Shown in pieces: positions 1-64,000 of a stretch of 64,000 nt of DNA (its first letter is position 1; every line of letters starts with the position of its first letter). Origin of the DNA: Nitrospirota bacterium (lineage in GTDB: Bacteria; Nitrospirota; Thermodesulfovibrionia; UBA6902); NCBI GenBank assembly GCA_016234115.1, contig JACRHD010000012.1:1-64000 (forward strand), written 5' to 3'. The notes under the pieces are model-generated. The model saw only the letters and a program-made list of their open reading frames with translations, had not been told where the DNA came from and did not search any database. Both the position numbers and the translations under genes were made by a program.

Positions 1-717
1 GCGTGACTTCCTGTTGCAGGTCCCGTTGCTTCTATCGCTGTTGTATGACATGCAGAGCAGCCGTTGCCTGTTGTTCCCCATGTCGGCGTCGTCACCGTGC
101 AGGGTCCGTACACATTGGCATGACAGCTTGCAGTTGAACAGGTCGTAGCCGCGCTTCCCTTCGCCTTATTGTCCGTATAGCCGACATTGGCTGTGTCTAT
201 GTCTCCGTCCGCATGCTCCGTTGACGGCTTTGTCGTCGATGTTGTTCCCTCGTTATGACACAGCGTACAATCCGTCTGATTATGTTCTGCGTGACTGCCT
301 GTTGCCGGTCCGGTCGCCGCTATCGCCGTCGTGTGACATGCCGAGCATCCGTTGCCCGTCGATCCCCATAGAGGTGTTGTCACGCTCCCCGCTCCGTATA
401 CATTTGCGTGACAGCTTGCCGTTGAACAAGATTCGGGCGCGCTGCCTTTGACCTTGTTGTCCGTATAGCCGACATTGGCTGTGTCAATATCTCCGTCTGC
501 ATGCTCCGTTGGCGGTTTCGTTGTAGACGTCGTGCCTGCGTTATGGCAGAGCGTACAATCTGTCTGATTATGAAAGGCATGGCTGCCGGTTGCAGGGCCT
601 GTTGTTCCTATAGCAGTTGTATGACACGCCGAACAGCCGTTGCCCGTGCTGCCCCATGTCGGTGTTGTTGCTGTTCCGGCTCCGTACACGTTTGCGTGAC
701 AGCTTGCAGTTGAACAA
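1..717 (-). repeat. Tandem 288-bp repeats inside the cytochrome gene
   Basis: The segment around CSTASCHANVYG recurs with a period of exactly 288 nt (96 residues): the same landmark lies at 118, 406 and 694. Each unit carries three haem motifs (CX4CH, CXXCH, CXXCH). The array continues off the left edge, so the copy number is unknown. Above about 717 the similarity stops. Confidence 0.9.
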
Positions 718-2021
718 GTGCCGTAATTATTACCGCGCGCGCCGCCGGCGCTGTATGTGTTTGCTACATCGATTAATGCGTTCACGTGATTAGCTGAATT
801 ATAATTAGAAGCGTCATTTGCCGCTCCTGTATGACAATCTCCACAACCATTGACTTCCGTAATACCCAGATGCTCGTCGTGGCCGCCGCTGGTCAACCCT
901 GAAGCTTCTGTTACTCTGTGGCAGTCTCCGCATGTTACCGTACTGTCCCAAACCGGATTAGCGTATGTCGGCGTTGCGGAATTCGGATCCGTGGTCGACT
1001 GCCCTGTACTATGACAGTAAATCGAACTACATGTCTTGGCGCCCGTCGGCGGGAAGATTACAGTAGTCGCGGGATTTGTTATTAATGCATCATATAAAAC
1101 GCCCACCTGCCCGTCATAGCTGCCGCCTTGCGCCGCGCCTCCAAACAGATGGAACCCCATGGATATAGACGGAGACCCGCCGTCATTGTGCACGCCCGCA
1201 GGGATATTATCATAATGACATGTGTCGCAAGTGTATGACTTTCCATTAACATGCAGATTATGCGCTCCCGCTGTCGTTGAGCCTGTAGATGTATTTACAA
1301 GCGTGCCGGGATCGATCGGCGGCTGTCCGTGACAGGCTGTACACGACGATAAGGAGGGGACAAAACCCGTCCTGTGAGAATGACAGAGTGTGCAATCCGT
1401 CGCGTTATTATGGTTCTTATCCGCCTGGCCGCTTGCGTTATACCGGTGATAACTCGTAATGGTGTGACAAACCTCGCAGACCCTTGTTGAGGATGAATGA
1501 TTATCAGAGTCGTCACCCAGCGCATATGGAGCGCTTCCCTGAATGCCTGTGAGATATCTGAAATCAACAATACTGCCCGGAAGTGTTCCGCTCTGCGCAG
1601 CGATATTCTGCTTTATAAGATAAATATTAGTCGTGTCATGAGATGTATGACACGTTGTGCAGACAAACTGGCCGTATTGGCCTCCCGCAACGCCCCATCC
1701 GCTGCTGCCCTCCCATTTTCCCGGGGTCCATATTCCCCCGTTGGACGAGCATGCCGTCTTCGTTTTATATACAGTATTGGAGCAGGCGCCTGCGATTTCA
1801 GAGCTGTGCATCTTGATCGCGTTGTCCCAGTTGGCCTGGTCAAAGCCCACCTCTCCGGGAGACGGTGTATTAGTGTTTGTTCTGTGGCATCCCTCGCAGA
1901 GTTCGCCTTGAGAACGCTTAAGTATATTGCCGTCTCCAGGTTCCGCTTCAGAAGAGACGGAGAAAAGAAGGACAGAGGCTATGCACATCGTTGTCAGGAA
2001 AATAGTGATTTTACGATTCAT
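1..2021 (-). CDS. Large multihaem c-type cytochrome with CX4CH/CXXCH repeats (3' end beyond window)
   Basis: The frame is open from ATG 2021 to the window edge (at least 673 residues), so the C-terminus is missing. The N-terminus is a signal peptide (basic MNRK, hydrophobic core, SSEAEP region). I read 17 haem motifs: 13 CXXCH (CEGCH, CTTCH, CEVCH, CTLCH, CTACH, CDTCH and others) and four CX4CH (CSSIYCH once, CSTASCH three times). The CSTASCH-CSACH-CTLCH block matches the Geobacter-type CX4CH...CXXCH domain (TIGR01904/PF09698), typical of exported cytochromes with many haems. It is the last visible gene of operon A, 14 nt after the preceding cytochrome gene. No Shine-Dalgarno is seen, only a 12-A tract whose last A belongs to the ATG. 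An extracellular or outer-surface electron carrier is likely; the total haem number is unknown. Confidence 0.9.
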   Translation of the reverse strand, partial: MNRKITIFLTTMCIASVLLFSVSSEAEPGDGNILKRSQGELCEGCHRTNTNTPSPGEVGFDQANWDNAIKMHSSEIAGACSNTVYKTKTACSSNGGIWTPGKWEGSSGWGVAGGQYGQFVCTTCHTSHDTTNIYLIKQNIAAQSGTLPGSIVDFRYLTGIQGSAPYALGDDSDNHSSSTRVCEVCHTITSYHRYNASGQADKNHNNATDCTLCHSHRTGFVPSLSSCTACHGQPPIDPGTLVNTSTGSTTAGAHNLHVNGKSYTCDTCHYDNIPAGVHNDGGSPSISMGFHLFGGAAQGGSYDGQVGVLYDALITNPATTVIFPPTGAKTCSSIYCHSTGQSTTDPNSATPTYANPVWDSTVTCGDCHRVTEASGLTSGGHDEHLGITEVNGCGDCHTGAANDASNYNSANHVNALIDVANTYSAGGARGNNYGTCSTASCHANVYGAGTATTPTWGSTGNGCSACHTTAIGTTGPATGSHAFHNQTDCTLCHNAGTTSTTKPPTEHADGDIDTANVGYTDNKVKGSAPESCSTASCHANVYGAGSVTTPLWGSTGNGCSACHTTAIAATGPATGSHAEHNQTDCTLCHNEGTTSTTKPSTEHADGDIDTANVGYTDNKAKGSAATTCSTASCHANVYGPCTVTTPTWGTTGNGCSACHTTAIEATGPATGSH

Positions 2022-2035
2022 TTTTTTTTTTTGCA

Positions 2036-3295
2036 TTAGGGTTGGTCCACCGTAGATGAATTAGAGTCGGTATAATGAATCCCATGGCAGGACATACATC
2101 TTATCTTGCCGTTGTCATCAAATACTATATTGTCAGTGATGTTCGCGTTTGTGCCGCCGTTTTCATGATACCTCGGCGCGCCGGCCTGGGCGCAGCTTGC
2201 GCCCTTGCAATTCGGCTCATAAGGAGCCACTCCCACAAAAAGCGAGGCGTTGGCCACGTCAGTAGAAATGTTCTTCACAACAGGATGACTTTTCTTGGTG
2301 CCGTCATATGTCTTCAAATCCGTATATGCGCCCGCAGTGCGATAATAATGGCAATCTTCGCACATCTGGTTCAGGTCATTGCCCATTCTCATAAAGTGCT
2401 TCCCTTTAGGCATAATTCCATACGTTTTCCCTGAAGTCACTGCGGGACTGAATTCTTCCCCGCTGATGAGTGTTATTGTATTATCGGAGTTACTTCCAAT
2501 AACTTGAATCGATCCGGAATCAGTGTTGGGAGTACGGACAAAATATCCCGCCCACTGTCCAGGCGTCCACGTCTGTGTGATATCGGTAAGCGTATTAGTC
2601 GAACCCCCGGTAGTCGTGCCGATGACAACCGGCTTCGACCACGGGTCCCAGGGCGTATTAGACTGGTACATAACGCTGTGACATGTCGAACATACGACCT
2701 TCGCCGTCCAGGTTCCGGGCGTATGCGGCGTCCATGCGTTTTGCGTCCATGTGCCGCCATTGGTTGTGCAGGCCGTCTCATTTGTGTAGGACGTAATAGA
2801 GCATGTTCCATTGACAATACAGGTCGCCTCGGTTGTGTATAAAGATGAGGAGCATGTCCCTAAGCTTGAGCAGGACTCCTTGGTCGAATCAGAGCCGTTT
2901 GAACACTCGCCGTAACTTGCCAGTTGGTTCCTGAGGGCGTCATTTACGACCTCGTCATCGGTCCTCAGGCCATAGGGGTTGTTTCCATTCTGGTTATTGA
3001 CGGAATTCGGCATACTCCCGCTCCATCCATGGGACGTCTTGAAAGCGCCGGACGACTGCATGCTCGTCGAAAAAGGCTTGTTCCTCGCGATACCGCCTAC
3101 GAAGTGGCAACTCATACACAGGTTTGCGTTTTCGGCCACACTCGTCAGACTCGGACCGGCCGCGTTATGAGCCGTATGACAACTTGTACAGTCCACAAGA
3201 CTCCCGTAATGCGGCGCGTGTGCAGCCGATGCTGCTGCAGCGTAAAGCAGAAGGCAAAGCACGGTCAATAGACCAGCCATGCGGATTGTCTTCAT
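2036..3295 (-). CDS. Five-haem secreted cytochrome c
   Basis: The protein has a signal peptide (MKTIRM..., cleavage near AAASAA) and five CXXCH motifs: CTSCH and CMSCH near the N-terminus, CSTCH and CEDCH in the middle, CMSCH near the end. ATG 3295 is preferred because AAAGGGG lies 8 nt upstream and it gives a clean signal peptide. An in-frame ATG at 3313 overlaps the stop of the giant gene (ATGA) and would add six residues. Between haems 2 and 3 is a cysteine-rich insert with short C..Y..C..NG repeats ending in a WTP motif, also present once in the next cytochrome. The gene lies between the giant repeat protein and the large cytochrome in operon A. Exact acceptor or partner is not deducible. 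Confidence 0.88.
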   Translation of the reverse strand: MKTIRMAGLLTVLCLLLYAAAASAAHAPHYGSLVDCTSCHTAHNAAGPSLTSVAENANLCMSCHFVGGIARNKPFSTSMQSSGAFKTSHGWSGSMPNSVNNQNGNNPYGLRTDDEVVNDALRNQLASYGECSNGSDSTKESCSSLGTCSSSLYTTEATCIVNGTCSITSYTNETACTTNGGTWTQNAWTPHTPGTWTAKVVCSTCHSVMYQSNTPWDPWSKPVVIGTTTGGSTNTLTDITQTWTPGQWAGYFVRTPNTDSGSIQVIGSNSDNTITLISGEEFSPAVTSGKTYGIMPKGKHFMRMGNDLNQMCEDCHYYRTAGAYTDLKTYDGTKKSHPVVKNISTDVANASLFVGVAPYEPNCKGASCAQAGAPRYHENGGTNANITDNIVFDDNGKIRCMSCHGIHYTDSNSSTVDQP

Positions 3296-3309
3296 ATTCC
3301 AGGCCCCTT

Positions 3310-6300
3310 TCATTTGATTAGTATACCAAAATCTGCGTTTACTCCCCGCAGAGATTCAAATACAGTAATGTCCGCGGGAGTGCCGCTGCCGCTCGGGAAT
3401 GTTTTCAATAACGCCGGATTGGCAGCCTGATCGCCCATACCCGTAAGGAGGTCCATCTCGCCGTCGCCGTCGATATCCATCGCCGAAAGAGTCGGAGCAG
3501 ACCCGCCGCCGGCAAAAGCCGTCATCGGGCCGCTTACATCAACGAGACTTGCATCCATAAACCTGACGAGTGAGTCAGTACCGTCCGTATAACCAAGAGC
3601 TATGTCCTCCGTGGCCCCGCCACCCAGATTAAGCGCGGAAACAGTCGAACCGAGAGGATATGACCCGGAAGCTGAAAGTGTCTGGTTCATAAGCGCATCC
3701 AATGTGTACACGTTAACAGTATTAGTGCTGCCGTCGCCCGTCATGAAAGATATTATTAATTCCAGATTGCCTGCGCCGTCCAGCTCTCCGACGGCGATAT
3801 TGGCAGGCGCTGTAACCGGCGCTCCGTTCATGAAGGAGAAGCCGCCTATCTGCGTCAGCGAATAATCAATACCTGCGCCGTATATCCCTATCGTGTGCGT
3901 CAGCATATCCGAGGAGAGACTGCTCATAACAACCTCGTCTTTCCCGTCTCCATTGATATCGCCCGCAACTACTGACGCGCCGTAGACGGTGTTCGCAATC
4001 GAGACAAGCGAAGATAAGGTCGTTCCGATGTAATTGTATACTTTAAGCTGAGCCTGGTTCGTCGAGCCGTTTCCGGGAGCGACTATGACCTCGTAGCTGC
4101 CGTCTCCGAGCAGGTCTCCCATCGCGACTCTTGCGCCGTAAGATGTAGAGAGGGTCTGGAATTCACTGACCAAACCGCCGCTCAGATCAATTAGTCTTAC
4201 TACTGCATCGTTGGCTGCATCCGGACCTTTTGCAGCGGCTATCACACTCTCCGGAGTTGTTCCGGCCAATGCGCCCGTAAAATTCTGCGCAAAGTCGGCG
4301 TCGCTTATCGTCACAACCTTTGAAGCCGGCGTAAAGGTGTATCCCGCCTTGGACGGCGTCAATGTGTATGTTCCGATGCCCAGGCCGGATATTGTATAAG
4401 TCCCGGTCGTGGTCGTGGTCGCTGTCTTGTTCGTTGTCAGGCCGCCGCCGCTTAAGGTCATAACAACACTCGATATAGCGATGTTGCCCGACGTCTTGAC
4501 CGTGCCTGTTAAGGCAAAGCTATTGAAGTCCACTCCTGTTATATTGGCGGTATCCACTGTCACGTCCCGGCTCGGCGGTGTAAATACATAACCGGTCCTG
4601 GTCGGCGTCACTGTGTAATTGCCCACAGGCACGTCGTTAATTGTGTAGCTGCCGCTTGTAGTCGTTGTCGCTGTTTTGTTTGTACCGCCTATAGAAATCT
4701 TCACAGTCACGCTTGTGACGCCGGACCCGCTTCCGGTTGTCACCGAGCCGCTTATAGAGTACACCTGCACAGTAAAGTTCTCCGTGGCGTCCGCGCCGCT
4801 TACAGTCACGCTCGCCGGTGTAAATGTATATCCCGCCTTGGTCGGAGTCAGAGTGTATGTGCCGTTGCCCAGTCCTGAGATTGTATAAGTCCCTGTCGTG
4901 GTCGTGGTCGCTGTCTTGTTCGATGTCAGGCCGCCGCCGCTTAAGGTCATAAGAACACCCGTAAGCGAGACATCGCTTGATGTCTTTACCGTACCTGATA
5001 CGGTAAAGCTGTTAAAGTTCACACCTGTTACGGCAGCGACGTCAACAGTCACAGCCTGACTGGCAGGTGTAAAGACATATCCGGCCTTGCCCGCAGATAT
5101 CGTGTAATTGCCCGGAGGCACATCGGCAATCGTGTAACTGCCGCTTGCTGAAGTTGTTGCGGTTTTATTAGTTCCGCCGATGCTGATTGTCATGGTCGCG
5201 CTTGAGATACCCGTTCCACCGCCGGTCGTCACAGAACCGCTGATGGAGTATACCTGCACGGAAACATCCTGAATCACATCATCATTGTTTATAATCACCG
5301 TATGCGGCGCAAATGTATAACCTGCCTTGACCAGAGTCACCGTGTATGTGCCGTTACAGAGACCGACGAATGTATAAGCCCCTGTCGTGGTCGTTGTCGA
5401 AGTCTTGTTAGCTGTCAGGCCGCCGCCGCTCAGGGTCACGGCAACACCCGACATTACGGTCCCTGTAGATGTACTGACGGTACCGGTCAAGTTAAAGCTC
5501 TTAAAGTCCACGCCTGTTACATTGGCGGCTGCAACTGTCACGGCATGACTTGCCGGCGTAAAGCAATATCCACTCTTGCTCGGCGTCACCGTGTAATCTC
5601 CTACCGGCACATCGGTAATCGTGTAACTGCCGTCTGTTGCCGTTGTAGTTGTCTTGCTTGTAGTGCCGATAGTAATCGTCATGGTCGCGCTCGAGATGCC
5701 GACGCCGCCGCCTGTTGTCACAGAACCGCTGATTGAAAAGACCTGATCGGTAAAGTCCTGCGTCAGGTCCGCATTGTTAATGGTCACGCTCACAGGCTCA
5801 AAACTGTATCCCGTCTTGGTCGGTGTCAGCGTGTATGTGCCGTTGCCCAGACCTGCGATTGAATATGTCCCGCTCGTGCTCGTGGTCGCTGTCTTGTTCG
5901 TTGTCAGGCCGCCGCCGCTTAAAGTCATGAGAACACCCGAAATAGCGACATTATTTGATGTCTTGACAGTTCCCGATAAGGTAAAGCTATTGAAGTTCAC
6001 GCCTGTTACATCGGCGGAGGCTATTGTTACAGCCTGACTTACCGGCGCAAAGACATAACCGGCCTTACTCGGCGTCACTGTGTAGCTGCCCGAAGGCACA
6101 TCGGTAATCGTGTAACTGCCGTCCGCAGCCGTTGTCGCAGTCTTGTTTGTAGTGCCGATAGTAATCGTCATGATCACTCCTGAGATGCCTGCGCCGGCGC
6201 CTGTTGTCGCAGAACCGCTTATTGAATAACCCTGCATCCCGATGTTTTGAACGACGTCCGCATCGCTGACAGTAACGCTTATCGGTTCAAAGGTATATCC

Positions 6301-9300
6301 CGGCTTGGTCGGCGTAAGCGTGTATGCGCCGTTACCCAGACCGGAGATTGTATAAGCGCCGCTCGTGCTCGTTGTGACTGCCTTGTTCGCTGTCATGCCT
6401 CCGCCGCTTAAGGTCATCAGGACACCTGAAATGGCGACATTGTTCAACGTCTTGACGTATCCCGATAAGGTAAAGCTCTTGATGTTCACGCCGGTTACAT
6501 TTGTGCCGGCTACTGTCACTACCTGGCTTGCGGGTGTAAAGACATAAGCTGTCTTGGTCGCCGTCACTGTATAATTACCCGGAGGTAAATCGCTTAGAAT
6601 ATAACTGCCGTTTGTTGCCGTCGTAACAGTTTTTGTCGTAGTGCCTATCATCGTCTTCACGGACACGCCGGATATACCCACCCCTCCTCCTGTTGTCACA
6701 GAACCGCTGATTGAGTAAACCTGCGAACCGACATTCACTACAGCATCCGCGCCGCTTACAGTCACGCTCACCGGCGTAAAGGTATATCCTGTCTTAGTCG
6801 GAGTCAGCGTGTATGTACCGTTGCCCAGACCGGCGATTGAATAAGCCCCGGTCGCGGTCGTTGTTGCTATCTTGTTCGTTGTAAGTCCGCCGCCGCTTAG
6901 GGTCATACGCACACCCGAAATAGCGACATTGGTCGATGTCTTGACCGTGCCCGATAACGTAAAGCTATTGAAGTTCACCCCCGTCGCAGCAGCATCCGTG
7001 ACAGTCACAGCCTGACTTGCCGGCGTAAAGACATAAGCAGCCTTGGTTGCTGTCACTGTGTAAGTGCCTGGAGGCACACCGGTAATCGTGTAACTTCCGT
7101 TTGTCGCCGTTGTCGCCGTCTTGCTTGTAGTGCCGATAGTAATACTCATGGTCACGCTCGATATGCCTACGCCGCTGCCTGAAGTCGCGAAACCGCTGAT
7201 CGAGTAACTCTGCAAAGAAATGGGCACTATCACGTCATTACCGTTTACAATCACGGTAACAGGCAAAAAGCTGTAGCCTACTTTGGTCGGAGTCAGCGTG
7301 TACGTGCCATTGCAAAGACCGGGGAATGTAAATTCCCCGGACGTGGTCGTTGTCGAAGTCTTGTTAGTTGTCAGGCCACCGCCGCTCAGGGTCACAAGAA
7401 CACCCGTAATGGCGACATTGTTCGATGTCTTGACCGTGCCTGATATTGTAAAGCTCTTAAAGTTCACGCCGGTCACGCCGGCAGCATCTATAATTACGTC
7501 GCTCTGACTGGCCGGTGTAAAGCAGTAACCCGCCTTGCTCGGCGTCACTACGTAATTGCCTGGAGGCACATCGTTAATCGTGTAACTGCCGTCTGTTGCC
7601 GTTGTAGCCGTTTTACTTGAGCCGCCAATGCTGATTGACATGGTCACGCCTGATATGCCCGTCAGGGATCCCGTCGTTACAGAACCGCCGATAGAGTAAA
7701 CCGGCACAACAAAGTTCTCTGTGACATCCGCGCCGCTTACAGTCACGCTCACCGGCGTAAAGGCATATCCTGCCTTTGTCGGCGTCAGCGTGTATGTGCC
7801 GTCGCCCAGACCTGTTATTGTATAAATTCCGCTCGAGTTCGAAGACGTTGTCTTGTTCGTTGTCATGCCGCCGCCGCTCAGGGTCATAAGAACACCCGTA
7901 ATGGCGACATTGTTCGATGTCTTGACCGTGCCCGATATTGAAAAGCTCTTAAAGTTCACACCTATTACATTGGCGGAACCTACTGTCACGGACCGGTTTG
8001 CAGGTGTAAATACATAACCGCTCTTGCTCGGCGTCACCGTGTAGCTGCCTGAGGGCACATCGACAATCGAGTAACTGCCGTTTGTGGCCGTTGTTGCTGT
8101 TTTGGTTGTAGTGCCGATAGTAATCGTCATGGTCACGCCCGAGATACCGGCATTGCTGCCTGTTGTCGCATAGCCGCTGATTGTATAAACCGGCGCGACA
8201 AAGTTCTGAATGACATTCGCACTGGTTACAGTCACGTTAGCCGGTGTAAAGGTATATCCCGCCCTGGCCGGCGTCACCGTATACGAGCCTGGAAGTATGT
8301 CGGAAAATATATAAGCGCCTGTAGAGTTCGTCGGGGACGTTGTCTTGCTTACGGAAGCCCCGTTGGAAGTCGTGCCGGACAGAGTCAATACTACGCCGGA
8401 GAGGTTTACGCCGCTGGACGTAGCCACGCCGCCGGACACAGTATAAGATGAAGCGCTGAAGTTCTGCGATGTCAGGTCCGTCCCGCTTATTACGACACTC
8501 AGCGGGCCCGTAAACGTAAAACCTGCTGCTGAAGCCGTGAGCGTATAAGATCCGTCGGGCGCATTGTTAATCGAATAATGGCCGATGCTGTCCGTTGTAG
8601 CGGAAAGGGTCGCGGGACCGGTCAGCGTCACAAGGACGTCCTGAATTGCCGCGCCGCCGGCAGATGTTACACTCCCCGAGATTGACGAGAAGTATGAAAT
8701 ATCGAATGCCTCGATCCGAAGGTTATCGGAATTTGTCACGTACATTGTCGGCCCGTCGAGCGCCACATCCATAGGGATTCTCAGGAGACCTGCGCCCGAG
8801 CCGTACGACCCTATAAAGGTAACGAATGCGCCGGTTGATGTGAAGACCTCTACAGTGCTCTGATATGAGTCCGTAACATAAATATATCCGTCCATGACGA
8901 ATACCCCCTGCGGTCTCGTCAGTTTGCCGTTGCCGCTGCCGAAGCTCCCTATCGACCTTATATAAGTGCCGGTCAAATTAAAAACCTGGATCCGCCCATT
9001 GATTTGATCGACAACGTAAATCTGCTGAGTTGTATCGTCGCAAGCTATACCGGCCGGAAAATTGAACTGGCCGCTGCCGGCGCCGAAGGACCCAATAGAT
9101 GATACGTACGCCCCGGTGGAGGCATTATAAACTTTCACTATATTATTGACGCTGTCGGTAACGTATACATTTCCGTTTTGAGACACGGCAATGTCCCCCG
9201 GATAACCGAATTCGCCGGCGCCGGCGCCTAACTCTCCGACATATTGAAAGCTGCCGCCGTTAAGGTCATAAAAGCTCACTCTTCCATCTCCCGAATCGCC

Positions 9301-9594
9301 GACAAACAACCTGCCGCTGCCGTCCACGGCAACAGACAAGGGGGTATCAAAACCGGTAATCTCACTAACAAGGGCCCCGCTCTGATTATATTCAAGAACG
9401 CTCCCGGACGAAGGTGAAGAGACAAATATATTGTGGGTCGCGGAATCCACAGCGATTCTTATCGGTTCAACACCCGTGGGGATCTCTCCAAGGTAGGTCG
9501 CTGATATGGTGCCGCCAAATGCCTGGCCTAACTGCAAGCCCAGAACTAAAATGACAAGAGTTGACAATACAACAAGACCTCTTTTATATAGCAT
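3310..9594 (-). CDS. Giant exported protein: NHL beta-propeller, 18 carboxypeptidase-regulatory-like repeats, FG-GAP-like C-terminus
   Basis: About 2,094 residues. Order: signal peptide (MLYKRG, hydrophobic to about residue 28); NHL propeller with repeated (V/I)YVTDS...(V/I)F motifs (about 8700-9540); 18 beta-sandwich modules of about 82 residues with SISG..., GSYTI and YTVTP..GY.FTP motifs (about 4276-8690); then repeated GD(I/L)NGDGKDE-type FG-GAP/VCBS calcium-binding blades (3310-4275). Start 9594 is chosen because AAGGAG lies 4 nt upstream. An in-frame ATG at 9651 would sit at the predicted transcription start of the sigma-54 promoter. No C-terminal sorting signal is seen, so anchoring or release is unclear. 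It is the first gene of operon A, ahead of two multihaem cytochromes. A surface scaffold or adhesin is inferred. Confidence 0.88.
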   Translation of the reverse strand: MLYKRGLVVLSTLVILVLGLQLGQAFGGTISATYLGEIPTGVEPIRIAVDSATHNIFVSSPSSGSVLEYNQSGALVSEITGFDTPLSVAVDGSGRLFVGDSGDGRVSFYDLNGGSFQYVGELGAGAGEFGYPGDIAVSQNGNVYVTDSVNNIVKVYNASTGAYVSSIGSFGAGSGQFNFPAGIACDDTTQQIYVVDQINGRIQVFNLTGTYIRSIGSFGSGNGKLTRPQGVFVMDGYIYVTDSYQSTVEVFTSTGAFVTFIGSYGSGAGLLRIPMDVALDGPTMYVTNSDNLRIEAFDISYFSSISGSVTSAGGAAIQDVLVTLTGPATLSATTDSIGHYSINNAPDGSYTLTASAAGFTFTGPLSVVISGTDLTSQNFSASSYTVSGGVATSSGVNLSGVVLTLSGTTSNGASVSKTTSPTNSTGAYIFSDILPGSYTVTPARAGYTFTPANVTVTSANVIQNFVAPVYTISGYATTGSNAGISGVTMTITIGTTTKTATTATNGSYSIVDVPSGSYTVTPSKSGYVFTPANRSVTVGSANVIGVNFKSFSISGTVKTSNNVAITGVLMTLSGGGMTTNKTTSSNSSGIYTITGLGDGTYTLTPTKAGYAFTPVSVTVSGADVTENFVVPVYSIGGSVTTGSLTGISGVTMSISIGGSSKTATTATDGSYTINDVPPGNYVVTPSKAGYCFTPASQSDVIIDAAGVTGVNFKSFTISGTVKTSNNVAITGVLVTLSGGGLTTNKTSTTTTSGEFTFPGLCNGTYTLTPTKVGYSFLPVTVIVNGNDVIVPISLQSYSISGFATSGSGVGISSVTMSITIGTTSKTATTATNGSYTITGVPPGTYTVTATKAAYVFTPASQAVTVTDAAATGVNFNSFTLSGTVKTSTNVAISGVRMTLSGGGLTTNKIATTTATGAYSIAGLGNGTYTLTPTKTGYTFTPVSVTVSGADAVVNVGSQVYSISGSVTTGGGVGISGVSVKTMIGTTTKTVTTATNGSYILSDLPPGNYTVTATKTAYVFTPASQVVTVAGTNVTGVNIKSFTLSGYVKTLNNVAISGVLMTLSGGGMTANKAVTTSTSGAYTISGLGNGAYTLTPTKPGYTFEPISVTVSDADVVQNIGMQGYSISGSATTGAGAGISGVIMTITIGTTNKTATTAADGSYTITDVPSGSYTVTPSKAGYVFAPVSQAVTIASADVTGVNFNSFTLSGTVKTSNNVAISGVLMTLSGGGLTTNKTATTSTSGTYSIAGLGNGTYTLTPTKTGYSFEPVSVTINNADLTQDFTDQVFSISGSVTTGGGVGISSATMTITIGTTSKTTTTATDGSYTITDVPVGDYTVTPSKSGYCFTPASHAVTVAAANVTGVDFKSFNLTGTVSTSTGTVMSGVAVTLSGGGLTANKTSTTTTTGAYTFVGLCNGTYTVTLVKAGYTFAPHTVIINNDDVIQDVSVQVYSISGSVTTGGGTGISSATMTISIGGTNKTATTSASGSYTIADVPPGNYTISAGKAGYVFTPASQAVTVDVAAVTGVNFNSFTVSGTVKTSSDVSLTGVLMTLSGGGLTSNKTATTTTTGTYTISGLGNGTYTLTPTKAGYTFTPASVTVSGADATENFTVQVYSISGSVTTGSGSGVTSVTVKISIGGTNKTATTTTSGSYTINDVPVGNYTVTPTRTGYVFTPPSRDVTVDTANITGVDFNSFALTGTVKTSGNIAISSVVMTLSGGGLTTNKTATTTTTGTYTISGLGIGTYTLTPSKAGYTFTPASKVVTISDADFAQNFTGALAGTTPESVIAAAKGPDAANDAVVRLIDLSGGLVSEFQTLSTSYGARVAMGDLLGDGSYEVIVAPGNGSTNQAQLKVYNYIGTTLSSLVSIANTVYGASVVAGDINGDGKDEVVMSSLSSDMLTHTIGIYGAGIDYSLTQIGGFSFMNGAPVTAPANIAVGELDGAGNLELIISFMTGDGSTNTVNVYTLDALMNQTLSASGSYPLGSTVSALNLGGGATEDIALGYTDGTDSLVRFMDASLVDVSGPMTAFAGGGSAPTLSAMDIDGDGEMDLLTGMGDQAANPALLKTFPSGSGTPADITVFESLRGVNADFGILIK
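4276..8190 (-). repeat. Eight tandem A/B dyads of 489 bp in the giant gene
   Basis: The array is eight alternating module pairs of 163 residues. The GGG codon landmark of module B recurs at 4441, 4930, 5419 and 5908, a 489-nt period. The second dyad from the N-terminus is 3 nt longer, so the array is 3,915 nt. Module A has TIGTT.KTATTA and DVP.G.YTVTPSK; module B has MTLSGGG(L/M)TTNK and GLGNGTYTLTPTK. Two more diverged modules precede the array (8191-8690). Confidence 0.92.
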
Positions 9595-9663
9595 GGATCT
9601 CCTTGTTGAACTGCTGCCACATATTTTCAATATATCCCTCCTTAACTTCATCGTGCCATAGAG

Positions 9664-9679
9664 TGCAAGTTACATGCCT
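9664..9679 (-). promoter_or_regulatory. Sigma-54 promoter of operon A
   Basis: The minus strand reads AGGCATGTAACTTGCA: a GG doublet, exactly 10 nt, then GC, close to the consensus TGGCACG-N4-TTGCA. The predicted start is near 9652, leaving a leader of about 58 nt before ATG 9594 and its AAGGAG. The assignment rests on motif and position only. Confidence 0.75.
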
Positions 9680-10038
9680 ATAAGAACTCTAATATATAAG
9701 ACAGATGAATAACCCTGATAAATCGAACTGTTAAATTGTGCAATTGCTGTTCTGCCGCGCAGTTATATGACGAGTTCTGTTTTTTTCAGGGCCATATTTG
9801 ATGATTTCGTGAAATTAACTGGGAATTTCACTAAGAATCTGTCGCGATAAAAACGTCCCGCACCCCTGAAATTACCATAACCCATGAAAATACAAGCATT
9901 ATACCGACATTATTGACTCTGCGGCATCATTACGGCAGCGACTTGGGGATTTAACCCTCATCAAAAAATGAGGTCTGCGTCAAGGGGCAATAACAAGCAA
10001 TATTGGGAATAAGTCCTGATTCACCATCAAGAGACAAG
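9680..10038. other. Intergenic region with an 8-bp inverted repeat upstream of the sigma-54 promoter
   Basis: No convincing gene. At 9809-9831, GTGAAATT and AATTTCAC are separated by 7 nt, about 130-150 bp upstream of the -24 element, the usual distance for an NtrC-type activator site. GCAATTGC lies at about 9738. Binding by any regulator is conjecture. Confidence 0.35.
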
Positions 10039-10088
10039 CCACAGAGACCACAGAGGGATAAATAAATCTCTTCTCTGTGCCTCTGTGG
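10039..10088. repeat. CACAGAG-type intergenic palindrome
   Basis: CCACAGAG...CACAGAGG on the left pairs with CTCTGTG...CTCTGTGG on the right around a short AT-rich loop. It lies just downstream of operon B and may end its transcription; no T-tract is obvious. Confidence 0.6.
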
Positions 10089-10180
10089 TTAGGTGGTGGA
10101 TTCCGGTAAGGGACTGGAGAGAAAATGAGCGCTTATGATATATGGAATCGAAGCGGCTGACCGTCCTTTTTCCCGTCAGA

Positions 10181-11317
10181 CTACTTCTTTTCGACTGCCT
10201 CTTTGTCAACCGGCCCTTCCGTCCTGACCGGCTGCATATTCTTCATCTCCTCGGCTAAATCCGGGTGGCTTTTCTTCCACTTCTCACCGAGGTACTGAAA
10301 GACCTGGACCCTCGCATTATACTGCTCGGCAACGTAAATCCTGTCCTCATCGTCTACTGCGATACCCGCGGGCAGGAGAAACTCACCGGGGTTACTGCCT
10401 CCCTTGCCGACAAAGAGAAGCAACTGCCCTTCTTTATTGAATATCTGAAAGTTGTTATACGCGGCGTCCACAACATAAAGATGGTCTTCTGAATTTATGG
10501 CAACGCCCTTGGGCCGCGCAAAGTCGCCGAAGGCATCTCCCAATTGACCCATGCTCCGGACAAGACCCCCTTCGGGATTAAATATCTTGACCGAAAATCC
10601 CTGCGTATCGGAAACATAAATTTTCCCCTCGCTGTCAAGGGCGATTTCCGTAGGCGTATGGAAAATGTTTTGACCCTCGCCCGTCTTGTTTATCTCCATG
10701 ATTAAACGCCCGTCAAGAGTATATGCCCTGACGTTGCGCTTCTTTGAATCGACAACATACACCCTCATTCTCTTGTCGTCAACCGCGATGCCGATCGGGT
10801 TTTCGAATTCTTTTTCTTTCCCGATGAAATTCAGAAAGTTACCGTCTCTGTCATATATGACTATTCTCTTGAGATTGATGTCCGTCACATAAATCTTCCC
10901 GTCCGCTCTTGAAACAGCGATGCCCGCGGGGGCTTCGAGGTTGCCCATGCCGGGTTCGTTTCCTATCGAACTGAATTTCTTGTTCTTTTTATCGAAGACA
11001 TAAATTCCTCCCACGTCCGTAACATAAACCCTTCCTTCTTTATCTGCAGCGACGCCATATGGCTTCAGGATGCGTATGACCTCGCTGCCGAACAGCGTTT
11101 CAGCCACTCCGCTCTCTACTTCAACATCAAGATTTGACTGCAGGGTCTCGACAAACTTTATCTTTGGCTCTTCAGGCGGAAGGGGCCAGACAAGGTCCCA
11201 CACCTTCTTTTCGGCGGGAGGAGCGCATGAAACGAGAATACACGCCGCCGCAACCGCCAGCAGCAGGCGACTGCTATTAGATGTTTTAATGAACCGCGTG
11301 AATTTTTCCATCAACAT
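10181..11317 (-). CDS. NHL-repeat lipoprotein (six-bladed propeller type)
   Basis: The lipobox LVSC with Cys31 indicates lipid anchoring. After it comes a WPLPPEEPKIKF motif, also found as WPGPPESPRIKY in the paralogue at 16969-18045, then about six NHL blades with repeated IYV(T/S)D and F..(G/K)..G.(G/F) motifs. Start 11317 is preferred over an in-frame ATG at 11356: AAAGGA sits 4 nt before it and the gene then begins 14 nt after the preceding stop instead of overlapping. About 378 residues. Last gene of operon B. NHL propellers usually bind proteins or ligands. A role in organising the cytochromes at a membrane face is inferred from context only. Confidence 0.85.
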   Translation of the reverse strand: MLMEKFTRFIKTSNSSRLLLAVAAACILVSCAPPAEKKVWDLVWPLPPEEPKIKFVETLQSNLDVEVESGVAETLFGSEVIRILKPYGVAADKEGRVYVTDVGGIYVFDKKNKKFSSIGNEPGMGNLEAPAGIAVSRADGKIYVTDINLKRIVIYDRDGNFLNFIGKEKEFENPIGIAVDDKRMRVYVVDSKKRNVRAYTLDGRLIMEINKTGEGQNIFHTPTEIALDSEGKIYVSDTQGFSVKIFNPEGGLVRSMGQLGDAFGDFARPKGVAINSEDHLYVVDAAYNNFQIFNKEGQLLLFVGKGGSNPGEFLLPAGIAVDDEDRIYVAEQYNARVQVFQYLGEKWKKSHPDLAEEMKNMQPVRTEGPVDKEAVEKK

Positions 11318-11331
11318 GGTGTCCTTTCTTC

Positions 11332-12525
11332 TTATTTCGGATGACAGGATATGCATATCTCAAAAGGGGCGTCGTTCTTGTACCTGAGAATTTTTTTATG
11401 GTCCGAGCTGTGCGGCACGTGACAACTGACGCAGGAAAACCTCTCCCCCTCCCTCTTGGGGTCCGTCTTCCCGCTGACCGGATGGCCGGCTGACGACATC
11501 CCGCTTACAACATGAATACCATTTTTGATTTCAGCGGCCGTATGGCAGGACGTGCACAGGGCAGTCATGGCCTTCAATGTCAATGAAGCGTTCTTGGACG
11601 CATGGGGGTTGTGGCAGGAGAGACACATGCCCGCCTCGACAGGCGGATGGACATTCTTTTTCGTAAAATCCGCATTGTCGTGACACGTAAAACAGAGGTC
11701 CGGGACAGGTGACTGCAGCAGCTTCTCATTGTCCGAATTATGGGGGAAATGACACATCATACACATGCCGTCCTTGACGGGAGGATGCGTCTTCCTGTCC
11801 ATGAATTTGCCCTTGTCGTGACAAGTAAAACAGAGGTCCGGGGCTGTTGACTGCAGCAGCTTCTCGTTGTCGGATTTATGCGGGAAATGACACATAAGAC
11901 ACATGCCGTCCTTGACGGGAGGATGCGTATGTTTATCAATGAATTTGCTCTTGCCGTGACATTTAAAACAAAGTGAGGGCGCTTCGGAAATCAGGAGCCC
12001 GGTCGAATTAGTGGAATGGGGGTCGTGGCATGAAAGGCACATCCCTCCCATTACCGGCGGATGAATGTCCTTGCCCTCGAAGGACTTCCCGTCATGACAG
12101 TTGAAACAGAGCTCGGGCGGCCCGGAGACAAGGAGTTTCGCGTTCTTTGAAGAGTGGGGGTTATGACAGCCGGTGCAGCCCATAGCTATGGCGGCATGGA
12201 CCGTTTTATTCGTGAACCTGGATTTATCATGGCAGTCGTAGCACAGGTCCGGCTGCTCCGAGGAGAGTCCCTTAGTGACGGTGTTTGTCTTTTTATGGGG
12301 CACATCCTCAGCATCGATCCCGGTATGGCACGTGGGACATCCCATCTGCACCGCGGCATGTACGACCTCATTTTTCGCGAGGTCCTCGTGGCACATCAAA
12401 CAGTCGACTTCGCCGTAAACGGGTCCCGCCGTAAGGCCGGTCAAAGAAACGATCATGACAACTGAAATCAGGACAGCGATACCCGCCGCCCTGCCCGGAT
12501 TATTTTTCGCGTCATGCCTTTTCAT
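11332..12525 (-). CDS. Fifteen-haem cytochrome with doubled-CXXCH repeats
   Basis: I count 15 CXXCH motifs in about 397 residues. Most occur in pairs of the form LCF.CH...HPPV..GMC..CH.PH, the doubled-CXXCH arrangement (PF09699). Three central pairs repeat every 46 residues (138 nt; landmarks 11764 and 11902), pointing to recent internal duplication. ATG 12525 gives a good signal peptide (MKRHDAKN, hydrophobic stretch, PVYG before EVDC); upstream in-frame ATGs at 12555 and 12639 give poorer N-termini and the latter overlaps the previous gene. It has the most haems in operon B and is probably a periplasmic or surface electron wire. Confidence 0.88.
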   Translation of the reverse strand: MKRHDAKNNPGRAAGIAVLISVVMIVSLTGLTAGPVYGEVDCLMCHEDLAKNEVVHAAVQMGCPTCHTGIDAEDVPHKKTNTVTKGLSSEQPDLCYDCHDKSRFTNKTVHAAIAMGCTGCHNPHSSKNAKLLVSGPPELCFNCHDGKSFEGKDIHPPVMGGMCLSCHDPHSTNSTGLLISEAPSLCFKCHGKSKFIDKHTHPPVKDGMCLMCHFPHKSDNEKLLQSTAPDLCFTCHDKGKFMDRKTHPPVKDGMCMMCHFPHNSDNEKLLQSPVPDLCFTCHDNADFTKKNVHPPVEAGMCLSCHNPHASKNASLTLKAMTALCTSCHTAAEIKNGIHVVSGMSSAGHPVSGKTDPKREGERFSCVSCHVPHSSDHKKILRYKNDAPFEICISCHPK

Positions 12526-12619
12526 AGAGACTGATGGTCCATATTTTTCGTTCATACTATAGAATAAATTACAGCCAAATTTCCAGACCATATCAAAAGG
12601 AAACGGGGAAACGCCTTCT

Positions 12620-12988
12620 CTATGGTTCATGGCAGGCAATGCAAAGTTTTTTCAGGTCCATCCTCATCAGCCTGCCGACGGTGCCTTTGCCGTGGGGCTC
12701 GTGGCAAGTGACGCAGGTAATGCGGTTTTCTTTGTCGAGAGGAAGCCCGTCGGGAACGACCTTCTGGACCACTTTGACGGGATGGTCTTTTCCGGGATGG
12801 GGCGGGTGGCACCTTATGCAGGTTTCGTGTATCCCTTCCTTGAGCGCAGACCGGCCTTCTTCGATATGGCATGAGGAGCAGGCCGTATGCTCCTTCGGGA
12901 CCTGGGCCTCCGGGCGCCCCGCGCACAGAAGTAAAAAAACAGACGCGAGCACAAGCCTGTTGATCGTTAGGGTAGACCCATTTGTCAC
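12620..12988 (-). CDS. Small four-haem cytochrome c
   Basis: About 122 residues with four CXXCH motifs (CSSCH, CIRCH, CVTCH, CIACH), two followed by PPH or EPH as in doubled-CXXCH proteins. The N-terminus is a signal peptide ending near AGRPEAQ. A GTG at 12988 is chosen because GGAGG lies 5 nt upstream; an in-frame TTG at 13000 would overlap that site. Between a HAMP protein and the 15-haem cytochrome in operon B, it is probably a periplasmic shuttle. Confidence 0.85.
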   Translation of the reverse strand: MTNGSTLTINRLVLASVFLLLCAGRPEAQVPKEHTACSSCHIEEGRSALKEGIHETCIRCHPPHPGKDHPVKVVQKVVPDGLPLDKENRITCVTCHEPHGKGTVGRLMRMDLKKLCIACHEP

Positions 12989-13016
12989 TCTGACCTCCAA
13001 TACTGCAAAGTTTGCA

Positions 13017-13613
13017 TTACCGGGCTTTCTCCCCGATGGATATTTCCGCTAATTTCTCCCGGAATGCGGCGCTCAGTTTCTCCAGCTCCATCTTTTTTCT
13101 CTCCGGCGCGGCATCGCCCTCAATCGTCGCCTTAAACCCTTCGCTGATTCCGGCAAGGCCCGTCACCTTGTCCCGCAACCGCAGGCGCAGCTCATCGAGC
13201 ATCTCGTTGAGGTCCGCAAGACTGTCTTCAGAGGCCTCCGTAGCAAGGTCCCCTCTACCCATTCGCTCCAGCGCCTTATCAAAGGGGACAAGGCGGGAAG
13301 AAAATCCCCTGAATACCGAAGCCGCAAGCAGGTATGTCGCGCCGATCAGGACGAGAGATGAAACAAACAGGTTTTTGACCAGGAACGGGGAAATGATGTC
13401 CCACGGCTGCACCGGCGCTACGTGACCGCGAAACACGTATTTCCCGAGCTCCGCCGAAGAGAAATACCATGTCGACACGCTCGCGCTTGAAAAGAAGAGG
13501 AACCCGAGCAGAAGAAAATAGGCGGTAAATCTTCCCTGAAGCTTCCTGTTTATAAAATAATTCCTCCTCCTGTAGGGTCTCCGTGTCATCTTGTCCTTTC
13601 CTGATTGAGCCAT
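13017..13613 (-). CDS. Two-TM HAMP-domain membrane protein without output domain
   Basis: 198 residues. A basic N-terminus is followed by TM1 (about 27-48), a short periplasmic loop, TM2 (about 79-99) and a HAMP-like segment (VPFDKALERMGRGDL) with a charged helical tail. No kinase, methyl-accepting or GGDEF domain follows. Start 13613 has GGAG 5 nt upstream; ATG 13589 with AGGA is an equally good alternative. Similar in plan to 14416-14949. Both are embedded among cytochrome genes of operon B. They could anchor or signal the state of cytochromes; function is unknown. Confidence 0.75.
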   Translation of the reverse strand: MAQSGKDKMTRRPYRRRNYFINRKLQGRFTAYFLLLGFLFFSSASVSTWYFSSAELGKYVFRGHVAPVQPWDIISPFLVKNLFVSSLVLIGATYLLAASVFRGFSSRLVPFDKALERMGRGDLATEASEDSLADLNEMLDELRLRLRDKVTGLAGISEGFKATIEGDAAPERKKMELEKLSAAFREKLAEISIGEKAR

Positions 13614-13682
13614 TTGGTCTCCGGTTTTTCTATTTTATACGATTCACACTGCGCAGCGCAAAATCAGGGGCTGCCGCTTCCG

Positions 13683-14447
13683 TCACTTTATATGACATGA
13701 AGTGCAAAGGCTGCTCTTTCGGTCACTTCGGACCGTTACATAAAATTTCTCCTTTGAATAAATATTGTGGCAGGAGCCGCAACCCACCTTACCGTCAAAA
13801 AGCCTTACCGCAGAGTTGATGGCGGAGGGGTGACGAAAATGTTTTACTCTTTTAATATAGGCCTCCATATAATCGACCCCTATAGGGTGCGACCCTCCGG
13901 TCCTGTCTGTCCATATTCCCGAGCCCCGTACAATAGTTTCATCGTGACAACCCATGCATTCCAGCGACAATTTGTCTACCGAGCCCTCGTCGCTGACGAC
14001 CTGAAATCCGGCCCTTGAGGACTTGCTTGCCGAATGCGTCGGCTGGGACTGGCTCAGATGCGTCTCGAAGTTTTCCCCATGACACGCGTAACAGAAGGCC
14101 CTGCCTGACTTTCCTCTCAAAAGATACTTTTCCTCGCCGTGGATGCTGTGACAGGTGGCGCATGTCATCCTGCCGGCCCAGTCAAGAGGGAAACCTTCCG
14201 GCAGGGAGAACGAAGGCTTGAGCCCCGAGGGATGCGAAAAACCAAGCTCATCGTGGCAATCATTGCAGAGGAAATCAATATCTTTACTGAAAATCATCTC
14301 TTCGCCCGGCGGGGAGATATGGCATGTTTCGCATTGACCCTCAAAATTATGGACCGGCCGCCTCGCGGTAGTAAGAAGAGGGAGCAAAAGAAACGCCAGG
14401 AACAAAAGAAACATCTTAGACTTTGAATTTCCGGATTGTCTTGTCAA
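13683..14447 (-). CDS. Seven-haem cytochrome c
   Basis: 254 residues with seven CXXCH motifs: CETCH, CNDCH, CATCH, CYACH, CMGCH, CGSCH, CTSCH. Extra histidines between them could be distal haem ligands. TTG 14447 is preferred because GGAGG precedes it and it supplies a basic n-region (MTRQSGNSKSK) to the signal sequence; it overlaps the upstream gene by 32 nt. ATG 14414, 1 nt after that stop, is the alternative. Flanked on both sides by HAMP genes. Likely an exported electron carrier. Confidence 0.85.
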   Translation of the reverse strand: MTRQSGNSKSKMFLLFLAFLLLPLLTTARRPVHNFEGQCETCHISPPGEEMIFSKDIDFLCNDCHDELGFSHPSGLKPSFSLPEGFPLDWAGRMTCATCHSIHGEEKYLLRGKSGRAFCYACHGENFETHLSQSQPTHSASKSSRAGFQVVSDEGSVDKLSLECMGCHDETIVRGSGIWTDRTGGSHPIGVDYMEAYIKRVKHFRHPSAINSAVRLFDGKVGCGSCHNIYSKEKFYVTVRSDRKSSLCTSCHIK

Positions 14448-14949
14448 GCGCCTCCACCTTTTCCTTTAACGTGTTGACGGACACTTCGTCGTCGGTCAGT
14501 TTCTTTCCGGCCTCTTCAACAGCCGCAGCCGCCTCGGATATCTCTGCAAAACGCTCTTCCATGCCTTTGAGCATGTTGTTGAAACCGACTGCCGTGTTCT
14601 GGAGTTGGTCATAGCGCCTCAGCACGACGGGCCGGATCCTGAGAGTGGACGTCATTTCAGAAAACGCGGCCCTGAACCTGTAAATCGGCCCCGCTATCTT
14701 GTGCGACGTAAATACGGCCACCAGGACAATTATCAGCGTCCCGACGACGGATTCGACAATAAATGCCCTCGTCAGGCTCCGGGACAGCGTTTTGTCGGCG
14801 GTAACAAAGAATTTAATAAGCTCGGCATATTGAAACATTTCGCCCCTCGGCAGGGTGAAATACAAAAACAGCGCAACAATGCCGATGCACATGAGAATAA
14901 TGCCGGAAAATTTCAGGACAAATGTTCTCTCAAAACGTCTTTCTATCAT
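14416..14949 (-). CDS. Two-TM HAMP-domain membrane protein with coiled-coil tail
   Basis: 177 residues. TM1 (about 12-32), a periplasmic loop of some 30 residues, TM2 (about 64-84), then a HAMP signature (SHKIAGPIYRFRAAF) and a heptad-rich tail (EISEAAAAVEEAGKK...LKEKVEALDKTI). There is no output domain. It follows the eight-haem cytochrome gene and overlaps the seven-haem gene if that starts at TTG. Second member of the HAMP pair in operon B. Confidence 0.75.
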   Translation of the reverse strand: MIERRFERTFVLKFSGIILMCIGIVALFLYFTLPRGEMFQYAELIKFFVTADKTLSRSLTRAFIVESVVGTLIIVLVAVFTSHKIAGPIYRFRAAFSEMTSTLRIRPVVLRRYDQLQNTAVGFNNMLKGMEERFAEISEAAAAVEEAGKKLTDDEVSVNTLKEKVEALDKTIRKFKV

Positions 14950-14995
14950 ATTTCCCCCTTATGGTCCCTGGACTTTCCCCGGCCATACTCCTGCT

Positions 14996-16159
14996 TCACC
15001 ATCCCGGCGCGCACCTGTCATTTATACAGTATTGCAGAAACCTGCTGTCGGCGGGGCCTGACGGCAGGGACTGAGGGCGGGACGCTTTTGAAAAAGCCGG
15101 CACGTTGATCGAGTGGTCGAAATTCCTCCCGTTGATGTGACAGGAAAGAAAGCATCTGGGCCTTCCCGGGGTCGTCGGCATAAAGCTCAATTCTCCCCGC
15201 GCGTTTGGAAAAACACTGCCTTCATCAAAATCGATCAGGCTCTTGTTGATACTGCTCCCGTGAGCGTCATGACACACGGCGCAGGACGCCTGATTAAACA
15301 CGATATGCGCCTTGTGGGCCTTGAAGCTGTCATCATTGAGGATGCTCGTCCTGTTGTGGCATTGATAGCAAAGGGCGTACGTCGAGGGACTCTCCGGTCC
15401 GGACGCAGCGTCATATTGGTACTTGAGTATCGGCGCGTAGACGGACCCGTGAGGCCCGCCGGCCCCCGAGGGATCGTCATTGCCGTGACAATCCGAGCAT
15501 TTTATGGTGCTCGACGCGGTATAAGCCCTCTTAAGACTCGGCATGAACGAACTCCTCCCGTAAGTCTCCACCGGGTGATATGACGCGTTGGAAGGAGAAA
15601 AAGCCGAGGCGATGTTTTTTTCAGGTGAAAGGTTGGCGCTGTCGGAGTGGCAGGCATAACACAATTGATGCTCGCCGCTTATCTGTCTCTGCGAGGCGCC
15701 CCTGCCTGAATATCCCTTCACCCCTTTGACCGCATTTCCCTTTTCAGACCGGTGAATATTATGGCAGTCATAACAGGAGACGTGCCGAGGGATGGAATTG
15801 TCTCTTTCCGGAAGCGTCTCGCCCGTCACATGATACCGCGAGGTCCGTATAATGGGATGGTTTGAAGGCTTGATGATGACGGAGTAAACGTCCTTCGCAT
15901 TCCCCGAGCCTCCGTGACACTTGAGACAGAGATTGTCCTTCGGGCTTTCGAGCAGGGTCGTTCCGCGCTTGCCGTGTCCCTTGTGGCATGTCCCGCAACC
16001 CGTTGAGACCTTCGATTTGTCAAGATGGGTCGGAATTGCGTAGGAAGAAACGGTCAGGACGGTCAAACAGGTCAAGACGGTGAAGAGGACAAAACAAGTC
16101 GCCTTTATTTCCTTTTTGCCCATTGTAATTTCTTTACCCTTCATGAACTTTTTCATCAT
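14996..16159 (-). CDS. Seven- to eight-haem cytochrome c with one CX3CH motif
   Basis: 387 residues. Seven canonical CXXCH motifs (CGTCH, CLKCH, CYDCH, CYACH, CSDCH, CYQCH, CAVCH) and, near the C-terminus, CFLSCH, a CX3CH spacing that may hold an eighth haem. The end has two further cysteines (CINDRC). ATG 16159 has GAGGTGA just upstream and lies 11 nt after the previous stop; an internal ATG at 16123 is possible. The signal-peptide core is encoded by in-frame nonamers (LFTVLTCLTVLTV). Doubled-CXXCH-like; probably periplasmic or outer-membrane associated. Confidence 0.85.
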   Translation of the reverse strand: MMKKFMKGKEITMGKKEIKATCFVLFTVLTCLTVLTVSSYAIPTHLDKSKVSTGCGTCHKGHGKRGTTLLESPKDNLCLKCHGGSGNAKDVYSVIIKPSNHPIIRTSRYHVTGETLPERDNSIPRHVSCYDCHNIHRSEKGNAVKGVKGYSGRGASQRQISGEHQLCYACHSDSANLSPEKNIASAFSPSNASYHPVETYGRSSFMPSLKRAYTASSTIKCSDCHGNDDPSGAGGPHGSVYAPILKYQYDAASGPESPSTYALCYQCHNRTSILNDDSFKAHKAHIVFNQASCAVCHDAHGSSINKSLIDFDEGSVFPNARGELSFMPTTPGRPRCFLSCHINGRNFDHSINVPAFSKASRPQSLPSGPADSRFLQYCINDRCAPGW

Positions 16160-16170
16160 TTCACCTCAAC

Positions 16171-16959
16171 CTACGGACAAGCCTGGGAACAATCCACATG
16201 GCAGGCCGAGCATAACTGGTCCGGATCAGTAGCGTCCCCGACCCTTAAGAAGACCGACCTCGGGGGGTTCGGATCACTATGAGGGTCGTGACAGGAAGTG
16301 CACTGGACCCCCAACCTGGGGGGGCTGCTCGCGCCGTAGGCATTGTCCGTCGGCATGAGTCTTACCGGCTGCCCCGGCAAAGGCAAACATACTTTATATG
16401 TAACAGTGCCTGAATTGCACTGGGCCTGTTTGTCGATGACCAGGCCCGCGTTCACCTCTATGGATACGGGATGATGCCCGCTCAGATTTGTGCCGAGAAA
16501 TGCGGATGAAGACGGCGGCAGCGTAGTGATCGCGGCCCCCGACTGCTGCATCGATATGGTGCTGGCCGAACCGCCTACGTTCACTACTGATCCGAGCGCG
16601 ACCGTCCCGTCGTGACACGAGAGGCATAATTTTGAACTCTTATCAGGCTGGATCACCGGACTCGTGGGGCTCAGAAGCGTGGTGCTTGAATAAAGCTGGT
16701 ATACCGCTCCGCTCAATGTGTGGTTCCATAGAGGGGCGACCGAGAGGGCATTATGAGGAGTATGGCAGAAAATGCAGACCTCCCGTTCCGAAACAGCCTT
16801 GATGACCCCCGGGCCGGTCGCAGCGAGATTGTGCTTCGTATAAATAATACTATGGGCATAGACATTTGACGAAAATGTCAGGAACGATAAGAAAGAGAAC
16901 CAGATCAAAAAAATGTCTTTACCCCTCTTGATTTTCTTACCTTCTTTCACCTTTTTCAC
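16171..16959 (-). CDS. Four-haem cytochrome c, paralogue of 21533-22174
   Basis: 262 residues from a GTG start with AGGGGA upstream. Four CXXCH motifs (CIFCH, CLSCH, CTSCH, CSACH). The CIFCHTPHN motif, the LWN segment, CLSCHDG, a GHHPVS segment and CTSCHDPHS follow the same order as CQYCHTPHH, LWN, CLSCHDG, THPIGV and CASCHDPHS of the gene at 21533-22174, so the two are paralogues. Signal peptide ends near SSNVYA. The C-terminus has two extra cysteines (VDCSQACP). It follows the NHL lipoprotein gene after 9 nt. Confidence 0.85.
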   Translation of the reverse strand: MKKVKEGKKIKRGKDIFLIWFSFLSFLTFSSNVYAHSIIYTKHNLAATGPGVIKAVSEREVCIFCHTPHNALSVAPLWNHTLSGAVYQLYSSTTLLSPTSPVIQPDKSSKLCLSCHDGTVALGSVVNVGGSASTISMQQSGAAITTLPPSSSAFLGTNLSGHHPVSIEVNAGLVIDKQAQCNSGTVTYKVCLPLPGQPVRLMPTDNAYGASSPPRLGVQCTSCHDPHSDPNPPRSVFLRVGDATDPDQLCSACHVDCSQACP

Positions 16960-16968
16960 TTTTTTCCC

Positions 16969-18045
16969 CTACCTCTTCTTTATATATTGGAAAACCTGCA
17001 CCCTTCCATTATACGTATCGGCCAGGTATATAAAATCATTGGCATCGATAAATATACCGGAAGGCAAATAGAAGTCGCCGTAGCCCCTTCCTTCCTTTCC
17101 GAACACTAACAGCAACTCCCCGTCTCTGTTGAATATCTTGATCTTGTCGTCGATTGAATCCACGACATAGACATTGCCGTCGCTGTCTGTAGCTACCCCT
17201 TTGGGCCTCCTCAGGTTCTGCGGGGCGTCGCCCGGGACGCCGAACATGCCTTCAAATTTCCCCTCGGCGGAGAACACCTGTATCCTGAAATTCATCTCGT
17301 CCGTGACATAGAGCCTTCCTTCATCATCGACCCAGAGATGAGTCGGAAAATTAAATTCCCCTTTACCCACCCCGTTTCTGCCGATGGTCCCGAGGCCTGC
17401 TCCGTTGAGGTCGAATTTATTTATTGCATGGGCAAGCGTGTCCGAAACATAGATGATCCTTCTTTTTTTGTCTATCGCAAGAGACGTCGGCCTCTGGAAA
17501 GGACCCTGCAACTCACCTGATAACCGCCCTTCCCCGTCGAATATGAATACCTTTCTGAGCGCTGAATCGCTCACATATGTCTTCCCTTCAAATGTCGCGA
17601 TCCCTACGGGCGACAGAAATTCCGCCTTGCCCGCGTCGATGATATTTCGCGCCCTGAAATTCTTAAGATCGACGACCGTCACCCTGAAGGCCCCCGTGTC
17701 GGATATGTAAAGACTGTCTCCTTCCACGTGGATGCCGTAAGGCCTCAAGAGCCTCGCAGAGCTCCGGGGGTCGGTAAAGTCTCCTTCCTCACCCATCACC
17801 GCTTCCAACAGGCCGCCGACCTCTTTTCCGGAAATTATGGAAAGACTCCATTGATACTTTATTCTTGGGCTCTCGGGGGGGCCCGGCCATATGATCTTGT
17901 CCATGGCCTCCTTATCCACTACCACACTGACAGGAGCGCAAGAAGTTAAAATCAAGGCCAGGATCAGGACTGAGGTCAAGGCAAAGACTCTCAGATAATC
18001 CCGCTCGGTTACTCTTAATGATTTAATCACGTTATGTTCAGTCAT
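16969..18045 (-). CDS. NHL-repeat lipoprotein, paralogue of 10181-11317
   Basis: 358 residues. Lipobox LTSC with Cys36, then IIWPGPPESPRIKY and about six NHL blades (repeats of IYVSD, LYVTDE, VYVVDS with FNRDGELL and FSAEGKF-type strands). The C-terminus VQVFQYIKKR resembles VQVFQYLGEK of the paralogue. Start ATG 18045 has no clear Shine-Dalgarno. It follows the outer-membrane barrel gene. Likely a membrane-anchored propeller assisting assembly or docking of the cytochrome complex (inference). Confidence 0.83.
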   Translation of the reverse strand: MTEHNVIKSLRVTERDYLRVFALTSVLILALILTSCAPVSVVVDKEAMDKIIWPGPPESPRIKYQWSLSIISGKEVGGLLEAVMGEEGDFTDPRSSARLLRPYGIHVEGDSLYISDTGAFRVTVVDLKNFRARNIIDAGKAEFLSPVGIATFEGKTYVSDSALRKVFIFDGEGRLSGELQGPFQRPTSLAIDKKRRIIYVSDTLAHAINKFDLNGAGLGTIGRNGVGKGEFNFPTHLWVDDEGRLYVTDEMNFRIQVFSAEGKFEGMFGVPGDAPQNLRRPKGVATDSDGNVYVVDSIDDKIKIFNRDGELLLVFGKEGRGYGDFYLPSGIFIDANDFIYLADTYNGRVQVFQYIKKR

Positions 18046-18120
18046 TATACAGAAATTCAGGTCTTAAGTTCAAATTTCCCGCTTCAAAACTCTTGTATCT
18101 TTTCCACCTCAACCTGCCGT

Positions 18121-20016
18121 TTATCTTCCGCCCCTCAGCAACTTCTCAAACGTCCTTGTCAGTCTCACAAGGACCCTCTGTTCCGTCCTCGGGTCAAGAC
18201 CCGACAGCCTCAATATCTCATACTGCGCGGTCAGGATGACTTTCCGGATATTCCAGTTAAACACCGTATGGACGTCCGTGGTGGACAAGCCGTCCGAATC
18301 CCTGGTGTACGTAGATGAAAGCGTCAGGAACATGCTGCGGGAAAGATAGACGGACGTATTGGAATAGAGTGATCTGACCCAAAAATCAACCGGCTCCGAG
18401 ACGCTTTCCAAGACGTCGGCGCTCTCAACGGCGCTTTTATGTCTTTCCACGTCACTCGCCCCGACATTGATGGAAAACACCGATATGTTCCAGTACAGGT
18501 CGCCCTGGAGTTCATAACCATTTTCCCTGAACGGCTCGACGCCTGACACATCGGAGACGTGATAGAAATTCCTGGAGCTGAAACTCAGGTCTCTCGTAAT
18601 TCTCCCCCTGACGCTCAGTTCGACGCGGTGGGAATCCGTCCTCCCCTCATCGAGAGCGATATTTGAAAAATCATATTTCGTCCAGACAGTTACGGGGCTC
18701 AAATCCGCTCCCAGGCCCAGGCCGACGGCATAATTACCGCCGAGTTCCGTCCGTCCGACCAACGCATTGTTCGTCAGGGTGAACGTCTTTGACAGGAGAT
18801 AATTGAGTTGATTGCCCGCAAAAGTGTTGATGAGGTTTTCACTATTGGCGCGTCCCCAATCGTAATGGAGGGTGACTTCGTCCCTCAATTTCTCGGTGAA
18901 GACCTTATGGTAAATGCCGGAAGCCCCGATTTCATAGTTCTCCGTTATGTCGGAGCTGAAATAGTCGCCCCCGCCCTGCAGCTCAATGATGTCTTTCCTT
19001 TCTTTGCCTGTCCGCTGCGCCCATCTCGTCAGGTTCATCAGGTTCAATGACCCGATACTATTATATTCCGAGAGCGTCGCCCTGTTCAGGATATCCAGCC
19101 TCGCGTCCTTCTTCTCGTCATAGAAATGGAGATCGGCGCCGAGGTCCAGGTCCTGGAACTTGCTCTCCACAAAACCGCCGAAACTATTATATGAGTACTC
19201 CGATCTAAGATCGACATTCCTGTTCGAGGACATCGCCCTGACGTCGAAGCGGTCCGTTTGCGTCTTATCTGAATTGATCAACTCAAAGTTGTAATTATCG
19301 TAATCGAGTGAAAATGTCGGAAAGGCGACAATGTCGCCAATAAATTTAGTTTCGGCTTCAGGCATCTGAGGCTGGATCGAGGGCGCCTCCTTCCCGGCAG
19401 ACCCCTCTTCTTCTTCCTCTTCCTCTTCCTCTTCTTCTTCTTCCGCCTCCTTCTTCTTCCGGGCCTCTAATAACAGCTTCGTCATCCTTTTCTCCTTCTC
19501 CCGCCGTTCGATGATCCCGCGGAAGAGCGGGTTCTCGGCCGGCCTGTACGTAAGGCTGAGGCCGTAGCTCTGTTCCCTGGAATCCTCTGCCGCGCGTTTG
19601 GAATATCTCAGATTGACGGGCTGGGGAAAGTTTCGCAGAAAGCCCCTCGGCGTCTCATTCAAAAGGTTTATACTTGCCGACACGCTCCGGTTGTTAATCG
19701 TGCTGCCGGGACTGTTCATCTCCTGAGAGAAGGAACCATCCAGATCATAGGATATGAGCCTTTTATCCAGGACGAAGCCGTCGAGGCCGAGTTTGTAGGA
19801 ATGTGTAAATCTCTTATCGTCGTCTTCGGAAGCAGAGCTCCATTGTCTGTCGTATATGAGATCCGTCCTGCCTTTAAGCAGATACGCATTTCTGATATAA
19901 CGGGAGGGGGGACCGTAGCCTGCGCAAAAGGCCCTGTCCGGGAAAGCCAGATAAGCGGTCACGGTCAGGAAGGTCAGGAAGGTCAGGAAGTGTGATCTGC
20001 CGTAATTTGTCGTCAC
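18121..20016 (-). CDS. Outer-membrane beta-barrel protein, probable electron-conduit porin
   Basis: 631 residues from a GTG start. A signal peptide (FLTFLTFLTVTAYLAF, ending near RAFCA) is followed by alternating amphipathic strands over the whole length (for example GYELQGDLYWNISVFSINVGA, shown here as its first residues GYELQG), aromatic belts and a final FEKLLRGGR. Around residue 195 there is a run of glutamates (19411-19440), probably in a loop. Its position directly after a PpiC foldase and before cytochromes matches porin-cytochrome conduits, where a barrel holds a multihaem cytochrome across the outer membrane. No sequence family could be assigned with certainty, and a general porin remains possible. 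Confidence 0.7.
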   Translation of the reverse strand: MTTNYGRSHFLTFLTFLTVTAYLAFPDRAFCAGYGPPSRYIRNAYLLKGRTDLIYDRQWSSASEDDDKRFTHSYKLGLDGFVLDKRLISYDLDGSFSQEMNSPGSTINNRSVSASINLLNETPRGFLRNFPQPVNLRYSKRAAEDSREQSYGLSLTYRPAENPLFRGIIERREKEKRMTKLLLEARKKKEAEEEEEEEEEEEEEGSAGKEAPSIQPQMPEAETKFIGDIVAFPTFSLDYDNYNFELINSDKTQTDRFDVRAMSSNRNVDLRSEYSYNSFGGFVESKFQDLDLGADLHFYDEKKDARLDILNRATLSEYNSIGSLNLMNLTRWAQRTGKERKDIIELQGGGDYFSSDITENYEIGASGIYHKVFTEKLRDEVTLHYDWGRANSENLINTFAGNQLNYLLSKTFTLTNNALVGRTELGGNYAVGLGLGADLSPVTVWTKYDFSNIALDEGRTDSHRVELSVRGRITRDLSFSSRNFYHVSDVSGVEPFRENGYELQGDLYWNISVFSINVGASDVERHKSAVESADVLESVSEPVDFWVRSLYSNTSVYLSRSMFLTLSSTYTRDSDGLSTTDVHTVFNWNIRKVILTAQYEILRLSGLDPRTEQRVLVRLTRTFEKLLRGGR

Positions 20017-20046
20017 CAGGATTTCTTACCCTTCCTACCCTTAAAC

Positions 20047-21087
20047 CTATTCACCGTCAATTGAGATTGTTACAGGATATTTTTCCTTGAGCCGTCCTAT
20101 AAGCCCGGCCTTCTTTTCCTTGTACCTGCCGTCCTGGAGCTCCTTCCTCAACCTCTCCTTCACATCCTCGAAACTCAACTGCGTCTCGGGCTTTTTCTCC
20201 CCCGCCCTGACGATATGAATACCGCTGTATGTGCGGATCGGACTGCTCACATCGCCTTCCTTCAGGGAAAAGGCGGCGTCCTCGATCTCCTGCTCAAGCT
20301 GCCCCCTGTGAATAAAGCCGAGATCGCCCTCCTTGACCTTCCAGGCGTCTTCCGAATATTTATATGCAACGTCGCGGAAATCTTCTCCGGACTTTATTTT
20401 CCGGACCAGCTCCTCCGCGTACTCCATTCTCTTCAGCCATTCATCCTCCGACGCGGAGGGATCGACCTTCACGAGTATATGCCAGATGCGCATTGCCTCG
20501 GGCCTCGTGTATTTCGACCTGTTTTTTTCGAAATATTCCTTTAATTCATCATCGGAATATTCCGACTCCTTCACTACATCAGCCAGCAGCGCGTTGACCA
20601 TTGCGAATTTGCCGATCTTTTCCCGGAAGGATTTGAGCGTCTCCCCCTCTTTCTTTAACACCTCTTTGAACTGTTTTTCCGAGCCGAACCTCTTCACGTT
20701 TTCATCTACTACCTGCTCGATATCGTCCTTTGAGACCTTTATGTCCCTTGCCTTTGCTTCTTTGTAAAGAAGCTCCACTTCCACAAGGTCGTTGAGGGCG
20801 TCCTTCCTGTATTTCCCCCGTTTGGAAGGGTCCATGCTGCCGTGCATACTGCCGGGCGGCACATACTTTCGCAGCGCGTTATCAAGTTCGGTCTCTGTTA
20901 TCGACACGTCGCCGACCCTTGCAACCACATGATCTTTTTTGTCCGCTTCGACTGCCGACGAGGCAGAGGAGAAGATTGAAATCATGAATATGGTTAAGAT
21001 TGAGGATAAGGAAAAAATCAGGACAGGAAACCGATTGACTTTCCTGTCCTTTGACTTCCTGTCCTGTTTAATATAATTTCCAGTCAT
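20047..21087 (-). CDS. PpiC/SurA-type peptidyl-prolyl isomerase (periplasmic foldase)
   Basis: 346 residues. A basic N-terminus and signal or anchor segment (VLIFSLSSILTIFMISIF) lead to a SurA N-like helical domain (VARVGDVSITETELDNAL...) and a parvulin domain (about 205-310: WHILVKVDPSA, EDFRDVAYKYSED, GDLGFIHRGQL, PIRTYSGIHIVRA). It should help fold exported outer-membrane proteins. As the first gene of operon B, immediately before the barrel gene, it is probably a dedicated chaperone for this complex. Confidence 0.88.
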   Translation of the reverse strand: MTGNYIKQDRKSKDRKVNRFPVLIFSLSSILTIFMISIFSSASSAVEADKKDHVVARVGDVSITETELDNALRKYVPPGSMHGSMDPSKRGKYRKDALNDLVEVELLYKEAKARDIKVSKDDIEQVVDENVKRFGSEKQFKEVLKKEGETLKSFREKIGKFAMVNALLADVVKESEYSDDELKEYFEKNRSKYTRPEAMRIWHILVKVDPSASEDEWLKRMEYAEELVRKIKSGEDFRDVAYKYSEDAWKVKEGDLGFIHRGQLEQEIEDAAFSLKEGDVSSPIRTYSGIHIVRAGEKKPETQLSFEDVKERLRKELQDGRYKEKKAGLIGRLKEKYPVTISIDGE

Positions 21088-21376
21088 TCAGGTCTTCCCC
21101 CGTTCTCACTTACTGATATTCCTCTCCACACGGCCCGACAGGTTGTTGAAGAGTTATTTATGCGGTCATTAGTAAAGATACATAGATTACCGTCATGTCC
21201 GAAGTTTTTAATCGGGCATCCGGTTCTTTAACTGTCCGGATTCCCGCTCAATCCCGATGCCTCGGGACGGGAATGACGCTTATGTATTCTTACTTTTGAC
21301 CGCATTAGTATTTATGATATAACAAATCGTCATAAAACAGATTTTTCAGCAGCATGTTAATTCTTCGGTGTCCGGC

Positions 21377-21406
21377 ATTATAACATTTTATCGTCAATAC
21401 TGTATA
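21377..21406 (-). promoter_or_regulatory. Candidate sigma-70 promoter for operon B
   Basis: On the minus strand an extended -10 (TGTTATAAT, 21385-21377) follows a weak -35 (TATACA, 21406-21401) after 18 nt. No GG-N10-GC sigma-54 motif was found between here and ATG 21087. The leader would be about 280 nt and contains a small palindrome (TCCCGA/TCGGGA, about 21254-21269). Confidence 0.4.
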
Positions 21407-21435
21407 AGGGTAACGAAGACAAGATAAAAGTCAAA

Positions 21436-21468
21436 GTTAAGATGGAGGTCGAGGACCTCCATCTTAAC
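21436..21468. repeat. Perfect 15-bp hairpin with 3-nt loop
   Basis: GTTAAGATGGAGGTC and GACCTCCATCTTAAC flank the loop GAG. There is no T-tract on either side, so it is not a typical terminator. It lies between the terminator of the 4-haem gene and the putative operon B promoter. Confidence 0.8.
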
Positions 21469-21484
21469 CTGTTCTTGAACGCTC

Positions 21485-21517
21485 CAAAAAAAAGGGTGGA
21501 ATTTCTTCCACCCTTTT
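21485..21517 (-). terminator. Rho-independent terminator of the 4-haem cytochrome gene
   Basis: On the minus strand the stem AAAGGGTGGAA/TTCCACCCTTT with a 4-nt loop is followed by a run of eight T. It begins about 15 nt after the stop codon of the gene at 21533-22174. Confidence 0.85.
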
Positions 21518-21532
21518 TGAAGTAAAGCAAAC

Positions 21533-22174
21533 TTATTTCGCGCTATGGCAGTCTGAGCACATAGTGGTCTTGTCGCCTCTCAGGAAGGGAGAAAACGAGG
21601 TAGCCGCTACGGAGTCGTCACTGTGTGGATCATGGCATGATGCGCACTCAAGCCTGTCTTCACCACCGGTATCATACAGTCTGTACGGTGAAGGAACAGA
21701 GGCTGCCAATCCGGCCAGGTTCCCGGCATTCCATGCTACGCCGATAGGATGGGTAGTTGTCAACTGCTCGCCGATTGCCTTGGTGCTGCCGGCCATTGTA
21801 ACATCGGAAAGTCTTGCGCCGCCCACTATTACATCACCATAATTGCTGACGCCGTCATGACAGCTTAAGCAGGTGAGGGAGTGCTTTCCAGGTGCATTAA
21901 CAGGAGTGCTGGAGAGGGTGACTTCAGCGCCCGCGCCGCCGGCTCCGCTATCATAAAGGGTGAAAGGACCTGCAGGCATTGCCCTGTTCCAGAGAGGCAG
22001 GGTGGAGTCGGTGTCCGCAGATGCATGGTGAGGTGTATGGCAATACTGGCATGACGACAGGTTGTTACCGCCGCCTGTTGCTGAAAGGTCGTGCAATGAG
22101 CCTGCGATTATAGCGAAGGCCGATGTGCTTGCGACTAACAATATCGCGATCATTAACAGAAAGATCTTTTTCAT
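21533..22174 (-). CDS. Four-haem cytochrome c under sigma-54 control
   Basis: 213 residues. Signal peptide MKKIFLLMIAILLVASTSAFA; four CXXCH motifs (CQYCH, CLSCH, CASCH, CSDCH). AAGGAGAT precedes ATG 22174. It is monocistronic: its own sigma-54 promoter (22355-22370), a leader of about 170 nt and a strong terminator. Paralogue of 16171-16959, with CQYCHTPHHA, CLSCHDGV and CASCHDPHSD in the same order. Probably an abundant periplasmic electron carrier, judged from its dedicated control and strong ribosome site. Confidence 0.9.
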   Translation of the reverse strand: MKKIFLLMIAILLVASTSAFAIIAGSLHDLSATGGGNNLSSCQYCHTPHHASADTDSTLPLWNRAMPAGPFTLYDSGAGGAGAEVTLSSTPVNAPGKHSLTCLSCHDGVSNYGDVIVGGARLSDVTMAGSTKAIGEQLTTTHPIGVAWNAGNLAGLAASVPSPYRLYDTGGEDRLECASCHDPHSDDSVAATSFSPFLRGDKTTMCSDCHSAK

Positions 22175-22343
22175 TTCTTTTATCTCCTTTTTCGTTTTCC
22201 GGTAAGAGACTACGTCTCTTCCATTTTTACTTTTTGGTTTTTAACCTTTTCTGCCCTGCTGCTTAAAACCTCCTTTCAAGTTTTTTTACATCACCTCCTT
22301 GCTTCCTTCTTAATCGACCACTTTTTTTGATCTTCGATTTATT
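22175..22343 (-). promoter_or_regulatory. 5' leader with three purine-rich ribosome-binding motifs
   Basis: Reading the minus strand, the leader contains AAGGAGGTGAT (22300-22290), which matches the usual 16S 3' end over 11 nt and runs straight into a start-stop ATG-TAA (22291-22286). AAAGGAGGT follows, then the functional AAGGAGAT before ATG 22174. A 7-bp hairpin (AAGAGAC/GTCTCTT, 22204-22220) precedes the last site. Confidence 0.55.
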
Positions 22344-22354
22344 GCAATTGATTC

Positions 22355-22370
22355 TGCAAAGATCGTGCCA
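22355..22370 (-). promoter_or_regulatory. Sigma-54 promoter, full consensus
   Basis: The minus strand reads TGGCACGATCTTTGCA: every conserved position of TGGCACG-N4-TTGCA and the required GG-N10-GC spacing. The start is predicted near 22343, driving the 4-haem cytochrome gene. Best sigma-54 site in the window. Confidence 0.88.
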
Positions 22371-22797
22371 GAGTTCAGCCGGCGTCAGCAGCGCAATTGC
22401 GGCGGCCCCTGAAGCAGACTGCAACGGCTAACTGATTGTTTCTTGAAGACTTACGTAACTGCCGCTTCAATGGAATGACCTGTTGCAACCAATTATAATG
22501 TCCGGGATATTCAGGGGAATACATTCGTATTTTACGAGAATGGTCAAAACCCTGATGGCACTGCGGCTTTTTTTATGCAGCACTGTAATGCCTTTATTTA
22601 TCATATGGTTACAATATTTTGAGCGGTATTTGGGACGGGCTTCACTGGTCAATTCACCAAATTTCAGGCGGATAAATCATCTATTAATACCGCCGGGGCA
22701 CACAACCATTCAATAGCGGATGGAATGAAAGTTCACCTTTGCCATCCCTTGCCAAGTGGGAGTATAATAGTTACTCATAACTGTGGATGGTTACTTC
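22371..22797. other. Divergent intergenic region between two sigma-54 promoters
   Basis: About 430 nt with no convincing gene; short open frames here lack ribosome sites and homologous-looking motifs. It holds a CGCAATTGCG palindrome (about 22393-22402), GTTGCAAC and AACTGCCG. A shared activator-binding region for both flanking promoters is expected here, but no repeated site was identified with certainty. Confidence 0.5.
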
Positions 22798-22812
22798 TGG
22801 CATGTTACTTGC
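22798..22812 (+). promoter_or_regulatory. Sigma-54 promoter of the six-haem gene
   Basis: TGGCATGTTACTTGC has the GG-N10-GC spacing and differs from consensus only by T for C at the sixth position. Predicted start near 22824, about 25 nt before ATG 22849. It closely resembles the operon A site. Confidence 0.82.
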
Positions 22813-22848
22813 GGACTTCAATGAAGTTTTTCCAGTATATTATTAAGG

Positions 22849-23625
22849 ATGGTGGGAGTGAGACTAACAAGCGCTGTATGTGTTCTAATGTGTTTGCCGT
22901 TGCTTTTGCTGACGGCTGGTTATGGAGCGGATAATCCCTGGTGGACGTTTCCCGATGCCCCGCCGCCGGAGGAATACGGGAACCTGCTTATAAACAGGAC
23001 TTCAGAAAAAAACGGCGTCAAGGCCGCGACCTTTTCCCACTGGATACACAGATTGAAATATAGTTGCAGGGTCTGCCATTTCGAGCTCGAATTCAATATG
23101 AAGGCCAACACCACCGAGATCACGGAGGAAGAGAACAGGGCCGGCAGATACTGCGGCACAAGCGGCTGCCACGACGGGAAGGCCTCTTTCGGCCATGATA
23201 AACCCGATTGCGATAAATGCCACAACGGCAACAGGGGCTATGGAAAAGAGAAGTTCTCAAACCTGTCCGCTTTTCCCAGGAGAGAACTGGGCAATGGCGT
23301 GGACTGGACAAAGGCGCTCAGGAAGGGTCTGATGTCGCCCGTCGATTATCTTGTTATAAAGCCCTCTTCGGATATCTCCTTCGATAAGAGGATAAAGCTG
23401 GAGGCGGAGTGGAACAATATTCCTCCGGCCTTCTTTCCGCACAAGGCGCACGTCGCGGTCCTCGACTGCAACAACTGTCATCCTGATATTTTTAATATAA
23501 AGAAAAAGACAACCAAGCACTTCTCCATGGAGCTGAATTTGAAAGGAGAGTATTGCGGAGTATGCCACCTGACCGTTGCCTTCCCGATGAACGACTGCAA
23601 GAGATGCCATCCGGGAATACAGTAA
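22849..23625 (+). CDS. Six-haem exported cytochrome with two c7-type triheme domains
   Basis: 258 residues. Signal peptide ends near LTAGYGA. Domain 1 carries CRVCH (73-77), CGTSGCH (102-108, a CX4CH motif) and CDKCH (121-125); domain 2, after about residue 195, carries CNNCH, CGVCH and CKRCH. Each starts with F(S/P)H..H and spaces its haems like the c(7)-type triheme family, also seen in the small protein at 63286-63603. Start is uncertain: AAGG abuts ATG 22849, and GTG codons 3 and 9 nt further are possible. It has a sigma-54 promoter and is followed by the haem-bearing kinase. Confidence 0.87.
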   Translation: MVGVRLTSAVCVLMCLPLLLLTAGYGADNPWWTFPDAPPPEEYGNLLINRTSEKNGVKAATFSHWIHRLKYSCRVCHFELEFNMKANTTEITEEENRAGRYCGTSGCHDGKASFGHDKPDCDKCHNGNRGYGKEKFSNLSAFPRRELGNGVDWTKALRKGLMSPVDYLVIKPSSDISFDKRIKLEAEWNNIPPAFFPHKAHVAVLDCNNCHPDIFNIKKKTTKHFSMELNLKGEYCGVCHLTVAFPMNDCKRCHPGIQ

Positions 23626-23720
23626 TGCAGGGTGAAAACGGTATCCGCTTAGAACGACAAGTTTTCAAATCCCCCAGCTCCCGGCGCGCTTTACCGGTAC
23701 GGGCCTAAAAGTACTTGACA

Positions 23721-23729
23721 TGTTATAAT
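23721..23729 (+). promoter_or_regulatory. Extended -10 promoter for the kinase-regulator operon
   Basis: TGTTATAAT is a perfect extended -10. No good -35 is present at 17 nt. Start predicted near 23736, 42 nt before GTG 23778. Housekeeping-type control of the regulators would be expected. Confidence 0.5.
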
Positions 23730-23777
23730 AAATTGCGCTTCTGATTTTACCCTTTAATCTTTGAATGGAACAGGAAC

Positions 23778-25403
23778 GTGAAAAGAAAATTAATAATCGG
23801 CATAGGCCTGATAGCTCTTATATTTTCTCTGTCCGGTCTATATAGTTACAGTAAACTCGCCTCTATCGCAGTTAATCAGAGGCTGGCGCACGATCATCAA
23901 AGGATCGTGACCTTGTATCTTGCCGTAGGCAACAGGATGAAGGACATGCAGATCGAACTTCACGAGCGCTGGGTGGGACACAGTAAAGACAGCGCTGTCC
24001 TTACGGAGAACATGCGTAAATGCGAACGCCTGCTTTCTAAGATAAAAACCACCTACTCCTCCCACAAGCAAGAGGCCGTTTGCAATAGTTGCCATGTTTC
24101 TCCGCAACCCCAGGTCCCGTTCAGGGATCTCGACATTCATTTTCTCAGGCTTAAGGAGAAAGTCAACCTGATCACGGCAAACGACGCTACGTCGATGTTT
24201 GAGCTTGAAAAGAAGGCCGAAAAGGACATAACGGAGATAATCAGCGCCATTACCCGCCTGACTCTGTCGGCGCGCGCCATGAATGAATCTTTGCAGAAGT
24301 CTATGGAGACCGCAAATATTTATTCCCGCCGTTTAATTATAATTTCCATTGTCCTGAGTTTTGTGCTTTCGTCGATCATCATGACGGTTACGATAAGGTC
24401 CGTCATGGGTCCGATCCAAAAACTGGCTTCAGGGATAGAGAAGACGTCCGCCGGTGATTACACTTCAAAGGTCGATGTCGCCAACGATGATGAGATAGGC
24501 CTGCTCACAAACACCTTTAATACAATGACCGACAAACTCAATGAAGCTGCCGGGCAAAAAGAGGCGTACATGAAGAGCTTGCGGGAAATCAACCGCAAAC
24601 TCGAAAAGAACATACATGAAGTGACGGAGGAATTGAAGGCAACGCATGAAAATATGCGGCGCATCGACGCCCTCGCCCTCGTAGGGACGGTTGCGTCCAA
24701 CCTGGCCCACCAACTGGCGACTCCTCTTGCAACACTTATGGGCTACTGCCGGCTGATAGAGGGCAAGGTGCCCGCCGAACTCGGCCTCGCGAATTTATTT
24801 AATTCGATGAATAAGGAAATTGCCGACTGCAGAAATATCCTGACGGGAACGCTCGATTTTGTAAGGACCCCTGAAAAGGATAAGACGCCGACCGATATCA
24901 ATGAAATGATGACGGAGCTGCTGCGTTTTGCGTGTTTTCATGCTACCTGCAAGAACGTCGTAGTGAAACAAAATCTGGATCCCGGCATTCCTCGTATAAT
25001 GGCGAGCGCCAGAGGGCTTCGTCAGGTCTTCATGAATATTATGGTCAATGCCCTGGAGGCCATGCCCGACGGGGGTACGCTCACCATTACGACGTCTGCC
25101 GCGGAAGAAGGCAAGGGGGTCCTGGTAAGCATCATCGATACGGGCCACGGCATATCCAGGAGCGATCTGGAAAAGATTTTCAGTTCTTTTTATACAACCA
25201 AGAAATTCGGGACGGGACTCGGACTGTCGATAAGTTACGGTATCGTCAGTAACCACGGCGGCAATATTGCGGTAAGGAGCGAGAGTGGAAAGGGAGCTAC
25301 CTTTGATATCTTTCTCCCCGTATCGGCCGTTCAGTCTCCGCCGGCCGCAGGCGAAAGTCTTCGCGCCGGACGGCAGGACGAATATCCCAATCCCGACGTG
25401 TGA
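23778..25403 (+). CDS. Sensor histidine kinase with a periplasmic c-type haem motif
   Basis: 541 residues from a GTG start (AGGA 4 nt upstream). TM1 (about 5-25), a periplasmic helical sensor domain containing CNSCH at 102-106, TM2 (about 186-206), HAMP (MGPIQKLASGI, about 207-260), coiled coil, HisKA with His311 in LAHQLATPLATLMGYC, and a HATPase domain with N box (NIMVNALEAM), G1 (DTGHGI) and G2 (GTGLGLSI). A covalent haem in the sensor would suit redox or gas sensing. It is followed after 6 nt by a sigma-54 activator, its likely partner, and lies beside sigma-54-driven cytochrome genes. Confidence 0.9.
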   Translation: MKRKLIIGIGLIALIFSLSGLYSYSKLASIAVNQRLAHDHQRIVTLYLAVGNRMKDMQIELHERWVGHSKDSAVLTENMRKCERLLSKIKTTYSSHKQEAVCNSCHVSPQPQVPFRDLDIHFLRLKEKVNLITANDATSMFELEKKAEKDITEIISAITRLTLSARAMNESLQKSMETANIYSRRLIIISIVLSFVLSSIIMTVTIRSVMGPIQKLASGIEKTSAGDYTSKVDVANDDEIGLLTNTFNTMTDKLNEAAGQKEAYMKSLREINRKLEKNIHEVTEELKATHENMRRIDALALVGTVASNLAHQLATPLATLMGYCRLIEGKVPAELGLANLFNSMNKEIADCRNILTGTLDFVRTPEKDKTPTDINEMMTELLRFACFHATCKNVVVKQNLDPGIPRIMASARGLRQVFMNIMVNALEAMPDGGTLTITTSAAEEGKGVLVSIIDTGHGISRSDLEKIFSSFYTTKKFGTGLGLSISYGIVSNHGGNIAVRSESGKGATFDIFLPVSAVQSPPAAGESLRAGRQDEYPNPDV

Positions 25404-25409
25404 GGAATT

Positions 25410-26801
25410 ATGAAATCGAACAACAAACTGATGATTCTGGATGACGATAAGGCCTTTTTAGGGATGCTGACGGAGGTATTTCAAGACGAATACGATGTTG
25501 TAAGTTTTTCCGATCCTGTGGCTGCCTTGCGCCATTTCAGAGAACACCGGATAGATGTAGTTTTGACGGACATCGTCATGCCGAATATAAACGGCATACA
25601 GGTGCTGCAGATCGTCAGGGCCGAATCCTTTTCCACGGATGTGATCGTCATGACCGCATTTACGGATGTCGAGATCGCGGTGGACGCGATGAAGAAAGGC
25701 GCCTACGATTACATAGTCAAGCCCTTCACTACCGATGAACTCTCCCTGCGTCTCAAACACGTCTTCGACAAGAGGCGGCTCTTTGATGACAACGCCGTCA
25801 TGAAAAAGGTCGTCGAGGACAGGTACCGGCCCAACAACATGATAGGCGAAGGCAAGGAAATGAAAGAGGTCTTCCGCCTGATCGAAGCTTTTTCCCAGAT
25901 CGACTCCTCCGTGCTTATCACGGGTGAAAGCGGCACCGGCAAAGAGCTCGTCGCAAAGGCCCTGCATTTTTCCGGGACAAGAAAAGAAAAGAGGTTTGTC
26001 TCCGTCAATTGCGCCGCCATCCCCGAAAATCTTCTCGAATCCGAACTCTTCGGTTTTATGAAGGGCGCCTTTTCAGGGGCCGCCATCAATAAGAACGGCC
26101 TTTTCGAACTTGCAGAAGGAGGGACTTTATTCCTCGATGAAATAGGCGAGATGTCGTTAAATTTGCAGCCGAAACTGCTGAGGGTGCTGGAGGACAGAAA
26201 GATCCGAAGGCTCGGCGGCTCTGACGATATCGTCATTAATGCAAGGATAATCTGCGCGACAAATAAAGACCTGTACAAGGAGATAAAAGAAAAGAGTTTC
26301 AGAAGCGACCTTTATTACAGGATCAATAACGTTTCTATCCACGTTCCGGCCCTGAGGGAGCACAGGGACGATATCCCTTTTCTGGTGAGCCACTTCCTTG
26401 CCGGAAGGAAAAAGATCCATCCTATGGCCCTCGGCCTGCTTTCCCAGTATTCATGGCCTGGAAACGTCAGAGAACTGAAAAGCCTGATCGAACAAATGGT
26501 GGTCCTGATAAACGGGGAAATCATAATGCCCGCGGACCTGCCGCCCGAAATAATCAGGATTACCAGCTTCCTCGATGACGACGAGCAATCATACGCTGAT
26601 GCCAAGAAGAAGCTTCTGGACAATTTTAACCGCGAGATCGTTACCAGGGCGCTGCTCAGGTGTTACGGCAACGTAACCAACGCATCCAGAGAACTCGGCC
26701 TTGACAGGGGGAGTTTCCAGAAGCTGATGAGGAAATACAAGATAATCTCGAAAGAGTTTAAGGAAGGCGTCGAGCAGGACAATTCTGATGATGATATGTA
26801 G
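25410..26801 (+). CDS. NtrC-family sigma-54 response regulator with GAFSGA motif
   Basis: 463 residues. Receiver domain with Asp54 (VVLTDIVMP) and the KPF lysine; AAA+ domain with Walker A GESGTGKE (172-179), Walker B ([12 protein letters not shown]) and arginine-finger region; Fis-type HTH (ASRELGLDRGSFQKLMRKY). The sigma-54 contact loop reads GAFSGA (219-224) instead of GAFTGA. Co-transcribed with the haem-motif kinase. The nearby sigma-54 promoters at 9664, 22355, 22798 and 27525 are its most obvious targets (inference). Confidence 0.92.
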   Translation: MKSNNKLMILDDDKAFLGMLTEVFQDEYDVVSFSDPVAALRHFREHRIDVVLTDIVMPNINGIQVLQIVRAESFSTDVIVMTAFTDVEIAVDAMKKGAYDYIVKPFTTDELSLRLKHVFDKRRLFDDNAVMKKVVEDRYRPNNMIGEGKEMKEVFRLIEAFSQIDSSVLITGESGTGKELVAKALHFSGTRKEKRFVSVNCAAIPENLLESELFGFMKGAFSGAAINKNGLFELAEGGTLFLDEIGEMSLNLQPKLLRVLEDRKIRRLGGSDDIVINARIICATNKDLYKEIKEKSFRSDLYYRINNVSIHVPALREHRDDIPFLVSHFLAGRKKIHPMALGLLSQYSWPGNVRELKSLIEQMVVLINGEIIMPADLPPEIIRITSFLDDDEQSYADAKKKLLDNFNREIVTRALLRCYGNVTNASRELGLDRGSFQKLMRKYKIISKEFKEGVEQDNSDDDM

Positions 26802-26813
26802 AAAAGCCGTTTC

Positions 26814-27512
26814 TTAGTTGCGGTTGAGGGGGCTTGAAACGCCCTTCGGCCTCTGTATGAACTCGATCCCCGCCCTGAAGGTATCCATACGAATCATGGA
26901 AATCCATTTAACGGTCCCTGTCTTTTTAAACAACCCGTCGATTACAATCGTCTGACCGACACGAAGCGAGTAATCTATCAGAATACCCATTCCCCCGTTA
27001 TTGATGTCGACCGACATCCCCTTCATGTACATGACCTTTGACTCTTCAAGTTCGTCGGCGACAGTGAAGTAATCAATGCTCCCACTGAAAAGCCGTCTCT
27101 CACTCCTTCTCCTGTCAATACCCGCTAATGCCCCGCAAGCTCCGTTTCGATCCAATATATGATTCAGAATAAATTTGACCTGATAAAAATCAAACGGTTT
27201 GGAAATGAACTGATAAGCCGTCTCCTCCACCTTCTTCCTGCATTCACTATCAATGTCCCCGGACGACATGATAATGACTTCGGTCTTCGGCGAAACTTCC
27301 TTTATTGTTTGCATGACGTCTATGCCGTTTGCATCGGGGAGATTGACGTCCAGAAAACAGATATCATAAAAACCTGATGACACTTCATGGGCGGAATCCC
27401 CGCCGTTATCGATGCTCTTGACTTCCACCGGGACATTACAAATCTCCTGAATCTGCTTTGATAACCCCCAGCGAATCAGCTCGTTGTCATCAACTATCAG
27501 GACACGTTTCAT
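26814..27512 (-). CDS. REC-PilZ response regulator
   Basis: About 232 residues from ATG 27512. Receiver with VLIVDD, Asp55 (ICFLDVNLP) and SKPF lysine; then a PilZ domain with RRRSERR and DINNGGMG, the c-di-GMP-binding signatures, ending in FRAGIEF. ATG 27512 is chosen because MKRVLIVDD is the first receiver strand; no Shine-Dalgarno precedes it. Convergent with the NtrC-type gene, 12 nt apart. The protein should link phosphorylation to c-di-GMP binding, for example in motility or surface attachment. Confidence 0.85.
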   Translation of the reverse strand: MKRVLIVDDNELIRWGLSKQIQEICNVPVEVKSIDNGGDSAHEVSSGFYDICFLDVNLPDANGIDVMQTIKEVSPKTEVIIMSSGDIDSECRKKVEETAYQFISKPFDFYQVKFILNHILDRNGACGALAGIDRRRSERRLFSGSIDYFTVADELEESKVMYMKGMSVDINNGGMGILIDYSLRVGQTIVIDGLFKKTGTVKWISMIRMDTFRAGIEFIQRPKGVSSPLNRN

Positions 27513-27524
27513 ATTTATATGAGA

Positions 27525-27540
27525 TGCAATTACCATGCCA
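27525..27540 (-). promoter_or_regulatory. Sigma-54 promoter of the REC-PilZ gene
   Basis: The minus strand reads TGGCATGGTAATTGCA, with GG-N10-GC spacing. The GC is only 13 nt before ATG 27512, so the transcript would be almost leaderless. If translation starts upstream instead, the match would be fortuitous. Confidence 0.65.
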
Positions 27541-28029
27541 GGTTTTTTGTGGATTTTGCCGCCCTTTTTGCCGTGATTCCCATGGATAATGCCCACATTT
27601 GACATAAACAAGACGCAAAGGGATTTCTTTTTGAAACGCCTGCGCATACCTGTCGGACGGCAGTTTCGTTGAATATTCAATCGTTAATGCATATTCGTCT
27701 GCCTTTAATGAGTTTCTGTCATCGGTGCGGAACTTTGCCTGCGGTTTCCCTTCAGATTCCACCTCGTGCTGGATACCCTTTGCGCTCCCAGGCGGGGCAC
27801 ACCTGCGTGTGCGCCCTTCTTTGGATTGTAATCATGGCCGACAGTGTACACCGTGCCTGTACGTCTAATGTTAATTTCAAGAAGCTAATCGTTATTCTTC
27901 TTGCTGTTTAGCCTTCTTTTGATTAAAATTAAGCGTTCGATTTCCTGGGGAAAAAGGCATGGGTCCCAATCCAAGAAACGTGACCTTATACTTTTTTCGT
28001 TGTGGTGACAAAGGGAGACCTTTAACATT
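27541..28029. other. Region without a recognisable gene at the edge of the island
   Basis: Frames here are short and lack ribosome sites. Base composition becomes AT-richer towards the right. Probably decayed sequence at the left border of the mobile region. Confidence 0.4.
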
Positions 28030-28158
28030 TTGATGAATGACCCGAAATTACTTGATAATTCAGCTCCCCAGTTCCAGATCAAAACCTATCTGACCAGCCT
28101 TCTCAATTCAAATAAATATTCTGAACTTTCTATTGCCACAGGATACTGGGACCTTCCC
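28030..28158 (+). pseudogene. N-terminal fragment of a PLD-like/helicase-type protein
   Basis: The reading frame gives about 43 residues ending in LSIATGYWDLP, which resembles the start of phospholipase-D-like domains fused to SNF2-type helicases or nucleases in defence systems. The similarity stops abruptly near 28150-28160, where another frame continues a restriction enzyme. The family assignment is from memory of the motif and is tentative. Confidence 0.4.
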
Positions 28159-29108
28159 TTGCCGCTACATTTACTACAGCGGAACAGTTGTCTTCCGTTG
28201 AAGACACACTTTCGAACATCGGCTTTCAAATGCCGGTAACAGCGCTTAAACCCGAGGGCTGGAATCTGGAGCAGCCGGTAGTTCTGGCCTTAATGGAGAA
28301 GCTGCGGGAAGCTGGAACGCCGCTTGGCGAATATGTGCAGGGACGATTCTACAGAGGTATTTTGACCGGCTTTAATGAAGCCTTCGTGATCGATGAAGAT
28401 ACGCGAAAGAAGCTGATTGCAGAAGACCCGAAGAGCACAGAGCTGATAAAACCCTGGCTACGAGGAAGGGACGTTAAGAAATGGAAGGCAGAATGGGCGA
28501 GGTTATATTTGATTAATATTCCAAGTAGCGCCAACAGACAATGGCCCTGGTCAAATGAAAAAACAGAGAAAAAAGCGCGAGTAATACTTGAGAGGACATA
28601 TCCGGCTCTCCATAGTCATCTGTCCCAATGGGAAAACAAACTTATAAAGCGTGATGATCAGGGGAAATTCTGGTGGGAATTGAGATCATGTGCTTATAAC
28701 TCTGATTTCGAAAGACCAAAAATAATCTATCCTGATATTGCCAAAGGTCCTGAATTTACATGGGATGAAAGCAAAGCATTTCTTGGAAATACCGCTTATA
28801 TTATTCCAACTGAGGAAATATGGCTGTTGGGTCCACTGAATTCACAATTGATCTGGTGGCTATACCTTCATATTAGTTCGACTATTCAGGGCGGTTTTGT
28901 TAGATTCATTGCTCAGTATATGGAACAGCTTCCTATTCCAGTTACCACCGACAGACAAAAAGCCCTCATCAGCCAACTCGTACAAACCATTCTCGCCAAT
29001 CCCGACAGCCCCGACGTCCCGCGTCTCGAAGCAGAAATAAACCAACTGGTCTACAAACTCTACGGCCTCACGCCGGAGGAGATTGCGATTGTGGAGGGGA
29101 AGGGATAA
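28149..29108 (+). pseudogene. C-terminal part of a type IIG (Eco57I-like) restriction-modification enzyme
   Basis: About 310 residues resembling the TaqI-like C-terminal specificity domain of type IIG enzymes: GEYVQGRFYRGILTGFNEAFVID, WLRGRDVKKW, QWPW, and the end INQLVYKLYGLTPEEIAIVEG. (The first motif is quoted only in part.) The N-terminal nuclease and methyltransferase domains are absent. A TTG at 28188 could start it, but the homologous-looking frame opens already at about 28149, where it is joined to an unrelated fragment. Non-functional as a restriction enzyme; a leftover of a defence locus. Confidence 0.7.
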
Positions 29109-29155
29109 AAAAACAAAAGAGATGTAAATAGGCAATAACCGAAAAGGGGGACAAT

Positions 29156-29974
29156 ATGGAAACAAATATCGCCATTTTCAGAGGTAAGAAAATCAGGAAG
29201 ATCATTCACAACAACGAGTGGTGGTTCTCTATCGTCGATGTATGTGCTGTGCTTACAGAAAGCTCCGATGCTGGAGCATACTGGAGGAAGTTGAAACAAA
29301 GACTGAAAGAGGAAGGAAGTGAAGTCGTGACATTTTGTCACGGGTTGAAGTTGACTGCTCCCGATAGGAAATTAAGAGAAACTGATTGCGCCAATACCGA
29401 AGGCATTTTCCGTATTATCCAGTCTATCCCTTCTCCCAAAGCAGAACCCTTCAAAAGATGGTTAGCTAAGGTCGGCTACGATAGGGTCCAGGAAATTGAA
29501 AATCCCGAGCTGGCACAGGAGCGCATGAAGCAATTGTATGAGCTAAAAGGATATCCAAAGGATTGGATTGACAAACGATTGCGTGGCATAGCTATCCGCC
29601 AAAATCTGACTGATGAATGGAAGGAGAGAGGGATCGAAGCTGAATCGGATTATGCCATTCTTACCGCCGAAATATCAAAAGCGACTTTCGGCATAACGCC
29701 TTCTGAATACAAAGAATTAAAAGGGTTGGCCCGGAAAAATGAAAACCTTCGTGATCACATGACTGATTTGGAATTGATTTTTACAATGCTTGGCGAAAAA
29801 GTTACTACTGAAATATCACACAAAGAAAAACCTGACACCTTCAAAAAAAGTAAAAAGGTGGCCAGGCGTGGAGGAAGTGTGGCAGGCATAGCGCGGAAAG
29901 AAACAGAAAAGGAGCTGGGCAGAAGTATAGTAAGCAAACAGAATTACTTATCAATAAAAAACAAAATCAAATGA
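29156..29974 (+). CDS. BRO-N/DinD-family protein
   Basis: 272 residues with AAAAGGGGGA upstream of ATG 29156. The N-terminal third (KKIRKIIHNNEWWFSIVDVC...EGIFRIIQSIPSPKAEPFKRWLA, quoted in part) is the BRO-N DNA-binding domain of phage antirepressors. The central part (KGYPKDWIDKRLRGIAIRQNL) resembles DNA-damage-inducible DinD proteins. The tail is basic. It sits between the restriction-enzyme tail and a second, decayed copy of that tail, so it was probably inserted or captured there. Confidence 0.72.
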   Translation: METNIAIFRGKKIRKIIHNNEWWFSIVDVCAVLTESSDAGAYWRKLKQRLKEEGSEVVTFCHGLKLTAPDRKLRETDCANTEGIFRIIQSIPSPKAEPFKRWLAKVGYDRVQEIENPELAQERMKQLYELKGYPKDWIDKRLRGIAIRQNLTDEWKERGIEAESDYAILTAEISKATFGITPSEYKELKGLARKNENLRDHMTDLELIFTMLGEKVTTEISHKEKPDTFKKSKKVARRGGSVAGIARKETEKELGRSIVSKQNYLSIKNKIK

Positions 29975-29989
29975 GAAAAAATAGAGAGA

Positions 29990-30094
29990 AAGCCAGCGCC
30001 GACACCTCCGCGCTTGAAAAGCATTGACGAACTGGTCTACAAGCTCTATGACCTCACGCCGAAGGAGATTGCGATTGTGGCGGGGGAGGGATAA
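29990..30094 (+). pseudogene. Frameshifted duplicate of the type IIG C-terminal tail
   Basis: Reading CGC at 30011 onward gives IDELVYKLYDLTPKEIAIV, nearly identical to the last residues of the enzyme ending at 29108. The preceding residues (ADTSALEK) are in another frame, so one base has been gained or lost. It marks a duplication around the BRO gene. Confidence 0.7.
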
Positions 30095-30238
30095 ATGAAT
30101 AGATCAATAAAATTACAACAGGGGACGATATAGGGTCAGGTGCCGAGCGGGAGATAGATGATATTGCACTTACCCGTTATGCCTGCTATCTTATCGCGCA
30201 GACGCAAGTTTAATCCATAAACCATCAGGACAGTAAAA

Positions 30239-30481
30239 GCGGGCTGGAATGTTGCCGAAGACTTCGGCCTGAAACTTAGAGATAGCGCATTTGTGAGCCT
30301 TGTTGCTATTGAGGATGACTTTGAAGCAAAGGCCTGGGATATTTTCCTGAAATACAAAGACAAGGATTTCAGCTATACGGACTGTACCAGCTTTGCATTA
30401 ATGGAAAAGTTGCGAATAGACACAGCTTTTTCTTTTGACAGCCATTTCAAGGCAATGAAATTTCATGTGGTTCCTTCTTAA
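30239..30481 (+). pseudogene. VapC-like PIN toxin, C-terminal fragment
   Basis: The open frame ends with KDFSYTDCTSFALMEKL and AFSFDSHFKAMKF, the C-terminal signature of PIN-domain ribonuclease toxins. The N-terminal part with the first catalytic aspartates is missing, and a stop lies shortly upstream. No antitoxin gene is adjacent. A remnant of an older element. Confidence 0.6.
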
Positions 30482-30523
30482 CTGGAGAAGTCCGTTTTAA
30501 ATTACGGCTGTGGATATTACAAC

Positions 30524-30624
30524 TTTCAAGGAGTTGTCAGGACACAAGACCTTGACCCCTCAGATATTCTCACCTCGCCTCGGCCCACAAAGTTAAGGCT
30601 GTAGACGTACTGGATAGCCGTTGA
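30524..30624 (+). pseudogene. Tyrosine-integrase C-terminal remnant
   Basis: Across two frames the sequence reads KEL(S)GHK and then LASAHKVKAVDVLD, matching KELLGHK and LAPEHKLKAVDILD of the intact integrase at 36664-37725. The catalytic-tyrosine segment is disrupted. It ends 83 nt before the left tRNA repeat, a placement like that of the intact integrase relative to the tRNA, so it is the integrase end of an earlier element. Confidence 0.75.
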
Positions 30625-30637
30625 ACGGGGAAAGTCT

Positions 30638-30660
30638 ACTATACAAAAACTATACAATTT
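30638..30660 (+). repeat. Paired 11-bp repeats next to the old integrase remnant
   Basis: ACTATACAAAA is followed directly by ACTATACAATT, 47 nt before the tRNA repeat. The layout equals that of the ATTAGCACAAA pair beside the intact integrase, with a diverged sequence. Candidate arm-type integrase site. Confidence 0.55.
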
Positions 30661-30663
30661 AGA

Positions 30664-30695
30664 AAAAAAGGAGTTAGTAGTAAATGCCTAACTCC
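30664..30695 (-). terminator. Terminator-like hairpin after the left tRNA fragment
   Basis: On the minus strand GGAGTTAG...CTAACTCC is followed by seven T. It lies 11 nt beyond the CCA end of the tRNA fragment, so it may be the tRNA terminator displaced by the integration. Confidence 0.6.
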
Positions 30696-30706
30696 CTGAT
30701 CTGTAA

Positions 30707-30751
30707 TGGTAGGCACGAGGGGTATCGAACCCCTGACCTCTTCCGTGTCAA
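30707..30751 (-). repeat. Left attachment site (tRNA-Val 3' fragment)
   Basis: 45 bp identical at 44 positions to 37761-37805. It covers the tRNA from the anticodon loop to CCA on the minus strand; the 5' half is absent. Confidence 0.92.
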
Positions 30752-30854
30752 TTCCTTCCTGCCCTATTTTCAGGCTTACCGGATTTTACCTGCTTTCTAA
30801 TAAATCAGGAACTTAGCGTTAAGAGATGATCAGGGATTGCTAAACCATACTCAT

Positions 30855-30883
30855 ACGATTAGCACAAAATTAGCACAATACGG
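30855..30883 (+). repeat. 29-bp repeat inside the left end
   Basis: Identical to 37690-37718 and in the same orientation. It contains two ATTAGCACAA half-sites 11 bp apart. In the circular form the two copies would flank the attachment core, as arm-type sites do. Confidence 0.75.
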
Positions 30884-30975
30884 GGAGGGGGAGCGGATTG
30901 CGGGTAGGTATGTTATTGATAGTATCTCTATCATTCCAACACACACACGGATAAAAGATCATTGGAGGTGATGAA

Positions 30976-31437
30976 TTGAAGAAATCAAAGCTGGATACAC
31001 CGCATGTAAAGGCGCAGGTTGTCAGACAGCTTGCAATCGGAGAGAGTCAGAACAGTATTGCAAAGCAAACGGGACTGCATCAGTCGCAAATATCGAGATT
31101 TGCCGGGAGAGAGGAAATCAAGGCCCTCATTGAACAGGAACAAATGAGGCTGCTTGAGGTCATTCCGGATGCAGTTGAAAATCTGAAGACCCTTGTCACG
31201 GAGATGAAGAACATCCCGGAAGGCGATATAAAACAGAAGGAGCTTGCTTACAAGGCCAGTAAGGATGTCCTTAAAAGCGTCGGCCTTCTACCGACACCTG
31301 TTCATTCACAGACGTTCATCAGCCTTTATCAGGAAAACCATCAGGACATAAGTCCCCTCTTGCTGGAAATACTTAGGCAGGCAGAAAAAAATACTATAGA
31401 TGACACCGAGATACAAGACATCATTGACCCTGATTAA
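30976..31437 (+). CDS. HTH protein, small-terminase-like
   Basis: 153 residues from TTG 30976, with GGAGGTG 5 nt upstream. The N-terminus (VVRQLAIGESQNSIAKQTGL...SQISRF) is a helix-turn-helix; the rest is helical with an acidic end. This plan is common in phage small-terminase-like and regulatory proteins. First gene of the element; no large terminase is present, so a regulatory or replication role is as likely. Confidence 0.55.
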   Translation: MKKSKLDTPHVKAQVVRQLAIGESQNSIAKQTGLHQSQISRFAGREEIKALIEQEQMRLLEVIPDAVENLKTLVTEMKNIPEGDIKQKELAYKASKDVLKSVGLLPTPVHSQTFISLYQENHQDISPLLLEILRQAEKNTIDDTEIQDIIDPD

Positions 31438-31508
31438 AACGCATAGGGTATTATGGGTATCGGGACATCACACACACGGGGATAATAATAATTTCATAAT
31501 CACGTATA

Positions 31509-31517
31509 TGTTATAAT
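31509..31517 (+). promoter_or_regulatory. Extended -10 promoter of the toxin-antitoxin pair
   Basis: TGTTATAAT ends 5 nt before ATG 31523. The transcription start would fall on or next to the A of the ATG, implying a leaderless toxin mRNA. Confidence 0.45.
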
Positions 31518-31522
31518 GACAG

Positions 31523-31879
31523 ATGGAATGGATTGTTGATTACTACAAGGATGCAAAAGGCCATGAACCGGTAAAAGAGTTTTTAGATTCTCTCTCATTA
31601 CATGCAAAAGCAAAGATGATGAGGTTAATCGAGTTCTTGACGGAACGGGGAGTTTTACTCAAGGAACCATACACAAAGCAGATTAGGGGTAAGGTCAGGG
31701 AATTGAGAGTAAAAGATAAACAAGGGGCGGTCAGGATTCTGTATTTCACCTATACGGATAAACGGTTTATCTTGTTGCATGGGTTCATCAAAAAGACCGA
31801 CAAGACGCCGGAGAGGGAAATTGAGACAGCAGAAAAAAGGATGAATGAATATATAAATAGACACAGGGGGAAATCATGA
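31523..31879 (+). CDS. higB: RelE/HigB-family toxin (Gp49-like)
   Basis: 118 residues. The family's usual order is seen: WIVDYY at the start, KEFLDSL, KQIRGKVRELRVK, then VRILYFTY and FILLHGFIKKTDKTP. Gp49/HigB toxins are ribosome-dependent mRNA interferases. It overlaps the antitoxin start by 4 nt (ATGA), giving the toxin-first order typical of higBA. Confidence 0.87.
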   Translation: MEWIVDYYKDAKGHEPVKEFLDSLSLHAKAKMMRLIEFLTERGVLLKEPYTKQIRGKVRELRVKDKQGAVRILYFTYTDKRFILLHGFIKKTDKTPEREIETAEKRMNEYINRHRGKS

Positions 31880-32178
31880 TCAGAGGAACTTTTCAAAAAC
31901 ATTTGGATGAAAATATGAAAGACCCTGAATTCAGGAAGGCATGGCATGACCTTGACCCTGAATTTGAGCTTCTGGAGAGCATTATAAAGGCAAGGGAAAA
32001 GGCAAGGATGTCACAGGCGCAGCTCGCCAAAAAGGTAGGCACGAAACAGAGCGCCATATCACGCCTTGAGACAGGGGCCTTAGGCACGGCAACAGTGGCG
32101 ACCCTGAAGAAGATTGCCGATGCGCTCGATATGAGGCTTGTTGTGAAGCTGCGGGCGAAGAGAAGCGCAAGGGCTTAA
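31876..32178 (+). CDS. higA: HigA-type XRE antitoxin
   Basis: 100 residues. After a helical N-terminus (DPEFRKAWHDLDPEFELL), an XRE helix-turn-helix (MSQAQLAKKVGTKQSAISRLE) occupies about 48-90. (The motif is quoted in part.) It should neutralise the toxin and repress the pair. Translationally coupled to the toxin gene. Confidence 0.87.
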   Translation: MIRGTFQKHLDENMKDPEFRKAWHDLDPEFELLESIIKAREKARMSQAQLAKKVGTKQSAISRLETGALGTATVATLKKIADALDMRLVVKLRAKRSARA

Positions 32179-32211
32179 AAACGTCTCCATAACCGGAGGC
32201 AGTTAAAGAGA

Positions 32212-32868
32212 ATGAAAAAGAGAACGCGCGACTATATTTTCGAGAAGGATTATTCCACTCTGCCGATAAAACTTTCTTCAAGGGGAAAGGGAAGAAAGAT
32301 AACAAGAAAGGAAGATTTGTTTTATTACGGAGAAATAATTTCGGCGCTTGATAAAGTAGAAGCATGGGGACTCATTCCCTTAATATCTCAGAAAAGCTAT
32401 GACCTTGAAAAGAACGGGAGTCAAAAGAAAAAACAAGATATTTTTTATTTAACGTATTTCCTGAAATTAACACCATCGAAAGTCAAGAAGCATCTTGACG
32501 ATATGCATAAACTGAACCATTGGATAGTAGAATGTATAGAGGATTTAACATATGAATTAGACTACCTAATAAAATCATTGTTTAAGGATTCAAAAAGGGC
32601 TGCACAATATAAGACATGGTTTGTTGATGTTTTTAAAATATCTTCTGGAAGATACCTTCCGAATTGGAATAACCATAAACGGAAATCAAAAAACCATCCT
32701 GCTTTTAAAAAAAGCTATGAGAAATTTTATGAATGTGTAGTCAATAATAAAACGTACAAAGAACTTGGATACACAGGGCAAAGGGTAAAAAATTTTTTAG
32801 ATACCAGATTATTCCTCAAGGTAAAATCGAGGCACTTCACAGGATGCATAGAGTTTTATATGAGTTAA
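32212..32868 (+). CDS. Uncharacterised basic protein
   Basis: 218 residues, rich in Lys, Tyr and Phe, AT-rich codons. No recognised domain or membrane segment. A helical KLTPSKVKKHLDDMHKLNHW region might be DNA-binding. It follows the antitoxin after 33 nt. Function unknown. Confidence 0.55.
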   Translation: MKKRTRDYIFEKDYSTLPIKLSSRGKGRKITRKEDLFYYGEIISALDKVEAWGLIPLISQKSYDLEKNGSQKKKQDIFYLTYFLKLTPSKVKKHLDDMHKLNHWIVECIEDLTYELDYLIKSLFKDSKRAAQYKTWFVDVFKISSGRYLPNWNNHKRKSKNHPAFKKSYEKFYECVVNNKTYKELGYTGQRVKNFLDTRLFLKVKSRHFTGCIEFYMS

Positions 32869-33074
32869 TAGAGAAAGAGGATTATTTCTCTAAGGTATTA
32901 GTTGCTAAAGCAAGGCAGATTGCAAATATACTTAATGATGTTTCTTTACATGATGCACGTCGTCTACTCGATCTAATTCGTGAAATATATTCTCCCCAAT
33001 TTCCCCGAAGCGGAAAAGCAATAAGTAAAAAAACCGCAGAGATTTTTCAAATAATTTATTCTCAGAATAATTAA
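32844..33074 (+). CDS. Small uncharacterised helical protein
   Basis: 76 residues overlapping the previous gene by 25 nt. Predicted helical (KVLVAKARQIANILND), no recognised domain. The overlap and the similar composition leave open that the two frames were once one gene. Confidence 0.4.
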   Translation: MHRVLYELIEKEDYFSKVLVAKARQIANILNDVSLHDARRLLDLIREIYSPQFPRSGKAISKKTAEIFQIIYSQNN

Positions 33075-33184
33075 ATCAGTATACTAAAGCTGACCTCTAA
33101 AATTTCCTCTTGCTTTTGTAATACAGGGTACACCTTATCCTTCCTCTATAAGCTTTAAAAACTCAAACGAGGAGGTTAACGATT

Positions 33185-33433
33185 TTGAAAAAGCAAACGA
33201 GGATATTTACGGACGTTACGATTCCCGCCTTCCTTCAGGCATCAAACAAAGGATTCACAATCATTCCGAAGAAAAACCAAGCCGGACAGGTCGAGTTTAT
33301 CGTTGAGGGACGGGATATCGATGGAGCGCTTACCGAACTTTACAGTAACGCTCCGATAGGCTGTCTTGACTTCATTAAATCGTTGAAAGGATTACGGTCA
33401 AGTATTTTCGCGCTGAAGGGGGAACGGAAATGA
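33185..33433 (+). CDS. Small protein upstream of the primase
   Basis: 82 residues from TTG 33185, with GAGGAGGTT upstream. It contains FTDVTIPAFLQASNKGFTIIP and ends in FALKGERK (quoted in part). Its TGA overlaps ATG 33430 of the next frame (ATGA). Function unknown; the pairing with a primase suggests replication. Confidence 0.6.
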   Translation: MKKQTRIFTDVTIPAFLQASNKGFTIIPKKNQAGQVEFIVEGRDIDGALTELYSNAPIGCLDFIKSLKGLRSSIFALKGERK

Positions 33434-33481
33434 ATCTCTTATGTCCCACACATCTTTTTTTTATAAGCGCAAAAAAAAATA

Positions 33482-35650
33482 TTGCTGACAGGTTATCACA
33501 ACAATACTGATTACACCAATGCAAAGAAGCCGTTCTCCAATAATGGCAAGTGGAATTATGTTGATGATAATGAAATCGAGGCACATGTCAGCAAGAAACA
33601 CTGGATAGGCGGAGTTATTCCAGACGGGTATATCCTTCTCGACATTGATAACAAGATGACAGGGAAAAATATATTTGATGGACTAATAAAATCCGGATAT
33701 TCATTTTTAGCACTTGAAACACCAAACGGGTATCAGTTTGTTTTTAAGGACACCGGCAAGGTCAACTCCCAAAGGAGCAAAGTGTTAACTTTAGCGGGAG
33801 TTGTTGTTGACTACCGGACTGCAAACAAGGGGTATACGGTATTACCGACAGAAAACACTCCCGGCAGGACGGTTATACACATCCCGGAAGATGAACATCT
33901 TGAAGCTATGCCTCTGTGCTTTATCCCGGTAAGGCAAAGAAAAGATACGGATGAGGAGCTTGATAAGATTGACGAAGGAAGCAGAGATGATCAGATGTTT
34001 CGGCACGCAAGCAAAATCCGCGAGTGGAACATATCCCACAGACTGAATCTCACTCATGATGAAAAAAGGCGGGTGTTATGCGAGATAAATAGGATTTTTT
34101 GTTATCCCCCATTGTCGGAGCAAGAGATTGATAAAAAACTTCAATCGTCTGAAGGGTATCCCTCTATTTCAACTCCTCACACTGCGATTCAAGACGAATG
34201 GACTAACCCTATACCTTTTGATGATTATTCAAACCTACCTGATTTCCCGATTTTCGCATTACCGGATTTGGGGTGTGAAATAGTAAAAAATGTGTCGGAA
34301 GTTAATCAGGTTGACACCGGCCTTACAGCAGCTTCATATTTATCCGTATTGTCAGCCTGTATTGCAAAGAAGTCAGAGATAAACCTTGTAACGCACAGGG
34401 AACCGCTTAATATTTTTACCTGCTCGATCTTGCCTTCAGGGGAGCGCAAATCAAGCACACAGAATGTCTTTACAAAGCCTCTCTATGAATACCAAGAAAG
34501 GGAACAATCTGAAAGGGCGGACAAGATCAGAGGTGCTTTGAACAGTCAGAAAATCAGGGAGGCAAGGCTTGCAAAGTTGCAGAAGCAAGCCGCACATGCT
34601 GACAATCAGATTGAAAGAAATAAAATTGAAAAAGAGGCGGCAGAGGTTGCAAAGGATATTCAAGAAAATCCTGTACCCAAAAAACCAATTTATTGCGTCG
34701 ATGACGTTACGATTGAGGCTCTGGAAATCCAAATGACCGACAACGATGAAAGGATGTCTATATTTAGCACAGAAGGCGGGATATTCCAGAATATGGCCGG
34801 GCGCTACAGCGACAAGAAGACCTGTAACATTGACTTATACCTGAAGGCGCATTCCGGCGATCCTTGCAGTAATTACCGGGTAGGAAGGGAATCCAAGACA
34901 ATGCTTTCGCCTTCTTTAACCATGTGCCTGACCGTTCAACCGGATGTCATAAGGGAAATCGGAACGAATCAACAATTCAGGGGGAAAGGACTGTTAGCAC
35001 GTATTCTTTTTTCGTATTGCAGAAAACAAGTGGGAAACAGGGGACGGCAGGTTAATTCAATTCCTGAACACCTTTTGAATCAATACAGGGAACATGTTTT
35101 CAGTCTAATGAAAATACCGTTATCAATGCACACCTTGACCCTTACACCGGACGCACAGTTATTATGGGATGAATTTTATAACGATGTCGAAAAAGATATG
35201 AGGCAAGGCGGAAGTCTGGAATACTTGACGGACTGGGGAAGCAAGCTACCGGGCGCAGTTGCCAGAATAGCCGGCTTACTTCACTTTGCTGAACATGGCA
35301 AAGGCGCTGTCAGTATACCTGTTTCTGTCAGTATTGTCAGTGCTTCTTGTGTAATCGGCGCTTATTTCAAAGAACATGCGCTTGCCACTTTTGGCTTTAT
35401 GAAAGCAGACCACCGGATTGAATCGGCAAAAGAAATTTTAGATTATCTCCAGCGACATAAACCAGATTCCTTCAAAGGCAGGGACATAATGAGGAATACC
35501 ACTTTTAAGACTATGGATGACTTTATTCCGGGACTAAAAATTCTAATGGAGCGTGATTACATCCGGGAAAAAGATACATCATATTCAGGAATGGGCAGAC
35601 CGCAAGCAAGGGAATATGAATTTAATCCAAAAATATTAGAAAAGCACTGA
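33482..35650 (+). CDS. Primase-polymerase/DUF3987 replication protein (N-terminus in doubt)
   Basis: 722 residues in the open frame. N-terminal prim-pol features: AKKPFSNNGKW, ILLDIDNK (acidic metal pair), ALETPNGYQFVFK and VDYRTANKGYTVLP. A primase C-terminal helical region follows (about 170-230), then a DUF3987-type ATPase-like domain with a degenerate P loop (LPSGERKSST) and a long coiled coil (about 340-400). The only in-frame start is TTG 33482 without a Shine-Dalgarno. ATG 33430, coupled to the previous gene, reads into a nine-A run where a one-base slip would join this frame. Element replication is the likely role. Confidence 0.78.
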   Translation: MLTGYHNNTDYTNAKKPFSNNGKWNYVDDNEIEAHVSKKHWIGGVIPDGYILLDIDNKMTGKNIFDGLIKSGYSFLALETPNGYQFVFKDTGKVNSQRSKVLTLAGVVVDYRTANKGYTVLPTENTPGRTVIHIPEDEHLEAMPLCFIPVRQRKDTDEELDKIDEGSRDDQMFRHASKIREWNISHRLNLTHDEKRRVLCEINRIFCYPPLSEQEIDKKLQSSEGYPSISTPHTAIQDEWTNPIPFDDYSNLPDFPIFALPDLGCEIVKNVSEVNQVDTGLTAASYLSVLSACIAKKSEINLVTHREPLNIFTCSILPSGERKSSTQNVFTKPLYEYQEREQSERADKIRGALNSQKIREARLAKLQKQAAHADNQIERNKIEKEAAEVAKDIQENPVPKKPIYCVDDVTIEALEIQMTDNDERMSIFSTEGGIFQNMAGRYSDKKTCNIDLYLKAHSGDPCSNYRVGRESKTMLSPSLTMCLTVQPDVIREIGTNQQFRGKGLLARILFSYCRKQVGNRGRQVNSIPEHLLNQYREHVFSLMKIPLSMHTLTLTPDAQLLWDEFYNDVEKDMRQGGSLEYLTDWGSKLPGAVARIAGLLHFAEHGKGAVSIPVSVSIVSASCVIGAYFKEHALATFGFMKADHRIESAKEILDYLQRHKPDSFKGRDIMRNTTFKTMDDFIPGLKILMERDYIREKDTSYSGMGRPQAREYEFNPKILEKH

Positions 35651-35701
35651 CAGAAGTGACAAAAGTCTCTTTATCGGATAGTTTTGTCAGTATTGTCAGT
35701 G
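35645..35701. repeat. Imperfect 20-bp inverted repeat with TGTCAGT motifs
   Basis: CACTGACA...GTGACAAAA pairs with TTTTGTCA...TGTCAGTG around a loop of about 15 nt, between the primase stop and the next gene. The 17-mer TGTCAGTATTGTCAGTG of its right arm also occurs at 35326-35342 inside the primase gene. Confidence 0.6.
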
Positions 35702-35720
35702 AATTTATAGGGATTTCAAA

Positions 35721-36029
35721 ATGAATTTAATGGAAAAATATCTCAGTATGATGAATGATTTTAAGGCTGGGGATAAAGGTAAGGTCAAATCCCCTCACAA
35801 AATCATGACCGAAAAATACAAGGACTTTATGAAATGGCTGAAATCTTATCCGGTCACAGATGTCATGATCAAAGAGGCCATGCCGGAACATTATCAGCCC
35901 TTGCAGGACGCTATCAAGGACATGGACACCTGTTATTACCGGGAAGATATGCCGGGATTCCTTGAGGGCATGGAAAAGTTTAAGTGCTTATACCTTCAAG
36001 CTGTAAAAAGAATCGGCAAGGGACTATGA
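35721..36029 (+). CDS. Uncharacterised small element protein
   Basis: 102 residues, helical and charged (KIMTEKYKDFMKWLKSY, EDMPGFLEGMEKFKCLYLQA). No recognised domain. The stop overlaps the start of the next gene (ATGA), so the two are coupled. Confidence 0.6.
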   Translation: MNLMEKYLSMMNDFKAGDKGKVKSPHKIMTEKYKDFMKWLKSYPVTDVMIKEAMPEHYQPLQDAIKDMDTCYYREDMPGFLEGMEKFKCLYLQAVKRIGKGL

Positions 36030-36400
36030 AGGCAGAGCTTGAAGCACATGACATTGAGGGCATAGCGCAAAGAGTTATTGACCTTTTGAAGCCTGTCATT
36101 TCCGGCAATAATAATCACGTGTCAGATGATTGCTTTATGACCGTCAAACAATTATCTCAGTATATCGGCTTGTCTACTCAATGGATACATAATAACCTTA
36201 AAGACATCCCTCACCTGAACTTAGGCAATAAACCTCTATTTAAAAAATCAGAAATAGACCTGTATCTTGAGCAATTCAGGAAAAAGACCCTTTCCGAAAC
36301 TACACCTTATAACCTGCCGGAGTCTGCTATAAGAACGGAAAACATAAAGCCATTATTAAAAAAAGGCACATTTAGAAATCAGAAAACAACTCCCTGTTAG
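36026..36400 (+). CDS. AlpA/excisionase-like HTH protein
   Basis: About 124 residues from ATG 36026 (AAGGGA upstream). The core (MTVKQLSQYIGLSTQWIHNN...KPLFKKSEIDLYL) is an HTH_17-type winged helix as in excisionases and AlpA regulators. (Quoted in part.) It lies before the integrase, the usual place for a directionality factor. Confidence 0.7.
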   Translation: MKAELEAHDIEGIAQRVIDLLKPVISGNNNHVSDDCFMTVKQLSQYIGLSTQWIHNNLKDIPHLNLGNKPLFKKSEIDLYLEQFRKKTLSETTPYNLPESAIRTENIKPLLKKGTFRNQKTTPC

Positions 36401-36458
36401 AGCACATGGAGAATAAGGCTATTGACAGCTCTAACTAAGTTAGATATTATTTATCATC

Positions 36459-36695
36459 ATGAGGAACTGGACACCGGAAGATATATTCAATCTCAGAAGT
36501 AAAATGAACCTCTCACAGCCTGCATTCGGGGATATCTTAGGTGTCACGGGAAATTATGTCTATCTTTTGGAAAAGGGGGTGAAACAGGCAAGTAAAACAT
36601 TAATGCTGTTACTGGACTGTGTTGAAAGACAGTTCAAAGAAAAAGGAAAGGAGGGCAAGAAGTATGAAAAAAAGAAAAGTAAAAAACATCTTTAA
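36459..36695 (+). CDS. Cro/XRE-like HTH protein
   Basis: 78 residues. The HTH (FNLRSKMNLSQPAFGDILGV...YVYLLEKG) is typical of XRE regulators and the C-terminus is strongly basic. (Quoted in part.) It overlaps the integrase start by 32 nt, so it may control integrase expression. Confidence 0.7.
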   Translation: MRNWTPEDIFNLRSKMNLSQPAFGDILGVTGNYVYLLEKGVKQASKTLMLLLDCVERQFKEKGKEGKKYEKKKSKKHL

Positions 36696-37725
36696 ACGTT
36701 CCGGAAGTCCCTGTTACCATATTCGATACACGATTGATGGTACGCAGATAAGGGAAAGTTCACAGAGCGCAAGTTATAAAGATGCAGAGCTTCTGTTAGC
36801 CAAGCGAATAGCAGAAGGAAAGAAACCCGAGATCAGAAGGATTGCTTGCACCTTCCGGGAACTTGCAGAGAAGTACCTGTCATGGACTACCGGCAGGCAG
36901 AGATCAGCAAAAACCAAAGGGTATGTCATAGGACAACTTGTGTCTGTATTCGGTGACACCAGATTAAAGGACTTCAACACCTTGAAGGTTGAACAATTGC
37001 AGACAACTCTTATCCGCCAGGACTATGAAGTCGCAAGCATCAACAAGATACTGAACATCTTTAAGCATATGTTCAGCAAGGCTGTTGAATGGGAGTTGAC
37101 AGGGGAAGATGTCTTGAGGGGTATCAGAAAGGCCAAATCCCTGAAAGGTGAAAACAGGCGTTTGAGGTTTTTGACACAGGAAGAATGTCATGCCTTGATC
37201 AATGCCTCTGAATCTTATCTGACGCCGATTGTAATAACTGCCATGAACACCGGTATGCGAAAAAGTGAGATTCTCAACTTGCAATGGGACAACGTTGATT
37301 TGAAACACGGCTTTATACTTCTTGACAAAACAAAGAACGGAGAGCGCCGGGAAATACCCATCAATTCAACGTTAAAAGGCATCTTACAGAACATTACCAG
37401 AAGACTGGACATTCCCTATGTCTTTTTTGATAGTGTCTCCGGGAAGCCTTTCCAGAACGTTAAGAGGTCATTCCATACAGCCTTAAAAAGATCAAAGATC
37501 ACTGATTTCAAATTTCACGACCTCCGGCATACCTTCGCAAGTCACCTTGTAATGTCCGGCGTTGACCTTACGACCGTCAAAGAGTTGTTAGGACACAAGG
37601 ACATTAAGATGACCCTCCGGTATTCTCATCTTGCGCCGGAACACAAATTGAAGGCAGTAGATATACTGGATAAGACCCTTAATGGAAACACGATTAGCAC
37701 AAAATTAGCACAATACGGAGGGTAA
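36664..37725 (+). CDS. int: Tyrosine recombinase (integrase)
   Basis: About 353 residues. ATG 36664 is preferred because GGAGGG lies upstream; an in-frame ATG at 36619 lies inside the previous gene. N-terminal arm-binding and SAM-like core-binding regions are followed by the catalytic domain with Arg in NTGMRKSEIL, HDLRHTF, GHKDIKMTLRYSHL (catalytic Tyr). Ends 35 nt before the tRNA. It should integrate and excise this element at tRNA-Val. Confidence 0.93.
   Translation: MKKRKVKNIFKRSGSPCYHIRYTIDGTQIRESSQSASYKDAELLLAKRIAEGKKPEIRRIACTFRELAEKYLSWTTGRQRSAKTKGYVIGQLVSVFGDTRLKDFNTLKVEQLQTTLIRQDYEVASINKILNIFKHMFSKAVEWELTGEDVLRGIRKAKSLKGENRRLRFLTQEECHALINASESYLTPIVITAMNTGMRKSEILNLQWDNVDLKHGFILLDKTKNGERREIPINSTLKGILQNITRRLDIPYVFFDSVSGKPFQNVKRSFHTALKRSKITDFKFHDLRHTFASHLVMSGVDLTTVKELLGHKDIKMTLRYSHLAPEHKLKAVDILDKTLNGNTISTKLAQYGG
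37690..37718 (+). repeat. 29-bp repeat at the right end (overlaps int 3' end)
   Basis: Identical to 30855-30883. It encodes the last integrase residues and lies 43 nt from the tRNA core. Confidence 0.75.
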
Positions 37726-37760
37726 GGCAATGGGTGAATCCGGTAAGTTCTTGAAAAATA

Positions 37761-37835
37761 TGGTAGGCGCGAGGGGTATCGAACCCCTGACCTCTTCCGT
37801 GTCAAGGAAGCGCTCTCCCACTGAGCTACGCGCCT
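37761..37835 (-). tRNA. tRNA-Val (GAC)
   Basis: 75 nt on the minus strand with CCA encoded. Acceptor stem AGGCGCG/CGCGCCT, D arm GCTC...GAGC, anticodon stem CTTCC/GGAAG with loop TTGACAC (anticodon GAC), and T arm AGGGG-TTCGATA-CCCCT. It is the integration target; the element restored its 3' end. Confidence 0.96.
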
Positions 37836-37882
37836 TCGAAAAAATTGACGGGCATTAAAACAGATTGTATGATATCGAAGAT

Positions 37883-37909
37883 ATTATAGGTAACTCAATT
37901 CTTTGTCAA
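37883..37909 (-). promoter_or_regulatory. Promoter of tRNA-Val
   Basis: The minus strand has TTGACA (37909-37904) and TATAAT (37888-37883) 15 nt apart; an overlapping TAATAT gives the usual 17 nt. About 48 nt upstream of the mature tRNA. Confidence 0.6.
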
Positions 37910-37977
37910 GATATCACCTTATGCCGCTTTCCATCCGAGGCAACGGCGCCATAGAACAGTTCGATCCGGCGCGTCAT

Positions 37978-38017
37978 AAAAAGTCCCTCTGAGGGAACAT
38001 AAATCAGAGGGGCTTTT
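37978..38017 (-). terminator. Terminator of the cold-shock gene
   Basis: On the minus strand AAAGCCCCTCTGA pairs with TCAGAGGGACTTT and is followed by a T run, just after the stop codon at 38026. Confidence 0.85.
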
Positions 38018-38025
38018 GCGGTCAA

Positions 38026-38226
38026 TTAGAGCTTTACAACGTTGACGGCCTTGGGACCTTTAGGGCCCTGTTCAACATCGAAGCTAACGTCCTGACCTTC
38101 GGCAAGGGTTTTAAATCCGTTGCCCTGGATTGAAGAATAGTGGACGAAGATATCACCGCTCTCATGGGAAGTGATAAAGCCGTAACCTTTAGCTTCATTA
38201 AACCACTTTACTTTTCCTTCAGCCAA
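38026..38226 (-). CDS. CspA-family cold-shock protein
   Basis: 66 residues from a TTG start with AAGGAGG and AAAGGA upstream. RNP1 is KGYGFI and RNP2 DIFVHY; length is normal for a single cold-shock domain that binds single-stranded RNA or DNA. Own terminator; the upstream A-rich leader is about 100 nt or more. Monocistronic. Confidence 0.95.
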
Positions 38227-38437
38227 CTTCCTTTACCTCCTTATCAAGATTTAAGCAAAAAAAATAAGTTTGCTTCCCTTAAAAAAGGCCGCGGGCCCAT
38301 TTTAATGCAGAAAATATTTCTGAAAACTTAAGAGATATGATGTCATCTTTCGACACTAAATGTCAATAAAATAATGCATAAAAATAACGTCTTAGTGGGG
38401 ATACTGTGCTGCGCGGCGTCTTGTCCTGATTCGATAT

Positions 38438-39832
38438 TTACTCTGCATTTCCCGCTTGGAATTCAATCGACTTCTTCTTCATTTTTTCAATCAACGTTGT
38501 CCTGTTGAGTCCCAGGAGGCTCGCAGCCTTGCTCTTTATGCCCTTCGATATTTCCAGCGCCTGAATAATCATATTGTTTTCTATTTCATCGAGCATCACG
38601 TTAAGGTCAACGCCGTCGGAGGACAACGACTGCGCTTTTGTAAAGACCCTCGGCATCTTGCGCTTTTCAGAAAATCTTTCGGGAAGGTCGGAGGGAGTGA
38701 TCGCGTCCCCTTCTTTCAGAATTATGAGTCTCTCGATAAGGTTTTCGAGCTCCCGCACGTTTCCCGGCCATTTGTACTCCACCAGGCATTCCATCGCTTC
38801 CCGGGATATCTTCGGCGGCTCCTTCTTCTTTCTTTTCGCGATTTCCGTAACGAAATGCTCAATCAGAAGAGGTATATCTTCTCTCATCTTTCTTAACGGA
38901 GGCAAATGAACGGGGATCACATTCAGCCTGTAGAAGAGGTCTTCCCTGAACATACTTTCTTTTACAGCCTTATCCAGGTCCCTGTTTGTCGCCGCGATGA
39001 TCCTGACGTCTACTTTTATTGTCTTTATTCCGCCGACCCGTTCAAACTCTTTCTCCTGGAGCACCCTCAGCAGCTTTACCTGGAGCGAAGGGGCCAGTTC
39101 TCCGATTTCATCGAGAAACAGAGTGCCGTTGCTGGCAAGCTCAAAACGGCCTATCCTTGTGTTTATGGCGCCTGTAAAGGCCCCTTTTTCGTGCCCGAAA
39201 AGCTCTGATTCAAGAATGTCCTTTGGAATGGCGGCGCAGTTTAAGGGAATAAAGGCATAACGGGACCTCGAACTGTTATAGTGAATGGTCTTTGCAACGA
39301 GCTCTTTTCCCGTGCCGCTCTCGCCGGTAATAAGCACTGTGCTGTCCGTATCGGCTATCTTCTCTATGAATTTAATGACTTCCTGAAGGGGCGCCGAGTT
39401 GCCTATTATTTTATGGGTGCTGAATTTTCTTTTCAGCTCCTTCTTGAGCCTGTTATTTTCTTCCTGAAGCCTGGAGATATCGAGCGCCCTCTTTATTGCC
39501 ATGTATACGTCTTCAAGGACAAAAGGCTTTGTGATATAGTCGAAGGCGCCGAGCTTCATCGCTTCCACCGCAGTGGGAACGCTGGCATGAGCGGTGATCA
39601 TTATTGAAGATATGTCGATTTTTTCCGAGTTCACCTCGCGCAGGACATCAAGACCGTTTATTCCGGGCATCATTAGGTCCAGCAGAAGGAGATTGAATTT
39701 TTCGGATTTCAGAAGATTAAGGCCCGACTCTCCGTCCGCTGCGGTTTCAACGTCGAAGCCTTTGCTGCTGAGAAAGTCTTTCAACATCTCTCTTATAGAT
39801 GATTCATCATCTATAACCAGTATGCGATGCAT
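38438..39832 (-). CDS. NtrC-family sigma-54 response regulator
   Basis: 464 residues. Receiver with Asp52 (LLLLDLMMP) and TKPF lysine; AAA+ domain with Walker A GESGTGKE, a canonical GAFTGA loop and GGTLF-type Walker B region ([10 protein letters not shown]); Fis-type HTH ([19 protein letters not shown]). No kinase gene is adjacent, so it is an orphan here. It could act on the window's sigma-54 promoters beside the 25410 regulator. Confidence 0.93.
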
Positions 39833-39996
39833 GGTACTATATTGCCATATTGCAAAAACAACGTCAATAGATTGACGGCATATTTTAAAAAAAGATGATC
39901 GCGCCCCCGTTAGCCCGGCTTATTCATTAACTCCGGGGGGTATGCAGGGGAAATCCCGGCGGGCCTGCCTCCGGGCGGTCAGTTGGATCGGCGGCG

Positions 39997-40923
39997 CTAA
40001 TCCGCGCTGAGCGATGGTTCCATGTCCATTGCGATGACCCGGTTGCGCCCTTCCCTCTTTGCCCTTAAAAGCGCATTGTCGGCGCTTTTAATCAGCTCAT
40101 GCACAGCCTCCATTGAGGACCTGAACTCCGCGACGCCGAGACTGATGGTGACCTTTATGACATTGTCATCGAAGTTGTTTTCATGGGTCTCGATGGCCTC
40201 CCTGAAGCGCTCCGCAACCATGATGGCCGCCGTAATGGCGGTTTCAGGGAGCAGGCAGCAAAATTCCTCTCCGCCGTATCGGGCCAGATAGTCTATATTC
40301 CTGATCAGGGCCGCGGTCCGTGAAGTAACTGCTTTCAGAATAAAGTCTCCGCACGGATGGCCGTATGTATCGTTTACTTTCTTGAAATAGTCTATATCGA
40401 ACATAATGATGCTGAAGACCCCGCCGTATCTCTTGTGCCTGTTGAATTCTTCGGCGAGTTTTGTCTCCAGGAATCTCCTGTTGAAAATTCCAGTCAGTCC
40501 GTCTTTCATGTTTATCTGAACGAGCTTCCGTTCGTACGCCGCAACCTCCGTCATGTCCTGGACATAAATAAACAGATTATTGATCTGATTGTCCTCATCA
40601 CGCAGCGGCCCCATTGCGCAGCTCTGCTGCATATAGTCAAACCTGGCCTCGGAATAACACGAGGTCTTGAAAGGAAACAGATAATGATGAAGCTTCTGCG
40701 AGAAGAAACAGAAATTCCCGAACGAAAAAACAGACTTGCAGCTTCTTGTGAATTTCGGGTTGTTCAAATGGGGATAGGTATCGAAAATAGAAGTGTCCCT
40801 GATCATGTCCGAGCGGATCCCGCTGTGAATCTCCATCCACCGGTTCCATCCGCGGACCCTCATGTCCCTGTCAAGAATAACTATCCCGATATTGATGGCG
40901 TCGAAAATCTGCTGGAGCATCAT
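39997..40923 (-). CDS. PAS-GGDEF diguanylate cyclase
   Basis: 308 residues. An N-terminal PAS domain (IFDAINIGIVILDRDMRVRGWNRW, quoted in part) precedes a GGDEF domain with GGEEF active site and an inhibitory I-site RNID five residues before it. It should make c-di-GMP with product inhibition. The start overlaps the CheC-like stop by 4 nt. Last gene of a CheY-CheC-cyclase operon. Confidence 0.92.
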   Translation of the reverse strand: MMLQQIFDAINIGIVILDRDMRVRGWNRWMEIHSGIRSDMIRDTSIFDTYPHLNNPKFTRSCKSVFSFGNFCFFSQKLHHYLFPFKTSCYSEARFDYMQQSCAMGPLRDEDNQINNLFIYVQDMTEVAAYERKLVQINMKDGLTGIFNRRFLETKLAEEFNRHKRYGGVFSIIMFDIDYFKKVNDTYGHPCGDFILKAVTSRTAALIRNIDYLARYGGEEFCCLLPETAITAAIMVAERFREAIETHENNFDDNVIKVTISLGVAEFRSSMEAVHELIKSADNALLRAKREGRNRVIAMDMEPSLSAD

Positions 40924-41567
40924 TCATACTGCGAGATAAAAACGCGCAGGGCCTCCTTGAGCCATTGAATAGAGTCGTTGCTGGTTATCAGAAATAACAG
41001 ACCGGTCACATTGCCGTCGGTAAAACTGAAATCCGTCTTCAGCACTATCGCGGTCTTATCGGGAGAGAAATGGTTGTCTGAAATCGCATCCTCGTAATAT
41101 CTTTCCAGAATGATAAGCGGAGGGGTATAAGTTACCACATCCCTGAGCAGCTCGGCGACCTTCCCGACGCACGCTCCGATAAGAATATTGCCTACCTCCA
41201 TGAGCGTCTCCCTCTCCAATATTTCTACAGGGTCGGATTCCATGTCCGCCTGGTCTCCATGCTGCAATATCCGGATCAACTCCTTTCCGGAACCGGAGGA
41301 AAAGACCAGAAGCGCGTCTCCCTTGAAACATCCCCAGAAATGCTGCTCGACGATACTTATATTCATATAGTCTTTAACATGTTCCCGGATATAGACCGGC
41401 AAATCCGTCACTTGCATGACATTAATAAACGGGATGTTAAGGACTACGTGCGTATCTATAACATCAGCGAGGTCGGCGGCGGACTTGCCGAAGGCGATAT
41501 TCATTATTTCCTGAAGTATTTCTACTTCTTCGCCTGATAATATCTCTTCTTTATGAATCTCCGTCAT
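40920..41567 (-). CDS. CheC-like phosphatase
   Basis: 215 residues with two CheC-type helices, LQEIMNIAFGKSAADLADV and LMEVGNILIGACVGKVAELL (each quoted whole, 19-20 residues), containing the E..N active-site pairs. CheC dephosphorylates CheY. Stop and start codons overlap with both neighbours, so it likely resets the receiver encoded upstream and controls the cyclase downstream. Confidence 0.85.
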   Translation of the reverse strand: MTEIHKEEILSGEEVEILQEIMNIAFGKSAADLADVIDTHVVLNIPFINVMQVTDLPVYIREHVKDYMNISIVEQHFWGCFKGDALLVFSSGSGKELIRILQHGDQADMESDPVEILERETLMEVGNILIGACVGKVAELLRDVVTYTPPLIILERYYEDAISDNHFSPDKTAIVLKTDFSFTDGNVTGLLFLITSNDSIQWLKEALRVFISQYE

Positions 41568-41947
41568 TTCTCAACCTTTTGCAAAGTGTCCTGAGCCTTT
41601 AACAGGGCCACCTGAAGATCTTCTTTTTTCAAGGGTTTTCTTAACACCATATACGCGCCTGAATCAAGGACTATCTTGATCGCCTTTAATTGCACGTCCG
41701 CGGTTACGACGATAATCAGCGCGTTTTTATCGTGCTTAATTATCTCTTCAAGGGCTTCGTATCCCGTCATGACCGGCATGGTCAAATCCATGAACGTCAG
41801 GTCAGGACAGAGCTCCCTGTATTTTTCCACCCCTTCTTTTCCGTCGCACGCTTCATGAAATTCAAAGCCCTGGTCCTTGGGAAGACAGCTTTTGAGCATT
41901 TTTCTCGCGATCGGGGAATCATCAACTATCAATATTTTCTTAATCAT
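41564..41947 (-). CDS. CheY-like single-domain receiver
   Basis: About 127 residues from ATG 41947; an upstream ATG at 41998 would add 17 residues. ILIVDDS, phospho-acceptor Asp in LTFMDLTMP, T in VVTAD and RKPL lysine are all present. No output domain. First gene of the three-gene overlap-coupled operon. Confidence 0.9.
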   Translation of the reverse strand: MIKKILIVDDSPIARKMLKSCLPKDQGFEFHEACDGKEGVEKYRELCPDLTFMDLTMPVMTGYEALEEIIKHDKNALIIVVTADVQLKAIKIVLDSGAYMVLRKPLKKEDLQVALLKAQDTLQKVEK

Positions 41948-42114
41948 GCCGCCAGCTTCCTGCTTGTCTGAAAGGTGCAGGGTATGTCCGGATTCCATGT
42001 CCCGTCCGCGTTTATGATAAGATATTCCCGGGTCTTTTCCCGTGGATATTTTGTTAACATGAATGTCATATCCGAATCAAGCATGAGATATTTATATGCT
42101 CTATATCGGTACAT

Positions 42115-43230
42115 ATGAAAAAAAACTTTAAAGGACTTACACAGGATGAGCTGACGCGGTTTTTTGAAGAGCTCGGACAAAAGCCATACCGGTGTAAACA
42201 GGTCCTTAACTGGCTCTATAAAAAATCAGCGGCCTCATTTGACGAGATGACGGACCTGCCGGCGGACCTCAGGGAAGTCCTCAACAGAACGGCTTATATA
42301 AGCAATCTTGACCTTCTTCAGACACAGGCCTCATCCGACGGGACCCTGAAATTCCTTTTCGGGCTTGAAGACGGAGAATCAATCGAGAGTGTGCTTATTC
42401 CCAACGTCAGGGGGGGGAACAAATTTACGCTGTGCATTTCGTCCCAGGTCGGATGCGCGCTGGGCTGCGCCTTCTGCGCAACGGGCAGGCTGGGAATCCG
42501 CAGGAGCCTCAGGTCATATGAAATTGCAGATCAGGTCACGGCCGTCGGCAGGATTGTAAAATCACTCAGCGCCTCCCCTGCCGGAGAAGGCCGGAAAGGC
42601 CTCGATCCTCATAAAGACGACAGGGAAATATCCAACATCGTCTTCATGGGAATGGGGGAGCCGTTAAACAATTTCCGGAACGTCGTGGTCGCTCTCCGGA
42701 TATTCACGGAGCTGATGGGCTTTTCGAAAAGAAAGATCGCAGTTTCCACCGCAGGCGTCGTTCCTAAAATTTATGAGCTTGCCGAAAAGGCCCCCGAAGT
42801 CAATCTTGCCGTGTCGCTGAATGCGACGACGGACGAGATCAGAAACAAAATCATGCCCGTCAACAGGATATACCCGTTGAAAGATCTTATGAAGGCATGC
42901 AGGGAATACCCTCTTTCTCCCCGAAGGCGCATAACGTTCGAATACGTTCTATTCGATGGAATTAATGATTCTGAAGAGGACGCGCTGAGACTCATAAAGC
43001 TCTTGCGCGGAATAAGATCAATAGTCAATTTGATACCTTACAATCCTTCTTCCCCGTGTCTGCAAAATACCCTTATGCTCAGAACACCCTCAGAAAAAAA
43101 GATACTCCAATTCCAGAGCGTACTGCATAAAGCCGGCGTCATCGCCATAATCAGGAAAAGCATGGGCTCGGATATTTCAGCCGCATGCGGGCAGTTGAAG
43201 GCAGGTTATGCAGTGAACAGTGAACAGTGA
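42115..43230 (+). CDS. rlmN: 23S rRNA (adenine-2503-C2) methyltransferase RlmN
   Basis: 371 residues. Radical-SAM cluster motif CALGCAFC (Cys114, 118, 121), the FMGMGEPL motif, and the catalytic C-terminal Cys358 in AACGQL. It methylates A2503 of 23S rRNA and A37 of some tRNAs. No Shine-Dalgarno is visible. The last residues (AVNSEQ) are encoded by an intergenic-type heptamer repeat, which also provides the stop. Confidence 0.95.
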   Translation: MKKNFKGLTQDELTRFFEELGQKPYRCKQVLNWLYKKSAASFDEMTDLPADLREVLNRTAYISNLDLLQTQASSDGTLKFLFGLEDGESIESVLIPNVRGGNKFTLCISSQVGCALGCAFCATGRLGIRRSLRSYEIADQVTAVGRIVKSLSASPAGEGRKGLDPHKDDREISNIVFMGMGEPLNNFRNVVVALRIFTELMGFSKRKIAVSTAGVVPKIYELAEKAPEVNLAVSLNATTDEIRNKIMPVNRIYPLKDLMKACREYPLSPRRRITFEYVLFDGINDSEEDALRLIKLLRGIRSIVNLIPYNPSSPCLQNTLMLRTPSEKKILQFQSVLHKAGVIAIIRKSMGSDISAACGQLKAGYAVNSEQ

Positions 43231-43231
43231 A
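43211..43231. repeat. Three CAGTGAA heptamers at the end of rlmN
   Basis: CAGTGAA occurs three times in a row. The rlmN TGA lies in the last copy. Confidence 0.85.
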
Positions 43232-43240
43232 CAGTCTGTT

Positions 43241-43368
43241 GTCATTCCCGAAGTCCTTTATCTGGAATCCACCCTTCGACAAGCTCAGGGTGACAAGCTT
43301 GTCATGGTGAGCCTGTCGAACCATAGCTTGTGGAACTGTGGATTCCCGCTCAAAAGACTGGGAATGAC
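43241..43368. repeat. Composite intergenic palindrome
   Basis: Outer arms GTCATTCCC/GGGAATGAC and inner arms GGAATCCAC/GTGGATTCC enclose CCTTCGACAAGCTCAGGGTG and a partial inverse copy. Related arms occur near 21240-21272 and 46797-46845, so this is a dispersed REP-like family. Confidence 0.75.
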
Positions 43369-43391
43369 GAAGGATTGCTTCTGCATAACTC

Positions 43392-43976
43392 TTAACTCTT
43401 GACTCTTGTCTCTACTAACTTCCTGCCGGCTTCATATGCCTCTTTAAGCGCCGTCGGATGATGAAGTATCTCCCCTTTTGCATCGATGCCCAGAAATGAG
43501 AGCGTTTCATGCTCCGGCACGCTTATGGTCCTGAAAAATGCGACTCCGGATGCCTCCGCGCACTGCACGCCGATCTCTTTCTTCATCCCCCCGACAAGAA
43601 GCAAGAGCCCTTTTCGTCCGGCCTTGCCGGCCTGGATCGGTCTTTTCAGCAGATATTTCTCGCACCAGAAGCTCTGACACCTGTCTATCATGGTCTTGGC
43701 CTGGGCGCTGAGACCGAAGAAGAATATCGGCGAAGCAAGGACAATCCTGTCGGCAGCCCTTACGGACTCGTAGATTTGCCCCATGTCGTCGCTTATAATG
43801 CATTCTCCCGTCTCATTGCAGCCGCCGCAATCCTGACAGGGCCGGATGCTCATCAAATTGAGATAAAATATTTCTACCGACATACCCGAGTCTTCAATCC
43901 CCTTTATGACTTCCTTCAGAAGCAGCTCGGTATTTCCGTTTTTTCTCGGGCTTCCACAGAATGCGATTATCTTCAT
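43392..43976 (-). CDS. Iron-sulfur flavoprotein (NADPH-dependent FMN reductase family)
   Basis: 194 residues. FMN-binding CGSPRKNGNT at the start, cluster motif CQDCGGC followed by C in ETGEC, and ASPIFFFGLSAQAK. Iron-sulfur flavoproteins move electrons from ferredoxin to acceptors in anaerobes. The final residues (TRVKS) and the stop are encoded by a heptamer repeat (AACTCTT, 43385-43407). Confidence 0.87.
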   Translation of the reverse strand: MKIIAFCGSPRKNGNTELLLKEVIKGIEDSGMSVEIFYLNLMSIRPCQDCGGCNETGECIISDDMGQIYESVRAADRIVLASPIFFFGLSAQAKTMIDRCQSFWCEKYLLKRPIQAGKAGRKGLLLLVGGMKKEIGVQCAEASGVAFFRTISVPEHETLSFLGIDAKGEILHHPTALKEAYEAGRKLVETRVKS

Positions 43977-44026
43977 CTCTGTTCCTCGTGAAAAAAGGAT
44001 ATCATATCCGGAAGGGTTTGCGGGTC

Positions 44027-45604
44027 TTAATCTTTATTGACGACTTTAATAAAGACATCAACCATATGAGGGTCAAACTGTGTGCCGGCGCAGTTTTTGA
44101 GCTCGGTAACGGCCCCCCTGGGAGAATACGACTTCTTGTAAACCGAATTCGACCTCATCACATCGAATGCCTCGGCGATAGCGAGCACACGGGCGCCGTA
44201 GGGAATATTTTCACCCTTCAGCTTGTGAGGATATCCGCTGCCGTCAAAGCGTTCATGATGGTGCAGGATGATCGGCAGTTCTTTATGGAAAAGCTTTGTC
44301 CTCTCTATTATTTTAACTCCTATATTGGAATGCCTCTTCAGCAAAGTGTACTCGTCTTCCGACAGTCTGCCTTTTTTCTTTAATATTTTTTCATTGATCC
44401 CGACCATCCCTATATCGTGGAGGAGCGCGGCGCGCTTTATGACATTTACGTCTTCTTCGGACATGGACAGTCCCCGGGTCAATTTTTCCGCGTAACGACT
44501 CACCCGGAGCGAATGTTCGTTGATATAATCCCATCCGTTGTTCAGCTCACGCAGTATGCTGTGGGCGGACTCTATGCAGGTTTCCTTTATGCTTTCGTGG
44601 ACATTTTCAAACTTCAGGGAGAAGTCTTTTATCTTTTCTTCCTCTTCCTTGATATAGACCGCTTTCTCGAATTCGGTTTCTTCATACGTGCAGACATTAT
44701 TTCTGCCTCTCCACTTTGCGCGGTACAATGCCCTGTCCGCGTTCGTAATGAGGTCGGTGTCCCCCGCCACATTATTGTCCGACATCGAGGAGATGCCGAT
44801 GCTCACCGTAACGGTTTTGGAAACGGCCCCTTTCCTGAAGACGTTGGTTTCAAATGCGTTGCGGATCCTTTCAGCAAGGATAAAGGCGCCGTCCATGTTC
44901 GTATTGGGCAGGACAATAAAAAACTCCTCTCCGCCGTAACGCGCCGTGAAGTCCGTATCTCTTACCTGCTTTTTCAGTATCTCCGCGCATTTGACAAGCA
45001 CAAAATCCCCGAACTGGTGTCCGTATGTGTCGTTTACCGACTTGAAATGGTCCAGGTCGAGCATAATACACGAAAGCGGCTCTATATGCCTCTTTGCCTT
45101 TTTATATTCATGCCTCAATATTTCCTTGAAATGGTTATGATTATACAATCCCGTCAAGCCGTCCTTTATGGCCATCTTCTCAAGCTTCTTCAGGGATTCC
45201 TTGATGTCGTCTTCCAGTTTTTTTCTCTGTATCGCCCTGCGGATGGCGCGGCTTAATGCCACCGTCATGACCTCATTCTGGGTCAGATAATCATACGCGC
45301 CCTTGTCCATCGCCTCCACGCCCAGTCTTTCTTCGTTTTCCTCGACAATAATGATCACCGGCGTTTCCACTTTCCTTTTACTGATTTCATCGAGCACCTT
45401 AATGCCGTTTATGTCCGAAAGGGAATGTTCCATCAGGACAAGGTCGAATTTATTGCCGTCGGTCTTGGCGAGAATATCTTTCCCGGTGCGGGCGATGTCG
45501 AATTTGTAGCTCAGGTCGTTATAGCCGGTCAGTCTTGCCTTGATGGCTTTAATATTGGGGTGGTTGTTTTCTGCCAATAAAATGTGAATATCGTGTTTTG
45601 GCAT
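44027..45604 (-). CDS. Degenerate REC-GGDEF-HD-GYP protein
   Basis: 525 residues. The receiver (1-125) has Glu59 (LVLMEHSLSD) where Asp is expected, AENN for the acidic pair and TQNE for TKP, so it is unlikely to be phosphorylated. GGDEF domain with GGEEF and I-site RDTD. HD-GYP domain with HDIGMVG, HHHERFDGSGYP. It may both make and degrade c-di-GMP, or one domain may only regulate the other. Single gene between convergent and divergent neighbours. Confidence 0.92.
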   Translation of the reverse strand: MPKHDIHILLAENNHPNIKAIKARLTGYNDLSYKFDIARTGKDILAKTDGNKFDLVLMEHSLSDINGIKVLDEISKRKVETPVIIIVEENEERLGVEAMDKGAYDYLTQNEVMTVALSRAIRRAIQRKKLEDDIKESLKKLEKMAIKDGLTGLYNHNHFKEILRHEYKKAKRHIEPLSCIMLDLDHFKSVNDTYGHQFGDFVLVKCAEILKKQVRDTDFTARYGGEEFFIVLPNTNMDGAFILAERIRNAFETNVFRKGAVSKTVTVSIGISSMSDNNVAGDTDLITNADRALYRAKWRGRNNVCTYEETEFEKAVYIKEEEEKIKDFSLKFENVHESIKETCIESAHSILRELNNGWDYINEHSLRVSRYAEKLTRGLSMSEEDVNVIKRAALLHDIGMVGINEKILKKKGRLSEDEYTLLKRHSNIGVKIIERTKLFHKELPIILHHHERFDGSGYPHKLKGENIPYGARVLAIAEAFDVMRSNSVYKKSYSPRGAVTELKNCAGTQFDPHMVDVFIKVVNKD

Positions 45605-45795
45605 TTTCTATATCCTTCCTGAAAGGAACTTCGGAAGATTTACCGGTTATGCTTCATTATAGCTTTTATTTTAATTTGCAATCAACTGTAAAACTACCCC
45701 TCCGGCATTTCCCGGAATTGACAAAGAGAGCTTGTTCAACTTATCATTAAAAACCCTGATCTTATTGCCACTACAATATCAATGTTATTTTTGAA

Positions 45796-45824
45796 TTGTC
45801 AAGATAAAATATTAAATTTATATA
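45796..45824 (+). promoter_or_regulatory. Sigma-70 promoter of ribF
   Basis: TTGTCA (45796-45801), 17 nt, TATATA (45819-45824). Start near 45831, about 20 nt before ATG 45851. Confidence 0.65.
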
Positions 45825-45833
45825 TAAATTTAA
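45812..45833. repeat. Perfect AT-only palindrome over the ribF -10 box
   Basis: The 11-nt half TTAAATTTATA is followed by its exact reverse complement. It covers the -10 and the start site, so it could be an operator. Confidence 0.6.
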
Positions 45834-45850
45834 CAATTGCCTGCATATAA

Positions 45851-46786
45851 ATGAAGATAATAGACGGCATTGAGAACCTGAAAGAAGGACTCCCCTATCC
45901 GGTTTTGACGCTTGGAAATTTCGACGGGGTGCACCTCGGCCATCAGGCCATCTTCCGCATGCTGATAGAATGCGCCCGCAGCAACGGCGGGACATCGGTC
46001 GTATTTACGTTTGTGCCCCACCCTCTCAGGGTCATAGCCCCTGAAAGGGCGCCGAAGCTCCTGACGACGTATAAAGAGAAAATCGGCCTTATCAAAGGCT
46101 TCGGCATTGACGTCATTATCTGCGCCAATTTCACAAAAGAGTTCGCAAATGTATCGGCGGAAGACTTTGTTACGGACGTCCTCTATAAGACACTTGGGGT
46201 AAAAGAGATATTCATAGGCTCCAATTATTTATTCGGAAAAGGAAGACGGGGTTCGCCCGCGCTGCTTAAAGAAATGGGGGTCAAATACGGTTTTGCCGTC
46301 AACGTCATCGAGGAAGTAAAAATAAATAATCTGATACCGAGCAGCTCCGGGATAAGGAGCCTCATAGCCAGGGGAAAGGTTGACGAAGCGGCCGTTCTCC
46401 TTGGAAGGCTTTACTCCATCGAAGGCATCGTAATAGAAGGGGCCAGGAGAGGTAAAAAGGTCCTGAACATACCCACGGCAAATTTACTGACCGCTAATGA
46501 ACTCCTCCCAAAAGACGGGGTATACGCCGTCCTTGCCGAAATCGACGGCAAAAAATACGGCGGGGCGACTAATATCGGTTTTAATCCGACCTTTGAAGAT
46601 AAAAAATTCAGTTTCGAGACGCACATACTGGACTTCGACAGAGAGTTGTTAGGCAAGACGCTCAGGGTATCTTTTATCAGGAGGATAAGGGACGAAATAA
46701 AATTCTCGGGCCCCGAAGACCTCGCCAGACAGATGACTAAAGACATTACCGCTATAAGAAGCATCGTTAAAGATTATCTGCATTAG
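45851..46786 (+). CDS. ribF: Bifunctional riboflavin kinase/FAD synthetase
   Basis: 311 residues. N-terminal FAD synthetase with LGNFDGVHLGHQ and FIGSNYLFGKGRRG; C-terminal flavokinase with RGKKVLNIPTANL, DGVYAV and GATNIGFNPTF. It converts riboflavin to FMN and FAD. Single gene, full length. Confidence 0.96.
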   Translation: MKIIDGIENLKEGLPYPVLTLGNFDGVHLGHQAIFRMLIECARSNGGTSVVFTFVPHPLRVIAPERAPKLLTTYKEKIGLIKGFGIDVIICANFTKEFANVSAEDFVTDVLYKTLGVKEIFIGSNYLFGKGRRGSPALLKEMGVKYGFAVNVIEEVKINNLIPSSSGIRSLIARGKVDEAAVLLGRLYSIEGIVIEGARRGKKVLNIPTANLLTANELLPKDGVYAVLAEIDGKKYGGATNIGFNPTFEDKKFSFETHILDFDRELLGKTLRVSFIRRIRDEIKFSGPEDLARQMTKDITAIRSIVKDYLH

Positions 46787-46796
46787 AGTCCATGGT

Positions 46797-46845
46797 TCGA
46801 CAGTCTCATCATGACAAGCTTGTCACCCTGAGCTTGTCGAAGGGT
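46797..46845. repeat. REP-like palindrome between ribF and clpS
   Basis: GGTTCGACAG...ATGACAAGCTTGTCA...CTGAGCTTGTCGAAGG is the reverse-oriented form of the core at 43241-43368. Confidence 0.7.
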
Positions 46846-46923
46846 CCCCGGCGAGGGTTACGCTTCATACCCTTCCCTTTCACAAATTCTTTCATGTTAC
46901 AATATTCCTGAGGAAGACACGCA

Positions 46924-47238
46924 ATGGACGAGATCAGATTCGGGGCCGATGAAGGCGCTCAGGTGAAAGAGAGACAGGAGGTAAGGACCCCTTCTCTCTA
47001 CAACGTATTCCTCATTAACGATGACTACACGACTATGGATTTCGTTATCCAGGTGCTTGAAAATATATTCCACAAACCTCCGGCTGAAGCTGCTCAGACA
47101 ATGCTTCATGTCCACAAAAACGGCAAAGGGCTTGCGGGCGTGTATACCCGTGAAATTGCCGAGACAAAAATAGAAACGGTGCATGACCTGGCCCGGCAGT
47201 GCGGGTTTCCGCTGAAATGCACAATGGAGAAAGAATGA
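46924..47238 (+). CDS. clpS: ATP-dependent Clp protease adaptor ClpS
   Basis: 104 residues. Core [40 protein letters not shown] and CGFPLKC are the ClpS fold with its N-degron pocket (the first motif is 20 residues). It delivers N-end-rule substrates to ClpA. Its stop overlaps the clpA start (ATGA). Confidence 0.95.
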
Positions 47239-49484
47239 TCAACAAGGAACTGGAATTATCAATAGAGGCGACCATCAGGGAGGCAGAGGAAAAGAGACAT
47301 GAGTACCTGACGGTTGAACACATTTTATACGCAGTGCTCCACAACGAGTGGGGGGCCGATATTATCGGCGGATGCGGAGGCGACGTCAAAAGACTGAAGG
47401 CGCTGCTGGAGGATTTTTTTAATACCCGGGTCCCGAAGGTCGCTGAGGACCTCGACAATTACCCTCGGCCCACCATGGCGTTCAGGCGGGTGATACAGGC
47501 CGCCGTCAATCATGTCAAATCGGCGGAAAAACCGGAGACGGACGCGGGAGACCTGCTCTCGGCCATTTTCGGGGAAAAGGACTCGCACGCGGTCTTCTTC
47601 CTCGAGTCGGAAGGGATCGTAAGGCTCGATATTCTTGATTATGTCTCTCACGGCACAACAGCGAATGAAGAAAACAGTTGCAGGGAATGTCTCAATGAGC
47701 CGGATACGGCGCCGCAGAAGAAGCGCTCTTCAAAGTCCGACACCCTTAAACAGTTCACCGTCGATCTGCTCCGGAAGGCCGCTGAAGGCGGCATCGACCC
47801 TATCGTGGGCCGCGAAACAGAGCTTAAAAGGACCATCCAGGTACTTTGCAGGCGGAGGAAGAACAACGCTGTTTTCGTGGGCGATCCCGGCGTCGGCAAG
47901 ACAGCCATCGTCGAAGGGCTTGCCCTGAATATCCATAAAGGCGAGGTCCCCGGTCCGCTTAAAAACGCGCGCATATTCTCTCTTGACATGGGGGCGCTGT
48001 TAGCCGGAACAAAGTATCGCGGAGACTTTGAGGCCCGTCTCAAGTCTACGATAAAAAGTCTCGAGGAAATTCCCGATGCGATACTTTTCATCGATGAAAT
48101 ACATACCGTTGTCGGGGCCGGCGCCACGAGCGGCGGCTCCATGGACGCTTCCAATATTCTCAAACCCGTCCTGAATTCCGGAAAGATGAGGTGCATCGGC
48201 GCCAGCACTTACGAGGAATATAAAAATCATTTCGAGAAAGACCGCGCGCTCTCAAGACGTTTTCAGAAAATAGAGGTCCATGAGCCCGATGTAAACGAGA
48301 CCTTCCGTATCCTTAAAGGGCTCAAGTCTTATTATGAAGACTTCCACGGCGTAAGATACACCGACACGGCTTTAAAGACCGCGGCGGAGCTTTCCTCGAA
48401 ATATATAAATGACAAATATCTCCCGGACAAGGCAATCGACGTCGTTGACGAGGCCGGCGCGCTTCTGAAGCTTTCCACGTCATTCAGGACCAAAAAAACC
48501 GTGGGGCAGCAGGAAATCGAAGACGTCGTCGCCCGTATAGCGAAGATCCCGAAGCGTAATGTATCTACTTCCGACATGGACAAGCTCAAACGCCTCGAAG
48601 ACGATCTGAAGAATGCCGTTTTCGGACAGGAAGAGGCCATACACTCCCTCGCCTCTTCGATAAAAAGGTCCCGCGCCGGACTCGGCGCGGCCGACAGGCC
48701 CATCGGCTCCTTCTTCTTTGTGGGCCCGACCGGGGTCGGAAAGACCGAGGTATCAAAGACGATAGCCTCCGTGCTGGGCATACAGTTCATCCGTTTCGAC
48801 ATGAGCGAATACATGGAGAAACACACCGTCTCGCGCCTGATCGGCGCTCCTCCGGGATATGTCGGCTTCGATCAGGGAGGGCTTCTTACCGACGCGATAA
48901 GGAAACATCCTCACAGCGTTCTCCTGCTGGATGAGATTGAAAAGGCGCATCCCGACATCTTCAGTATCCTCCTTCAAATAATGGATTACGCCACGCTGAC
49001 GGACAACAACGGCAAGAAGGCCGACTTCCGGAACGTCATCCTGATCATGACGTCGAATGCGGGCACCACGGAAATGAACAGAGGCGTCATCGGTTTCGGA
49101 GACAGGGCAAAAGACACCCGCTCCAAAGGCCTGGACGCGATCAACAGATTATTCAGCGCGGAATTCAGAAACCGCCTCGACGCCATTATCACCTTTAATT
49201 CACTGACGCCCGAAATCATGGTGAAAGTAGTGGAGAAATTTATTAACGAGCTCAGGCTCCAGCTCGTCGGGAAGAAAGTTGAAATCACCGTTTCCGATGC
49301 GGCGCGAAAGCGGTTGGCCGAACGCGGATACGATCCCCAGCTCGGCGCGAGACCCCTCGGAAGGCTTATCCAGAAGGAAATAAGAGATGTCCTTTCGGAA
49401 GAGATACTTTTCGGAAAACTCATAAAGGGCGGGAAGGTCTTCATCGACGTTGCCGACGGCAAATTTAATTTCGAATATTTATAG
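47235..49484 (+). CDS. clpA: ClpA AAA+ unfoldase
   Basis: 749 residues from ATG 47235, coupled to clpS. Clp N domain (about 1-145), AAA-1 with GDPGVGKTA and LFIDEIH, AAA-2 with GPTGVGKTE and LLLDEIE, then the C-terminal D2-small domain. The middle linker is short, as in ClpA rather than ClpB. Works with ClpP, which is not in the window. Confidence 0.95.
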
Positions 49485-49734
49485 CGGGAATTTATTCGTG
49501 ATACACCCGCAGAGATTAGAATGACGTACTCCGGGCGCAAAGGGGAGTCTGCGGAGGAATTTCTATACGACACCTCTTAAAAAAGAGTCAGGAGTTAAGA
49601 GTTAAGAGTTAAGAAAAGGACAAAGACAAGAATTGCGCAGAAGCAAGAATGTAAAATGGTGTTTGTCGATTATAGAAATTCCGCAGCAGGCTCCCCTTTG
49701 AGCCTGTAAAGATGTTTTCCAAAATCATAGACTC
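49485..49734. other. Intergenic region with GAGTTAA heptamers
   Basis: No gene. Three GAGTTAA heptamers at 49592-49612 belong to the same family as the AACTCTT copies at 43385-43407. Confidence 0.6.
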
Positions 49735-50460
49735 ATGCCTATCTTTAAACTTTCAGAAGAGCTGATCTTCCCTCCTCCGCATCTCGCGGAAGATAACGGG
49801 CTGCTTGCCGTGGGCGGCGACCTGAGCGAAAAGCGCCTGCTTCTTGCCTATTCCGCCGGCATATTTCCGTGGTATTCGGAAGAGGACCCCATACTCTGGT
49901 GGTCGCCCGACCCGCGACTCATTCTGCTTCCCGAAGCCTTGAAGATCTCGAGGAGCCTGCGCCGGACTATAAGTAAAGGCGTCTTCACCGTCACGCTCGA
50001 TACCGCCTTTGAACAGGTCATACGGAATTGCGCAGCCGTGCATCTGAGGGAAGACGGCGATACATGGATCACAAAGGACATGATGAATGCCTACATAAAT
50101 CTTCATCATTCGGGATACGCCCACTCTGTCGAAAGCTGGTATGAAGGAGAGCTTGCGGGCGGTCTTTACGGTATATCTCTCGGATCGGCCTTTTTCGGCG
50201 AATCAATGTTCACAAAGAAGAGCGATGCGTCAAAGGTCGCGTTTGCAGCCTTAGTCCGGCAGTTACGCAAATGGAATTTCACTCTTCTCGACTGCCAAAT
50301 GACCACAGCGCATCTCAGGAACCTCGGGGCAGAGGAAATTTCCCGTCGTGATTTCCTGATAATGCTGAAAGAGGCGCTGAAAGCCCCGACGAAGAAGGGC
50401 AAGTGGGCGCTTGAAGACAATAACGATGTCGGCCAAGAAACTATCCTGAAAAAATGCTGA
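49735..50460 (+). CDS. aat: Leucyl/phenylalanyl-tRNA-protein transferase
   Basis: 241 residues. FPPPHLAEDNGLLAVGGDL, YSAGIFPWYSE, PRLILLPEAL, GDTWIT, HSVESWYEGELAGGLYG and FFGESMF are the conserved family motifs. It adds Leu or Phe to N-terminal Arg or Lys, creating degrons read by ClpS. Completes the N-degron set with clpS-clpA. Confidence 0.95.
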   Translation: MPIFKLSEELIFPPPHLAEDNGLLAVGGDLSEKRLLLAYSAGIFPWYSEEDPILWWSPDPRLILLPEALKISRSLRRTISKGVFTVTLDTAFEQVIRNCAAVHLREDGDTWITKDMMNAYINLHHSGYAHSVESWYEGELAGGLYGISLGSAFFGESMFTKKSDASKVAFAALVRQLRKWNFTLLDCQMTTAHLRNLGAEEISRRDFLIMLKEALKAPTKKGKWALEDNNDVGQETILKKC

Positions 50461-50500
50461 CCTCAACTGCTGAGAATGCGGACTGAAATCAAGATGCCCT

Positions 50501-51820
50501 TTACCGCCTGTAAGCGGGAAGCTGCGAAATGCGGGCCTTGATTACTTCCAGAAGGCCGAGGTATTTCGGGTCTTCCACGCCGCCGTAAGCACGTTCGAAT
50601 TCCGCCTGAGGGACATTTTCAGGCAGGTCATGGACCATAGGGAAGAACATGTCCTCGGTGACCCTGCCCGACAGGATCGCCTGAATTCTCTCAGCACCTC
50701 CGGAAGCGTCCGTCGCCTCTTCCGCCAGACGAGTGCCGGCAAGGTCCGCCGCAAGGTCGGCAAAACTGAAACCGCTGCCCCCCTTCCTTGCGTCCGACAA
50801 TTCCTTGAACTCTCCGACGGCGTCCGTAAGGCCGCTGTCGGCGACAATCTTGAGCCCTGCCGAGATAACAAAGTGCAGCCGCAAGTCCTCGCGCCCGCCC
50901 AATAACACATTCCGGTGTCTGCGTCCGCCGGCCTTCAGGTCTTCAGCCCGGACCGGACCTATTAATTTTCCAAACCTGCTGTCGCCGAGGTACATCGCGA
51001 GGGCGAGAAGAGCGGCCTTGTTTTCTTCGGCCGGGTCGCTGTCCGCGGAATGCAGCTCAGCGAACCCGAACAGCGGTCCCAGGATGTATGCCAGAGATAC
51101 TCTCTGTCCCGGCTGAATGCCGTTGTCGAGAGACCTTATTCTGGAATAATAATATCCGACCTTTTCAGGGTCACTGAGAGAGAAAAGGGGCATGGTTTCC
51201 CGGAAAATTTTAAATCTCTGCACAATCCTGTCCCCGCGCTCCATCAGATCGGGTATGCGTCTGAGTCTGAAAATAGCGGCATCCTGATTGAATGAGACGG
51301 ACTGCACCGAGTCCACGGCCACCGTGCCGTTTTCATTCCCTAACAACAGATCGAGCATGCAGCGCGTGATAAAGAGCGCGGTCCGGCCGGATATTGTTAT
51401 GCGTCCGATAGTAACGGGCGATAAGTGGAGTCCGGTCTCTGAAGGATAAAGGCCGAAATGAAGGTTGATAAAATCGCCGACGGGATTATGAGGTAAACGA
51501 ACAGTCATCGAGGCGTCAAGCTCCGTTTGTGATATCTTCACTTCTCCCTCAAAGCGTTTTATGCCTCTTGCCATAACAGCCATGAGGCTGTTGAGGTCCT
51601 CTTCAGCGGCCCGGATAGAGACAGGGGCGTTATTGCCGCGCCTGAGAAGCTGCATCCTGGTCCTTTCGGCGAATCTCTTCGCCCGTACGACCTTTTCCGT
51701 GTCGATAAGTTCTGTTTTATTGACGGCCGGCGCATCTTCAAAGGTCAGGAAAACCAGAACAGCGGGCACGGTTATAAGCATGAAGAGAGCAAGAAGAAAT
51801 AATAACCGAAATAGTCTCAT
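50501..51820 (-). CDS. Uncharacterised membrane-anchored protein
   Basis: 439 residues. One N-terminal membrane segment (LFRLLFLLALFMLITVPAVL, 20 residues) and a large extracytoplasmic region without recognised domains. Two blocks are visible: a beta-rich part with repeated strands (about 80-190) and a helical part with aliphatic repeats (ALAMYLGDSRFGKLIG, DLAADLAGTRLAEEA). Convergent with aat. I do not recognise the family. Confidence 0.7.
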   Translation of the reverse strand: MRLFRLLFLLALFMLITVPAVLVFLTFEDAPAVNKTELIDTEKVVRAKRFAERTRMQLLRRGNNAPVSIRAAEEDLNSLMAVMARGIKRFEGEVKISQTELDASMTVRLPHNPVGDFINLHFGLYPSETGLHLSPVTIGRITISGRTALFITRCMLDLLLGNENGTVAVDSVQSVSFNQDAAIFRLRRIPDLMERGDRIVQRFKIFRETMPLFSLSDPEKVGYYYSRIRSLDNGIQPGQRVSLAYILGPLFGFAELHSADSDPAEENKAALLALAMYLGDSRFGKLIGPVRAEDLKAGGRRHRNVLLGGREDLRLHFVISAGLKIVADSGLTDAVGEFKELSDARKGGSGFSFADLAADLAGTRLAEEATDASGGAERIQAILSGRVTEDMFFPMVHDLPENVPQAEFERAYGGVEDPKYLGLLEVIKARISQLPAYRR

Positions 51821-51839
51821 CAGGATATATTAATACAAA

Positions 51840-51903
51840 ACAGTAGACAGTAAACAGGTAACTACTGCTTACTACTTTCTACTGTATACCGTCTACTGTC
51901 TAC
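51840..51903. repeat. CAGTAGA/CAGTAAA heptamers with inverse copies
   Basis: CAGTAGACAGTAAACAG on the left and TCTACTGTCTAC on the right form a palindrome between two minus-strand genes. Confidence 0.65.
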
Positions 51904-51907
51904 TTTC

Positions 51908-52759
51908 CTAATAAAACTCTTTCAGGGTCTCCGCGATTTTCGCTGGGTCAAAGGTCTGCTTCACAAGGGGCCGTTCCCGGATAACGGGTATTCGCTCCTC
52001 TAAAATCGGACGATGGTTCTTATAAATAATTCCCGTCGGGATGCGCTCTCCCCACTCAAGCGATCTCTGAAACGCCGCGACCCGGTCTTCGGGGTCATAT
52101 TCAGGCTCAATGTGGTAGACCCTCTGTTTGTACCATTCGAACGTATTGATCCTGTTGAACGTTACGCACGGCTGCAGTATGTCCACGAGGCTGAAGCCTT
52201 TATGGTTTACCGCCTCTTTCATCAGCCATGTCAGGTGTTCCGCGTCCCCTGCAAAGCCCCTTGCCGCAAAGCTGCAGTCAAGGGCTATCGCCAGCGCCAG
52301 CGGGTTCAACTGTTCCGAAAATACGCCGAAGGGCTGGTTCTTGGTCTTCATCCCCTCCATGCTTGTCGGAGACGCCTGCCCTTTCGTAAGGCCGTAAATC
52401 TGGTTGTCGTGAACAAACAGCTTCACATTGATGTTCCTCCGGATATTATGGATCAGGTGATTGCCGCCTTCGCCGTAACAGTCCCCGTCCCCGGCGAACG
52501 CCATGACCGGCATCTCATGATTGGCAAGCCGGATCCCCGTGGCGACGGGAAGGCTCCTGCCGTGAAGCCCGTTGAACGTGTTGCATTTTATATAGTGCGG
52601 AAATTTCCCCGCCTGCCCTATTCCCGATACTATAGTGAACTGATGCGGCCCGATATTCAATTGGACCATCGCGTCCCTGAATGCCTTGAGAATGCCGAAA
52701 TTGCCGCACCCCGGACACCATGCAGGCTTCTGCCCTTTGAAGTCATTTAAAGTTATCAT
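51908..52759 (-). CDS. 2-oxoacid:ferredoxin oxidoreductase, beta (TPP) subunit
   Basis: 283 residues. WCPGCGNFG, SGIGQAGKFP, GLHGRSLPVATG and the TPP motif GDGDCYGEGGNHL...N identify the beta subunit of 2-oxoglutarate or pyruvate:ferredoxin oxidoreductases (KorB/PorB). It decarboxylates oxoacids and reduces ferredoxin. An alpha subunit gene normally lies directly upstream; none is seen up to 53,040, so the partner is elsewhere or the gene is displaced. Confidence 0.9.
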   Translation of the reverse strand: MITLNDFKGQKPAWCPGCGNFGILKAFRDAMVQLNIGPHQFTIVSGIGQAGKFPHYIKCNTFNGLHGRSLPVATGIRLANHEMPVMAFAGDGDCYGEGGNHLIHNIRRNINVKLFVHDNQIYGLTKGQASPTSMEGMKTKNQPFGVFSEQLNPLALAIALDCSFAARGFAGDAEHLTWLMKEAVNHKGFSLVDILQPCVTFNRINTFEWYKQRVYHIEPEYDPEDRVAAFQRSLEWGERIPTGIIYKNHRPILEERIPVIRERPLVKQTFDPAKIAETLKEFY

Positions 52760-52870
52760 TTATGAAATTCTATCATATGTCCGGGCTGCATTCCAGCGGT
52801 CTCCCGGATTTAGTGGCGGAGCAGGCTTTATTCCCCCTTTCAGTTATGGGATAGATATACGTTCCTAAAG

Positions 52871-52942
52871 AGACCCACCCCTTACCCCTCCCAGGAGGGG
52901 ACTTTGTCTTTACTCCCCTCTTGAGAGGGGTGCAGGGGTGTG
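52871..52942. repeat. GC-rich CCCCTC/GAGGGG palindromic repeat
   Basis: CCACCCCTTACCCCTCCCAGGAGGGG-type arm and CCCCTCTTGAGAGGGGTG...GGGGTG arm form nested hairpins (arms described in part). Dispersed intergenic repeat. Confidence 0.65.
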
Positions 52943-53040
52943 TAATAACTCGTAACTGAAGGGCTACGGTTACAAAAACATTTATTACTAATACCGCTCC
53001 ATTTTATGATAAAATTAAAAACCGTATCCAAAGGTAAGCA

Positions 53041-53670
53041 ATGAAAATACTCATAGCAGACGATCACGCGATTGTGCGCAGGGGGCTGAAGCTGATTATC
53101 CAGGAGACGTCCCCGAAGATAGCCGTCGATGAGGCCGCCGACTGGCAGGAAGTGATCGACAGGGTATTGAAGACGGTTTACGACATGATCCTGATGGAGA
53201 TATCCATGCACGGAATAAACGGGCTCGAGGTGTTGAAACAGATAAAGAAATGCAAGCCGTCCACTCGCGTGCTGGTGTTGACCACGCACTCTGAAGAGCA
53301 GTACGCCATTCGCGCGCTGAAAGCCGGGGCCGACGGGTATCTGACAAAGTCGGGCTCGCCTGAAGAGCTTATATGCTGCATAAAGAAGATCATGACCGGG
53401 AAGAAATGCGTCAGCTCTTCCCTCGCAGAGGAGCTTGCCTGCTATATCGAAAACGGCGGCGCGAAGCACCCTCATGAGCTCCTGTCCGACCGCGAGTTCG
53501 AAATTATGCGCATGATAGCCTCCGGGAAAAAAATGACGGAAATAGCCGGGGACCTTTCACTGAGCATAAAGACGATCAGCACCTATCGCTCCAGGATCCT
53601 TTATAAAATGAATTTCAGGAACAACGCGGAATTGATCAATTATGTCCTCCAGAACCTGCAGGGTAAGTAA
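53041..53670 (+). CDS. NarL-family regulator with Glu in place of the phospho-Asp
   Basis: 209 residues. Receiver with ILIADDH and TK lysine, but Glu53 (MILMEISMHG) where Asp is normal; LuxR-type HTH at the C-terminus (LSDREFEIMRMIASG, IAGDLSLSIKTISTYRSRI). The Glu could mimic constant phosphorylation. No kinase is adjacent. Next downstream is the surface-protein gene at 54031. Confidence 0.9.
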   Translation: MKILIADDHAIVRRGLKLIIQETSPKIAVDEAADWQEVIDRVLKTVYDMILMEISMHGINGLEVLKQIKKCKPSTRVLVLTTHSEEQYAIRALKAGADGYLTKSGSPEELICCIKKIMTGKKCVSSSLAEELACYIENGGAKHPHELLSDREFEIMRMIASGKKMTEIAGDLSLSIKTISTYRSRILYKMNFRNNAELINYVLQNLQGK

Positions 53671-54030
53671 TTGTAGGACTATTCCTACACTCCTTAATCT
53701 CTTTACTTACAATTTAAGCGGACGTTCTCTGACATCTAATTTCTACTTAATAGCTGTAAGATATTTACATAGGTCTTTCTTAATAATATCCGGCCGTCAT
53801 TGACCTGGAGGCATATGACCAGGACAATGTCCTGACGGTGCAAGTATCGGAGGACAGTTTTCGGCCCTAACTAATTTTCCGGCAGCGATGCCGTTTGCAG
53901 CAGAGTTCAGAATGGATTATAAGAAATTGCTTCATGTCATGTCCGATGTTTTCCCCCCTATACCCGCATATAGCCGCTCTCAAGTGGAGTTTAATTATAG
54001 ATTAACAAACAAATTCAGGAGGATAAAGAA
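53671..54030. promoter_or_regulatory. Long upstream region of the surface-protein gene
   Basis: No gene. A perfect palindrome CAGGACA-A-TGTCCTG lies at 53820-53834, near GAGGACA repeats, and could be an operator for the adjacent NarL-type regulator. AGGAGG precedes ATG 54031. No riboswitch consensus was recognised. Confidence 0.45.
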
Positions 54031-55863
54031 ATGAGAAAAGTATTTACAGCAGTTCTTCTTGCAGCAATGATGCTGCTGGTCTGCTCAGGCACGCTCCTGG
54101 CGCAGACGGCGGCGGGGACAAGGACCTTGCCCGAGTTTGTTGCGGACCAGCCTGTGGAGTACACGATTAATGTCGAGATTCATGCGACCTCCACGGCCGA
54201 TACCATAACTATCACTGAGACCCTGCCGGATGGATTGACATATACTTCTGAATCTCATCCGACTTCCACAACTTACACCAGCTCTTTCGAACAAGCCGGC
54301 CAAATCCTGACATGGATTTATGAGGGTATTACCGATCTTTTAGAAGGCACCATCACTATAACGGCTGAGGCCCCTGCATGCGGAACGTGGAATTTCTCCG
54401 GAAACACGACATATAACACGGCAGTCCCAGTTGATATTGGCGGAGAAACGGATCTCATCGGTCCTGTATGCGAAAACCCTTATTACTGCGACTATGATGA
54501 AGACGGGCATTTTAAAAGTGTTCCTTCAGGTGACGATGCGGTGCTTCCGGATGGTTGTTCGCGAGATGTGGGAGACGACTGCAATGATAATGACGCTGCG
54601 ATTTACGCTGGCGCCGATGAAGGCCCCTCTGATAGCCCGACGTGCAGTGACAACAAAGACAACGACTGTGACGGCGATACGGACGAAGAGGACTTTTTTT
54701 GCATGGCCGGTCCCATAGATCCGGAGAAAATGGATTTCGGCTGCGTGGCCGGGGGCGATGATGAATCAGGCAACATAACAATCAGAAATACGGGTGATAC
54801 GGATATAACTATAGACGATATCGAGCTCAGCGCCGGGGCTCAGCAATTCGATATTAACCACGAATGCGGGGGCACATTGGAGCCCGGTGACGATTGCACG
54901 ATCGAGGTCGTTTTCAGCCCGGACGTTGCTGAAGATCCATTATCGGTTGAAAATTCAAGTATCTCAATAACCCTCTCCGGCAGCACCACTACAGTGCTTC
55001 TCAGGGGCACCGCGATCAATTCCGCTGATGCGGACAGCGACTGTGTGCCGGATGATAATGAAGATTCCGACGCCGATGATGATTGTAAGGCCACGCCGGA
55101 CGCGGCGACGGGAAACGGCAGTATTGAAATCGATGCCGATGATTCCGCAAATCCTGCCATGACTATGACCGACGTCCAGGCCCTGGACGAAGATGACCCC
55201 TTCCTTAACGATGAAGGCAAACCCGCGGCCGATCAATTCCAGATGCTGTACGGCCTCGTGTCCTTCAGGGTAAACGGCCTGGCAAACGGAGCAACGGCGA
55301 CTGTGACCATCACGTATCCTGAAGCCCTGCCCGACGACTCCGTATACTACAAAGTGGACGACGACGGATGGCATGAATTCGACGGGGCCGTGATCAGCGG
55401 CAACACAGTGACCCTGACTCTGATTGATGGAGGGGCCGGGGACGCGGACGGAACAGCCAACGGCGTGATCGTCGATCCGGGCGGGGTCGGGGTCCCGGTC
55501 CTCGAACAGTTGACCGATAATGCCGGTCAGCCCACTTCCGGCGAACCCAACCGGGAGTCGAAGGGAGCATGCTTTATAGCCACCGCGGCCTACGGGAGCT
55601 ATCTGTACGACGAGGTAAAGGTCCTGAGAGAGTTCAGGGACAAATACCTCCTGACAAATTCATTAGGCGAATCGCTTGTAGTGGACGTATACTACAGGTT
55701 CTCTCCGCCGATAGCGGATTACATTGCGCGGCATGAGACGTTGAGGACAGCGACGAGAATAGCGCTGACTCCCGTAGTGTACTCGGTCAAATATCCGTAT
55801 CTGCCGTTAGGCATTCTGCTGTTCGGCATCGCGATAACGCTCAGGCAGAGAAGACAGAAGTAG
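54031..55863 (+). CDS. Surface protein with MopE-like metal-binding motif, choice-of-anchor domain and CFI-box C-terminus
   Basis: 610 residues. Signal peptide (to about 25); DUF11-like beta domain (30-140); MopE-like Asp/Cys-rich segment (CDYDEDGHF...[12 protein letters not shown]...[15 protein letters not shown], about 153-224, quoted in parts) that may bind metal or calcium; choice-of-anchor D-like domain (about 228-335); an Asp-rich thrombospondin-3-like linker and a choice-of-anchor U-like domain (about 340-500); then [11 protein letters not shown]...FRDKYLL and a terminal hydrophobic helix with RQRRQK, a CFI-box C-terminal anchor. Probably displayed on the cell surface by a dedicated sorting pathway. 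Confidence 0.87.
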
Positions 55864-55875
55864 TTCAGCAACAGC

Positions 55876-55911
55876 AAAGCGGGCAGGGCCGACGCCCTGC
55901 CCGCTTTTTTT
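55876..55911 (+). terminator. Strong rho-independent terminator
   Basis: AGCGGGCAGGGC pairs with GCCCTGCCCGCT around CGAC and is followed by six to seven T, 13 nt after the stop of the surface-protein gene. Confidence 0.92.
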
Positions 55912-55923
55912 ATGATTCTTTTG

Positions 55924-55992
55924 CACGTAGCGCCCTCATTTATTGGGGGCGTTTTTTTTCGTCGGGGATAAACCCCGACGCTACGCGCCGTT
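55924..55992. repeat. Palindromic element with second terminator
   Basis: GTAGCG...CGCTAC outer arms enclose CGCCC...GGGCG followed by eight T and then CGTCGGGG/CCCCGACG. Looks like a dispersed REP-like unit; it also acts as a tandem terminator. Confidence 0.6.
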
Positions 55993-56009
55993 TGTAGTAT
56001 AATTACCTC

Positions 56010-57074
56010 ATGCCGAGACTCGTTAAGCAAAGATCAAAGAAGAGCGGCCTGCCGCCGGGTTCCCTTGTCCATATCGGTGAGGTAAGGGCCGGAGAGCCGA
56101 GGCTTTCGGTCATCAGTTACGACGAGACCGGCATTAAGGAATTACATCCTAAAGACGCCGGGGAATGCCTCGTTTTCAAAGACGGGCCGGCCGTGACATG
56201 GATCGATATCGAGGGCATTCACGATATCGAGATGGTGCGAAAGTTAGGCGAATGTTACGGCTTTCATCCCCTCGTGCTGGAAGACATTCTCAATACCGAC
56301 CAGCGTCCCAAGATGGAAGATTACGGGGAATATCTCTATATAGTCCTCAGGATGCTCCATAAGGCCGGCGACACAAGGGTCGTGACTGAACAGATCAGCA
56401 TTCTTTTAGGACGGAATTTCGTCATCTCCTTTCAGGAGGGGATCGAAGGGGACGCTTTCAACTCCGTCCGTGAAAGGCTCCGGTCGGGCAAAGGCAGGAT
56501 CAGGGGATTGGGCGCCGACTACCTTGCATATTCAATGACGGACGCGATTGTCGATAATTATTTTTTAGCCCTCGAACAGATCGGGGAAAAGGTAGAGACT
56601 CTGGAGGACGAGCTCGTCGCAAATCCCTCCTCGAAGACATTGCATAAAATACATGAGCTGAAGAGGGAGACGCTCTTTTTACGCAAGGCCGTCTGGCCGC
56701 TCAGAGAAGTGATCAGCAATCTCGAAAGGGGAGAGTCGCCGCTGATTCACGACGCCACGCGAATTTATCTCAGAGACGTTTATGACCACACAATACAGGT
56801 GATCGACACGATAGAGACCTCGAGGGACATGCTTTCGGGAATGTTAGACATCTACCTGTCGAGCATCAGCAACAGGATGAACGAGATCATGAAATTCCTC
56901 ACCGTAATCGGCACGATATTCATCCCGCTTACTTTCGTAGTAGGCGTCTACGGGATGAATTTCAGATACATGCCGGAGCTTCAGTGGCGCTGGGGTTATT
57001 TTGCGGTGCTGGGAATTACCGCCGTCATAGGCGTCGTCATGATTTTATATTTCAGAAAGAAGAAGTGGCTGTGA
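56010..57074 (+). CDS. corA: CorA-family Mg2+/Co2+ transporter
   Basis: 354 residues. Large cytoplasmic N-terminal domain, long helix, then two C-terminal membrane segments with the selectivity motif YGMN (in VGVYGMNF). The basic C-terminus (FRKKKWL) is typical. Forms pentameric magnesium channels in the inner membrane. Confidence 0.94.
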   Translation: MPRLVKQRSKKSGLPPGSLVHIGEVRAGEPRLSVISYDETGIKELHPKDAGECLVFKDGPAVTWIDIEGIHDIEMVRKLGECYGFHPLVLEDILNTDQRPKMEDYGEYLYIVLRMLHKAGDTRVVTEQISILLGRNFVISFQEGIEGDAFNSVRERLRSGKGRIRGLGADYLAYSMTDAIVDNYFLALEQIGEKVETLEDELVANPSSKTLHKIHELKRETLFLRKAVWPLREVISNLERGESPLIHDATRIYLRDVYDHTIQVIDTIETSRDMLSGMLDIYLSSISNRMNEIMKFLTVIGTIFIPLTFVVGVYGMNFRYMPELQWRWGYFAVLGITAVIGVVMILYFRKKKWL

Positions 57075-57084
57075 ATCGGATTGA

Positions 57085-57160
57085 ACCGCAAAGGCGCAAA
57101 GGTCGCAAAGATTAATGAAATAAATAATTATTCACTTTGCGCTCTTTGCGTCTTCGCGGT
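57085..57160. repeat. GCAAAG-type palindrome between convergent genes
   Basis: ACCGCAAAGGCGCAAAGG...GCAAAG on the left pairs with CTTTGCGC...CTTTGCG...CGCGGT on the right. It probably serves as terminator for both corA and the HD-GYP gene. Confidence 0.75.
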
Positions 57161-57171
57161 AAAAGTTCTTT

Positions 57172-59700
57172 TTAATCTGGGATCCCTTCCATCTTCTCCA
57201 GGGCGCTCAGGAAGACCTTCACGATTTTCGGATTAAACTGCGTCCCTGAGCAGCGTTTGAGCTCCGAGACCGCGAATTCTCTTCCCGGCGACTTTCTGTA
57301 GGGCCTGTCCGCCGTCATCGAGTCGAACGAGTCCGCGACCGCGAGAATGCTCGCGCATAAAGGTATGTCGTCTCCCCTGATGCCGAGGGGGTAGCCCTTG
57401 CCGTCATACCTTTCGTGATGATGGAGCACGCCGGGGATGATTTCATTTAACTGTTTTATAGGGGCGATTATCTCTGCGCCCTTTTCAGGATGTTTCTTCA
57501 CGACCTCATACTCCTCTTCGGTCAGCTTGCCCGGCTTGTCCAACAGCCCGTCAAAGGTGCCTATCTTACCGATGTCGTGCAATATGCCGCACAGCCTGAT
57601 ATGATTGACGTCTTTTTCCTTCAGGCCCATCTCCCTCGCGATCTTCACCGCGTATTCCGTTACCCTCTCCGAGTGGCCTTTGGTCCAGGGAGATTTGGCG
57701 TCGATTATCGAGATGAGAGAGGTCGTCGTGCTTATCAGCAGCTTCTCGAGGTCTTCATACAGCCGCGCGTTCTCAAGGGCCACGGTAATCTGCGCCGCGA
57801 TCTTCTCTGCCGTGGAGATATGGTCGGAGGTGAGTCTGCCGTTATGTGACGACCCTACGTCCAGGAGACCCTGCATTTCGCCTTTACTGATCAGGGGAAT
57901 TATCAAAGTCGTCCTGATGCCGAGGGCGATCTGCTCCCTGTGGTATGAGCATTCCGTGCAGTCCATGGATATATCGGAGATCAAAAGCGACCCCTGTCTC
58001 GCCTCCATGGCGCTGAAATGAGAGTCTTTCAGATCATAGTATCTGCCTGCAAACTCGCCCAGTCCCCATTCCATGATCGCCCGGAACCTGTCCTTTTCCT
58101 TCAGGAGCACCGCCACCCTGTCGCATGGTATCAGCCTGCCGGTCAGAGCGGTCGCGGTCCTTAATATCGCGGTCTTGTCGATAGTGGTGGAAAGTATTTC
58201 CCTGTCAAGCTGCGCCATGGCCTCTATAGTTTCGATCTTGCCGGTAAGCTCCGCAAGCCTTTGATTGGATTCCCTGTAAAGCTTGCTGTTTTGAAGGGCT
58301 ATCCCTATCCCGTCGGCCAATCCCTTCAGGAGCGTCAGGTCTTTTTGTTCCGCGGATTTTATAGTTGTGTAGTCGGCGCATATGAAACCGCTTACACTTC
58401 CCCGGAAAGATATCGGGGCCATTACCGCACTCTTTATATCCAGCATATCAATCATGTCTTCACTCAGGAGCTTACTCTCCCTTGCATTCTCCATAATCAC
58501 CGTCTCCCCTTTAATGATCATGTCGAGGGCCGGGAAGTCACCCGCCTTCAGTGTTCTTGACGACAACATGCCCTTCGTCTCGGGACTCAATCCGTGGCAC
58601 CCCGTGAATTTGAAGGCCCCTCTTTCTTCCTCGTAAAAAAACAAACCGACCCTGTCGAATTTCAGGTAAGCCGGCGCGATATTAAGGACATTCCTGACAA
58701 GCTCTTTTTCGTCGAGGCTGGAATTCAATGTCTCGACAAGCTGTAACAGCGACCCGGATATTTCAGCCTCGTCTCTTTTCGCCTCATACATCTCGGCCAG
58801 GTCCTTTTCAGCGTCTTTTCGCGCAGTGATATCGTGAATCAGCCCGACGGCATGCCACTCCTCCTTGACCCTGATGGCCGACGTGGATACCTCTATCGGG
58901 AATTCCGTTCCGTCTTTTCTGACAGCCATAAACTCAAGTGTCCTGCCGATGGCCGGTCCCTGTCCCGTCCTGCTGAACGACTCAAAGCCCTTCCTGTATT
59001 GCTCATGAAATTCGCCCGGTGCGATAAGCAGGTGCAAATCCCTTCCGAAAACTTCCTTCCGGCCGTATCCGAACATCTTCTCAGCCGCAGGGTTCCAGTA
59101 GACAATACTTCCTTTATTGTCCATAACAATGATCCCGTCAACAGCGGTCGATGTTATTGCGCGGAATTTTTCCTCGCTTTCATACAGCAGCGTCAGTGTC
59201 CCGGCAAAGGCGCGCAAAGGCACTGTCCTCAGGAAATAAAATCCTGTAAACCCGATGACAAAACCCAGTACGGACAACGTAAAAGTTTTTTTCAAAAGCG
59301 GCCGCGCCGACTTCACGACCTCGACCCTTGCCACGATATTCCCCGCGTCGAACAGATCATGTGAACGAGATATAACGGGCGGGGCGGCTTCAATGGAGTT
59401 GGACGCAATGGTCCCGCCCTTGAGGTCGACAATACGGTGCGCCCCTTTGTATTCTGTTTCATTACTGCGCGTGAGTAATTCGTCGAGTCTGTCTTTCTCG
59501 TAGCGCCAATAAACCGGGTTTGAGCTGATCTTTCCCGAGATGAGGTCTGAAAAATTTTCCGCCTCATTTTCCAGGACCGCCGACTCATGTTGATAGCTCA
59601 GGCCGAAATATACAAGAGGCAAAATTGCCGCGGCTATTGTCGATATGGCAAGCGCAATGATATTCGTTATCCTGATGATCTTTTTGCTGTTCTCTTTCAC
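57172..59700 (-). CDS. Membrane PAS-GAF-GAF-HD-GYP c-di-GMP phosphodiesterase
   Basis: 842 residues. Two membrane segments (about 12-33 and 138-158) flank a periplasmic sensor domain; then PAS (about 175-295), GAF-1 (about 325-470), GAF-2 (about 495-650, with CTECSYH) and HD-GYP (about 655-840; HDIGKIG, HHHERYDGKGYP). It should degrade c-di-GMP in response to several inputs. Start overlaps the stop of the periplasmic binding protein gene by 4 nt. Confidence 0.93.
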   Translation of the reverse strand: MKENSKKIIRITNIIALAISTIAAAILPLVYFGLSYQHESAVLENEAENFSDLISGKISSNPVYWRYEKDRLDELLTRSNETEYKGAHRIVDLKGGTIASNSIEAAPPVISRSHDLFDAGNIVARVEVVKSARPLLKKTFTLSVLGFVIGFTGFYFLRTVPLRAFAGTLTLLYESEEKFRAITSTAVDGIIVMDNKGSIVYWNPAAEKMFGYGRKEVFGRDLHLLIAPGEFHEQYRKGFESFSRTGQGPAIGRTLEFMAVRKDGTEFPIEVSTSAIRVKEEWHAVGLIHDITARKDAEKDLAEMYEAKRDEAEISGSLLQLVETLNSSLDEKELVRNVLNIAPAYLKFDRVGLFFYEEERGAFKFTGCHGLSPETKGMLSSRTLKAGDFPALDMIIKGETVIMENARESKLLSEDMIDMLDIKSAVMAPISFRGSVSGFICADYTTIKSAEQKDLTLLKGLADGIGIALQNSKLYRESNQRLAELTGKIETIEAMAQLDREILSTTIDKTAILRTATALTGRLIPCDRVAVLLKEKDRFRAIMEWGLGEFAGRYYDLKDSHFSAMEARQGSLLISDISMDCTECSYHREQIALGIRTTLIIPLISKGEMQGLLDVGSSHNGRLTSDHISTAEKIAAQITVALENARLYEDLEKLLISTTTSLISIIDAKSPWTKGHSERVTEYAVKIAREMGLKEKDVNHIRLCGILHDIGKIGTFDGLLDKPGKLTEEEYEVVKKHPEKGAEIIAPIKQLNEIIPGVLHHHERYDGKGYPLGIRGDDIPLCASILAVADSFDSMTADRPYRKSPGREFAVSELKRCSGTQFNPKIVKVFLSALEKMEGIPD

Positions 59701-60599
59701 TTCTTTCCCGTCAGCGGCAAGTATCCCGTCCGTGAGAGGATTGCGCTGCCTTCCCCGGACTTGATAAATTCGATGAATTTCTTTGCGGCCGGAGCGGCCT
59801 TGGGGCCTGTAACGAGGAAAAGTTTCTTGTAGAACGGATAAGCGCCGTCCGAAAGGGATTTGACTCCCGGCGCGACCCCGTTTAAAGACAGCATATTGAG
59901 ACGCCTTTTTTCGGAAATTATCAGTGAAAGTGTGGACGTCCCAAGGGAGCCGCTGACGCGCTCCGCGGTCCCTGCGCTGTCCTGGTCGGTCGGCGCTATG
60001 ATCATTCCCTCTTGCAACAGGGCCTTCCCTACGGCCCTGTCCATTTCAGGCGACATGCCCTTTAACATCAGGGTGTCCGAGTCCGACGCCGGTCGCAGTA
60101 TAAGGCGGACCGGGGACCCGTCAGGCCAGGTCTTTATTTCGCCGGAGTAAATACCCGCGATGTCCCGGAGAGTAAAATTAAGCCCTTCAGTCTTCTTCGA
60201 GGTGACAAATACAAAAGGCGTTACGGCATATTCAATGTCTACAACTCCCTGACGCAGTTCTTCTTCCTTCAACGGCCGGCTGATTATACCGATATCTATT
60301 ACACAATCGATGGCGGCCTTGATCCCTCCTCCGCTTCCAAGACTCGGAAGTATTTTGACACTGACGCCGGGATTTCTTTTCTGAAACGCTTCGGACAACT
60401 CCGCCATGCTGCCTAAGGCGCTGCCGGTCCCCCCGATAATAATCTCACCTTTAGACACATCCGCATTAAGCGGCGCCGCGGTCAAACAAGTAAAGATAAC
60501 AATTGAAGCTGACAGAATTGCATAGATGCGCCGGGGTGGGGCCGGCGCGGATTTCTCATGACATTTCATACTCAATAAACCACGGCTCTTTAAAGACAT
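59697..60599 (-). CDS. PstS-like periplasmic binding protein
   Basis: 300 residues from ATG 60599 (GGAG 4 nt upstream); ATG 60569 is an alternative. Signal peptide (RIYAILSASIVIFTCLTA), then GGTGSALGSMAELSEAF, SLGSGGGIKAAID, IGIISRPLKEEEL and DIAGIYSGEIKTWPDGSP, typical of PBP-like phosphate or anion binders (PF12849). No ABC permease or ATPase genes follow; instead it is coupled to an HD-GYP sensor, suggesting a ligand-sensing partner rather than a transporter. Confidence 0.87.
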   Translation of the reverse strand: MSLKSRGLLSMKCHEKSAPAPPRRIYAILSASIVIFTCLTAAPLNADVSKGEIIIGGTGSALGSMAELSEAFQKRNPGVSVKILPSLGSGGGIKAAIDCVIDIGIISRPLKEEELRQGVVDIEYAVTPFVFVTSKKTEGLNFTLRDIAGIYSGEIKTWPDGSPVRLILRPASDSDTLMLKGMSPEMDRAVGKALLQEGMIIAPTDQDSAGTAERVSGSLGTSTLSLIISEKRRLNMLSLNGVAPGVKSLSDGAYPFYKKLFLVTGPKAAPAAKKFIEFIKSGEGSAILSRTGYLPLTGKK

Positions 60600-60852
60600 C
60601 AAACTCCATTTGCCGGCCGTTATCGACAAAGATGCAACCGAATGTTTATCCGTCTGCAAGCGCCAATATTATAAATGTTCTTATATAGTCTACAATCTAT
60701 TCGGCAAAAAGCGGGACTCACTTGAGGCTTAAACCGGATTATTCACGAACACGCGGCAGGTATCGCCGATCGCGAGTTGTAATTTACCGGCGCCTTGTAT
60801 TACTCTTAAACTGTTACGGGACGGTTCCCGACTAATATCGTAACCGGTTTTT

Positions 60853-62517
60853 ATGTACAAAGAATATTTCGGCCTCGAGGAAATGCCGTTCTCCATAGCG
60901 CCTGATCCCCGCTATCTATATATGAGCGAGCAGCACAGGGAGGCTCTGGCACACCTTTTGTATGGATTTAACAGCGATGGCGGTTTTGTCCTTCTTACCG
61001 GAGAAATCGGCACAGGGAAGACCACTGTCTGCCGTTGCCTGCTTGAGCGGATACCTGAAAACTCCGCAATCGCGTTCATCATTAATCCAAAATTGACTGT
61101 CGAAGAATTATTGGCGACAATATGTGACGAATTCGGAGTCCATTACCCGGAAGGCAATAAGAGTATAAAGATTTTCATTGATCTCATCAATAGTTATCTG
61201 TTCGAAGCTCATGCAAAAGGTCAGAAAGCGATCCTGATAATCGACGAGGCGCAGAACCTCAGCGCCGATGTCCTGGAACAATTACGCCTGCTGACCAATC
61301 TCGAAACAAACCAGGTAAAGCTCCTTCAGATTATTCTCCTCGGTCAGCCCGAGTTGAGGGACAAGGTGTCCCGGCCGGAATTAAGCCAGTTGTCGCAGCG
61401 CATCATCGCGCGCTTTCACCTGGGACCTCTGTCACGGAAGGACATGGCGTCCTATGTCAGACACCGCCTGACCGTCGCGGGGGTAAAAGAGCAGTTGTTT
61501 TCAGATTCGGCTGTGAACAGATTGTACGGATTAAGCGGCGGCGTTCCCAGACTTATCAATGTCCTGTGTGACCGGGCCCTTCTTGGGGCCTTTGCCCATG
61601 GGAAAAACCGGGTGACATCTTCCGTATTGAAGAGGGCCTCACGCGAGGTGTCCGGAAAGCCCGGCATGGCCTTTTACCTGAAGAAAGGCTATTTATGGAC
61701 TGCCGTTTTCGCTATTGTCGCGGTCCTTGGGGTGGTCTTCGCGGCGGCTTATTATAGCAGAAAGCAGTCAGCCGAAATAGTAAGCCCTCCCGCTGCCGGC
61801 CTCAGGCAGGAGACGGCCCCAAATATTTCTCCCTCCGTGACGCGGGATGAAAAAGACGTCTCCGCGTCCGGACCCGTCCCGGAGAATGCGCTCCGGCCGG
61901 GGCGCCTGACGTCTGAGCAGAGCAAGATCACGGCCTTTCAGTCGCTGTTCAGGGAATGGGACTTGAAATATGATCCGCAGAAATTTACCAGCGCGTGCGA
62001 TTATGCTCAGACCCAGGGGCTGCGCTGCTATTATCAGCGAGGTAATTTAAGAAGCCTTATCATCCTGAACCATCCCGCGGTATTGAGATTGATCGACGGT
62101 AAGGGACTGGAATTTTATGTTACATTGACGGACATCAAAGGCGACAATGCCGGGGTCGTTATAGGAGACACTTCCGCATCAGTCCCGCTGAAAGATATAG
62201 AGGCGCTCTGGTTAGGCGATTACATCCTTGTCTGGCGTTCTCCCAGCGAGTATCAGGGTGAGATCAAGCCGGGCGCGAAAAGCGCGCTTGCGCCGTGGCT
62301 TGACAGGCAATTGTCCCTTATTCAAAACGTTCCTTACCGGGGCGGCGACAATATGTCGTATGATGAGGAGCTCGCCGAAAGGGTGAGGGAATTTCAGGCG
62401 TCATCGGGTTTTATACCGGACGGCATAGTAGGGCCTCAAACAATAATACGCCTTAACGCTTCGGACGGCAGTAATGCTCCGCGGCTTGCAAAAGAAGAGA
62501 CGAAGAGGAAAGAATAG
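60853..62517 (+). CDS. ExeA/GspA-type AAA ATPase with peptidoglycan-binding domain
   Basis: 554 residues. MYKEYFGLEEMPFSIAPDP start, Walker A GEIGTGKTT, Walker B ILIIDEAQNL, then a membrane segment (about 276-298), a periplasmic linker and a C-terminal peptidoglycan-binding repeat (LAERVREFQASSGFIPDGIV, 20 residues). GspA/ExeA works with GspB to insert the type II secretion pore through the wall. Followed by gspB after 2 nt. Confidence 0.9.
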   Translation: MYKEYFGLEEMPFSIAPDPRYLYMSEQHREALAHLLYGFNSDGGFVLLTGEIGTGKTTVCRCLLERIPENSAIAFIINPKLTVEELLATICDEFGVHYPEGNKSIKIFIDLINSYLFEAHAKGQKAILIIDEAQNLSADVLEQLRLLTNLETNQVKLLQIILLGQPELRDKVSRPELSQLSQRIIARFHLGPLSRKDMASYVRHRLTVAGVKEQLFSDSAVNRLYGLSGGVPRLINVLCDRALLGAFAHGKNRVTSSVLKRASREVSGKPGMAFYLKKGYLWTAVFAIVAVLGVVFAAAYYSRKQSAEIVSPPAAGLRQETAPNISPSVTRDEKDVSASGPVPENALRPGRLTSEQSKITAFQSLFREWDLKYDPQKFTSACDYAQTQGLRCYYQRGNLRSLIILNHPAVLRLIDGKGLEFYVTLTDIKGDNAGVVIGDTSASVPLKDIEALWLGDYILVWRSPSEYQGEIKPGAKSALAPWLDRQLSLIQNVPYRGGDNMSYDEELAERVREFQASSGFIPDGIVGPQTIIRLNASDGSNAPRLAKEETKRKE

Positions 62518-62519
62518 AT

Positions 62520-63197
62520 ATGTCATTCATACTTGATGCGCTAAAAAAACTGGAGCAGAAACGGCAGCGCGGCGCCGTGCCCGACCTGATGACGGTCCAT
62601 ATGCCGGAATCTCAAAAGCCCCAAAAACGGCCGCTATGGCCTTACCTCGTTTTGGTAGCGCTGATACTGAATGCCGGGATATTAACGGCATGGCTCCGTC
62701 CCTGGGGGACAGAGAAAAAAAATACACCCGTAGAATTTGTCGGCGAACAACGGACCGGGCAGGACACGAAATCCGGTGGACAAGCAGAAAAGACTTTCTC
62801 CGACAACCATAAAGCAGCCGTAAAAGGACCTGTTTCAAAATCAAATTCCACTGAGAAAAACAGGGAGCCCCGGATTCAAAAGCCCGGGCGCTCAGATCCC
62901 TTGCCATCCCCTGCCCCAGCGTCTGATCCCGGTCCTTCCGATACGGCAAAACCGGCGGCGCAGGAGGACATTCCGGAATTAAGTCAGTTGCCCCAGGCAG
63001 TTCAGGCCGAGGTATCTCCCTTGGCTGTTCTGGGACATATTTATTCCGACAGTTCCGTAACGCGAATGGTCAACATTAACGGCGACATCCTGCGGGAAGG
63101 CGACACTGCTTCCAAGAACATCAAGGTTGAAGAGATCACTGAAAACGGAGTAATTTTTAATTATAACGGACTTCTCTTCCGGGTAAGGGCGTTTTGA
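62520..63197 (+). CDS. gspB: GspB-type type II secretion assembly protein
   Basis: 225 residues. MSFILDALKKLEQKRQRG start, one membrane segment (PYLVLVALILNAGILTAWL), Pro/Ser-rich linker and a C-terminal T2SSB domain (PLAVLGHIYSDSSVTRMVNI and GVIFNYNGLLFRV). Partner of the ExeA-like protein. Type II secretion could export the cytochromes or giant protein (inference). Confidence 0.9.
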   Translation: MSFILDALKKLEQKRQRGAVPDLMTVHMPESQKPQKRPLWPYLVLVALILNAGILTAWLRPWGTEKKNTPVEFVGEQRTGQDTKSGGQAEKTFSDNHKAAVKGPVSKSNSTEKNREPRIQKPGRSDPLPSPAPASDPGPSDTAKPAAQEDIPELSQLPQAVQAEVSPLAVLGHIYSDSSVTRMVNINGDILREGDTASKNIKVEEITENGVIFNYNGLLFRVRAF

Positions 63198-63228
63198 CCC
63201 GGCCCGACCCCTGTATCGTCTGCATCGC

Positions 63229-63264
63229 AAAAAAAACGGGAAGGCAGTTCCTGACCGCCTTCCC
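63229..63264 (-). terminator. Terminator of the triheme cytochrome gene
   Basis: On the minus strand GGGAAGGC...GCCTTCCC is followed by GTTTTTTTT, about 22 nt after the stop at 63286. It also lies at the end of gspB and may serve both directions. Confidence 0.85.
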
Positions 63265-63285
63265 TCTTCACTACTTATTCCCAGA

Positions 63286-63603
63286 TTATTTCTTGTGACA
63301 CTTTCCGCAATTTGCTTCGTCGCTCGTCTTGAACGCCTTTGTGCCGTCATGACATGCGCCGCAGTTCTTGCCTGTGTTCATATCGGCCATTGTCATCTTG
63401 GTCGTTCCTTTTTTCATCTGGAACAGTTTCGGATGGCAATCGTTGCATTTATTCCCTTTGTCCGCATGGGCCTTGCCGTCGAATACGACCTTTCCATGAC
63501 CTCCTCCTTCAAATTCAACTGTCTTCCCGGAGGGAACAGCCATAGCGCCGCCGACAAAGGCAACTGCTACGAGCATTGCTAACACTATTGTAAATATCTT
63601 CAT
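63286..63603 (-). CDS. Small triheme c7-type cytochrome
   Basis: About 105 residues. ATG 63603 has AAAGGAGGTG 7 nt upstream; an in-frame ATG at 63621 would overlap that site. Signal peptide ends near GGAMA. Three CXXCH motifs: CNDCH, CGACH, CGKCH, with HGKVVFDGKAHADKGNKC in the c(7)-type triheme pattern. Likely a periplasmic electron shuttle such as PpcA-type proteins. Own consensus promoter and terminator. Confidence 0.92.
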   Translation of the reverse strand: MKIFTIVLAMLVAVAFVGGAMAVPSGKTVEFEGGGHGKVVFDGKAHADKGNKCNDCHPKLFQMKKGTTKMTMADMNTGKNCGACHDGTKAFKTSDEANCGKCHKK

Positions 63604-63683
63604 TAATTCACCTCCTTTCATATTTAAGATTGAAACAATTAAAGAGGATTCTTACTGTCCCTCTTTATTGGTATGAGAATAAC

Positions 63684-63712
63684 TATATAACAACGATACC
63701 ATATTGTGTCAA
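63684..63712 (-). promoter_or_regulatory. Sigma-70 promoter of the triheme cytochrome
   Basis: The minus strand reads TTGACA (63712-63707), 17 nt, TATATA (63689-63684). Leader of about 75 nt. Unlike the cytochromes on the left, this one looks constitutive. Confidence 0.85.
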
Positions 63713-63847
63713 TAGCTTATGAATTTTTTATGAATTTATTAATGAAGAAGAGGCGGCGGCCCTGGCGGTCAGGTTAATGGTTCCCGTCATCAGGGACCAT
63801 AGAGGACTTCCACATCCAAGCATGTGCGCCCTGACGGGCGCACCAAA

Positions 63848-63884
63848 AAAAGTCTCCCCGGCCCATAAAGCCGGGGAGACTTTT
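63848..63884 (-). terminator. Rho-independent terminator after the partial gene at the right edge
   Basis: AAAAGTCTCCCCGGC pairs with GCCGGGGAGACTTTT; T runs on both strands. It lies 13 nt after the stop of the partial minus-strand gene. Confidence 0.9.
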
Positions 63885-63897
63885 CCGTCGTACTCCC

Positions 63898-64000
63898 TTA
63901 TCCACCGACAAATCCACCTGCAGGCTGTTCACTCTCTTTCAACGTTTCCGTTGAAACAGACACTCTGGTCTCGAAATCCTTCACATATCTGCCCCAGTCG
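63898..64000 (-). CDS. C-terminal end of an unidentified protein
   Basis: About 33 residues in the open frame, ending TLKESEQPAGGFVGG and TAA (63900-63898); the earlier part reads WGRYVKDFETRVSV. A terminator follows directly, which supports a real gene. Too short to assign. Confidence 0.6.
   Translation of the reverse strand, partial: DWGRYVKDFETRVSVSTETLKESEQPAGGFVGG

Follow-up and report, generated by a model that had tools for sequence, protein, structure and literature searches.

How an array of similar domains grew is the question raised by a gene in a 64,000-nt stretch of contig JACRHD010000012.1 from a Nitrospirota bacterium (the window), in which eight dyads of A and B modules lie in tandem. 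From residues shared by dyads four apart, a sequence-only reading had proposed the duplication of an entire four-dyad block. In the 2113-aa product an N-terminal hydrophobic leader and an NHL propeller are followed by 18 CarboxypepD_reg-like modules and then by an FG-GAP-like C-terminus (Table 1). Pfam PF13620 (CarboxypepD_reg) matched 18 stretches of the protein (E 2.4e-153), and single modules A8 and B8 (43.9 and 36.4 bits) both exceeded its gathering cut-off of 32.3. The AlphaFold model of dyad 2 (pLDDT 94.1) is an all-beta, prealbumin-like beta sandwich. In the module tree a branch with full support (100/99) separates the A from the B modules, indicating that the dyad is the true unit. The eight dyads (16 modules, about 489 nt per dyad) were thus as first read, except that the array spans 8187-4273 on the reverse strand, 3 bases off the 4276-8190 first given, and that two leading modules, P0 and P1, had been left out of the count. 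The length of about 1,956 nt ascribed to the four-dyad unit agrees with 1959 nt for dyads 1-4 and 1956 nt for dyads 5-8. Tandem Repeats Finder reported the 489-nt period only; with a maximum period of 500 it is blind to one of 1956 nt. The longest exact repeat within the array is 45 nt, indicating that no duplication was recent, that the assembly of the array is credible, and that short-read collapse or false expansion is unlikely.

Table 1. Features of the repeat-protein gene, in window positions; G018 is a genome from another genus of the same family.
Feature	Position	Strand	Basis or detail
CDS, 2113 aa, probably secreted	3310..9651	-	ORF, Pfam
N-terminal leader and NHL six-bladed propeller region, aa 1-320	8692..9651	-	PF17170, PF01436
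Leading module P0	8446..8691	-	not part of the eight dyads; 1:1 counterpart in G018 orthologue
Leading module P1, B-like	8188..8445	-	counterpart gP1 in G018 orthologue
Dyad 1	7699..8187	-	A1 8187-7945, B1 7944-7699
Dyad 2	7207..7698	-	A2 7698-7453, B2 7452-7207; Cys 710, 780
Dyad 3	6718..7206	-	A3 7206-6964, B3 6963-6718
Dyad 4	6229..6717	-	A4 6717-6475, B4 6474-6229
Dyad 5	5740..6228	-	A5 6228-5986, B5 5985-5740
Dyad 6	5251..5739	-	A6 5739-5497, B6 5496-5251; Cys 1363, 1432
Dyad 7	4762..5250	-	A7 5250-5008, B7 5007-4762
Dyad 8	4273..4761	-	A8 4761-4519, B8 4518-4273
C-terminal FG-GAP-like domain, aa 1794-2113	3310..4272	-	PF13517, PF01839

Exploring the residues on which the block had been proposed, we found nearly all of them as described. 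The motif DVPSGSYTVTPSK is present in A1 and A5 only; dyads 2 and 6 are the only two carrying a cysteine in both modules and have DVI near the end of B2 and B6; and dyads 4 and 8 share Val-Lys in A4 and A8 as well as SDAD..QN in B4 and B8. VSGADA is present in dyads 3 and 7 as claimed, but dyad 1 carries VSGADV, so that the last residue alone is private to this pair. Residues common to exactly two dyads numbered 10 for pair 2-6, 5 for 4-8, 4 for 1-5 and 2 for 3-7, and their sum of 21 is the highest among all 105 pairings of eight dyads and was reached in none of 2000 column shuffles (mean 7.8, s.d. 2.6). With 2-6 removed, pairs 1-5, 3-7 and 4-8 hold 11 private residues vs 5.9 expected (fraction 0.029). 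Mean amino-acid identity was 69.1% at an offset of four dyads vs 67.1, 66.3 and 65.9% at offsets 1-3, respectively, while at the nucleotide level the four-apart effect was smaller (74.1 vs 73.2%). After removal of row effects, offset 4 was the best of offsets 1-4 in 93% (protein) and 79% (DNA) of column bootstraps; the proposed pairing was the single best pairing in just 9% (protein) and 3% (DNA) of them. Together, the data indicate that an amino-acid excess at offset 4 exists, that it is small and that it is mostly due to pair 2-6.

Analysis of silent sites revealed no four-apart excess among the eight dyads at third positions or at four-fold sites, a comparison of limited power in which the bootstrap interval of the third-position statistic was wide, from -9.4 to +9.6 points for the sum of the four pairs. 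Identity at four-fold sites was 57.2% for dyads four apart vs 58.3% for the other pairs, reaching 63% in 1-5 and in 2-6, 49% in 3-7 and 54% in 4-8; silent divergence is thus not lower at the higher-order offset. Given that four-fold identity averages 58% vs 32.6% by chance, these sites are informative and unsaturated. The internal branch of pair 3-7 was close to zero at third positions.

The module tree joined B2 with B6 strongly (96/97), A1 with A5 weakly (85/62) and B3 with B4 (86/70). A2-A6, A3-A7 and A4-A8 were absent from it, pairs 3-7 and 4-8 were not recovered, and dyads four apart are not all mutual nearest relatives. The best dyad trees united 3 with 4 and 7 with 8, so that clustering of neighbours, named beforehand as the pattern that would speak against a block, is seen for half of the array, while B2-B6 and, weakly, 1-5 remain four apart. 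Ranking the 105 pairings by their best tree placed the block 5th on protein, 7th on DNA and 23rd on third positions, the top pairing on protein and DNA alike being 1-5, 2-6, 3-4, 7-8. Pairings containing 2-6 occupy the top ranks on protein and whole-dyad DNA; among the 15 of them the block is average (5th on amino acids, 7th on nucleotides, 12th on third positions), indicating that the phylogenetic case for the block is the case for 2-6. Support for 2-6 in turn comes from the B module, and A-module DNA does not favour this pair. In AU tests the block topology was not rejected on whole dyads (0.175 on nucleotides, 0.125 on amino acids) and was rejected on B-module DNA (0.031). Two other regular pairings fitted worse than the block: pairing of all neighbours (AU 0.054 on nucleotides, 0.0125 on amino acids), which was rejected on protein, and pairing of dyads two apart (0.005 and 0.0001).

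A permutation test modelled on GENECONV (2000 shuffles) detected overlong shared tracts between dyads 1 and 2 (0/2000 shuffles), 1 and 3 (global p 0.0065) and 2 and 6 (global p 0.009), indicating that the nearest partner of a dyad differs between stretches and that the array is a mosaic. Unequal exchange or gene conversion between dyads would give such a pattern. The tract test was not significant on silent sites alone (41 sites), and hence the shared tracts could partly reflect shared constraint.

Searching with the C-terminal domain, we examined 37 genomes of the family and then a wider genome collection. The family yielded one full orthologue, in another genus (G018:C19), whereas the wider collection gave just weak, partial relatives. 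The orthologue is 1056 aa long and carries 5 modules: P0 and P1, a single A and a single B, and a last module of hybrid type, which shares an extra KV with the end of B8. Compared with the 18 modules of the window this single orthologue has 13 fewer, corresponding to 6.5 dyads, indicating that array length changes. Its surroundings are conserved, with a downstream cytochrome gene matching the window cluster and, upstream, an NHL lipoprotein, a multiheme cytochrome, further cytochromes with an NHL protein, a barrel-like protein and a peptidyl-prolyl isomerase (PPIase). At four-fold sites the window dyads are on average 56% (A-A) and 61% (B-B) identical, whereas the flanking domains of the window protein and the orthologue are 48 and 44% identical. 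The dyads being closer to each other than the flanks of the two species, most growth or homogenisation probably followed the split; the position of the orthologue's gA1 beside A8 in the protein tree (95/87) suggests that some duplication is older. In a cousin (L011), NHL and FG-GAP ends flank BACON-type domains instead of CarboxypepD_reg modules, and from this architecture the middle of the protein may be an exchangeable spacer of variable length.

Four of the six cysteines of the protein lie in the array, two each in dyads 2 and 6 (Table 1). In the dyad 2 model the first occupies the loop of A that follows the fifth strand and links strands 47-54 and 65-70, and the second a turn of B linking strands 122-128 and 131-138; the order of the strands would put both at the A-B junction. 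The likeliest role of the pair in dyads 2 and 6 is that of a disulfide staple joining A to the following B. A cysteine in the same A-type loop, with a second one either in the module that follows or immediately after its own, is also present in the last module of the G018:C19 orthologue (716, 740), and a similar pair occurs in G018:C12 and in L058, which belongs to another family. The G018:C12 case (L030, ~4260-4800, reverse strand) is a second protein with A/B-type modules, the last of which is broken by an apparent frameshift. A DNA pattern for a Cys pair with dyad-like spacing matched dyads 2 and 6 and nothing else among 396 genomes of the phylum, and our literature search found no report of disulfides in these modules.

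The explanation that we favour, with moderate confidence, is a stalk of variable length that expanded through tandem duplications of one or more A/B dyads at a time and that later became a mosaic in which pair 2-6 stands out. The array would then be a spacer of prealbumin-like modules linking the N-terminal NHL end to the C-terminal FG-GAP-like end of a secreted protein encoded within a multiheme-cytochrome gene cluster, and unequal exchange or gene conversion, together with selection on a few residues, would have produced the mosaic and left dyads 2 and 6, with their putative staples, distinct. Duplication of a whole four-dyad block is possible, although silent sites and trees neither require nor favour it. 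In its fuller form, in which the block was duplicated in tandem and later exchange of dyads erased the signal except at residues under selection, we regard it as rather unlikely. It would account for the 21 private residues, for the lead of offset 4 in amino-acid identity and for the unrejected whole-dyad topology, and joint duplication of several domains is the usual growth mode of domain repeats (PMC1553488); yet third and four-fold sites show no four-apart excess, the 3-7 branch is close to zero at third positions, its rank falls to mid-list once 2-6 is granted, and B-module DNA rejects it. The block as originally read overshoots the data, being supported for 2-6 (in the B module) and weakly for 1-5, and not for 3-7 or 4-8 or at silent sites.

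The likeness of dyads 2 and 6 might instead be functional, the disulfide-bearing dyads having been kept or made alike by selection around the Cys pair and sharing no duplication history. We consider this improbable. That the Cys pair of G018:C12 lies on a different background, that the Cys-bearing module hB1 of this protein groups with P1 and gP1 and not with B2/B6, and that A2 and A6 are unpaired in A trees all agree with it, but the clade B2 + B6 + hB1 was not rejected (p 0.28), and both the private residues along the whole of B (V102, S115, F125, T148, I152, I159, S163) and a stretch of 33 identical nt in A (nt columns 92-124) exceed what local selection would need. More doubtful still, and in our view very unlikely, is that disulfide staples recurring at intervals of four dyads lend stiffness to an extracellular, variable-length stalk, so that the spacing of stapled dyads, and not ancestry, would have been kept at an offset of four.

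By Pfam PF13620 and by fold the modules belong with the CarboxypepD_reg / SdrD B / CnaB repeat stalks of surface proteins and pilins, and the PDB neighbours of the dyad 2 model are SdrD B domains (SdrD A2-A3-B1-B2, 10ps), streptococcal and lactobacillar pilins, and NOMO of the BOS complex. Unlike the surface-protein and pilin stalks, the window array is flanked by two propeller-type domains and encoded in a cytochrome cluster, and the protein sequence shows no LPXTG-type C-terminal anchor. Domain-repeat proteins are known to have super-repeats, such as the seven-domain unit of nebulin (Bjorklund et al. 2006, PMC1553488). The window array resembles these in being a tandem array with a multi-domain duplicated unit, here the A/B dyad, and differs in having no clear second period, its four-dyad excess being weak and seen in amino acids only. 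Growth by multi-domain blocks being already established (PMC1553488), such growth would be ordinary here. The case shows that a handful of conspicuous residues in common can point to a block duplication for which silent sites and trees give no support. It is also a useful one in that stalk length (5 vs 18 modules) or domain type varies among relatives, whereas both ends are kept, as are the neighbouring genes in the case of the G018 orthologue.

The gene lies in a multiheme c-type cytochrome cluster (window 1-22240, reverse strand) whose frames carry 13, 5, 15, 4, 7, 7, 4 and 4 CXXCH motifs and which also encodes NHL proteins, a PPIase and, at 18121-20016 (reverse strand), a possible outer-membrane barrel protein that has no Pfam match. 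The cluster is largely conserved in G018 and resembles extracellular electron transfer operons. Partners of methane-oxidising archaea have operons in which multiheme cytochromes, 16- and 26-heme proteins among them, are encoded together with a PPIase and a six-bladed propeller protein (Skennerton et al. 2017, PMC5539420); the window cluster, with its multiheme cytochromes, NHL propeller proteins and PPIase, is like these by gene kinds. Two further tandem repeats were seen, one of 288 nt in 2.5 copies at window 1-718, inside the 13-CXXCH open frame that reaches the contig edge, and one of 138 nt at 11675-11970 within the 15-CXXCH cytochrome gene. The G018 counterpart of the latter is ~116 aa shorter (319 vs 435 aa), suggesting that heme-module number also varies. 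Elsewhere in the genome of the window (L031; G000:C16 27000-46999), CarboxypepD_reg-like modules, 1-4 per protein, are found at the C-terminus of several multicopper-oxidase-like proteins.
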